From Candidatus Goldiibacteriota bacterium (GTDB lineage: Bacteria > Oederibacteriota > PGYV01): DNA of 36,304 bases. Both the position numbers and the translations under genes were made by a program. Under the pieces are notes generated by a model. The model was not told the DNA's origin and made no database searches. It was given only the letters and a program-made list of their open reading frames with translations. The stretch lies in contig JAFGWA010000025.1 in assembly GCA_016937715.1 (NCBI GenBank), positions 1 to 36,304 of the forward strand, given 5' to 3'. Position 1 is the first letter of the stretch; every line of letters begins with the position of its first letter. Below, piece by piece: positions 1 through 36,304 of this stretch.

Positions 1-60
1 GAGTTTACGATTAAGATGCAGCAAGAAACTGAAAAACAAGCACTTGGACTCCAGTTATGA

Positions 61-801
61 GTGGTCCAGAAAAAGGGGTATGGTCAGATGGTTATGAAAA
101 TAGAGGTGGTTGGTAAGACAGGAACTTCTATATCGGTCATCCGAGCCTCTATCAGGGCGGCAGTTATTACTTTGCCTTTCTTTTTAAACAATATGAGTCT
201 CCCTTATGACTTAGCTATGAATCCGGTTTTTATGACTCTGATTTCTATCGTGATATTCGGAGGTATGTTTACCGTTTTATATTTTTTTACCGTAAACAGG
301 GCAACTAAGCAGTCTATACATGACGTGATTACGGAGACTTATGTCGTAAACAGTCAGTCCGCGGTTAAGACTGTGGAAGGGAAAATACAGCTATATAAAT
401 ATGCCATTCTTGGAGTTTTGCTTATTGCTATATTCCATTTTGGACTTAATGCCCTTAACAGGCTTTCGCAGAAGGTGGAAATGACGGAGATGACAAAACT
501 AATGCAGATTATCGCGGCTAAATCAGACCTTTACGTTACCGGCGTCCAGGAAAACACTACGACCGTGACAGGTGTATTAAATTCGGATAGCAGTAAGGTT
601 AATTCGTTAATTGTGTCAGGGATGCCTAAAGAACCTAAGGACAATTACAATGAAAGTGCGGTGAAGATAGTAAAGATTGTCAGGGATAATTATAATCTTA
701 ACGGTATTGATAAGATAACTATAAAATTTAATGTGGGTTATGACATTGGGATATCGTCTAGCTGGAAGACGGTAAATATCAGTGAAGATGTAAAAAAATA
801 A
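61..801 (+). CDS. RDD-family membrane protein, N-terminally incomplete
   Basis: The product matches the C-terminal half of an RDD domain: a glycine-rich 'GQMVMKIEVVGKTGTS' stretch, an 'ASIRAA' segment, hydrophobic helices, then 'TKQSIHDVITETYVV', the usual end of RDD domains. A further helix near residues 110-130 and a soluble C-terminal tail follow. RDD proteins are poorly understood inner-membrane proteins. The first RDD helix, with its Arg-Asp signature, is missing. A TGA at 58-60 lies directly before the GTG in the same frame, and I see no clear Shine-Dalgarno site. Either the gene is frameshifted near the window edge and is a pseudogene, or it is a short variant starting at the GTG or at the ATG at 88 or 94. 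The family call is fairly sure; the start and integrity are not. Confidence 0.55.
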   Translation: MVQKKGYGQMVMKIEVVGKTGTSISVIRASIRAAVITLPFFLNNMSLPYDLAMNPVFMTLISIVIFGGMFTVLYFFTVNRATKQSIHDVITETYVVNSQSAVKTVEGKIQLYKYAILGVLLIAIFHFGLNALNRLSQKVEMTEMTKLMQIIAAKSDLYVTGVQENTTTVTGVLNSDSSKVNSLIVSGMPKEPKDNYNESAVKIVKIVRDNYNLNGIDKITIKFNVGYDIGISSSWKTVNISEDVKK

Positions 802-913
802 TTTGTAGGGTATGGACAAATCATTTTTTATTCCGGAAATGATAATTGGGTTGCGAGTTGGATTTTGCTTGTGTATTCATTTTTGTAAACATATTTATAA
901 AAACGGAGAGGGT

Positions 914-1420
914 ATGTCGGTTAAATATAAGGCAATTGTAATATTTTTAATTTTAATTTTTCTCTCTATATATTTATTTATGCCTGTCATTTGGAATGAC
1001 AAAGAAATTGATAAGCGATTTTATGATAGGTTGTTTGAGTTGCACGGAGAAGATATGGAGTCGGAGTATGGTATGTTAAGGGATTATAAATATAAAGTTC
1101 GCGCAACGGACGAGATGTCTATGTTGTTTGAAAGGAAGGGAAATAACATGGTTTTAATGTATAGAAAGAAATTCGATGAGAATATTCCGTGGTTTAAAGA
1201 GAAAAAATTTTTCAGGATTGCTTCTGAAATGAACTATCTGGTAATGGCATATGATCTGGAGCGTTTATACATTGGTAAACAAAAAATAATCATTGAAAAA
1301 AGGAAAGGGAATAAACCTATTTGTTTGTACACTGCTGATAGCTTTGAAAAACCAAAAAACGGATCAGATAGTAAATATACAGTATTAAATAATGATTGGG
1401 TGCAAATTGAAAAATACTAA
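914..1420 (+). CDS. Small single-pass membrane-anchored protein, unrecognised
   Basis: I do not recognise this family. The protein has about 168 residues. It begins with a basic MSVKYK followed by a hydrophobic helix (about residues 7-24), then a charged soluble domain rich in Lys, Glu, Met and aromatic residues. This suggests an N-terminal signal anchor with the remainder outside the cytoplasm. I chose the ATG at 914 because GGAGAGGG lies directly upstream and the hydrophobic helix then sits at the N terminus. An in-frame ATG at 812 would add an unlikely Cys-rich leader. The gene is AT-rich and lies in the same low-GC block as its neighbours. Confidence 0.6.
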   Translation: MSVKYKAIVIFLILIFLSIYLFMPVIWNDKEIDKRFYDRLFELHGEDMESEYGMLRDYKYKVRATDEMSMLFERKGNNMVLMYRKKFDENIPWFKEKKFFRIASEMNYLVMAYDLERLYIGKQKIIIEKRKGNKPICLYTADSFEKPKNGSDSKYTVLNNDWVQIEKY

Positions 1421-1427
1421 AGAAATT

Positions 1428-1820
1428 ATGCGTGATTTTTTTAATTTAGAGAGGAATTTTGAAGCTTTGCTGGATTTTGTATTTTTTTCTTTGTGCTTGT
1501 CTGCGCAGATTTTTCTGATAACACAGACATTTGCAAAGTATAATATATTTGTTCTTGTTTTTAGTATGTGTATTTTGTCGTTGTTCGTTTTGCTAAGTTT
1601 ATTTCTTGTAATAAGGCGTCTGAAGGTTTTGATGGCTGTTAATTTGATTCTAGTGGGTTTGATTGTTTTAATAAATTCCTTAATGGTAATAACGGATTTC
1701 AGGCTTTTGTTGGATATTAATGTGATAACATATATATATTCCGAGTATTTTATTTCGCTTATTTCATATGTGTTTTTAATTATTTATGGCATTGATTTAT
1801 ACCTGAAAGTTAAAAAATGA
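1428..1820 (+). CDS. Four-helix integral membrane protein, unrecognised
   Basis: About 131 residues are dominated by four hydrophobic segments, separated by short basic loops such as 'VIRRLKVL', with a basic C terminus (YLKVKK). No enzyme motif is visible. The ATG at 1428 follows the upstream stop by seven bases, which suits translational coupling; an in-frame ATG at 1392 would overlap the upstream gene by 29 bases. Neither start has a good Shine-Dalgarno site. It probably forms a small transcription unit with the genes on either side. Function is unknown. Confidence 0.55.
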   Translation: MRDFFNLERNFEALLDFVFFSLCLSAQIFLITQTFAKYNIFVLVFSMCILSLFVLLSLFLVIRRLKVLMAVNLILVGLIVLINSLMVITDFRLLLDINVITYIYSEYFISLISYVFLIIYGIDLYLKVKK

Positions 1821-1873
1821 CAATTAAGTAGTTGAGAACATACTATTGCCTTTAAATCAATGCGAGGAGTGTC

Positions 1874-2419
1874 ATGAGAGACGATGGTGGAAAATTTGAC
1901 TGGCAGGTTGCCGGCAAAGCAGTATTAGCATTCATATATTTGGGTTATGTTTTTTTGTTAAGTTATTTAAATGCTTTAAATTCTTGTGTCGGTTCGGGTG
2001 GGACAGGATTTTCTGAGGGTCTTTTATTGCTTGGAACTTTATTCTTAACTGTGCCTCTTGTGCTTACGGCGATAACAATTCTGTTTGTTAATAAAATTAG
2101 AATTTATCTCTCAGAGAAAACTATAAATCCGAAGAAAAGTGAGTCAATGTATATTTTTGAAATAAATTTTAGAGTGCTGGCTGCTGTGATAATAGTGCTT
2201 TTATCGCTGTTTTTAATTTATGATGAATCGAATTCTTTAACGGGAATTATTAGCCAAGTGATATTTTTACTAATGAGCCTTTCGGTAGTTATATTATACT
2301 CTTTCCTGATCTTTAAAAAGAATAAGTCAATTAGGACTTTGGGGAGTTTAATGTATACTTGGTGCATTGGGAATGTGTTTTATATGGTTTTGACATTTTT
2401 ATTTTCACTCAATTGTTAG
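1874..2419 (+). CDS. Multi-pass membrane protein, unrecognised
   Basis: The 181-residue product has an N-terminal cytoplasmic-looking stretch (MRDDGGKFDWQ) and about five hydrophobic segments. A Gly/Ser-rich loop with a Cys (NSCVGSGGTG) lies between the first two. The ATG has GAGGAGTG upstream. I see no catalytic or transport signature. The gene has the same AT-rich codon use as the two genes before it, so the three may have been acquired or may evolve together. Confidence 0.55.
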   Translation: MRDDGGKFDWQVAGKAVLAFIYLGYVFLLSYLNALNSCVGSGGTGFSEGLLLLGTLFLTVPLVLTAITILFVNKIRIYLSEKTINPKKSESMYIFEINFRVLAAVIIVLLSLFLIYDESNSLTGIISQVIFLLMSLSVVILYSFLIFKKNKSIRTLGSLMYTWCIGNVFYMVLTFLFSLNC

Positions 2420-2469
2420 CGTTTAGATATATCTAACTGATGCCTCATTTCCATGGGTTAAAAGATGCG

Positions 2470-2507
2470 CTGATATTTACTATCAATTATATGGTAAAAT
2501 TTATTAC
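2470..2507 (+). promoter_or_regulatory. Weak promoter just upstream of the GNAT gene
   Basis: TAAAAT at 2495-2500 lies only seven bases before the ATG at 2508, and no Shine-Dalgarno site is visible. A weak -35 (CTGATA, 2470-2475) sits 19 bases upstream. If this -10 is used, the transcript would start at or next to the start codon, giving a leaderless mRNA. Confidence 0.3.
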
Positions 2508-3251
2508 ATGCCAAACAACCAGGATTTGATACAGAAAATAGAGGATATATCATTTAATGCCATGCCTGCTTTAAAACAGGTGATGTATGACGGCTGGCTT
2601 CTGCGGTTTGCGGGCGGTTATACAAGACGCGCCAATTCTGTTAATCCGCTGTACCATTCAAATATAGAAACCTTAAGTAAAATCAAATACTGCGAACAGG
2701 CTTATCAAAGGGAAAATCTGCCGCTGATTTTTAAAATGACAGAAATAGCGCGGCCGGGTGAACTTGATTCTGTGCTTGAAGGGCAGGGTTATAAAAAATC
2801 CGATTCTGTTTCCGTACAGACCGCCGCTATAGCCGGAATAAAACCCGATATTGAAGCTGAAGAAATGGTTGTGCCCGATGATAAGTGGACGCAAGAGTAT
2901 CTGAAAATGGCAGGGTATGATATTAAGTTTATGAAAACTGTTCAAACGCTTGCTGCTTCAACCATATCAGAAAAAGCATTCATGCGCATCACCGTAAAAG
3001 ATGAAACTGTGGCTGTTGGTTATGCCGCGGTGGAAGACGGGTTTACCGGAATTTATGACCTGGCTGTCACGCAAAAGTACAGGCAGAAGGGGTATGGAAG
3101 GCAGATGATGTTTAACCTGCTTGAATTCGGCAGAAAAAACGGCGCGCAAAAAGCTTACCTGCAGGTGATTGAAACAAATAAACCGGCGTTAGCCCTTTAT
3201 TCTTCGCTGGGATTTAAAGAAGCATATAAATACTGGTACAGAACCAAATAA
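2508..3251 (+). CDS. GNAT-family N-acetyltransferase
   Basis: The 247-residue protein should transfer an acetyl group from acetyl-CoA to an amine; the substrate is unknown. The N-terminal half carries 'DGWLLRFAGGYTRRANSV', typical of a GNAT subgroup with an extra N-terminal domain. The C-terminal half is the catalytic fold: 'GIYDLAVTQKYRQKGYGRQM' holds the acetyl-CoA pyrophosphate loop (Q/R-x-x-G-x-G). 'NKPALALYSSLGFKEAYKYW' is the conserved closing strand and helix. No signal peptide or membrane segment is present, so it should be cytoplasmic. No Shine-Dalgarno site precedes the ATG. Confidence 0.85.
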   Translation: MPNNQDLIQKIEDISFNAMPALKQVMYDGWLLRFAGGYTRRANSVNPLYHSNIETLSKIKYCEQAYQRENLPLIFKMTEIARPGELDSVLEGQGYKKSDSVSVQTAAIAGIKPDIEAEEMVVPDDKWTQEYLKMAGYDIKFMKTVQTLAASTISEKAFMRITVKDETVAVGYAAVEDGFTGIYDLAVTQKYRQKGYGRQMMFNLLEFGRKNGAQKAYLQVIETNKPALALYSSLGFKEAYKYWYRTK

Positions 3252-3288
3252 GCCGCAGTTTATATAATTCAATTACCAAAGGAGAATT

Positions 3289-4914
3289 ATGTTCCTTCCC
3301 GTAACAAAAGAAGAGATGCAGAAACTTGGCTGGAAGCAGTGCGATATTATACTTGTGACAGGCGACGCGTACATTGACAGCGCGTATATGGGTGTGGCTG
3401 TAATAGGCAATTATCTTGCGGCGCACGGCTATAAAGTGGGTGTTATTGCCCAGCCCGATTATCAGAGTGACGCGGATATAACCGCGCTTGGTGAGCCTGC
3501 CATATACTGGGGCGTCACAGGCGGAAGCGTGGATTCCATGGTGTCCAACTTTACCGCGTCATTAAAAAGAAGAAAGATGGACGACTTTACGCCGGGCGGG
3601 GTGAACAATAAAAGGCCTGATAATGCGTCTATTGTATACTGCAACCTTATCAGAAAATATTTTAAACAGACCAAGCCTATTGTGCTGGGCGGCATAGAGG
3701 CAAGCTTAAGGCGCATAGCGCATTATGACTATGTAAAAGATAACATCAAGCGCTCCATCCTTTTTGATGCCAAGGTGGATTATATTGTTTACGGCATGGG
3801 TGAAAAGACCTCTTTAAAACTGGCAGAAGCAATAAAAAACGGGGAAAATCCCGCAGAGCTGCGCGGGTTATGTTATATATCATCGGCAGTACCTGACGGC
3901 TATATTATAATTCCGTCATTTGAAGAATCAAAAGCGGACAAGGAAAAATTTCTTGAAATGTTTATGTCTTTTTATAAGAACGGACAGCTTGCAAATCCTA
4001 AAGGGCTTGTTCAAAAGCAGGACACAAGGTACCTGATACAGAACCCTCCGCAGGTTTATGACACATACGATATGGATGAAATTTACGGCCTTAATTATGA
4101 AAGGGACGCGCATCCGATATATAAAAATAAGGGTGTCATACGCGCCCTTGAAACTATCAGATTTTCCATTACCACCCACAGGGGATGTTTTGGAAACTGC
4201 AGTTTCTGTGCCATTTCATTACTTCAGGGGACTAAGATAATAGACAGAAGCGAAGAGTCCATTCTTAACGAGGCGCGTGAAATTGCGGCGCTGCCCGATT
4301 TTAAGGGGTACATTACCGACCTTGGCGGGCCCACTGCAAATATGTACGGCATGAATGAAAACGGGGAATTTAAAATTTCCCATAAAAGGCAGACAGCGCT
4401 GTTAAGAAAAATAAGGGAAATAAAAGGTATTAAAAAAGTTTTTGTGGCGTCCGGAATACGTTATGATTTGATATTTAGGGACAGGGAATTCGGCATGGAA
4501 TACCTTGAAGAGGTAACCGCGCACCATGTTTCCGGCCAGCTAAAAGTGGCGCCGGAACATTCGGACGAAAGAATACTTAAACTTATGAATAAGCCGGGCA
4601 GCCGCGACCTTATAAAATTCAAGGCTGAATTTGAAAAAGCAGGCAGTAAGAACGGCCTTAATCAGCATTTAACATATTACTTCATAGCGGCGTATCCGGG
4701 GTGCGGCGAGACGGAAATGAAAAGGGTGGCGTCTTTTGTAAAGGATGTCCTGGGGACAAAGGCGGAACAGGTTCAGATATTTACCCCCACGCCTTCCACA
4801 ATGGCCACTGCAATGTATTACACGGAAAAGAATCCTGAAACCGGGGAAAAATTATTTGTGGAAAAAAATATAGGCGCCAAAGAGTGGCAGAAACGCCTGT
4901 TAACCGGCGGATGA
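3289..4914 (+). CDS. ygiQ: YgiQ-type radical SAM protein
   Basis: A 541-residue radical SAM protein of the YgiQ/UPF0313 family, whose reaction is unknown. The N-terminal part begins with 'LPVTKEEMQKLGWKQCDII' and has a B12-binding-like region with 'GDAYIDSAYMGVAVIG' and 'VLGGIEASLRRIAHYDY'. The radical SAM [4Fe-4S] motif is C300-x3-C304-x2-C307 within 'HRGCFGNCSFCAI'. The C-terminal 'LKVAPEHSDERIL' and 'YFIAAYPGCGETEM' are typical of the family. It is shorter than the E. coli protein (over 700 residues) and lacks the long C-terminal tail, as do many homologues. An AAGGAG site precedes the ATG. The rluA-like gene starts four bases after its stop, so the two are probably co-transcribed. Confidence 0.93.
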   Translation: MFLPVTKEEMQKLGWKQCDIILVTGDAYIDSAYMGVAVIGNYLAAHGYKVGVIAQPDYQSDADITALGEPAIYWGVTGGSVDSMVSNFTASLKRRKMDDFTPGGVNNKRPDNASIVYCNLIRKYFKQTKPIVLGGIEASLRRIAHYDYVKDNIKRSILFDAKVDYIVYGMGEKTSLKLAEAIKNGENPAELRGLCYISSAVPDGYIIIPSFEESKADKEKFLEMFMSFYKNGQLANPKGLVQKQDTRYLIQNPPQVYDTYDMDEIYGLNYERDAHPIYKNKGVIRALETIRFSITTHRGCFGNCSFCAISLLQGTKIIDRSEESILNEAREIAALPDFKGYITDLGGPTANMYGMNENGEFKISHKRQTALLRKIREIKGIKKVFVASGIRYDLIFRDREFGMEYLEEVTAHHVSGQLKVAPEHSDERILKLMNKPGSRDLIKFKAEFEKAGSKNGLNQHLTYYFIAAYPGCGETEMKRVASFVKDVLGTKAEQVQIFTPTPSTMATAMYYTEKNPETGEKLFVEKNIGAKEWQKRLLTGG

Positions 4915-4917
4915 TAA

Positions 4918-5844
4918 TTGAAAAGTGAAAGGATTAATAATACAAAAACAGAGACCCGCCTTATTAAAGTCTCTTCCGGCGGCGAAAAACGGCTGGATAT
5001 TTACCTTAAAGACGCCGTCCCTGTAACCAGAAACAGGGCGCGCGCCATGATAGATGGCGGCAGGGTATTTGTAAACGGCGAAATCCAGTCAAAATACCAC
5101 CGGCTGGTCAGGTGCGGCGACGATGTGCAGTTTGATTTTCAGGTGAAAACCGGCATAGAAATTAACCCATTTGAAAAAGAGCTTGAAGTGGTTTATGAAG
5201 GTGATAATTTTATAGCGGTAAATAAACCCGCGGGAATGATAGTGCATCCCACCGGATACGGCGAACAGGACACACTGGTAAATGCGGCCGCGAATATGAA
5301 AAGGGGGGACACAGTCCACGCCATTAACCGCCTTGACAGGGATACCACAGGGATAGTGCTTCTGGCGTTTGATAAAAAAAAAGCGGCAGAGCTTGCACAA
5401 CTTATTAAAGGCAGGAATATATATAAAGAATATACATGCCTTGTCCACGGCAGGGTCGCGGGCAAAGGCAATATAAATCTGGAAATTTCAAATGGCGGCA
5501 ATGGCGCAAAATGCAGGCAGGCGGTGGAAACCGGAGGAAAAAGCGCGGCGACTGTTTATGAGCCAAAAGAAAATTATAAAGGCGCGACTCTGCTGAAAGT
5601 AATAATTAAGACAGGGCGCACACATCAGATAAGGGCGCACATGCAGTTCATAAAACACCAGATAATCGGGGATAAAACATACGGAGACCCGCAGCTTGAT
5701 GAAAAACTGCTGGGGGATAATGGTCCCAAACGGCAGTTATTGCACGCGGGGCTTATGGAATTTAAACTGAATAAACAGTTAGTATCAATTACAGCCCCGT
5801 TGCCCGAAGATTTTAAAAGCGCTCTGGAAGCGTTAAGCGTTTAG
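4918..5844 (+). CDS. RluA-family 23S rRNA pseudouridine synthase
   Basis: The enzyme isomerises uridine to pseudouridine in structured RNA, most likely large-subunit rRNA. Residues about 22-75 form an S4 RNA-binding domain ('RLDIYLKDAVPVTRNRARAM', 'GGRVFVNG'). The catalytic domain follows: 'VNKPAGMIVHP', then the active-site motif 'INRLDRDTTG' with catalytic Asp140, 'KEYTCLVHG', and 'IKTGRTHQIRAHM'. The length (308) is normal for the RluD/RluA group. The TTG at 4918 gives a product with an intact S4 domain. The exact target site cannot be read from the sequence. Confidence 0.93.
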   Translation: MKSERINNTKTETRLIKVSSGGEKRLDIYLKDAVPVTRNRARAMIDGGRVFVNGEIQSKYHRLVRCGDDVQFDFQVKTGIEINPFEKELEVVYEGDNFIAVNKPAGMIVHPTGYGEQDTLVNAAANMKRGDTVHAINRLDRDTTGIVLLAFDKKKAAELAQLIKGRNIYKEYTCLVHGRVAGKGNINLEISNGGNGAKCRQAVETGGKSAATVYEPKENYKGATLLKVIIKTGRTHQIRAHMQFIKHQIIGDKTYGDPQLDEKLLGDNGPKRQLLHAGLMEFKLNKQLVSITAPLPEDFKSALEALSV

Positions 5845-5927
5845 AATCATTTTTAAGTTTTTGTTTAATGAGTTTCTATCGCTTCTGCTTAAATGCTTAT
5901 AGCTTAATTCGATAGGTTTAACTGAAT

Positions 5928-5956
5928 TTGATATAATGATTTTAATCTGCTATATT
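5928..5956 (+). promoter_or_regulatory. Sigma-70-type promoter for the LacI-like gene
   Basis: A TTGATA -35 (5928-5933) and a TATATT -10 (5951-5956) are separated by exactly 17 bases. The expected start near 5963 leaves a short leader with a strong AAGGGGG ribosome site at 5972-5978 and the ATG at 5983. An AATTC...GAATT imperfect palindrome just upstream (about 5907-5928) could be an operator, but this is speculative. Confidence 0.55.
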
Positions 5957-5982
5957 TATAATAGAAACAAAAAGGGGGATTT

Positions 5983-6843
5983 ATGGATTACGAAGCAATA
6001 AAAAACGGGATTGATATAAGAGGCAAGGGGACAAATAATATTGTGGTGGTAAAGCCCGCCATTTATTCCGTATATGAAATGAATATATTAAGAAGTATAG
6101 AATCGTATCTGATTGAAACTGAAAAAAATCTTGTGGTGTATACCGCAAAAAACCAAAATGAAGTGGCTAAATCGCTTATGATGGATATTGCGGAAGAAAA
6201 AAAAGCTGACGGGGTTATTACGATAAATGTAAAGCCTGATGCCGGGCTTGTGGACGCGTATAAAAGGTTTGATCTTCCGCTGGTGATGATAGACGGCGGC
6301 ATAATGGGCGGGGTGAACTGCATAAATATTGATGATTTTCAAAGCGGTTATAAAGCGGCGGAGTATCTTATAAAAAAAGGAAGGCGCAGGATAGTGGTAA
6401 CCGCGGGCGACCCGCGTTATGGTTATTCGCAGGATGAAAGAATTAAAGGGTGCAGAAAAGCGTTTTATGATTTCGGTATCCCTGAATCGCGTTTTGAAAT
6501 TCTGGATTTGTTCCTGTACTCCAGGGAAGACGGGCTGTCCGCTTTTACGGATGTAATGAACTTCAGGCCCGACGCTGTTTTCTGCGCCAATGGCGACTAT
6601 TTTGCGTCAGGGCTTTTAGAACAGGCAAAGGAAAATGGTTTTGAAGTGCCTGAGAAAATCGCGGTAATAGGCCACGATGACACAGACCTTGCGGAAACAA
6701 TGAAAATAACAACAATGAGGCAGCCCGCTTCCAGTATGGGGGAAAAGGCGATGGAAGTTCTGTTTGAAAATCTATCCGGCAAAAACACCGATCCTGTTAA
6801 TATAGTCTATCAGACGGAACTGGTGGAAAGGGGAACGGCATAG
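5983..6843 (+). CDS. LacI/GalR-type sugar-sensor domain lacking the DNA-binding domain
   Basis: The 286-residue product aligns with the effector-binding core of LacI-family regulators. It contains 'ADGVITINV', 'LPLVMIDGG', 'VNCINIDDFQSGYKAAEYLI', 'GRRRIVVTAGD', 'RIKGCRKAF', 'PDAVFCANGDYFASGLLEQA' and 'EKIAVIGHDDTDLAE...TTMRQPASSMGEKAMEVLF'. LacI proteins are usually about 330-345 residues and begin with a 50-residue helix-turn-helix plus hinge. Here about 16 residues precede the first core strand. The 138 bases upstream hold a promoter and ribosome site rather than a broken HTH, so the truncation looks stable. There is no signal peptide, so it is not a secreted binding protein. It lies just upstream of a family 3 glycosidase, which suggests sugar sensing; how it signals is unclear. 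Confidence 0.85.
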   Translation: MDYEAIKNGIDIRGKGTNNIVVVKPAIYSVYEMNILRSIESYLIETEKNLVVYTAKNQNEVAKSLMMDIAEEKKADGVITINVKPDAGLVDAYKRFDLPLVMIDGGIMGGVNCINIDDFQSGYKAAEYLIKKGRRRIVVTAGDPRYGYSQDERIKGCRKAFYDFGIPESRFEILDLFLYSREDGLSAFTDVMNFRPDAVFCANGDYFASGLLEQAKENGFEVPEKIAVIGHDDTDLAETMKITTMRQPASSMGEKAMEVLFENLSGKNTDPVNIVYQTELVERGTA

Positions 6844-7258
6844 AAGGCACGAGGGACGGAAGTATTAAAGGCACGAGGGACGGAAGTATTAAAGGCGCGA
6901 GGGACGGAAGTATTAAAGGCGCGAGGGACAGATGTACGGATGCACGGAGGGACGGAAGAAAGGTCAAAAACATAATTAAAACCCATAAGTAATAATCTAA
7001 TAGAGTAGATAATAAAATAAAAGTCCATAGTTTAATAGAACGCGGAGAAGTTAAAAAAATACCGTAAGCCTTAGCCGTCCTTCTGTCCTTCTGTCCTTCT
7101 GTCCTTCTGTCCCTCTGTCCCTCTGTCCCTCCGTCCTTCTGTCCTTCTGTCCTTCTGTCCCTCTGTCCCTCCGTCCCTCCGTCCCTCCGTCCCTCCGTCC
7201 CTCTGTCCCTCCGTCCTTCTGTCCTTCTGTCCCTCCGTCCCTCTGTACTTTCGTCTTT
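6844..7258 (+). repeat. Octamer-array element E1, inverted arms, no gene inside
   Basis: The left arm begins directly after the stop codon at 6841-6843. It runs to about 6954 in perfect 8-base register, mostly as a 24-base unit of three octamers (GAGGGACG, GAAGTATT, AAAGGCRC). It ends with GATGTACG, GATGCACG and GAGGGACG. The right arm, 7075-7258, has 23 consecutive octamers in the inverted sense, mainly CTGTCCTT, CTGTCCCT and CCGTCCCT, without an indel. Between them about 120 AT-rich bases (6955-7074) hold no convincing gene. This is the longest right arm in the window. Long reverse-strand reading frames through it are simply the translated repeat. Confidence 0.9.
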
Positions 7259-7323
7259 TCCCCTTGAATATTCCCCCATATAATATTATCATTAATCCAA
7301 AATAAAACCCAAAAGGCGGAAAA

Positions 7324-9684
7324 ATGGTTTCTGAAAAATATCTTGATAATAATTTATCATTTGAAGAGCGGGCGGATGATTTGATATCGCGCATGACGCG
7401 CGCCGAAAAATTATCCCAGCTTTTTCATGAATCTCCGGCTATTCCGCGTCTGGGAATAAAAAAATATAACTGGTGGAATGAATGCCTTCACGGTGTGGCG
7501 CGCGCGGGTATTGCCACGGTTTTCCCGCAGGCAATCGGCCTTGCCGCCATGTTTGATAAAAAACAGATGCATACAATCGCGTCCGCGATTTCTGATGAGG
7601 CGCGCGCTAAATATCATGATGCGTTAACCGAAGACGGAAGTGAACAGTATTTTGGGCTTACATTCTGGTCGCCCAATATAAATATTTTCCGTGACCCAAG
7701 ATGGGGGCGCGGGCAGGAGACTTATGGCGAATGCCCGTATTTAACCGCACGCCTTGGCGTGCAGTTTGTCCGCGGGCTGCAGGGGAATGATAAAAAATAC
7801 TTAAAGACAGCAGCGTGCGCAAAACATTTTGCGGCGCACAGCGGGCCGGAAAATCTGCGGCACGGTTTTAACGCCGTTGTCTCTTTAAAGGACTTATATG
7901 AAACTTATCTTCCGGCGTTTGAAGCCCTTGTAAAAGAAGCGGCGGTGGAAAGCGTAATGGCCGCGTATAACAGGTTAAACGGGGAAGCGTGCTGTGCGGG
8001 TAAAATATTATTAACAGATATACTGCGCGATAAGTGGGGGTTTAAAGGGTATGTGGTATCGGACTGCGAAGCCATAGATGACATTTATAAATTTCATAAA
8101 CTGGCGGATAACCTTGAACAGGCGCTGTCAATGGCGATAGAAAACGGCTGTGATTTAAACTGCTGCAATGAAATATGCACGTCCGCGAAACAGGGGGTAA
8201 TAAAAGCCGACGCGCAGAATATGATAAAAGAAGAATGGGTTAACCGTAATTTAAAACGGCTGCTTATAACACGGTTTAAACTGGGAATGTTTGACGCGCC
8301 TAATCTGGTGCCATATACAAATATTTCCGCGGATATAATTGACTGCAAAAAACACCGTGCTATGGTATTAAAGGCGGCGCAGGATTCGGTAGTGCTGCTT
8401 GCAAATAACGGTGTGCTTCCGCTTAATAAAAAGAAGATAAAAACTGTTGCTGTCATAGGGCCTAACGCGGATGATATGGAAGTTTTGCTTGGTAATTACA
8501 GCGGAACACCTTCGGCTCCTAAAACAGTGCTTAAAGGTTTTGCGGAGTTAAAGGGCGTTAAAGTGATTTATACAAAAGGGTGTGAGTTAACCGGAACTGA
8601 TAAAAAAGATTTTTCAGAAGCGGTTAAATGCGCCGAAAAAGCAGACGCAGTAATACTGTGCCTTGGATTATCTCCTAAAATAGAAGGGGAAGAGTGCGAT
8701 ACAAACGGGTATGAAAGGTCAAATCTTGGGCTTCCCGGCGTTCAGCAGCAGCTTATAAAACAGATTAAAAAATCAGGCAAACCTGTAATAGTTGTACTGC
8801 TCTCGGGCGGCGCCGTATCTTTAAGCCCGGACAGCGCGGACGCCATACTTCAGGCGTGGTATCCGGGGCAGGCAGGCGGCGCGGCAATTGCGGATATTAT
8901 TTTTGGCGCTGTTAACCCGTCGGGTAAATTACCTGTGACGGTTTATAAAAACGCAAAACAGCTTCCGGCGTTTGAAAATTATGACATGAAAGGCAGAACC
9001 TACAGATATTTTAAGGGCACTCCGTTATATCCGTTTGGACACGGACTGTCATACACAAAATTCAAATACACGGATTTAAAGATAAAGCGTTCGGCAGGCA
9101 AGTATAATTTATCGGTAACGGTAAAAAATACCGGCAGGGTAAAAGGCGCGGAAGTTGTACAGGTTTATATCGCGCCGCCGGGAGCCGGTAAAACAGCACC
9201 CATAAAACAGCTTGCGGGTTTTGAAAAAGTTGAACTTGCGCCGGGGCAGAAAAAAACTGTCAGATTTATTATCTCTTCAGAACAGATGCGGATAATAAAT
9301 GAAAAAGGGGAAAGAGAAACGGTTTATGGGGATTTTACATTTTGGGTTGGCGGAACACAGCCCGGTTATGAAAAGATGAATCCCGGAACGCAGGTATTAA
9401 GAAAAAAAATAGTAGTAAAAAAGCCGATTTCAGGCAGGCCGCTTGTATGGTCTGTTTATATTCTTAAGTGCGCGGATGGTACGCTTTACACGGGGATAAC
9501 AAAGGATATTAAGCACAGGATTAAGACTCATAACAGCGGGAAAGGCGCCCAATATACCAAAGTTCACCGTCCTGTAAAGCTTGTACATTTAGAAACAGGG
9601 TATGACGTGGGGAGCGCAATGCGCAGGGAAAAAGCGATAAAAACCCTTACAAGAGAAGAAAAAATAAAACTGTTCCACAAGTAA
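7324..9684 (+). CDS. Family 3 glycoside hydrolase fused to a C-terminal GIY-YIG domain
   Basis: Residues 1 to about 700 form a complete GH3 enzyme of the beta-glucosidase/beta-xylosidase type. 'WWNECLHGVARAG', 'FWSPNINIFRDPRWGRGQET' and 'KHFAAHSGPE' build the TIM barrel, and the nucleophile is Asp247 in 'VVSDCEAIDD'. The second alpha/beta domain and an Fn3-like domain ('GAEVVQVYIAPPG') follow. It should release terminal sugars from oligosaccharides. There is no signal peptide, so it should act in the cytoplasm. Residues 709-786 are a UPF0213-like GIY-YIG nuclease domain. They have Tyr712 and Tyr722 ('SVYILKC', 'LYTGIT'), Arg732, 'HNSGKGAQYTK', and Glu769 in 'MRREKAIK'. No stop codon and no in-frame ATG, GTG or TTG lies at the junction, so the two are one reading frame. 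AAAGGCGG precedes the ATG. Confidence 0.92.
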   Translation: MVSEKYLDNNLSFEERADDLISRMTRAEKLSQLFHESPAIPRLGIKKYNWWNECLHGVARAGIATVFPQAIGLAAMFDKKQMHTIASAISDEARAKYHDALTEDGSEQYFGLTFWSPNINIFRDPRWGRGQETYGECPYLTARLGVQFVRGLQGNDKKYLKTAACAKHFAAHSGPENLRHGFNAVVSLKDLYETYLPAFEALVKEAAVESVMAAYNRLNGEACCAGKILLTDILRDKWGFKGYVVSDCEAIDDIYKFHKLADNLEQALSMAIENGCDLNCCNEICTSAKQGVIKADAQNMIKEEWVNRNLKRLLITRFKLGMFDAPNLVPYTNISADIIDCKKHRAMVLKAAQDSVVLLANNGVLPLNKKKIKTVAVIGPNADDMEVLLGNYSGTPSAPKTVLKGFAELKGVKVIYTKGCELTGTDKKDFSEAVKCAEKADAVILCLGLSPKIEGEECDTNGYERSNLGLPGVQQQLIKQIKKSGKPVIVVLLSGGAVSLSPDSADAILQAWYPGQAGGAAIADIIFGAVNPSGKLPVTVYKNAKQLPAFENYDMKGRTYRYFKGTPLYPFGHGLSYTKFKYTDLKIKRSAGKYNLSVTVKNTGRVKGAEVVQVYIAPPGAGKTAPIKQLAGFEKVELAPGQKKTVRFIISSEQMRIINEKGERETVYGDFTFWVGGTQPGYEKMNPGTQVLRKKIVVKKPISGRPLVWSVYILKCADGTLYTGITKDIKHRIKTHNSGKGAQYTKVHRPVKLVHLETGYDVGSAMRREKAIKTLTREEKIKLFHK

Positions 9685-9812
9685 AAACAATGTTTCGTTT
9701 TGACCGATGCTGTATTTTATACTCTGCTGTATAAAATTTATTAACATACAATAAAATAGGTTTTCATGTTATAATTTAATTGAAAGAGAGATTAATAAGG
9801 AGTGGATTGAAA

Positions 9813-10778
9813 ATGAAAAGAGTTTTAAATATTACAGTTATTACACTGGTCATGATGATTTTATCCGCGGGATGCGCGGATAAACTTAATTTTATTGCTC
9901 CAAAAGTGAATGAAAACGCAGTTATTGTACCCACGCCGGCTGTTATAGTATCATTTGATTCAGGTTCTGTTGCCGTATCGTCATTAAGCGAAAGCATGCA
10001 TGCGGTATGTGAAATGAACGGAAACGTATATTCGGCAGGGGGATGGGACGGAGTTGTAAGGTCGTCATCTGTGTTCTCTTCCGCTGATGGTGTGAATTTT
10101 ACACGTATAGCTGATAATTCGGGTTTTACGCCAAGGACGGGACATTCAATGATACCGTTCAATAATGCTTTATGGATAACCGGCGGATATGACGGTAGTT
10201 TTAAAAATGACGTCTGGTATTCAGCGGATGGAATAAGCTGGTTTGAAGCGTCAGGCAGCGCGGCTTTTTCACCGCGCCAGGGAATGACACTGCAGAATTT
10301 TAAAGGGAATATGTGGCTTATAGGCGGGACAAATGCGGGCGGCGAAGCCGGTGATATTTACTGGTCTTTAAACGGGGCTGCCTGGGTTAAAGCGTCAAAC
10401 GCGCCTGAAGGCACGGGAATAGGGCATACAAGTTTTGTGTTTCACGGAAAAATGTATATTGTTGCTGTGGTTCAAAAAAACACAAAATATGATAACCCAT
10501 TATGGGTAAGCGAAGACGGGATTAAATGGGTGCAGGCTGATAAAGACCTTAACTTTGGATTTCAGCACATTGCGGGTGCGGTTGTTATGAATAATAAGAT
10601 TTATGTGTTAGGCGACGTATGCGCCAATTACCCGGATGCCATAGCGCAAAAAGGCGATGTATATGAAAGCGAAGACGGGTTAAAGTGGAAAAAAATGAAG
10701 ATAGATAACGCCGGAATTAAATGCGGATTTCATCCGGTTGCTTTTGGGGATAAATTGGTGCTGGTGGGGGGATATTAG
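9813..10778 (+). CDS. Kelch-like beta-propeller lipoprotein
   Basis: An N-terminal MKRV plus hydrophobic stretch ends in the lipobox LSAGC, with Cys21 as the predicted lipidated residue. The protein should therefore be tethered to a membrane outside the cytoplasm. The mature part has about five blades, each with a GG...DG turn and a repeated 'S-x-D/N-G-x-x-W/F' signature (for example WYSADGISW, WVSEDGIKW and ESEDGLKW). This resembles Kelch/galactose-oxidase-like propellers, which usually bind ligands or proteins. I chose the ATG at 9813 because AAGGAGTGG lies upstream and the lipoprotein signal then starts correctly; the longer TTG reading would spoil the signal. A TATAAT at 9770-9775 is a possible -10. 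The partner is unknown. Confidence 0.8.
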   Translation: MKRVLNITVITLVMMILSAGCADKLNFIAPKVNENAVIVPTPAVIVSFDSGSVAVSSLSESMHAVCEMNGNVYSAGGWDGVVRSSSVFSSADGVNFTRIADNSGFTPRTGHSMIPFNNALWITGGYDGSFKNDVWYSADGISWFEASGSAAFSPRQGMTLQNFKGNMWLIGGTNAGGEAGDIYWSLNGAAWVKASNAPEGTGIGHTSFVFHGKMYIVAVVQKNTKYDNPLWVSEDGIKWVQADKDLNFGFQHIAGAVVMNNKIYVLGDVCANYPDAIAQKGDVYESEDGLKWKKMKIDNAGIKCGFHPVAFGDKLVLVGGY

Positions 10779-10928
10779 TAAGGATTAGGGTGTAAGTTTT
10801 AAATGGGACGGGGAAATAAAACAAATTGAATTTCGGAAAGTTGTGGAATTTTTTTTATTTTTTATGGTATTATAATAAAAAACATGGCTTTGAGGGGAGC
10901 TGTGAAAATCTTACGGGAGGGAATACAA

Positions 10929-11234
10929 ATGAAGAAATTGTTATTGGTTTTATCGGTTTTTGTTTTTGTTTTAATGTTGGCTTCCGCTTGCACCAAAACT
11001 ACGGCTGCGGATGAAATTACCATCACGGTAAACAACAACACGTCTATTTATGGGTTTAAGATCATTAACACAACAACAGGCGATACGCTGGAAAGTGATC
11101 TTTCTGCTGGATATTCGCAGGATTTCAAAATCAAAAAAGATGAATGCCTTAAGTATGAAAAGTATTGGCTTGGAAGTTTGCAAGGTTCTACGGAAGGCTG
11201 TTATTCAAGTTCGCAGAGTGTTGATTTAAACTAA
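10929..11234 (+). CDS. Small lipoprotein, unrecognised
   Basis: The product has 101 residues. MKK plus a hydrophobic core ends in the lipobox LASAC, with Cys21 predicted to be lipidated. The mature domain has Thr/Asn-rich strands (EITITVNNNTSIYGFKIINT) and two further Cys residues that could form a disulfide. GGGAGGG lies upstream of the chosen ATG; the longer in-frame start at 10884 would bury the signal peptide. A TATAAT at 10871-10876 may be its -10, and a strong terminator follows, so it is probably a single-gene transcript. Function is unknown. Confidence 0.7.
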   Translation: MKKLLLVLSVFVFVLMLASACTKTTAADEITITVNNNTSIYGFKIINTTTGDTLESDLSAGYSQDFKIKKDECLKYEKYWLGSLQGSTEGCYSSSQSVDLN

Positions 11235-11247
11235 TTGCGGTTAAATA

Positions 11248-11289
11248 AAAGTACGGGAAAGTACGACTGCTTTCCCGTACTTTTTTATT
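11248..11289 (+). terminator. Rho-independent terminator after the small lipoprotein gene
   Basis: A perfect 14-base stem pairs AAAGTACGGGAAAG (11248-11261) with CTTTCCCGTACTTT (11270-11283) around an 8-base loop. The descending arm runs into a T-rich tract. It lies 13 bases after the stop codon. Confidence 0.93.
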
Positions 11290-11350
11290 TGAATATTGTA
11301 ATATAGTATTATATTGTCAGAGAAAAGTTTTATAAAAACGGGAGGGAAAA

Positions 11351-12238
11351 ATGGCAAAAGAACAGGGTATTAAGGTTTTTAGCACGATTAAAGAGGCGGT
11401 GGTGTTATATTTTAAGAATTTCCCGCTGTTGTTTACCATTATGGTTATTATGGAAATTCCAATTTTTGGTTATCTGTTTCTGGCGGGGCTTGTGACAAAA
11501 AATCCGGAAAATTCTGTTTATGCAACAATGTTTTTTGCAACAATGGCAGCTGCAACACTGCTGGCTGTTGCGGGATGGAATGCGTCCGTGAGCGCTTTTT
11601 CTTCTCTTTACAAGGGTGAAAAGACAGGGCTTGGAATGGCTTATGGTGTAGGTTTCAAAAGATATTTCAGAAGCCTTGCGGCAGGCATACTTTATATTCT
11701 GATTGCAATGGGCGGCACTGTGCTTCTTATAGTTCCGGGATTTATCTTCATGATTACTTATATGTTTGCCCTGCCTGTTGCAGTGCTTGAAGATGTTAAG
11801 ACAAGCCCTTTGAAAATGTCCGCTAAACTTTCTAAAGATAACAAATGGCAGCTGTTTGCAATCTTCCTGCTTCTTTATATTGTTATAGTCGGGCCGGGTT
11901 TTCTTATAAGTTTTTTAAGCGGCGCGTATGCGGATCCTGCAAAATCAACGGATATTGTTTATTTACTTTTAAGTTCAATACCGGGTTTATTTTTGGGGCA
12001 GTTATTTACAGGGGCTTTAGTTGTATCCTATGAGAAACTGAAAGAAATAAAGAAAGACGAAATTAAGCCTGAAGAATTAAAGGGTTTAAGCACGCCAATT
12101 GGATGCCTTGTAAGCGCGCTGATATTGGTTGGCGTAATGGTTGTGGGTGTTATAGTTGGGGTAGTGGTGGGGAAATATGCGGAAGCGATTAAGAATAAAG
12201 CTGCAATTGAATCGTCAGGTATAAATGAGACGGAATAG
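11351..12238 (+). CDS. Multi-pass membrane protein, first of two tandem paralogues
   Basis: The 295-residue protein has about six hydrophobic segments. A central signature 'LIVPGFIFMITYMFALPVAVLEDV...SPLKMSAKLSKDNKW' resembles the DUF975/YciC-like membrane families and the membrane domain of some glycerophosphodiester phosphodiesterases. These are multi-pass proteins of unknown function whose conserved proline-containing helix is followed by an acidic and a basic loop. An amphipathic N terminus (FSTIKEAVVLYFKNFPLLFT) precedes the first helix. GGGAGG lies upstream of the ATG. It sits 35 bases before a close paralogue, so the pair probably arose by tandem duplication and is co-transcribed. Confidence 0.75.
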   Translation: MAKEQGIKVFSTIKEAVVLYFKNFPLLFTIMVIMEIPIFGYLFLAGLVTKNPENSVYATMFFATMAAATLLAVAGWNASVSAFSSLYKGEKTGLGMAYGVGFKRYFRSLAAGILYILIAMGGTVLLIVPGFIFMITYMFALPVAVLEDVKTSPLKMSAKLSKDNKWQLFAIFLLLYIVIVGPGFLISFLSGAYADPAKSTDIVYLLLSSIPGLFLGQLFTGALVVSYEKLKEIKKDEIKPEELKGLSTPIGCLVSALILVGVMVVGVIVGVVVGKYAEAIKNKAAIESSGINETE

Positions 12239-12273
12239 TTTTATAAGACTATAAAAAACGTTAGGGATATTTT

Positions 12274-13161
12274 ATGACGGCGGAAAAAAATATTAGTATT
12301 ATAGGTACAATTAAAGAATCGGCGTATTTGTATTTTAAGAATTTTCCTGTGCTATTTACCATCAAGGTAATAACGGATATTCCAATTTTGGTTTTTATGT
12401 ATCTGACAGGTTTTATGACAAAAAACCCGGAAAATCCTGTTTATACAAGTATGTTTTTTATCGAAATAGCTGCTATTTTATTGTTTGTTGTTGCAGGGTG
12501 GAACGCGTCTGTCATCGCGTTTTCTTCTTTGTATGAAGGTAAAAAAACAAGTATTAGTACTGCTTTTTTGGCGGGTTTTAAAAGATATTTCAGGAGTATA
12601 GCGGTAGTTGGGTTATATTTTATGATTATTATGGGAGGATTTTTTCTTTTTATAATACCGGGATTTTTTTTTATGATAACTTACATGTTTGCGCTGCCTG
12701 TTGCCGTACTTGAAGACGTTAAGACAAGCCCGTTGAAAATGTCTGCGGCACTCACAAAGGATAATAAATGGCAGCTGCTGGCAATGTTTCTTCTGGTATA
12801 TATTGCTGTATGCGGGCCGGCGTTCGCAATTGGATTAATAGGCAGGTTTTTGGGAGTCGATGGAAATGCAAATATCATATATCTGGTTGTAAGTTCTATA
12901 CCCGGATTGTTATTAGGACAGTTGTTTAGCGGGGTTATGGTTGTTTCTTATGGAAAATTAAAGAAATTAAAAATAAAGAAAGAAAAAAATAATCCGGAAA
13001 ATTTTAAAGGTTTAGGTACGACGGCCGGATGTGCGGTTTCAATACTGATAATGGCTGTCGTAATTGCAGCGGCTGTGGCTGGGATCATGCTGAGTAGGTC
13101 TTTAGATAACTTTAAAAGTAAAGCTGTAATTCAATCGCCGGTTGAATCTGAAGCTGAATAG
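12274..13161 (+). CDS. Multi-pass membrane protein, second of two tandem paralogues
   Basis: This protein has the same length (295 residues) and topology as the gene directly upstream. The two are nearly identical in the central block 'MITYMFALPVAVLEDVKTSP' and the following 'KDNKWQL'. They diverge in the N-terminal helices and in the charged C-terminal loop (KKLKIKKEKNN here). Its ribosome site is weaker (TTAGGGATATTTT). Retention of two divergent copies suggests a hetero-oligomer or different partners, but the function is unknown. Confidence 0.75.
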   Translation: MTAEKNISIIGTIKESAYLYFKNFPVLFTIKVITDIPILVFMYLTGFMTKNPENPVYTSMFFIEIAAILLFVVAGWNASVIAFSSLYEGKKTSISTAFLAGFKRYFRSIAVVGLYFMIIMGGFFLFIIPGFFFMITYMFALPVAVLEDVKTSPLKMSAALTKDNKWQLLAMFLLVYIAVCGPAFAIGLIGRFLGVDGNANIIYLVVSSIPGLLLGQLFSGVMVVSYGKLKKLKIKKEKNNPENFKGLGTTAGCAVSILIMAVVIAAAVAGIMLSRSLDNFKSKAVIQSPVESEAE

Positions 13162-13223
13162 TATTATAAGGTTTTAAAAGGCATGCGGATAGTTTATGGC
13201 AGTGGAATAAACAGAATACTAAT

Positions 13224-13252
13224 TTGACATGTGGTACGTTTTATGGTACGCT
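13224..13252 (+). promoter_or_regulatory. Promoter and likely operator of the toxin-antitoxin pair
   Basis: A perfect TTGACA -35 (13224-13229) is followed after 17 bases by TACGCT as the -10 (13247-13252). Two direct copies of TGGTACG (13232-13238 and 13244-13250), 12 bases apart, lie within the spacer and over the -10. YefM/Phd antitoxins commonly repress their own promoter at short GTAC-containing sites, so these copies are a plausible operator. Confidence 0.55.
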
Positions 13253-13270
13253 TTTATTGAGGTGATAAAA

Positions 13271-13513
13271 ATGACAACTATAACGGCAAGTAAAGCGAGA
13301 GCGAATTTGTTTCAACTTCTTGACGGTACCGCGCTGTCCCATGAACCTGTTCAAATAACGGGGAAAAGGAACGCAGCTGTGCTTATTTCACAAGAGGATT
13401 GGTCTGCAATTCAGGAGACTATGTTTTTACTTTCAATCCCAGGAATGAGAGAGTCGATAATAAAGGGAATGAAGACGCCTGTGACGAAATGCTCGAAGAG
13501 ACTTAAGTGGTAA
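13271..13513 (+). CDS. YefM/Phd-family antitoxin
   Basis: The product has 80 residues. The N-terminal domain 'TITASKARANLFQLLD...EPVQITGKRNAAVLISQEDW' is the Phd/YefM DNA-binding and dimerisation fold. The tail 'LLSIPGMRESIIKGMKTP' is typical of YefM partners of YoeB toxins and should bind the toxin. It is expected to neutralise the toxin and, with it, repress the operon. GAGGTG precedes the ATG at 13271; an in-frame start at 13229 would fall inside the promoter. The toxin gene overlaps its end by seven bases. Confidence 0.9.
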   Translation: MTTITASKARANLFQLLDGTALSHEPVQITGKRNAAVLISQEDWSAIQETMFLLSIPGMRESIIKGMKTPVTKCSKRLKW

Positions 13514-13773
13514 AGTGGGCTGTTGTTTATACAAAACAGGCGCAGGCAGACGCAAAGAAAGCATCAGCCACTGGTTTAAAAAATAAAATATTGAAACTTC
13601 TAGAGATAATCGAGATTAATCCTTTTCAGAATCCGCCTCCTTTTGAAAAGTTAAAAGGCGATCTTGACGGCGCTTATTCCCGCAGGATAAACATTCAGCA
13701 TAGGCTTGTATATCAGGTAATTAAAGAGAGTAGGACGATAAAAGTCCTGCGTATGTGGACGCATTACGAGTAA
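13507..13773 (+). CDS. YoeB/Txe-family mRNA interferase toxin
   Basis: The 88-residue protein belongs to the RelE-fold YoeB group, which cleaves mRNA in the ribosomal A site. Family active-site positions can be placed at Glu47 ('FEKLKGDL'), Arg66 ('QHRLVY'), His86 and Tyr87 ('RMWTHYE' at the C terminus), so the toxin looks intact. The '[15 protein letters not shown]' block is the strongest signature. The GTG at 13507 overlaps the antitoxin stop, the usual coupled arrangement. An assignment to a neighbouring RelE-fold subgroup is possible. Confidence 0.9.
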
Positions 13774-13807
13774 TGAATATAGATGTATTAAAAGGAAGAT
13801 TAAACAA

Positions 13808-14212
13808 ATGAACTTAACACGTCTTGAAGAGGTAAACCAAAGGCTTGCCGGGCTTGGTGTTAAAGAAGCGGATTTTACAGAGCAGTTTATCCGCTCCGGC
13901 GGGCATGGCGGGCAGAATGTGAATAAGGTAGAGACTGCCGTGCGGCTTATTTATAAGCGCGAAAGTATGGATATTAAATGCATGGAGGAGCGCTCCCAGC
14001 TTTTAAACCGCGTGCGCGCAAGGGAGATTCTTGCGGAGCGTATTGAAAAAAAGCGTGAAGACGCAAGGCTGCTGGCGCGCGCCCAGGCGGAAAAAATCCG
14101 CAAGCAGAAAGCAGGCAGGCCCAAAGCTATAAAACGAAAGATACTGGAAGATAAGCGTAAAAAAAGCCGGGTAAAAAAAGACCGCAAGTGGCGCCCCGGC
14201 AGGGATGATTAG
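13808..14212 (+). CDS. Small release-factor-like (GGQ) peptidyl-tRNA hydrolase
   Basis: The 134-residue protein carries the class I release-factor catalytic loop in '[19 protein letters not shown]'. The GGQ is intact but is preceded by Gly-His rather than the usual Gly-Pro. A long basic C-terminal tail follows ([18 protein letters not shown] and on). This matches the ArfB/YaeJ and PrfH-like groups, which release peptides from stalled ribosomes by placing the basic tail in the mRNA channel. There is no stop-codon recognition domain. AAAGGAAG lies upstream of the ATG. It may be transcribed with the toxin-antitoxin pair 34 bases upstream, but a functional link is only a guess. Confidence 0.85.
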
Positions 14213-14235
14213 AAGTTTTTTATTTTTTCATGGTC

Positions 14236-14268
14236 CTGGTAGCCGCGCCTTTTAAGGCGCGTGTTTTT
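14236..14268 (+). terminator. Hairpin of the CTGGTAG family, likely terminator
   Basis: CTGGTAG is followed by an 18-base palindrome, CGCGCCTTTTAAGGCGCG (14244-14261), and then a T-rich stretch. It lies 24 bases after the release-factor-like gene and could terminate transcription. Its 5' flank matches the dispersed hairpin repeats at 22701, 26602, 26661 and 35695, but the stem bases differ. Confidence 0.6.
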
Positions 14269-14289
14269 AAGAGCAACCGCTTAAAACAA

Positions 14290-14307
14290 GACGCAATGTA
14301 TTGCGTC
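14290..14307. repeat. Short perfect palindrome in the pre-pyr intergenic region
   Basis: GACGCAA and TTGCGTC face each other across a four-base loop, ending at CTCTAC. The 14213-14393 stretch otherwise holds only the hairpin at 14236 and an ACAACT/AGTTGT pair (about 14328-14362), with no gene. From 14394 on it is the pyr promoter and leader. Confidence 0.55.
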
Positions 14308-14393
14308 TCTACTTTAGAAGACTATTACAACTGTTCAGGCAGCCGTAGTTGTAACGGTACCCGCCGGGTTCTGTGAAAATTTTAAAATCACCC

Positions 14394-14422
14394 TTGACAC
14401 ACCCTGGCGGGTGATATATAGT
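14394..14422 (+). promoter_or_regulatory. Promoter of the pyrimidine operon
   Basis: A perfect TTGACA -35 (14394-14399) and TATAGT -10 (14417-14422) are separated by 17 bases. Transcription should start near 14429, leaving a leader of about 185 bases that contains the PyrR element and an attenuator. Confidence 0.8.
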
Positions 14423-14446
14423 GATTAGGATTTAAAAACGAAATGC

Positions 14447-14485
14447 AATCCTTTAAATCGGTCCTGCGAGACCGGTAAGGGGAAG
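14447..14485 (+). promoter_or_regulatory. PyrR-binding element (anti-antiterminator) in the pyr leader
   Basis: The leader carries the conserved pyr-mRNA binding loop: CCTTTAAA, then hairpin CGGTC/GACCG around CTGCGA, closed by AAGGGG. CCTT at 14450-14453 pairs with AAGG at 14477-14480, and CGGTC at 14459-14463 with GACCG at 14469-14473. The purine-rich loop matches the known PyrR target. By family knowledge, UMP-bound PyrR stabilises this structure and favours the downstream terminator. GGAAGT (14481-14486) can also pair with ACTTCC (14507-14512), possibly as part of the competing fold. Confidence 0.82.
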
Positions 14486-14526
14486 TTTTTAAGCAGGCAC
14501 GCGTTTACTTCCGTGTCAGCTGATAA

Positions 14527-14567
14527 GCCTTCTTTCTGCACGCCTTGCAGGATAGAAGGCCGTTTTT
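14527..14567 (+). terminator. Attenuator terminator of the pyr operon
   Basis: A 14-base-pair stem with one bulged T pairs GCCTTCTTTCTGCA (14527-14540) with the complementary 14546-14560 arm. A T-rich tract (CGTTTTTATT) follows. It lies between the PyrR element and pyrR, as expected for attenuation of the whole operon by UMP. Confidence 0.88.
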
Positions 14568-14613
14568 ATTTATGGGGTTCGGCGGCCTCCCGGTTTATGG
14601 GCAAGGAGGTATC

Positions 14614-15171
14614 ATGGAAAAGAAATTTAAAGTGAAATCTGAAGTCCTGGACCGCGAAGGAATTGACCGCGCGCTTACAAGGATAGCCCACGAAATACTT
14701 GAAAAGAATAAAGGCGCAAAACACCTTGCGCTGGTGGGCATAAGAAAACGCGGCGACATTCTTGCCGAACGTATTGCCAAAAAAATTGAATCCATTGAAA
14801 AAGTTAAAGTGCCGGTCGGCGCTGTTGATATCACGTTCTACCGTGATGACTATGACATAAAAGCCAACGTTGACATAAACGCCACAGATTTAAATTTCAG
14901 CGTGGACGGGCTGGATATTGTAATTGTTGACGATGTATTATTCACAGGGCGTTCCACAAGGGCGGCCATGGACGTTATAATAGAAAACGGCAGGCCAAAG
15001 TCCATTCAGCTGGCTGTACTGGTTGACCGCGGCCACAGGGAACTTCCAATTCAGGCAAATTACGTGGGCAAGAATGTCCCCACATCCGAAAAAGAAACCA
15101 TCATACTTGACATAGAAACAAACGGCGAAGACAAGGTTTACGTGGCCGAAAAACCGGAAAAGGGGGCGTAA
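14614..15171 (+). CDS. pyrR: Bifunctional pyr operon regulator / uracil phosphoribosyltransferase
   Basis: PyrR binds the pyr leader RNA when UMP is high and causes early termination; it also has weak uracil phosphoribosyltransferase activity. The 185-residue product has the PRPP-binding signature 'IVDDVLFTGRSTRAA' (Asp106-Asp107), 'ITFYRDDY', 'VGIRKRG' and 'LVDRGHRELPI', all typical of PyrR. AAGGAGG sits six bases before the ATG at 14614; the longer reading from 14545 runs into the attenuator. It is the first gene of the operon and lies directly after its own target RNA element. pyrB follows after three bases. Confidence 0.96.
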   Translation: MEKKFKVKSEVLDREGIDRALTRIAHEILEKNKGAKHLALVGIRKRGDILAERIAKKIESIEKVKVPVGAVDITFYRDDYDIKANVDINATDLNFSVDGLDIVIVDDVLFTGRSTRAAMDVIIENGRPKSIQLAVLVDRGHRELPIQANYVGKNVPTSEKETIILDIETNGEDKVYVAEKPEKGA

Positions 15172-15174
15172 CGT

Positions 15175-16107
15175 ATGTCCTTCAGACACTTAATCACGCT
15201 TCAGGAGCTTCCCAAAGAAGACATACAGGAAATCCTGACATTAGCGCAGTCGTTCAAACAGGTAATTTTAAGGCCTATTAAAAAAGTTCCAACTCTTAAA
15301 GGCAAGACAATCGTTAACATGTTTTTTGAACCTTCCACGCGCACAAGGACATCTTTTGAACTTGCGGCAAAGCGTTTAAGCGCGGATGTCCTAAACATTC
15401 AGATGAGTACAAGCTCCGTAGTTAAGGGAGAAACGCTTTTAGACACGCTTGCGACAATAGAAGCCATGCAGATTGACATGGTGGTAATACGCCACGGCGC
15501 GTCAGGCGTGCCGCTTTTTCTTACAAAACACATCAAGTCCTCCGTTATTAACGCGGGCGACGGCATGCACGAACACCCCACACAGGGGCTGCTTGACATG
15601 TTTTCCATAATTGAAAAAAAGAAAAAAATTGAAGGGTTAACCGTGGCAATAGTGGGCGACATTGCGCATTCGCGCGTGGCGCGCAGCAATATATGGGGCC
15701 TTACAAAAATGGGCGCCAAAGTTAAAGTGGTGGGCCCCACAACGTTAATGCCAAAAGAGATAGAAAAACTTGGCGTGACCGTGCACCACGATTTAAAAGA
15801 AGGGCTTAAAGACGCCGATGTGGTAAATATTCTGCGTGTTCAGCTTGAACGCCAGAAAAAGAACCTGTTCCCGACCTTAAGGGAATACGCGACTATGTTC
15901 GGGGTGAACACGGAAAAACTTAAATATGCCAAGCCGGACTGCCTTGTAATGCATCCAGGGCCTATGAACAGGGGAATTGAAATATCACCCAACGTGGCAG
16001 ACGGCGTGCAGTCTGTAATAAATGAACAGGTGACAAACGGCGTGGCTGTAAGGATGGCGGTTTTATATCTGATGGGCGGAGGTAAAAAAGATGAAGCTTT
16101 TAATTAA
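15175..16107 (+). CDS. pyrB: Aspartate carbamoyltransferase catalytic subunit
   Basis: The enzyme condenses carbamoyl phosphate with aspartate to carbamoyl-aspartate. The 310-residue product has the carbamoyl-phosphate loop 'STRTRTSFE' (Ser54 to Glu62), 'GDGMHEHPTQGLLD', 'VAIVGDIAHSRVARS' and 'MHPGPMNRGIE'. No pyrI regulatory gene is next to it, so control is probably through PyrR, as in Bacillus-type enzymes. A Gly-rich ribosome site (AAAAGGGGG) lies in the end of pyrR. The gene overlaps pyrC by 17 bases, so the two are tightly coupled. Confidence 0.97.
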   Translation: MSFRHLITLQELPKEDIQEILTLAQSFKQVILRPIKKVPTLKGKTIVNMFFEPSTRTRTSFELAAKRLSADVLNIQMSTSSVVKGETLLDTLATIEAMQIDMVVIRHGASGVPLFLTKHIKSSVINAGDGMHEHPTQGLLDMFSIIEKKKKIEGLTVAIVGDIAHSRVARSNIWGLTKMGAKVKVVGPTTLMPKEIEKLGVTVHHDLKEGLKDADVVNILRVQLERQKKNLFPTLREYATMFGVNTEKLKYAKPDCLVMHPGPMNRGIEISPNVADGVQSVINEQVTNGVAVRMAVLYLMGGGKKDEAFN

Positions 16108-17374
16108 AAATGGAATAGTGGTTGACCCTGCCAATAAGACAGAGGAAAAACTGGATGTATTTGTGGCCAACGGAAAGATATTCAAAATTGGCCGCAATAT
16201 TTCCGACCGCGACGCGATGATAATTGACGCGAAAAACTGCATAGTTGCGCCGGGGTTTATTGACATGCATACGCATTTCCGCGAACCCGGTTTTGAATAT
16301 AAAGAGACAATTGAATCGGGCTCACGCGCGGCGGCAAAGGGCGGCTTTACAACAGTTGCCTGCATGCCCAACACGTCGCCGGCCATTGACAGCCAGGCAC
16401 TGGTGGAATTTATTAATTTAAAATCCAAGCAGGTGGGGCTTATTGATGTCCATGCAATCGGCACCATTACAAAAGGAAGGGAAGGCAAAGAACTGTCGCC
16501 CATAGGCGAGCTTGTAAAAGCCGGCGCGGTTGCCATATCCGATGATGGAAGCTCTGTTATGAACGCGGAAATTTTAAGGCGCGCCCTTGAATACGCGAAG
16601 ATGTTTAATATTCCGGTTATAGAACACTGCGAAGATCCGGATTTAGCCGGTGAAGGCGTAATGAACGAAGGATATTATTCAACACTGCTTGGCTTAAAAG
16701 GAATTCCCAAAGCCGCGGAAGAAGTAATTGTGGCTCGCGATATTCTGCTGGCGCGTGAAACGGGAGGCAGGCTTCACATCGCGCACGTATCCACTGAAGG
16801 TTCCATAGAGTTAATCAAGTGGGCGAAAAAGCAGGGGTTAAATGTTACCGCAGAGGCTGCTCCGCATCACTTTTCGCTTGATGAATCCACGCTGAAAGAT
16901 TACGACACCAACTTTAAAATGAACCCGCCTTTGCGCACAAAAGAAGATGTTAAAGCCATAAGAAAAGCGCTTAAGGATAATGTGATAGAAGTGATTGCCA
17001 CCGACCACGCGCCGCACGCGGAAGTGGATAAAAGGGTGGAGTTTAACACCGCTGCATACGGAATAGTGGGGCTGGAAACGGCTTTCCCGCTTATATGCGA
17101 ATACCTTATAAGGACGGGTGTTTTATCGCTGTCACAGGCAATTGCAAAAATAACGGTTAATCCCGCGCAGGTATTAAACCTTAAAAAGGGCAGTCTGGCA
17201 GTTGATCAGAACGCTGACATTGTGGTGGCAAATGTGGATAAAGAGGTAAAGATTACAAGGGAATTTTTTGCGTCCCGCTCCACCAATTCGCCGTTTATAG
17301 GAAAGACCCTTCACGGCAGCGTGGAGTATGTTATTAAAAAAGGAAAAATAATATATCAGAATGCGCAGGCATAA
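16091..17374 (+). CDS. pyrC: Dihydroorotase, class I
   Basis: The enzyme cyclises carbamoyl-aspartate to dihydroorotate. The 427-residue length and motifs match the class I (long) amidohydrolase form: metal-binding 'DMHTHFREPGFEYKETIESG', 'GGFTTVACMPNTSP', 'VIEHCED', 'HIAHVSTEGS' and 'ATDHAPHA' with the catalytic Asp. All zinc ligands expected for the family appear to be present, so this is an active enzyme rather than an inactive PyrB partner. GGAGG lies inside the end of pyrB, before the ATG. Confidence 0.97.
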   Translation: MKLLIKNGIVVDPANKTEEKLDVFVANGKIFKIGRNISDRDAMIIDAKNCIVAPGFIDMHTHFREPGFEYKETIESGSRAAAKGGFTTVACMPNTSPAIDSQALVEFINLKSKQVGLIDVHAIGTITKGREGKELSPIGELVKAGAVAISDDGSSVMNAEILRRALEYAKMFNIPVIEHCEDPDLAGEGVMNEGYYSTLLGLKGIPKAAEEVIVARDILLARETGGRLHIAHVSTEGSIELIKWAKKQGLNVTAEAAPHHFSLDESTLKDYDTNFKMNPPLRTKEDVKAIRKALKDNVIEVIATDHAPHAEVDKRVEFNTAAYGIVGLETAFPLICEYLIRTGVLSLSQAIAKITVNPAQVLNLKKGSLAVDQNADIVVANVDKEVKITREFFASRSTNSPFIGKTLHGSVEYVIKKGKIIYQNAQA

Positions 17375-17403
17375 TCTGACTTTAACTTGAGGAGAATTAG
17401 CAG

Positions 17404-18567
17404 ATGGAAAAAGCGGTTTTAATGCTGGAAGACGGTACATGTTTTGAAGGCTTGTCATGCGGCGCCGCCGGCGAAGCATACGGAGAGATAGTGTTTAATA
17501 CGTCCATGACAGGGTACCAGGAAATTCTTACAGACCCTTCGTATAAAGGGCAGATAGTAACGATGACTTATCCGGAAATCGGAAATTACGGCATTGTGGA
17601 TGATGACGCGGAATCGCGCTGCCTTCAGGCCGAAGGGTTTGTGGTCAAAGAGATGAGTGAAATAAAAAGCAACTGGCGCGCGGGCATGACGCTGGGTGAT
17701 TATTTAAAAGCGCACGGCAAACAGGCGATTGAGGGGATTGACACAAGGGCGCTTACAAGGCACATAAGGGATTTTGGCGCGATGAAAAGCGTGCTTTCCA
17801 CGGTTGATTTTAATAAAGCGTCCCTGTTAAAGAAAGTGAAAAGTTCGCCTTCCATCGTGGGCGTTGACCTTGCAAAACAGGTGACGGTTGAAAAACCTTA
17901 TAAATGGAAAGGTAAATTAAAAGCGGTAGGCATGATGTTAAAGGAAGATGACTACGTAAGGGTGGGAAATAATAAAGTAAAGCTTAAAGTCACGGCATTT
18001 GACTGCGGAATGAAAAATAATATTTTAAGGATACTTACGGATTTAAACTGTGAAGTGACAGTGGTGCCCATTGACACCAAAGCTGAAGATGTCTTAAAAA
18101 CAAATCCTGACGGTATTTTTGTATCCAACGGGCCGGGCGACCCTTCCGCGGTACCTTACATAGTGGAAGAATTAAAAAAATTACTTGGAAAAAAACCAAT
18201 TTTTGGAATCTGTTTTGGCCATCAGCTTTTAGCGCAGGCGCTTGGCGGAAAGACTTACAAACTTAAATTCGGGCACAGGGGCGCCAACCATCCGGTTATG
18301 GATATGCGCACAAAAAAGATAGATATAACGGTTCAGAACCACGGGTTTGCCGTTGATATCAAGTCTTTAAAAAAGTTAAAGCACAAGGTTGAAGTTACGC
18401 ACATAAACCTGAATGACAAAACAATAGAAGGCATTGAAGTTAAAAAGTTAAAGGCGTTTTCCATCCAGCACCACCCGGAAGCGTCTGCCGGACCGCATGA
18501 CGCAAGGTATATTTTTAACCATTTTATTGATTTGATGATACAGGCTAAGAAAAAAAATAAAGTTTAA
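17404..18567 (+). CDS. carA: Carbamoyl-phosphate synthase small (glutaminase) subunit
   Basis: The protein hydrolyses glutamine and channels ammonia to CarB. The N-terminal domain has 'FNTSMTGYQEILTDPSYKGQ' and 'YPEIGNYGI'. The C-terminal class I glutaminase has the nucleophile Cys270 in 'FGICFGHQLLAQALGG' and the His357/Glu359 pair in 'QHHPEASAGPHDA'. Length (387) is normal. GAGGAG lies upstream of the ATG. It sits between pyrC and carB, which shows this copy serves pyrimidine synthesis; arginine use cannot be excluded. Confidence 0.97.
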   Translation: MEKAVLMLEDGTCFEGLSCGAAGEAYGEIVFNTSMTGYQEILTDPSYKGQIVTMTYPEIGNYGIVDDDAESRCLQAEGFVVKEMSEIKSNWRAGMTLGDYLKAHGKQAIEGIDTRALTRHIRDFGAMKSVLSTVDFNKASLLKKVKSSPSIVGVDLAKQVTVEKPYKWKGKLKAVGMMLKEDDYVRVGNNKVKLKVTAFDCGMKNNILRILTDLNCEVTVVPIDTKAEDVLKTNPDGIFVSNGPGDPSAVPYIVEELKKLLGKKPIFGICFGHQLLAQALGGKTYKLKFGHRGANHPVMDMRTKKIDITVQNHGFAVDIKSLKKLKHKVEVTHINLNDKTIEGIEVKKLKAFSIQHHPEASAGPHDARYIFNHFIDLMIQAKKKNKV

Positions 18568-18588
18568 ATATAAAACAGGAGTAAACGT

Positions 18589-21500
18589 ATGCCGAAACGC
18601 AAAGACATAAAGACAATACTTCTTATCGGTTCAGGCCCTATTGTTATAGGGCAGGGCTGTGAATTTGATTATTCCGGCACGCAGGCGTGCAAGGCTTTAA
18701 AGGAAGAAGGGTACAGGGTTGTGCTTATCAATTCAAATCCCGCCACCATTATGACAGACCCCGAATTCGCGGACGCCACATATATTGAACCTTTGACTGT
18801 GGATATACTTGAAAAAATAGTTATTAAAGAAAAACCTGATGCAATTCTGCCCACGGTAGGCGGGCAGACAGCGCTTAACCTGGCCATGGAATTTGTAAAT
18901 AAAGGCCTTGATAAAAAGTATAAAGTTGAACTTATAGGCGCAAACGCCAAGTCCATCAAAAAAGCGGAAGACAGGGAAGAATTCAAACAGGCAATGAGAA
19001 AAATAGGCATGGATGTGCCTAAAAGCAGTTATGTCACCACAATGGCCGCGGCAATGAAAGCGGCAGAGGAAATAAAGTTCCCGATAATTATAAGGCCCGC
19101 GTTTACCCTTGGCGGAACCGGCGGCGGTATTGCCTATAACGCCGCGGAATTTAAGGTAAAAGCCGATAAAGGCATGAATGATTCGCCCGTGCACGGCGTA
19201 CTGCTGGAAGAGTCCGTGCTTGGATGGAAAGAATATGAACTTGAAGTAATGAGGGATTTAAAAGATAACGTGGTAATAATATGCTCCATAGAAAACCTTG
19301 ACCCGATGGGCGTTCACACAGGCGATTCCATAACTGTCGCGCCGGCTCAGACCTTAACCGACCGCGAATATCAGTTTATGAGGGACGCGGCGATAAAAAT
19401 AATAAGGGAAATAGGCGTGGATACCGGAGGCAGCAATATTCAGTTTGCGGTGAATCCGGAAAACGGCCGCATGATAGTGATAGAAATGAACCCGCGCGTG
19501 TCGCGCTCGTCCGCGCTTGCGTCCAAGGCAACGGGTTTCCCCATAGCGAAAATCGCGGCAAAACTTGCCGTGGGCTACACGCTTGATGAAATCCCCAATG
19601 ACATTACCAGATACACCCCCGCGTCTTTTGAACCCGCGCTGGATTACGTTGTGACAAAGATTCCCAGATTCACCTTTGAAAAATTTAAAGAGTCAAAAGA
19701 TGAACTTGGCGTGCAGATGAAATCCGTGGGCGAAGCCATGGCCATAGGCAGGACTTTTAAAGAATCTTTCCAGAAAGCGCTGCGTTCTATGGAAGTGGGA
19801 AGGTATGGTTTTGGCGCTGACGGAAAAGATGTGGATGTATCAAAAATAACAATGGAAGAACTTAGGAAAAAGATAGTGGTTCCAAGTTCTTTAAGGGTTT
19901 TTTATTTGAAGTACGCAATGCAGAAGGGCATGACAGACAAAGAAATTAATAAAATAACAAAGATAGACCCGTGGTTTCTGCATTACATGAGGGAAATATA
20001 TGATGAAGAAAAAGCTTTAACCGCGCTTAGCGCCAAAACCGGAAAACTTACTCCGTCAAAGGCGGAGGGTATCAAGGCTGAAATAATTCAGGCGAAAAAA
20101 GACGGTTTTTCTGATGTTCAGCTTGCTTATATTTTTGGTGTAACAGAGGATAAATTCAGGAATATAAGGATAAAACTTGGCATAAAACCGGTTTATAAGA
20201 TGGTGGATACCTGCGCGTCTGAATTCAAGGCGTACACCCCGTATCTGTATTCCGCATATGATTCAGAAAATGAGAATCCGGTGTCAAAAAAGAAAAAGGG
20301 AATTATCCTTGGCGGCGGCCCCAACAGGATAGGGCAGGGCATAGAATTTGACTACTGCTGCGTGCATGGGGTATTCGCGTTAAAAGAACTTGGATACGAG
20401 GTATCCATGGTTAACTGCAACCCCGAAACTGTATCCACGGACTATGACACGTCTGACAAACTTTATTTTGAACCGCTTACACTGGAAGACGTAATGGCTA
20501 TTGCCGATGAAGAAGGGCCGGACGCCGGTTTTATAGCGCAGTTTGGCGGACAGACGCCGCTAAAACTTGCCATGCCTCTTTATAATCAGAACGTGAAAAT
20601 AATGGGTACTTCACCCCTTTCAATTGACATAGCGGAAGACAGGGAAAAGTTTGATAAGATTCTGACAAAGCTTAATATAAGCAGGCCGGAAAACGGCACC
20701 GCTTTTTCGCTTGAAGAGGCGTGGAAAATAGTAAAAAGGATAGGCTACCCCGTGCTTGTAAGGCCGTCATATGTGCTTGGCGGACGCGGCATGGAAATAG
20801 TATATGACGATGTCAGTTTTGAGAAGTATGCCAAAGAAGCCTTTATTGTGTCTGAAAAGCATCCGGTTTTAATTGATAAGTTTCTGGAAGACGCGATTGA
20901 AGTGGACGTGGACTGCGTGTGTGACGGAAAAGAAGCTGTTATCTGCGGCATAATGGAACACATAGAAGAAGCGGGGATACACTCCGGCGATTCGGCATGC
21001 GTGCTTCCGCCTTTAAGCATAAGGCAGGACGCCATCGCGGTAATAAGGGATTACACGCATAAAATGGCGCTGGAACTTAACGTGAAAGGGCTGATGAACG
21101 TGCAGTACGCGCTGCGCAATGACCATGTTTATGTACTGGAAGTTAATCCGCGCGCGTCAAGAACAGTGCCGTTTGTAAGCAAAGCAACGGGCATTCCATG
21201 GGCAAAGATAGCCACAAAAATAATGGCAGGTATGACAATAAAGCAGCTAAAGGTAAAAGAGAACCTTGACCTTCCGCACATCTCTGTAAAAGAGGCGGTG
21301 CTTCCGTTCAACAAATTTCAGGGGGCAGACATTGTGCTTGGGCCGGAAATGAAATCCACCGGCGAGGTAATGGGAATAGATAAAGATTTTGGACACGCGT
21401 ATTACAAGGCGCAGATAGCCGCGGGGCAGAAACTGCCGTCCGGCGGGACTGTGTTTGTAAGCGTAAAAAATAAAAACAAGCGCGATATTGTTTTTGTGGT

Positions 21501-21867
21501 AAAGAAACTTCGCGACATGGGTTTTGACATCATGGCCACAGAAGGCACTGCAAACGTTCTGCGGAAATATGGAATTGCGGTGGATACAGTGGGAAAAGTT
21601 TCCGAGAAATCCCCGAATATAATTGACCGGATGAAAGAGGGCAAGGTTCAGTTGATAATTAACACACCCGTGGGTAAAGGGCCAAGGAGCGATGACTATA
21701 TGATAAGGACGCAGGCGATAACTCTTGGAATACCTTATACCACCACAATGGCGGGCGCGCAGGCGGTTGTCACCGCTATAGAGGCGGCAGAAGATGTTAA
21801 AATGACGGTTAAACCGCTGCAGGATTATTATAAAGAAGCCGCTAAATACGGCTTACATAAAAAATAA
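18589..21867 (+). CDS. carB: Carbamoyl-phosphate synthase large subunit
   Basis: The enzyme makes carbamoyl phosphate from bicarbonate, ammonia and two ATP. The 1092-residue product has two homologous halves, each with an ATP-grasp synthetase unit. The first has '[20 protein letters not shown]', '[10 protein letters not shown]' and '[11 protein letters not shown]'. The second has '[18 protein letters not shown]', '[10 protein letters not shown]' and '[13 protein letters not shown]'. The C-terminal methylglyoxal-synthase-like domain ('[20 protein letters not shown]', then '[19 protein letters not shown]') is the usual allosteric site for UMP and other effectors. Length is close to the E. coli enzyme. 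ACAGGAG precedes the ATG, 21 bases after carA. Confidence 0.98.
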
Positions 21868-21879
21868 GAAGGCGGCAGA

Positions 21880-22647
21880 ATGCGGAACAAAGGAACTGTT
21901 TTATTTAACAGGCAGACGGGCGAAGGGGTTTTTTACATGAGGCTTGCTGTTAAGAAAAAATTTAAAGCCCTTCCCGCGCAGTTTATAAATATAAAGGTGT
22001 CTGACACCGTGGTTCCGCTTTTGCGCAGGCCGTTTTCCATTTTTAGCGCGGAAAATAAGGAACTGGATATTGTATACAAGGTAATAGGGGAAGGCACAAG
22101 GCTTCTGTCAGAAAAGAAAAAAGGCGACGTGCTGGATTTTATAGGCCCGCAGGGAAACACTTATCCGGTGGACTTAAAGAATAAAAAGGCACAAATAATT
22201 ATCATAGGCGGCGGCACAGGCGCGGCATCCGTGCATTTTCTGGCGCAGGAATTAAAAAAGAAAAAAAGAAAATTCACGCTTATTCAGGGCGCGCGTAATA
22301 AACACCTTATTGTTGCGGAAAAAGAATTTAAAAAGTTTGGCTGCCTTTTTGCCACTGAAGACGGCTCTCTTGGCACAAGGGGATATGTGACGGATGTCCT
22401 TAAAAAAGTACTGGAGCCAAACGCGGTGATTTACGCGTGCGGTCCGGAAGCAATGATAAAAGCTATTAAGGAAAAAGTAAAAGGCATGGATGATGTAAAA
22501 TTTTACGCGTCGTTTGAGGCGTACATGGGATGCGGCATAGGCGCGTGCATAAGCTGCGTAATACCTGTCGGAGTTCCTGATAATTTTGTATATAAAAGGG
22601 TGTGTAAGGAAGGTACAGTGTTTGATGTAAGTGAGGTAGTGATTTAA
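21880..22647 (+). CDS. pyrK: Dihydroorotate dehydrogenase electron-transfer subunit
   Basis: PyrK passes electrons from the type B dihydroorotate dehydrogenase to NAD through FAD and a [2Fe-2S] cluster. The 255-residue product has the FAD motif 'LLRRPFSIFS', the nucleotide-binding 'IIIGGGTGAASVHFLAQEL' and 'YACGPEAMIKAI'. Four cluster Cys residues are visible: Cys218, Cys223 and Cys226 ('CGIGACISC') and Cys242 ('RVCKEGTVF'). The start is 12 bases after carB. A repeat element separates it from pyrD, its partner subunit. Confidence 0.96.
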   Translation: MRNKGTVLFNRQTGEGVFYMRLAVKKKFKALPAQFINIKVSDTVVPLLRRPFSIFSAENKELDIVYKVIGEGTRLLSEKKKGDVLDFIGPQGNTYPVDLKNKKAQIIIIGGGTGAASVHFLAQELKKKKRKFTLIQGARNKHLIVAEKEFKKFGCLFATEDGSLGTRGYVTDVLKKVLEPNAVIYACGPEAMIKAIKEKVKGMDDVKFYASFEAYMGCGIGACISCVIPVGVPDNFVYKRVCKEGTVFDVSEVVI

Positions 22648-22652
22648 AGATA

Positions 22653-22846
22653 GAGGGACGGATGCACAGAGGGACAGAGGGACGGAAGGTTGGTTTGGAA
22701 CTGGCAGCCGCGGGTCTTTAACCCGCGGCAGTTGAATGGTTTGTTTTAGGTATTGTAAAAGCAAGTTTACGAGTGGAATTATCAGCGCGAAGGATTGGAA
22801 TGAAGGTTTTTCCGACCATCCGTCCCTCCGTGCATCTGTCCCTCGG
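22653..22846 (+). repeat. Octamer-array element E2 between pyrK and pyrD
   Basis: The left arm starts five bases after the pyrK stop with GAGGGACG, GATGCACA, GAGGGACA, GAGGGACG and GAAGGTTG in unbroken 8-base register. The right arm (22812-22843) has CCGACCAT, CCGTCCCT, CCGTGCAT and CTGTCCCT, the inverted counterpart. The 120-base interior holds a CTGGCAG-type hairpin (22701-22736) and no gene. It splits an operon whose two flanking products form one complex. Confidence 0.88.
22701..22736 (+). repeat. Dispersed hairpin repeat, copy in E2
   Basis: CTGGCAG, then a perfect hairpin with arms GCCGCGGGT and ACCCGCGGC (22707-22729), then AGTTGAA. The flanks match the copies at 26602, 26661 and 35695; the loop is CTTTA. 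No T-tract follows, so it is not an obvious terminator. Confidence 0.75.
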
Positions 22847-22882
22847 GTATTATTTATGGGATAATTTTTATAAGGAGTTCTT

Positions 22883-23794
22883 ATGAAAGTAAACACAACA
22901 GTTAACATAGGCGGGCTGGTTTTAAAAAATCCGGTAATGACCGCTTCAGGCACTTTTGGCTACGGCCTGGAATTTGAAGAATACGTCAACCTTAACAAAC
23001 TTGGCGCCATAGTGGTAAAAGGCATTGCTCTAAACCCGGTAAAAGGCAACAAGCCTCAGAGGCTGGTGGAAACTCCGGCCGGAATTATGAACGCGATAGG
23101 GCTGCAGAATGTGGGGGTTGAAACTTTTATCTCCGAGAAACTTCCGCTTTTAAAAAAATACGCGACTCCTGTTATTGCCAATATATACGGTACAGACGTT
23201 GACGGCTATATTAAAACGGCGCAAAGGCTGAATGATTCCGCGACAGCCGGCGTGGAAATAAACATTTCCTGCCCGAATGTAAAAAAAGGAGGGCTTCAGT
23301 TTGCTTCTGACAAAGAAGCGGTCTCCACAATGATAAAGGAAATAAAAAAAGTATTCACAAGGCCGGTTATTGTAAAACTTTCCCCTAACACGGGCAACAT
23401 AGAAGAGATGGCGCAGGTATGTGAGGATAACGGCGCGGACGCGGTCTCTCTTATTAACACGCTTGTCGGATTGTCCATAAACTTGAAAACCAGAAGGCCC
23501 AATATAGCCAATGTGTTCGGCGGGCTTTCAGGGCCGGCGATAAAACCTGTGGCGCTTGCAATGGTGCATAAAGTATCAAAAAAAGTTAAGATACCTATTA
23601 TCGGTATCGGCGGCATAATGAATACAACTGACGCGCTGGAATTTTTAGTGGCAGGCGCGTCGGCTGTGCAGATAGGTACGGCAAATTTTATAGACCCCTC
23701 AATTACCGGAATAATTGCTGATGGAATAAAAAACTACCTGGAAGATAATAAAATTGATTCCGTAACTGATATTACAGGAACTCTGGAGTATTGA
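22883..23794 (+). CDS. pyrD: Dihydroorotate dehydrogenase, type B catalytic subunit
   Basis: The enzyme oxidises dihydroorotate to orotate with FMN and works with PyrK. The 303-residue product has 'NPVMTASGTFGYGLEF', 'NAIGLQNVGVETFI', 'EINISCPNVKKGG' with the catalytic Cys, 'VIVKLSPNTGNIEEMA', 'GGLSGPAIKPVALAMV' and 'IPIIGIGGIMNTTDALEFLV'. A catalytic Cys rather than Ser marks class 1 enzymes, and the pyrK linkage marks type 1B. AAGGAG precedes the ATG. The gene seems to keep its own ribosome site despite the element inserted upstream. Confidence 0.97.
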   Translation: MKVNTTVNIGGLVLKNPVMTASGTFGYGLEFEEYVNLNKLGAIVVKGIALNPVKGNKPQRLVETPAGIMNAIGLQNVGVETFISEKLPLLKKYATPVIANIYGTDVDGYIKTAQRLNDSATAGVEINISCPNVKKGGLQFASDKEAVSTMIKEIKKVFTRPVIVKLSPNTGNIEEMAQVCEDNGADAVSLINTLVGLSINLKTRRPNIANVFGGLSGPAIKPVALAMVHKVSKKVKIPIIGIGGIMNTTDALEFLVAGASAVQIGTANFIDPSITGIIADGIKNYLEDNKIDSVTDITGTLEY

Positions 23795-23795
23795 T

Positions 23796-24647
23796 TTGAA
23801 ACGAATAGCATTTGCAGCCGTTATCATAATTGCGGTAACGGGAAAGTGCCTGGCAGAAGTCAAGATAATGTTAAGCAGCAATATTGTAAAAGAAGGCGGG
23901 GTTGTAAAAGCGGTATTGTACTCCGACATGCCTTTTTCAGGCTCAGAAGCGGAATTCAGGGGCGAAAAATACCCTGTGTTTTTTAGAAGTTATGATAAGG
24001 CTTCCAAAGAGTTTACTTTTTTAGTGCTTGTTCCGGTGCCGCTGGAAACCATCGGAGTAAAAAAACTGTACATACGGTATATGATGAACGGAAGAAAATA
24101 TGAACGCATGGAAAAAATAGAGATAAAGAAGATAAGCGCCGGCAGGTCGGATGTTCAGACATATGGAAAACGTGAAACGCTTGGCGTGAATTTTGGACCT
24201 GAAAATAAAATAATAAAAAAAAGGCAGGAAAAGAGAACCCCGCTTAAGTTTGACCTTCCGTTTATAAAGCCCGCGGAAGGTGAAATAACAAGCGCTTTTG
24301 GAAAAAAAAGGACATATGACGGCGGAAAATATAGCTCTACTCATAAAGGTGTTGATATAGCCAATAAGGCGGGCACTAAGGTGGCGGCGGCAAATCACGG
24401 TAAAGTGGTTGAAGCTGCCACAATGAAAGGGCACGGCGTAACCGTGATAATTGACCACGGCGGCGGTTTATACTCCCTTTATTTTCACTTAAAAGGCGTC
24501 TATGTAAAAAAAGGCATGGATGTAAAAAAAGGCGATATAATTGCCACGATGGGAAGCACCGGGGTTTCCACAGGGCCCCACTTGCACTGGCAGATAAACC
24601 TGTTTGGTGTGCCTGTAAGCCCGATGGATTTTACGACTATGATGTAG
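23796..24647 (+). CDS. Secreted M23-family (LytM-type) peptidase
   Basis: The 283-residue protein starts with a signal peptide (MKRIAFAAVIIIAVTGKCLA, with cleavage probably before EVK). A beta-rich region of about 120 residues follows, then an M23 domain. Zinc ligands are visible as His183 and Asp187 ('HKGVDIA') and His264 ('GPHLHW', with His262). These enzymes cut peptide cross-links in peptidoglycan; with all ligands present it should be active. The TTG start lies one base after the pyrD stop with GGAG upstream, so it is read with the pyr operon. A functional link to pyrimidines is not obvious. Confidence 0.9.
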   Translation: MKRIAFAAVIIIAVTGKCLAEVKIMLSSNIVKEGGVVKAVLYSDMPFSGSEAEFRGEKYPVFFRSYDKASKEFTFLVLVPVPLETIGVKKLYIRYMMNGRKYERMEKIEIKKISAGRSDVQTYGKRETLGVNFGPENKIIKKRQEKRTPLKFDLPFIKPAEGEITSAFGKKRTYDGGKYSSTHKGVDIANKAGTKVAAANHGKVVEAATMKGHGVTVIIDHGGGLYSLYFHLKGVYVKKGMDVKKGDIIATMGSTGVSTGPHLHWQINLFGVPVSPMDFTTMM

Positions 24648-24658
24648 TGGAGACAGAA

Positions 24659-24727
24659 AGTTGATAGGTGAAAGTAGAAAGGTGACAGGAAAAAGAGAAA
24701 GGTGATAGTAGATAGTTGAAAGGTGAC
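24659..24727 (+). repeat. Heptamer array E7 upstream of tyrS
   Basis: Ten tandem units, nine of 7 bases and one of 6, fit a consensus AGKTGAN (AGTTGAT, AGGTGAA, AGTAGAA, AGGTGAC and so on). The array starts about 12 bases after the peptidase stop. No inverted right arm is visible. A TATAAT at 24749-24754 downstream may be the -10 for tyrS. Confidence 0.7.
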
Positions 24728-24790
24728 AAAAATTAAATAAACGGATGATATAATAATAAAAAAGCAATAATATAATTTAGGAGGATAAAA

Positions 24791-26032
24791 GTGAAAAGTG
24801 CTGAAGAACAGCTTAAGATAATAAAACGCGGTATAGTGGATATCGTGACGGAAGAAGACCTTTTAAAGAAACTGCAGAAATCCGTTAAAACAGGCAAACC
24901 GTTAAACATTAAATATGGAATTGACCCCACTGCAACCGACATTCATGTCGGCCATACAGTCGGCTTAAATAAATTAAGGCAGTTTCAGGATTTGGGGCAT
25001 ACGGCTATTCTGATAATAGGCGATTACACCGCAATGATAGGCGACCCGTCCGGCAGAATGGCGGAACGCCCGCAGCTTGACCGCGAGACTATTATGAAAA
25101 ACGTCGCCACTTATAAAGAACAGGCGTTTCGGATACTTGATAAAGATAAAGTGAAAGTTGTGTTTAACGGGGATTGGTTCGGAAAAATGAATTTTATGGA
25201 TGTTATAACAATGGTGTCCAAATTCACCGTTGCCCAGATGATGGAACACGACTATTTTGACAAGCGGTTTAAAGAAGGGGTGCCGCTTTCCATACACGAG
25301 CTGTTTTACCCGATAATGCAGGGATATGACTCCGTAATGGTGGAAGCGGATATAGAACTTGGCGGGACAGACCAGCGGTTTAACGTAATTGCGGGCAGAT
25401 ACCTGCAGAAAGAGAGCGGAAAAGAGCCGCAGGTGGGGCTGTTTAATCCCATACTTCTTGGCCTTGACGGTAAAAATAAGATGAGCAAGTCGCTGGGAAA
25501 TTATATCGGCTTAAATTTTACCCCTGAAGGTATGTTTGGCAAGGTGATGTCAATTCCTGACAGTTTAATAATTCAGTATTTTGAACTGCTTACTGATGAA
25601 TCATTTGAAATTATTGAAGCGATGAAAGAAGCCATGGCAAAAGGCGAAAATCCGCGCGATTTTAAGGTTAAGCTTGGGGAAGCGATTGTAAGAAAGTATC
25701 ACAGTGAAGAAGCGGCAGCCAAAGCAAGGCTTTCTTTTGACAGCATGTTCAGCAAAAAAGAGATTCCGTATGAAGACAATGTCATGGATTGGAATGATAT
25801 TTTTGAGAACGAAGCCGAAGTTTCATGTGTGACTTTTATGAAAAAAACAGCAAAGAGATTACTGGCAGTTGAACTGTCGGGGGCGGACGCAAAAGGGATG
25901 CTGCCCGGGCTTTTAATAGATGAAAAAAAATATGACAAGCCCATGATATCAAAAAGTGATTTTACCGGAAAGCAGCTTAAATTCAAATTTGGAAAAGCAA
26001 AACCGGTTTACGGTGTCATATATATTAAATAA
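24791..26032 (+). CDS. tyrS: Tyrosyl-tRNA synthetase
   Basis: The enzyme charges tRNA-Tyr. The 413-residue product has the class I signatures: HIGH-like 'HVGHT' (His52 to His55) after 'KYGIDPTATDI', 'ADIELGGTDQRFN' for tyrosine binding, and KMSKS at residues 230-234. It belongs to the TyrZ-like branch common outside the E. coli group. AGGAGG sits close upstream of the GTG start. The C-terminal 70 residues ('AKRLLAVELSGADAKGML', then 'FGKAKPVYGVIYIK') do not look like the usual S4 tRNA-binding domain. No T-box leader is visible. Confidence 0.96.
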   Translation: MKSAEEQLKIIKRGIVDIVTEEDLLKKLQKSVKTGKPLNIKYGIDPTATDIHVGHTVGLNKLRQFQDLGHTAILIIGDYTAMIGDPSGRMAERPQLDRETIMKNVATYKEQAFRILDKDKVKVVFNGDWFGKMNFMDVITMVSKFTVAQMMEHDYFDKRFKEGVPLSIHELFYPIMQGYDSVMVEADIELGGTDQRFNVIAGRYLQKESGKEPQVGLFNPILLGLDGKNKMSKSLGNYIGLNFTPEGMFGKVMSIPDSLIIQYFELLTDESFEIIEAMKEAMAKGENPRDFKVKLGEAIVRKYHSEEAAAKARLSFDSMFSKKEIPYEDNVMDWNDIFENEAEVSCVTFMKKTAKRLLAVELSGADAKGMLPGLLIDEKKYDKPMISKSDFTGKQLKFKFGKAKPVYGVIYIK

Positions 26033-26044
26033 CCGGAGTTGTAA

Positions 26045-26578
26045 ATGAGAAAAAAAATAAAATACTGCCCATATTGTTCCTCGCGTTTTGAAGAAAAAAA
26101 AGAACACGGGTTTAAACGCCATTACTGCCCGAAGTGCGGGGATTTTTTCTATGACAATCCCCTTGTAGGCACGGCGGTTGTTGTTATTAAGGATAATAAA
26201 TTATTACTTATAAAAAGAAATATACATCCCGGCCGCGGTATGTGGGCGCTTCCGGGCGGTTTCGCGGAACAGGGCGAAACCGTGCAGGCGGCGGGAAAAA
26301 GGGAACTGTTTGAAGAGACAGGATTAAAAGCAAAAAAAGCTGAAATAGTAAGCGTGCTTACAGAAAACTCGCTTATGTACGGTACTGTCATAGTACCGGT
26401 TATAAAAGTTGAAGGGTTTTCCGGTAAATTAAAACCGGGAAAAGATGAACTTGAAGCAAAGTTTTTTGATATCAATAAACTGCCCTTTCTGGCGTTTACC
26501 AGCCACAGGAAGGCTGTACGGAAACTGAAGAAGGACAGAGGGACGGATGCACAGAGGGACAGAGGGACGGAAGGTTAA
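26045..26578 (+). CDS. Nudix hydrolase with N-terminal zinc ribbon, tail extended by repeat
   Basis: Residues 1-30 have two Cys pairs ('YCPYC' and 'YCPKC') forming a zinc ribbon, as in NudC-like and ADP-ribose pyrophosphatase-like proteins. The Nudix box follows, with 'GGFAEQGETVQAAGKRELFEETGL' key residues in the correct spacing (Gly, Glu, REL-EE-G). It should cleave a nucleoside diphosphate linked to another group; the substrate is unknown. About the last 14 residues (from DRGTDAQRDRGTEG) are the translation of an octamer array, so the ancestral protein probably ended near 'AVRKLKK'. The start is 12 bases after tyrS with a CCGGAG ribosome site. Confidence 0.9.
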   Translation: MRKKIKYCPYCSSRFEEKKEHGFKRHYCPKCGDFFYDNPLVGTAVVVIKDNKLLLIKRNIHPGRGMWALPGGFAEQGETVQAAGKRELFEETGLKAKKAEIVSVLTENSLMYGTVIVPVIKVEGFSGKLKPGKDELEAKFFDINKLPFLAFTSHRKAVRKLKKDRGTDAQRDRGTEG

Positions 26579-26601
26579 AAGGAAATAAGGCCGGTTTAGA
26601 A

Positions 26602-26636
26602 CTGGTAGGCGCACCCTTTTAGGGTGCGGCAGTTGA
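26602..26636 (+). repeat. Dispersed hairpin repeat, first copy in E3
   Basis: CTGGTAG is followed by hairpin GCACCCT/AGGGTGC (26611-26627) and GGCAGTTGAA. The flanks match the copies at 22701 and 35695, but the stem is a different sequence that still pairs perfectly. Confidence 0.75.
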
Positions 26637-26660
26637 AGTTGTATTGTTTTAATTTGTGTT

Positions 26661-26696
26661 TTGGTAGACGCGGGTCTTCAGCCCGCGGCAGTTGGA
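26661..26696 (+). repeat. Dispersed hairpin repeat, second copy in E3
   Basis: TTGGTAGA is followed by a CGCGGG/CCCGCG stem (26669-26687) and GCAGTTGGA. It has the same stem type as the copies at 22701 and 35695. Confidence 0.75.
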
Positions 26697-26736
26697 TATA
26701 ATAGCAGCTCGGTTAGAGGATTGGATACTTTGATGT

Positions 26737-26768
26737 TTGGCAGGCACACCCTTTAGGGTGCGGTCGAA
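26737..26768 (+). repeat. Dispersed hairpin repeat, third copy in E3 (degenerate)
   Basis: TTGGCAGG is followed by stem CACCC/GGGTG (26747-26760) and GCGGTCGAA. The stem is like the copy at 26602; the 3' flank has drifted. Confidence 0.6.
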
Positions 26769-26932
26769 GCGAGCCCTGCGAGCGTAGATCCCGGCGATGA
26801 AGTGAGTTTACGAGCGAAAGAAGCAGGGACAGTTGGATAGAGCAGTGGATTGGAAGGGCGGACGGTTTTACCGTCCCTCCGTGCATCCGTCCCTCTGTCC
26901 CTCGGTTTTTAATAATTTATTGAGGTGTACCT

Positions 26933-28189
26933 TTGCGTATAATAGCGGATTTTCACGTTCACTCTAAATATTCACGCGCTACAAGCGCGTCCATGAACCC
27001 GGTGGAGATATCTGAATGGGCGGATAAAAAAGGTATCTCTGTGATAGGCACCGGAGATTTTCAGCACCCTGCGTATCTGGGGGAGTTAAAAAACAGGCTT
27101 GAAGAAGCCGAACCCGGTTTATATAAGGTAAAGAAAAGTAAATTTAAGTCCAGGATGGTATTATCAACAGAAATATCACACATCTACAAGCAGGGCGAAA
27201 AAGTCCGCAAGGTGCACATGCTTGTAATTATGCCGGATATGTTATCTGCCGAAAAGTTTTCAAAGAAACTTGCCACACTTGGCAATACCGGGTCTGACGG
27301 CAGGCCTATACTTGGGTTTCCCGCGAAAGACCTTGTAAAGCTTACCCTTGATATCGCGCCTGACGCCATGGTTATACCGGCGCACATCTGGACGCCGTGG
27401 TTTTCCGTATTTGGCTCCAAATCCGGGTTTGATTCGCTTGAAGAGTGTTTTGAAGAGCAGACAAAATATATACGCGCCGTAGAAACGGGGCTGTCTTCAG
27501 ACGCGGTAATGAATCACAGAGTATCCGCGCTGGATAACATCGCCCTTATATCAAATTCAGACGCCCATTCACCGCGCAAGATAGGCAGGGAAGCAAATGT
27601 TTTTGAATGCGCTCTTGAATATAAAACGATAAAAAATGCCATATATAAAAAAGATAAAAAAAAATTCCTGTATACAATTGAGTTTTTCCCGGAAGAAGGA
27701 AAATACCATAATGACGGACACCGCCTGTGCGGGATAAATTACCACCCTAAAGACGCCATTAAAAACAAAAACATATGTCCTGTATGCAAGAAACCGCTTG
27801 TGTTAGGCGTGCTGCACAGGGTGGAAGAACTTGCGGACAGGCCGTGGGATTATGTATTAAAAGGCGCCATACCCCAGAAACACATAATACCTCTGGAAGA
27901 GATAATAGCGGACGTAAAGGATGTTTCGCCGTCAAGTAAGAAGGTTCAGGAAGCATACGAAAAGATGCTTGTTAAAGGCGGTTCTGAATTTGAAATACTG
28001 CTGGACAGGACGCCGGAAGAACTGAACAATATCTGCGATGAAAAAACAGCGCAGGCTATAATGCTTGTACGGCAGGAGAAGGTAAATCTTATTCCCGGTT
28101 TCGACGGCGAATTCGGGAAAATATCAATATTCAAAAGACCGGACAGTTTGAATACGAAAAAGAAAAAACCGCAGATGGATCTTTTTTAA
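26933..28189 (+). CDS. EndoQ-type PHP-domain endonuclease
   Basis: The 418-residue protein matches the TIGR00375/YqxK group whose archaeal and Bacillus members are endonuclease Q, which nicks DNA 5' to deaminated bases. The PHP metal site is seen in 'IADFHVHSKYSRATS' (His8, His10), 'VIGTGDFQHP', 'STEISHIY', 'IPAHIWTPWFSVFGSKSGFD' and 'SNSDAHSPRKIG'. A zinc ribbon uses Cys266, Cys282 and Cys285. The C-terminal region is helix-rich and ends in QMDLF (residues 414-418), which resembles the bacterial sliding-clamp binding motif. TTG start with GAGGTG upstream. The enzyme class is fairly sure; activity on deaminated DNA is inferred. Confidence 0.85.
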   Translation: MRIIADFHVHSKYSRATSASMNPVEISEWADKKGISVIGTGDFQHPAYLGELKNRLEEAEPGLYKVKKSKFKSRMVLSTEISHIYKQGEKVRKVHMLVIMPDMLSAEKFSKKLATLGNTGSDGRPILGFPAKDLVKLTLDIAPDAMVIPAHIWTPWFSVFGSKSGFDSLEECFEEQTKYIRAVETGLSSDAVMNHRVSALDNIALISNSDAHSPRKIGREANVFECALEYKTIKNAIYKKDKKKFLYTIEFFPEEGKYHNDGHRLCGINYHPKDAIKNKNICPVCKKPLVLGVLHRVEELADRPWDYVLKGAIPQKHIIPLEEIIADVKDVSPSSKKVQEAYEKMLVKGGSEFEILLDRTPEELNNICDEKTAQAIMLVRQEKVNLIPGFDGEFGKISIFKRPDSLNTKKKKPQMDLF

Positions 28190-28314
28190 CTGACAAGTTT
28201 TAAGTTACAGCTTACAAGTTGAAACCTGTCAGTTGTCAGTTGTAAGTTGTAACCTGTAACTTGTAACCTGTAACTTGCAACCTGTAACTTGCAACCTGTA
28301 ACTTGTAACTTGTT
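28189..28314 (+). repeat. Heptamer array E6, 18 units in register
   Basis: Eighteen consecutive 7-base units start in the EndoQ stop codon and run without an indel. The first units (ACTGACA, AGTTTTA, AGTTACA, GCTTACA, AGTTGAA) give way to alternating ACCTGTA and ACTTGTA/ACTTGCA. The left part contains ACAAGTT, the reverse complement of AACTTGT in the right part, so the two halves can fold on each other. There is no gene in the middle. The next gene starts 17 bases downstream. Confidence 0.88.
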
Positions 28315-28331
28315 AAAATGGAGGAACTATT

Positions 28332-29378
28332 ATGAAACGTAATGTGCGCGGGATTTTAATACTTATAGCGGTTATTTTTACGGGATATAATCTTATCCTG
28401 AATGTATATATTAAGGATGCGCTTAAGGTAATTGACAGGTCTTCGGGATATGCTTTCTGCTTAAGCGTCATACCCGACAGGATAACTTTTTTTGACGTAA
28501 GAATCAGGGATAATTTCAGGATAAAAAGGCTTACCCTGGATGCGCGTGTCCGCAATATTATAAAGAAGGATATTTTCAGGGTTCTGGACGGGGCGGTATT
28601 AAACGGCCTTACGGTAATATATTCCGCCGATGATGTACATGAAAAAAACAAAGCGAAAATACCGCCTTTTATCATGCCGTATTTTAATTACCTTGAAGTT
28701 AAAAACTGCGAAATTGTTTATCTGGATCCGGCTTCTTTTACGGAAGTTAAGGTTTCCGGTATTTCAGGTAAAAGCAGGTTTGTAAACGGCGGGGATTTAA
28801 GCGGGCAGAAACTTATTTTTCAGGGAAATGGCAATTTTCAGGGAGACACATCCCAGAAAATAAATATAAGATTTGAGTTCTTTCCAAATTACCGGAACAG
28901 GCTTTCGGTATCTGTCTTTGGAAAAGGGATAAGCGCGCAGGAACTGGCGCCGCTGTTATCCCGCAGCAACGCGGTGATTGAAGGCGGCAAAATAGACTTT
29001 ATTGTGCAGTTTAAAAATGAACTCAGGCAGATAAGTTTTAATAACATCATGCGTTTTAAAAATGTTAAAATAAAAGAGAAAACAGACCTTGATATTAAAG
29101 CGCTGTTTGGAGTATCTTACTCGCAGATGGCGGATTTTTTAAAGGACGCCAGCGGGGTCTTTGACGTTAATTTCAGTTTTAATACGCCTGAAGTGCAGCC
29201 GGCGGAGTTCTTTAAAATTTATAAAACTAAATTCGCGGAATCCATTTCCGGCAGGGTGGCGCTGGGTATTGCAATCACGCCGATAAGGCAGATACACGGG
29301 CTTATCTGGGCAATAACAGGAATAGGCTCTGCCAAAGCGGATAAGGACGTAATTGGAATATACCCGGAAGTCAGATAA
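28332..29378 (+). CDS. AsmA/DUF748-like membrane-anchored protein
   Basis: The 348-residue protein has a basic N terminus and one hydrophobic helix (about residues 7-26), then a long beta-rich region with no enzyme motif. 'VLNGLTVIYSAD', 'YLEVKNCEIVYLDPASF', 'GNGNFQGDTSQKINIRFEFF' and the closing 'GIAITPIRQIHGLIWAITGIG' resemble the AsmA/DUF748 superfamily. Members help envelope assembly or lipid transfer between membranes. It is much shorter than full-length AsmA. A GGAGG site precedes the ATG. The family call is moderate. Confidence 0.6.
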   Translation: MKRNVRGILILIAVIFTGYNLILNVYIKDALKVIDRSSGYAFCLSVIPDRITFFDVRIRDNFRIKRLTLDARVRNIIKKDIFRVLDGAVLNGLTVIYSADDVHEKNKAKIPPFIMPYFNYLEVKNCEIVYLDPASFTEVKVSGISGKSRFVNGGDLSGQKLIFQGNGNFQGDTSQKINIRFEFFPNYRNRLSVSVFGKGISAQELAPLLSRSNAVIEGGKIDFIVQFKNELRQISFNNIMRFKNVKIKEKTDLDIKALFGVSYSQMADFLKDASGVFDVNFSFNTPEVQPAEFFKIYKTKFAESISGRVALGIAITPIRQIHGLIWAITGIGSAKADKDVIGIYPEVR

Positions 29379-29404
29379 TTAAAAAAATTTCTAAGGAGAG
29401 TTAA

Positions 29405-30058
29405 ATGAGCACAAGAGAGCGGTATGTACTTGAAGATATAGCCGACGACAGCTGGAGAATGTTCCGCATAATTTCAGAATTTGTTGACGGGTTTGAAGAC
29501 CTGGGAGATATTGAAAAAGGCGTTACTATATTCGGTTCCGCAAGGGAAGCGGCGGGAAGCAAGTATTATGAGGCTGCCAGAAAGACGGCTAACATTCTTG
29601 CGAAAAAAAACTATACCGTAATTACAGGCGGCGGCGGCGGTATCATGGAAGCGGCCAACAGGGGCGCTTATGATGCCGGAAAAAGAAGCGTTGGGCTTAA
29701 TATTGAACTTCCGTTTGAACAGAAGCCCAATAAATACGCGCAGACGCAGATTGGCTTTCGGTACTTCTTTGCCAGAAAAGTGATGTTTCTTAAATACGCA
29801 ACAGGGTTTGTGGTCTTTCCGGGAGGCTTTGGAACGCTGGATGAACTTTTTGAAGCTGTCACGCTTATACAGACTCATAAGGTTAAACCTTTTCCTGTGG
29901 CGCTATACGGAAAAAAATACTGGGCAGGGCTTATAGACTGGCTTAAAGACTCGCTTATGGAACACGGCGCCATATCGCCGGGAGATATGAACCTTTTTAA
30001 AGTGGTGGACACGCCTGAAGACGCGGTAAAACACATAACCCGGAAATTGAAAAAATGA
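29405..30058 (+). CDS. LOG-family protein (TIGR00730)
   Basis: The 217-residue product has the Rossmann-like LOG motifs 'TVITGGGGGIMEAANRGAYD' and 'VVFPGGFGTLDELFEAVTL', with the PGGxGTxxE active-site signature intact. LOG proteins cleave N6-modified AMP or other nucleoside monophosphates to free base and ribose 5-phosphate; some are only annotated as lysine decarboxylase-like by old error. Cytoplasmic. AAGGAG precedes the ATG. The next gene overlaps the stop by four bases (ATGA), so the two are translationally coupled. Confidence 0.92.
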   Translation: MSTRERYVLEDIADDSWRMFRIISEFVDGFEDLGDIEKGVTIFGSAREAAGSKYYEAARKTANILAKKNYTVITGGGGGIMEAANRGAYDAGKRSVGLNIELPFEQKPNKYAQTQIGFRYFFARKVMFLKYATGFVVFPGGFGTLDELFEAVTLIQTHKVKPFPVALYGKKYWAGLIDWLKDSLMEHGAISPGDMNLFKVVDTPEDAVKHITRKLKK

Positions 30059-30774
30059 AAGTTAAAGCCGTTTTTTTTGACGCCGGAGAGACGCTTATTC
30101 ACAGAAATCCCTCCCTGGCGACTATTACCCACAGGTATCTTTTAAAAGCCGGAAAAAAAGTAAACCGCGCAAAACTTAATGCTGTGCTTTTTCAGGCCGC
30201 CCGCGACATGAAAGAGATAGTTCAGAAGGCGGAATTAAATGACACAGAAAAATGGCACGTTTATATGGATTCTGTCCTGAAAAAACTTGGAATAAAAGAT
30301 AATAATCTTAAAAATGACGTGATAGCAAGGCTTAAGCGGGGGACAAGCTTCAGGGTGTATGATGAAGTATGGGGGGTATTAAAAGGTTTGAAAAAAGCGG
30401 GCATAAAGGCAGGTATAATTTCAAATGCACCGCGTGATTTAAAAAAGGTTTTTGACAGGCTGGGGCTTACAAAACAGTTTGACTGGATAGTGGTGTCCGA
30501 AGACGCCGGCGTTGAAAAACCCGATAAGAAAATCTATGACCTTGCCATAAAAAGATGCGGTTTTGACAGAAAAAATGTGATATATATAGGCGATAATTAC
30601 CTGGCGGATATAATGGGCTCTGTTGCCGCGGGTATAAAGCCTGTATGGCTGCTGCGTGATACAAAAGACGCGCAGTTTACTTTTAAAACAGGAAAAGCGC
30701 CCGATGGCGTCGCGGTTATAAAGTCGCTGCGCGAAGTTCCCGGGGTCATCAGGCAATACGGAGGGTTAAAGTGA
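30055..30774 (+). CDS. HAD-superfamily hydrolase
   Basis: The 239-residue protein has the HAD motifs: motif I 'VKAVFFDAGETLIH' with nucleophile Asp9, motif II 'GIISNAPRD', motif III Lys in 'EDAGVEKPDKKIYDLAIKRC' and motif IV 'VIYIGDNYLADIMGSVAAG'. The cap domain is helical (C1 type). The usual second Asp of motif I (DxD) is Gly11 here, as in a set of HAD proteins with DAGxT; general acid/base catalysis may differ. It is likely to be a small-molecule phosphatase, substrate unknown. It overlaps both neighbours by four bases. Confidence 0.88.
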   Translation: MKVKAVFFDAGETLIHRNPSLATITHRYLLKAGKKVNRAKLNAVLFQAARDMKEIVQKAELNDTEKWHVYMDSVLKKLGIKDNNLKNDVIARLKRGTSFRVYDEVWGVLKGLKKAGIKAGIISNAPRDLKKVFDRLGLTKQFDWIVVSEDAGVEKPDKKIYDLAIKRCGFDRKNVIYIGDNYLADIMGSVAAGIKPVWLLRDTKDAQFTFKTGKAPDGVAVIKSLREVPGVIRQYGGLK

Positions 30775-31709
30775 TAACGGCGGTTGTGGCGGTACGTTCG
30801 CTGGAAGAGGAAGAAAAAGTAGTTAATAATTTAAAAGCTTACCCTTTTGAAGAGATAATTCTTGCGCAGGGGCAGAATCCGTCGCTTCAGAGAAACATGG
30901 CGGTAAATGAGGCGCAGGGGGATATAATATATTTTTTTGATGATGACTCTGTATTAATACCGGGCGGGGTGGAATCCGTTCTGGACGTTTTTCAAAGCGA
31001 TGCTTCTGCCGCTGTATGCGGGGGGCCCGCGCTGACTCCTGATACCGACAGCAGGATACAAAAATCATTCGGCGCGGTGCTGTCAAGCTCCTGGGCTTCC
31101 GCTAAAAGCAGCGCAAGGTATAAAAAAGCGGGCGTTAAAAGATACACGGGCGAACATGAAATGATACTGTGCAATATGGCGGTTAAAAAAGACGTTTTTA
31201 ACAATATGAACGGCTTCAGGGAAGACCTGTATCCCAATGAAGAAAATGAATTCCTGTCGCGTGTCAGTTCTTCCGGGGCTAAGATAGTATACGAACCCAA
31301 AGCCGCGGTGCAGCGCAGCGCAAGGCAGGATTACACGGCGTTTGTTAAGCAGTGTTTTAATTACGGAAGGGGCAGGGGGGAACAGGCCGTTATCTCTTTT
31401 GATAATTCCGCGATAATGAATTTTGTCCCTGCTTTATTTGTTCTTTATCTGCTTTTTACGGCGGTTACCGGAGGCGGCCTTTTTATATCCATTCCTTTCT
31501 TTTTATATCTGGCGCTGACGTTAGCTTTTTCTTATGAAGCCGCTGTAAAGCATAATGATGTTCCGTTTATACCTTTTATATTTTTATGTTTTTTTACGCT
31601 GCATGTGTGTTATGGCGCGGGTACTATTTTTGGCCTTGCAAGGGCCATAACGGGCAATAAACCGGAGATTGCGGGCGAAGTTAAACTTAAAACGATAAGG
31701 AAAGCATAA
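30771..31709 (+). CDS. Family 2 glycosyltransferase with C-terminal membrane helices
   Basis: The 312-residue protein starts with the GT-A fold: 'ITAVVAVRSLEEEEKVVNNL', 'QGQNPSLQRNMAVNEAQGDI' and the DxD-type 'FFDDDSVLIPGG' that binds the nucleotide-sugar and metal. 'NMAVKKDVFNNMNGFREDLYPNEENEFLSR' is the acceptor-site region with the typical ED/EN motif. Three hydrophobic segments (about residues 215-290) anchor it to the membrane. It should build surface polysaccharide or a lipid-linked glycan. The GTG start overlaps the HAD stop (GTGA). With the next two genes it forms a glycan module. Confidence 0.88.
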   Translation: MITAVVAVRSLEEEEKVVNNLKAYPFEEIILAQGQNPSLQRNMAVNEAQGDIIYFFDDDSVLIPGGVESVLDVFQSDASAAVCGGPALTPDTDSRIQKSFGAVLSSSWASAKSSARYKKAGVKRYTGEHEMILCNMAVKKDVFNNMNGFREDLYPNEENEFLSRVSSSGAKIVYEPKAAVQRSARQDYTAFVKQCFNYGRGRGEQAVISFDNSAIMNFVPALFVLYLLFTAVTGGGLFISIPFFLYLALTLAFSYEAAVKHNDVPFIPFIFLCFFTLHVCYGAGTIFGLARAITGNKPEIAGEVKLKTIRKA

Positions 31710-32774
31710 TTGAAAGTTCTTGTATTATCCTCTCAGGCGTCAAACACGGGTTCCGCTTTAAGGGCTTTTTATATTTATAAATACCTTAAAAAACACGCTG
31801 ACGTGGACTATATAGCGCCGCCGTTCAAAAGCATGCCTTTAATGTTTGATTTTCTTCTGACTCTTTTTTACTATTTCTTTATGACGCTTAACAGAAAATA
31901 CGGCGCGGTCATAATCGTCAAACCTTATCCTAACACCGTGCTGCCCGCGCTTATTTTAAAAGCGGGGGGTGCAAAGCTTATAATAGACATAGATGACATG
32001 GATTACGGCTACCGCGGCGGCTTTTTGTCGGGGCTGATAAAAAAAATTCAGCATGCAATGACAGAAAAAGCGGACTTTCTTACCAGCCATAACGAAACGC
32101 TCATTAAGCTTATTGAAAAACAGCACCCGCGGTTTAAGGGAAATATTTACATGCTTAAACAGGGTGTGGATTTATCGTTATATAAAAAAACGCAGGCTGC
32201 GTCTGTGCAGTCGCGAAAAATTAAAAGCGTTTATAAAGGCAGAAAAATTCTTTTTTACACGGCGCACCTTAACATTGCTTCATACCTTGATGATATTTTC
32301 AAAGCGGTAAAGGGGTTAAAACAGGATTATGTATTAATAGTGGGGGGCGGCGGCCCTATGCTTAATTACTATAAGAAAAGCGCCGCGAAAATGGGGTTAT
32401 CAGATAAAGTGGTTTTTACCGGCCAGCTTACCCAGCAGGAAATTGTGCCGTATATAATGGCGTCAGATTTGTGCCTTGTGTATTATAGAAATCAGCCTGT
32501 AAACCTTCACAGGGCATCAATGAAATTAAGGGAATACCTTGCGCTTGGCGCGGAAGTTGCCGCGAACGCGGTGGGTGAGATTAAGGATTTCAAGGGTTAT
32601 GTGCACCTAAGCGGGGTTTCGGTTTTGGCCTATTCAAAAACAATTTCCGCATGCCTGGCAAAAATAAAGAAGCGCGGTTTAAAGGGAGCAATTCTTATTA
32701 AGTCGGAATTTAACTGGGATAAAGAAATCAAATTATATTCAAAAAGATTAAAGGAGATGCTTGATGGACAATAA
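31710..32774 (+). CDS. GT-B (GT4-like) glycosyltransferase
   Basis: The 354-residue protein has the N-terminal 'MKVLVLSSQASNTGSALRAFYIYKYL' Rossmann start, 'KLIIDIDDMDY' and 'MLKQGVDLSLYKK'. The nucleotide-sugar domain follows: 'GRKILFYTAHLNIASYLDDI', 'VLIVGGGGPMLNYYKKSA', 'VVFTGQLTQQEIVPYIMASD' and 'LREYLALGAEVAAN'. This is a retaining GT4-type layout; donor and acceptor are unknown. A hydrophobic stretch near residues 45-65 may attach it to the membrane. The TTG directly follows the upstream stop codon. Confidence 0.85.
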   Translation: MKVLVLSSQASNTGSALRAFYIYKYLKKHADVDYIAPPFKSMPLMFDFLLTLFYYFFMTLNRKYGAVIIVKPYPNTVLPALILKAGGAKLIIDIDDMDYGYRGGFLSGLIKKIQHAMTEKADFLTSHNETLIKLIEKQHPRFKGNIYMLKQGVDLSLYKKTQAASVQSRKIKSVYKGRKILFYTAHLNIASYLDDIFKAVKGLKQDYVLIVGGGGPMLNYYKKSAAKMGLSDKVVFTGQLTQQEIVPYIMASDLCLVYYRNQPVNLHRASMKLREYLALGAEVAANAVGEIKDFKGYVHLSGVSVLAYSKTISACLAKIKKRGLKGAILIKSEFNWDKEIKLYSKRLKEMLDGQ

Positions 32775-33348
32775 GCAGAAACAGATAAAATACGCTTTAA
32801 AATTTAAGCGCGGCGGTAATATTCTTGAACTTGGAAGCGGTAAAGGCGAATTTTTGGATTGCTGTAAAGATGCCGGTGTTAAGGTAACGGGTGTGGATCA
32901 TTACGCCGATAAATCGGACAGAAGGATAATTAAAAGCGACGCGCGTGCTTTTTTAAAGAAGGCAAAAAAGAACTCTTATGACGGCATTTATGCAAGGCAT
33001 TTTGTGGAACACTTTGAGGCTGATGGCCTTATAAATATTTTTAAGATGGCAGAAAACGTTTTAAAAAAAGACGGGGTATTTTTAATGATATTTCCCAATT
33101 TAAGAAATATTCATGTTGCAACCTATGAATTCTGGAGCGACCCCACGCACGCAAGGCCGTACACCGGCGAAGCGCTGGCTGTCCTTTTGGATAAGGCCGG
33201 TTTTAAAATTAAAGAGCACGGCCCTGATGCTGACAGCTGGGATAATTCGCCGTTTAAAAATATTATCAGGGGGTTAAGGGCGTTTTTAAGCGGGGTAAGG
33301 ACAGCTCCCCCGGATTATTATATATACGCGGTTAAAAAGAAATCCTGA
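32764..33348 (+). CDS. SAM-dependent methyltransferase (class I)
   Basis: The 194-residue protein has motif I 'GNILELGSGKGEFLDCCKDA', the acidic 'VTGVDHYAD' end of strand 2, 'YDGIYARHFVEHFEADGL' and 'VLKKDGVFLMIFPN'. This is the UbiE/Methyltransf_11-like fold, common in polysaccharide clusters where it methylates sugars or glycan ends. The ATG at 32764 is preceded by AAAGGAGA; a TTG one codon earlier is less likely. It overlaps the glycosyltransferase by 11 bases, so it belongs to the same transcript. Confidence 0.9.
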   Translation: MDNKQKQIKYALKFKRGGNILELGSGKGEFLDCCKDAGVKVTGVDHYADKSDRRIIKSDARAFLKKAKKNSYDGIYARHFVEHFEADGLINIFKMAENVLKKDGVFLMIFPNLRNIHVATYEFWSDPTHARPYTGEALAVLLDKAGFKIKEHGPDADSWDNSPFKNIIRGLRAFLSGVRTAPPDYYIYAVKKKS

Positions 33349-33427
33349 TTTTAATATAATCTTACGGTATTCAATAATTAAGAAATTATGATATAATCTT
33401 TTAAACGTTATAACAGCGGGGGTTATT

Positions 33428-34423
33428 TTGCTTCACGAGGCAAGGTATTACCAGAAGGTACCGGTATTAAAGACAAGGTGCGTGCTTTGCCCGCACAGAT
33501 GCCTTATTTCCAAGGGAAAGACGGGTATCTGCGGGGTAAGGTCAAACATAGACGGGGTGTTGTACTCCAAAATTTACGGGGAAGTCACATCTTATTCGGA
33601 TGATCCTGTTGAAAAGAAACCTTTATATCACTTTCTGCCCGGAAAAAACATATTCTCAATCGGCTCGTGGGGATGCAACTTTAAGTGCACTTTCTGCCAG
33701 AACTGGTCAATTTCGCAGCGCAGGGATATTGATACGGAACACTTTGAAAAAGAAGATATTGTCAATATCGCTGTCAGCCATAATTCTGCGGGCATAGCGT
33801 ACACATATAATGAACCTTCCATATGGTATGAATTTGTGTATGACACCGCCGTGCACGCGCGGGAAAAAGGGTTAAAAAATGTTCTTGTAACAAACGGGTT
33901 TATAAGCGAAGAACCGCTTAAAGAATTGCTGCCGCATATTGATGCCATGAATGTGGACCTGAAAGCGGGGTCAGAGATGTTTTACAGGGAAGTGTGCGGC
34001 GGGCAGATAGAACCGGTTATGAGAACCATAAAAATGGCATATGAAGCGGGCGTTCACGTGGAATTAACCACGCTGGTTATTCCCACGTTAAATGACAGGG
34101 ATGATATTGACCAGATTGTGGAATGGGTGGCGTCTGTATCCCCGGAAATCCCGATTCATTTCTCGCGATATTATCCGCAGTATAAAATGGATATTGACCC
34201 GACTTCAATTGAATTGCTTCAGGAAGTATACAATAAGGCGAAACAGAAACTAAAGCACGTTTATCTTGGAAATGTTCCAAAAGACGCGGGCGGCTGCGAC
34301 ACGTTCTGCGCCAACTGCGGCGAAAAACTTATTGAACGAGATATGTATGATGTAAAAATATTAAAACTGACCCCCGAAGGCAATTGCGGAAAATGCGGAA
34401 CGAGGCTTAAGGGAGTGTTTTAG
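33428..34423 (+). CDS. AmmeMemoRadiSam-type radical SAM enzyme
   Basis: The 331-residue protein has the family hallmarks: N-terminal Cys cluster 'CVLCPHRC' and 'GICGVR' (Cys18, 21, 25, 35), then the radical SAM motif Cys83-x3-Cys87-x2-Cys90 in 'SWGCNFKCTFCQNW'. 'AYTYNEPSIWYEF', 'NVLVTNGFI' and 'DAMNVDLKAG' follow. The family is widespread in archaea and bacteria next to AMMECR1 and Memo-like genes, but neither is seen here. The C-terminal 45 residues add a zinc-ribbon-like tail ('CANCGEKL', then 'CGKCGTRL'). TTG start with a Gly-rich AGCGGGGG site; TATAAT at 33392-33397 is a possible -10. Confidence 0.93.
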   Translation: MLHEARYYQKVPVLKTRCVLCPHRCLISKGKTGICGVRSNIDGVLYSKIYGEVTSYSDDPVEKKPLYHFLPGKNIFSIGSWGCNFKCTFCQNWSISQRRDIDTEHFEKEDIVNIAVSHNSAGIAYTYNEPSIWYEFVYDTAVHAREKGLKNVLVTNGFISEEPLKELLPHIDAMNVDLKAGSEMFYREVCGGQIEPVMRTIKMAYEAGVHVELTTLVIPTLNDRDDIDQIVEWVASVSPEIPIHFSRYYPQYKMDIDPTSIELLQEVYNKAKQKLKHVYLGNVPKDAGGCDTFCANCGEKLIERDMYDVKILKLTPEGNCGKCGTRLKGVF

Positions 34424-34949
34424 AGGCTTGGATGCTTAGACGCTTAGATGCTTGGTGAAAACAGCAAAATATAACAGTAAAACATAGCAGAAAAAACATT
34501 GAGGGGTGTTTTTATGAATATGTATAAGGAATTGTATGTTTGGAAGGAAAGTGTTGAATTGATAAAAAATGTATATAAGAAGGCTGCTGGTTTGCCTAAA
34601 AGTGAAGAGTTTAACATGAAACAGCAGCTGAAAAGATCGGTGGTTTCAGTTGCGTTAAACATAGCAGAAGGTAAAAACAGGAGGTCTTCAAAAGAATTTG
34701 CCTCTTTTCTTACGGTATCAGTCGCATCTTTGGCCGAAGTTGATTCAGTTTTGTGTATATGCGAAGAACTTGAAATGGTCAAATGTGATATGACATTACA
34801 TGAACAGATTGAGGTTTTAGGAAGACGTATTAATGCGTTGAAAAACAAAATCTGCAGGAGTATTTAATTTGAAAAAAAGTATTATCGAAGCATCCGGATG
34901 TGGTATCAACCAAGCATCCAAGCATCTAAGCATCCAAGCATCCGGTTAT
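34423..34949 (+). mobile_element. Octamer-array element E5 carrying a four-helix-bundle gene
   Basis: The left arm (34423-34454) overlaps the last base of the upstream stop codon and reads GAGGCTTG, GATGCTTA, GACGCTTA, GATGCTTG. The right arm (34886-34949) reads CGAAGCAT, CCGGATGT, GGTATCAA, then CCAAGCAT twice, CTAAGCAT, CCAAGCAT and CCGGTTAT, the inverted counterpart in perfect register. One gene (34514-34867) fills the interior. The octamers differ from those of E1-E4 but share the pattern GA-x-G. Calling it mobile is my inference from the inverted arms and repeated architecture; no insertion-site duplication was checked. Confidence 0.65.
34514..34867 (+). CDS. Four-helix-bundle protein, 23S rRNA intervening-sequence family
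   Basis: The 117-residue protein belongs to TIGR02436 (S23/IVSP), related to the Avd accessory protein of diversity-generating retroelements. The core 'KQQLKRSVVSVALNIAEGKN' followed by 'RRSSKEFASFLTVSVASLAEVDSVL' is unmistakable; it starts with 'MYKELYVWKESVELIKNVY'. Avd forms a positively charged pentameric barrel that binds RNA and a reverse transcriptase; whether this paralogue does so is unknown. No reverse transcriptase or 23S rRNA is in the window. I chose the ATG at 34514 because GAGGGGTG lies upstream. Octamer arrays flank the gene on both sides. Confidence 0.93.
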   Translation: MNMYKELYVWKESVELIKNVYKKAAGLPKSEEFNMKQQLKRSVVSVALNIAEGKNRRSSKEFASFLTVSVASLAEVDSVLCICEELEMVKCDMTLHEQIEVLGRRINALKNKICRSI

Positions 34950-34952
34950 TAA

Positions 34953-35534
34953 ATGCAAAACTTAATTCTTGCTTCAACATCCCCAAGGCGGAAAGACATA
35001 CTAAAACAGTTTGGCATTAAGTTTAAGGTAATGGCGCCTGATGCCGATGAGGATGCAATAAAAAAATCATTGAAAACAGACAACCCTTACGAGATTGCAA
35101 ATATCATAGCTTACGAAAAAGCAAAGTCTGTCCTGTCTAAAGTTAAGAAGGGGATTATACTGGGTTCCGATACTATTGTGGTGCTTAAAGGCGAGATTCT
35201 GGGCAAGCCGCGGGATAAAAAGGACGCCATAAGGATACTGTCAAAGCTAAGTTCAAATACGCACTCTGTTATAACTTCAATCGCGTTAATTGACGCGCAG
35301 ACAGGCAAATCAGTCGTAACATACGATGAATCAAGGATTTATTTTAAAAAGATGAGCCCGACTGCGGTTAGAAAGTATATAGATGAAAACCACGTGCTGG
35401 ATAAGGCAGGGGCGTATGCAATACAGGAAAACTCCGACCCGTTTGTAAGGAAGTTCACGGGCAGCTATTATAATATCGTGGGCCTGCCGATAGAGAAACT
35501 GATGAAAACACTTAAGATGTGGAGCCAAATTTAG
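34953..35534 (+). CDS. maf: Maf-family nucleotide pyrophosphatase
   Basis: Maf proteins hydrolyse (d)NTPs, mostly pyrimidine or modified nucleotides, to monophosphates, and affect septum formation. The 193-residue product starts with 'ILASTSPRRKDIL' and has 'ILGSDTIVVLKGEILGKPRD', 'SNTHSVITSIAL' and 'GAYAIQENSDPFVRKFTGSYYNIVGLP', all core motifs. The Ser/Thr-x-Ser-Pro-Arg-Arg signature is at residues 8-13. The ATG lies only three bases after the last octamer of element E5, and no Shine-Dalgarno site is visible, so the element may have replaced the native leader. Confidence 0.95.
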   Translation: MQNLILASTSPRRKDILKQFGIKFKVMAPDADEDAIKKSLKTDNPYEIANIIAYEKAKSVLSKVKKGIILGSDTIVVLKGEILGKPRDKKDAIRILSKLSSNTHSVITSIALIDAQTGKSVVTYDESRIYFKKMSPTAVRKYIDENHVLDKAGAYAIQENSDPFVRKFTGSYYNIVGLPIEKLMKTLKMWSQI

Positions 35535-35694
35535 AAAAGCCGAGGGACGGATGCACGGAGGGACAGAGGGACGGAAGTATTAAGAACATGAGGGACGGAA
35601 GGTCGGATGCACGGAGGGACGGAAGTAGTGAAAAAACGAGGGACGGAAGTATTAAGAACATGAGGGACGGAAGTGAAATCGAACATCTTAAGTT

Positions 35695-35730
35695 CTGGTA
35701 GACGCGGGTCTTTAGCCCGCGGTAGTTGAA
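35695..35730 (+). repeat. Dispersed hairpin repeat, copy in E4
   Basis: CTGGTAGA is followed by stem CGCGGG/CCCGCG (35703-35721) and GGTAGTTGAA. It is nearly identical to the copies at 22701 and 26661. It lies between the left octamer arm and the 3' end of the reverse-strand gene; the remaining 50 bases hold nothing I recognise. Confidence 0.75.
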
Positions 35731-35779
35731 ATGGTCTTTAATGGTTAAATGAATAGGGGATAAAATTTACAGATAACCA

Positions 35780-36136
35780 TCAATTACATTTGGATGCGAG
35801 ACTTTTACGGAAAGAATTAATTTTTCTGCTTAGCACATCTAATTTATTCCGTAATTCATCATTTACTTTTATATAACCTAATTCTTCGGATAATGTCAAG
35901 ATTGCTTCCACTTCGGATATGGAGCCTGATGAGATTGAAAGAAAATGCAGGAAGTCTTTACCGGTTTTCCTGTTTTTTCCTTCGGCGATATTAAGTGATA
36001 CGGATACAACGGCCCGTTTTAATTGTTGTTTAAGGTTGTATTCTTCGGTTTTAGGAAGTAAGTCTGCCACTTTGTATATGTCTTTAACTAATACAATACT
36101 TTCACGCCAGATAATTAAATCTCTAAAAACATTCAT
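35780..36136 (-). CDS. Four-helix-bundle protein, 23S rRNA intervening-sequence family, second copy
   Basis: The 118-residue paralogue of the protein at 34514 is on the opposite strand. Shared features are the start 'MNVFRDLIIWRESIVLVKDIY' pattern, the core 'KQQLKRAVVSVSLNIAEGKN' and the 'ISEVEAIL...EELGYI' helix. The two copies are clearly homologous but not identical, so they are not a recent duplication. The ribosome site, GAGGGACAGAG just before the ATG, is itself an octamer of the repeat family. It is the only convincing reverse-strand gene in the window. The function is unknown; family members occur as insertions in 23S rRNA genes and as Avd in retroelements. Confidence 0.92.
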   Translation of the reverse strand: MNVFRDLIIWRESIVLVKDIYKVADLLPKTEEYNLKQQLKRAVVSVSLNIAEGKNRKTGKDFLHFLSISSGSISEVEAILTLSEELGYIKVNDELRNKLDVLSRKINSFRKSLASKCN

Positions 36137-36304
36137 CTCTGTCCCTCTATGTTTTATATGTTTTTTAAATCTTATTTTTGTTTTGTCTTAAGTCCCTTAC
36201 TTTCGTCCCTCTGTCCCTCGGGTTTAAAAACCTTCCGTCCCTCTGTGCATCCGACCCTCTGTCCCTTGGGTTTAAAAACCTTCCGTCCCTCTGTGCATCC
36301 GACC

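Follow-up and report, generated by a model that had tools for sequence, protein, structure and literature searches.

The 23S rRNA intervening-sequence protein (IVP) family consists of four-helix-bundle proteins encoded by small genes, and to our knowledge few "four helix bundle protein" annotations that lack a known function are as common as IVP/S23. Bacterial intergenic DNA also repeatedly contains short heptamer repeats for which there is no explanation. Among the closest described systems is the intervening sequence (IVS) in the 23S rRNA of Leptospira, Coxiella and Brucella, in which an S23p/IVP open reading frame (ORF) lies in an inverted-repeat stem loop. In Coxiella, the stem loop with the IVP ORF carries tandem GACAGAT heptamers where RNase III cuts, and mobility of 23S IVSs was proposed long ago (PMC4990558). 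Also comparable are REPIN/RAYT systems, in which a protein gene of extragenic residence is bracketed by a repeat and dispersed non-autonomous inverted pairs share the unit of the resident protein, and diversity-generating retroelements (DGRs), whose Avd is a homologous four-helix-bundle protein. Dispersed heptamers are described from Xanthomonas, where 70-75 convergent G-rich GGGAATC pairs lie mostly near stop codons (PMC4692102), from Nostoc (GGGGA(T/C)T and STRR) and from Beggiatoaceae (TAACTGA).

The window analyzed here is the whole stretch of 36,304 nucleotides from a Candidatus Goldiibacteriota genome (the home genome, G000). An earlier note on this DNA had claimed that two four-helix-bundle genes at its end (34423-36304) each sit between inverted octamer arrays, and this was confirmed. 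Both genes were assigned to PF05635/TIGR02436 by profile search (E 4e-26 and 7e-32), with PF05635 scores of 91.6 and 110.2 bits against a curated cut-off of 33.8 and TIGR02436 scores of 93 and 108.7 bits against a curated cut-off of 24. The arms of element 1 (34423-34456 with 34909-34942) are 91% complementary over 34 nt and those of element 2 (35556-35647 with 36210-36301) are 77% complementary over 92 nt; in both, the IVP ORF is enclosed by the inverted-repeat stem and the G-rich strand is directed inward. Tandem Repeats Finder reported period 8, along with multiples of 16, 24 and 48, at the arrays of both elements. The right array of element 2 is truncated, given that the contig ends within it. 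The note had also taken the opposite orientation of the two genes as an argument against a single copying event, which was unsound: because the inverted arms make the frame symmetric, orientation carries no information. At the orthologous maf locus of congener G001, maf is accompanied by an IVP gene that is flipped between GGCTGGGC arrays. Further arrays in the window enclose no IVP gene (Table 1); the three octamer pairs among them are of the same octamer families as the IVP elements, share their polarity and begin where the upstream gene ends or just inside it.

Table 1. Coordinates of array pairs and IVP genes in the window.
Feature	Start	End	Strand	Remarks
Orphan inverted octamer array pair	6844	7246	.	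Directly after stop codon of gene 5983-6843
Orphan inverted octamer array pair	22652	22841	.	Between pyrK-like and pyrD-like genes; same junction occupied in both congeners
Orphan inverted octamer array pair	26529	26903	.	Upstream NUDIX gene extends into array
Orphan heptamer hairpin	28190	28313	.	TTGTAAC/GTTACAA type; in congener G001, not in congener G002
Element 1 left octamer array	34420	34456	+	GATGCTTR-type; G-rich strand inward; begins at radical-SAM stop codon (gene end 34423)
IVP gene 1	34514	34867	+	PF05635/TIGR02436; in period-8 IVP clade
Element 1 right inverted octamer array	34884	34949	-	YAAGCATC; end 3 nt ahead of maf start codon
Element 2 left octamer array	35541	35677	+	GAGGGACR, 24- and 48-bp higher-order repeats; begins 7 nt past maf stop codon
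IVP gene 2	35780	36136	-	PF05635/TIGR02436; in period-8 IVP clade
Element 2 right inverted array	36139	36304	-	YGTCCCTC; cut by contig end

The window elements share with the 23S rRNA IVS an IVP ORF within an inverted-repeat stem loop. The IVS sits in rRNA, whereas the present cassettes lie between protein genes and have longer arrays; the neighbors in the window are a radical-SAM gene and maf, not 23S rRNA, and no Rfam match was obtained in 33000-36304. Unlike the IVS, the present cassettes also show dispersed orphan pairs, coupling of period to lineage and documented exchange, as described below. The RAYT protein is a Y1 transposase and the REPIN repeat is a REP palindrome, whereas here the protein is a four-helix bundle and the repeats are arrays of 6-10-nt units across the surveyed cassettes; the bracketed genes contained PF05635 only, with no Y1 (TnpA_REP) domain, and the Y1 genes of G000 are located on other contigs. 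The reverse transcriptase (RT) of DGRs, which the earlier note had suggested seeking in the home genome, was not found in G000 (no PF00078 match; genome 96% complete). With regard to DDE insertion sequences and MITEs, the sole coding content of the window cassettes is the PF05635 IVP, and no transposase gene, or TIR shared with one, was found. Given that the cassettes are not in rRNA and have no Y1 domain, no RT and no transposase, they were not filed as rRNA IVS, RAYT, DGR or insertion sequence/MITE. The dispersed heptamers of Xanthomonas, Nostoc and Beggiatoaceae are alike in unit size and in intergenic placement near stops, and the Xanthomonas pairs have the same polarity as the present cassettes; the texts on these heptamers describe repeats only, and no IVP link was found in them. 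The Coxiella IVS paper was the only one found on a link between IVPs and arrays, in a literature coverage that left out most subscription papers and preprints, so an earlier description is possible.

Two samples of IVP genes were collected. The first held 84 genes, drawn from the home phylum together with a handful of outgroups; the second held 80 genes from named genomes that spanned many bacterial phyla as well as Methanophagales archaea, and 79 of these genes were scored. The inverted score was the best local match between the 300 bp upstream of a gene and the reverse complement of the 300 bp downstream, and other ORFs from the same fetched stretches served as controls; statistics cover the searched loci and fetched stretches, with simple ORFs as gene calls. 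Scores ≥ 20 were obtained for 44% of the 84 IVP genes versus 1.1% of 442 control ORFs (p = 4e-19), and for 49% of the 79 IVP genes from named genomes versus 2.2% of controls (p = 7e-25). When coding sequence was masked, intergenic length was matched and both intergenic flanks were ≥ 60 nt, scores ≥ 16 were found for 54% of IVP genes versus 7.5% of controls (odds ratio 14, p = 1e-13). Matching inverted arms were present in 61% of 163 IVP genes and in about 5-7.5% of control genes. The earlier note had asked how many homologues have flanking arrays and how often unrelated genes do: most homologues do not lack them, and they are not equally common elsewhere (1.1-7.5% of controls versus 44-54% of IVPs). 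About 39% of IVP genes have no recognizable arms, and the conserved subfamily FENLxVYQKA... (G001, G002, G014 and G020) seems to be without them. Left and right arms taken from different loci matched in 2.1% of cases, and in 3.8% when both loci were in one genome, versus 61% for own pairs: each locus has a unit of its own, which both of its arms carry. The G-rich strand pointed inward at both ends in 89 of the 98 loci with non-zero skew (89:9, p = 1e-17). Bracketing of a gene by inverted arrays is strongly IVP-specific, and the survey points to a widespread minimal mobile element in many bacterial phyla and some archaea.

Array period goes with IVP lineage, not with genome. Period 7 is dominant, and periods 8, 9 and 10 are confined to particular IVP clades whose members come from different genomes; several periods may occur in a single genome (7, 9 and 10 in G021; 7, 8 and 10 in G035). 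On the IVP protein tree, a quick tree of few columns in which near-copies add to the clustering, period required 9 changes versus a mean of 22.6 after shuffling, and none of 200 shuffles was as low. The period-8 clade has ten members, including both window genes (SH-aLRT 99).

Orthologous junctions were compared in Flavobacterium, where an IVP gene with 9-mer arms follows a conserved gene ending in ...FEENWN in 27 close species whose junction could be read; at the same locus, L282 has a 94-bp junction without an IVP. Units at this junction are of a CAAAG or a CTAAG type, and the two arms are concordant (rho 0.92). The flanking-gene tree required 9 changes of unit type, with at least 7 imposed by the starred branches, and did no better than shuffles; the IVP protein tree required 1 (support 100/100). 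In the sister species L280 and L284, the flanks are 99.3% and 95.9% identical, while the cassettes are 69.6% identical and differ in unit type; identity breaks at the stop codon on one side and at the next ATG on the other. As read from these alignments, a whole cassette has been exchanged at one site, with the stop codon and the start codon as boundaries. L259 has a mixed-unit left array beside a pure right array, as would be expected from recombination within an array. At a second junction of the same sister species, G068 carries an IVP cassette and G125 a short inverted array that encloses no IVP. Within the home genus, the heptamer hairpin occupies the junction at 28190-28331 in both G000 and G001, and G002 has none there. 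No target-site duplication was noticed by eye at the G000/G002 and G068/G125 junctions, where the arrays abut coding sequence and would hide one. Divergence of the Flavobacterium IVP by codon position (0.21/0.11/0.40) indicates that the protein is under purifying selection. Mobility, which the earlier note had marked as inference, thus gained direct comparative support from the exchange of unit types, the L280/L284 cassette swap and the G068/G125 difference; the minimal mobile or templated element that it envisaged is supported to this extent, and the RT route is not supported, as G000 has no PF00078 match. Ordinary horizontal recombination over a short segment might account for the exchange, although its boundaries follow the cassette closely.

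Placement relative to neighboring genes was read for 91 array-bounded IVPs. In 63 the IVP is sense to both neighbors and in 5 antisense; in the 63 co-directional cases, the median distance was 3 nt between the upstream stop codon and the start of the left arm, and 8 nt between the end of the right arm and the next start. Contexts that recur, with gene names taken from inspection of the flanks, include rfbF-rfbG, sdhA-sdhB (L194 and L223), capsule genes and maf. IVP genes also occur on cyanobacterial plasmids, and none was found in phages among 50,697 records. On plasmid pANA02 of Anabaena sp. 90, an IVP gene bracketed by GGTGACA heptamers is situated between cas6 and cas4. The 23S rRNA IVP has been listed among CRISPR adaptation-module associations (PMC10910872), a listing for which cassettes such as that of pANA02 may account. 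Selection for sense-RNA pairing of the arms was considered as a candidate and rejected, as no excess of G-U-compatible mismatches was found.

The prevailing sense orientation would suit an RNA-processing or regulatory device, in which RNase III cuts the arm stem from the operon mRNA, the IVP binds its own and dispersed stems as a regulon, and spread is incidental. Long-range stems formed when both window elements were folded as RNA (z -5.0 and -11.5), and the heptamer-bearing Coxiella IVS stem, cut by RNase III (PMC4990558), argues in the same direction. Sense orientation may, however, reflect only the need for a host promoter, and arm mismatches compatible with pairing in the sense RNA (G-U) numbered 167 versus 200 A-C overall and 27 versus 54 in Flavobacterium. 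Such a device alone would also leave cassette exchange, the coupling of period to lineage and unit turnover between sister species unexplained, and we consider it unlikely.

Arrays are not exclusive to IVP genes, since in the home genome (2.59 Mb) they far outnumber them: G000 has 3 good IVP genes, and its octamer families are dispersed genome-wide, with 90 exact GAGGGACNGAGGGAC 15-mers (reversed control 0) and 36 GATGCTTNGATGCTT copies. Array families vary among congeners, with GCTGGGCNGCTGGGC matched 46 times in G001, 0 times in G000 and 2 times in G002. A strict array detector overlooked degenerate arrays, and a relaxed version was checked against shuffled controls. Across 1.5 Mb of fetched loci there were 143 inverted array pairs, and none in composition-shuffled sequence; an IVP lies within 80 of these pairs, and the other 63 are empty of one, a few of them adjoining IVP cassettes. 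These pairs are convergent in 124 cases and divergent in 19, and both arms have equal period in 141. Orphan pairs located ≥ 700 bp from any IVP gene (37 in total) were scored as matching when the arms of a fetched IVP of the same genome fitted better than 95% of draws from other genomes; 54% matched resident IVP arms at p ≤ 0.05. This share is a minimum, since most genomes contributed one of their several IVPs.

The surplus of arrays in G000, together with control genes that are bracketed now and then (2-4% at the stricter cut), could be read as a passive association, in which IVP genes ride in or tolerate intergenic repeats that are mobile or hypermutable independently of them. Coupling of period and unit to IVP lineage, the 14-fold enrichment over intergenic-matched controls and the match of orphan units to resident IVP arms all argue against this account, which we regard as distinctly improbable. 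An RT-dependent, DGR-related retroelement, with the IVP as Avd-like partner of a trans-acting RT and arrays written by templated slippage, would draw on the homologous folds of IVP and Avd (PMC10053308) and on lineage-specific unit length in tandem arrays, which would suit templated synthesis, but is very improbable given that the 96% complete home genome, with 3 IVPs and many arrays, has no PF00078 RT.

The data establish that array, gene and array form a discrete unit that can be exchanged, and that the class of array goes with the protein lineage. This unit is probably a horizontally exchanged mobile cassette whose arrays are recognized by its own IVP, with both the recognition and the mode of movement deduced from these patterns. 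In the cassette, an IVP gene read from the host operon promoter would be preceded by an inward array and followed by an inverted array built of the same unit, and the whole would fill the space from the upstream stop codon to the ribosome-binding site of the downstream gene. An IVP oligomer may bind the array units, with oligomer geometry setting the unit length. XCC0516 of X. campestris, known from a crystal structure (2gsc), belongs to the IVP family, and is cited in PMC10053308 as a homopentamer of five four-helix bundles; this membership and the homology to Avd make nucleic-acid binding by IVPs plausible. Together with host recombination, replication or RNA-processing enzymes, the IVP might then allow array-ended DNA to be copied or exchanged between array-bearing junctions, possibly by recombination between the arrays there. 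IVP-less pairs would be non-autonomous followers and landing sites, as REPINs are to RAYTs, and IVSs would represent this class of element after landing in rRNA; the Coxiella 23S rRNA IVS, by this comparison, looks like a special case of an array-bounded IVP cassette.

Against mobility stands the fact that the cassette encodes no transposase, recombinase or RT. G000 has no near-identical IVP paralogues, which implies that a cassette is seldom copied inside one genome, and the IVP is kept in nearly all close relatives tested at the Flavobacterium locus, which makes a stable host role possible. A bolder form of the mobile-cassette reading, which we put forward tentatively and as somewhat short of an even chance, is that insertion sequences and RAYT/REPIN are joined by a third type of minimal mobile element in prokaryotes. 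Here a non-enzymatic IVP of ~120 residues would recognize terminal arrays, serve as a ruler for a unit length of 7, 8, 9 or 10 nt depending on its lineage, use host enzymes to move its cassette from one operon junction to another and drive dispersed array-only followers. If true, this would account for heptamer repeats in bacteria and archaea, with the 23S rRNA IVS as a special case.

One caution follows for annotation: where IVP genes are listed close to CRISPR adaptation modules (PMC10910872), they may belong to cassettes that were inserted there and not to the CRISPR system. More generally, tying IVP proteins and heptamer repeats together gives both a testable role. The mobile cassette would offer a very small mobile unit of ~500 bp, without an enzyme of its own and with a protein-encoded repeat length, and a frame for the old puzzle of the 23S rRNA IVSs.

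In the congener G001 (locus L068, 7599-9000), inverted arrays enclose a segment carrying maf and the gene for a 23S rRNA intervening-sequence protein (IVP), and this segment is flipped relative to window 34423-36304, as expected for recombination between the arms.

The NUDIX gene at window 26045-26578 has lost its usual stop and its reading frame continues into an octamer array, ending ...KKDRGTDAQRDRGTEG*; gene ends are therefore open to array invasion. On the Anabaena plasmid pANA02 (L321, 1905-2000), the annotated start of cas4 precedes a heptamer array, so that array sequence lies within the annotated N-terminus.

REP-like palindromes of the GGTAGACGCGGGTCTTTAGCCCGCGGTAGTTG type were nested in several array elements of the window, including the element of IVP gene 2. 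Two Y1 transposase matches were found in the home genome, on contigs C65 and C106.

Nested REP-like palindromes in the window
Feature	Position
GGTAGACGCGGGTCTTTAGCCCGCGGTAGTTG-type palindrome	35692-35735
GGTAGACGCGGGTCTTTAGCCCGCGGTAGTTG-type palindrome	22700-22740
GGTAGACGCGGGTCTTTAGCCCGCGGTAGTTG-type palindrome	26600-26660

Elsewhere in the window, the ORF at 7324-9684 encodes a putative GH3-type glycosidase with a GIY-YIG-like stretch at its C-terminus (translation inspected by eye), and the small Phd/YefM-like and YoeB/Txe-like genes at 13229-13773 are, by inspection, probably a toxin-antitoxin module.

Outside the home phylum, genome G052 contained 19 PF05635 matches, many of them divergent pairs of partial-length genes (e.g., C7:104028- / 104402+). 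An IVP subfamily with the pattern FENLxVYQKA...FPRGNYYLxDQLNRA was recurrent, with flanking arrays not clearly seen (G001_C3_750, G002_C20_6287, G014_C175_9931, and G020_C78_97795), and may differ in its role.
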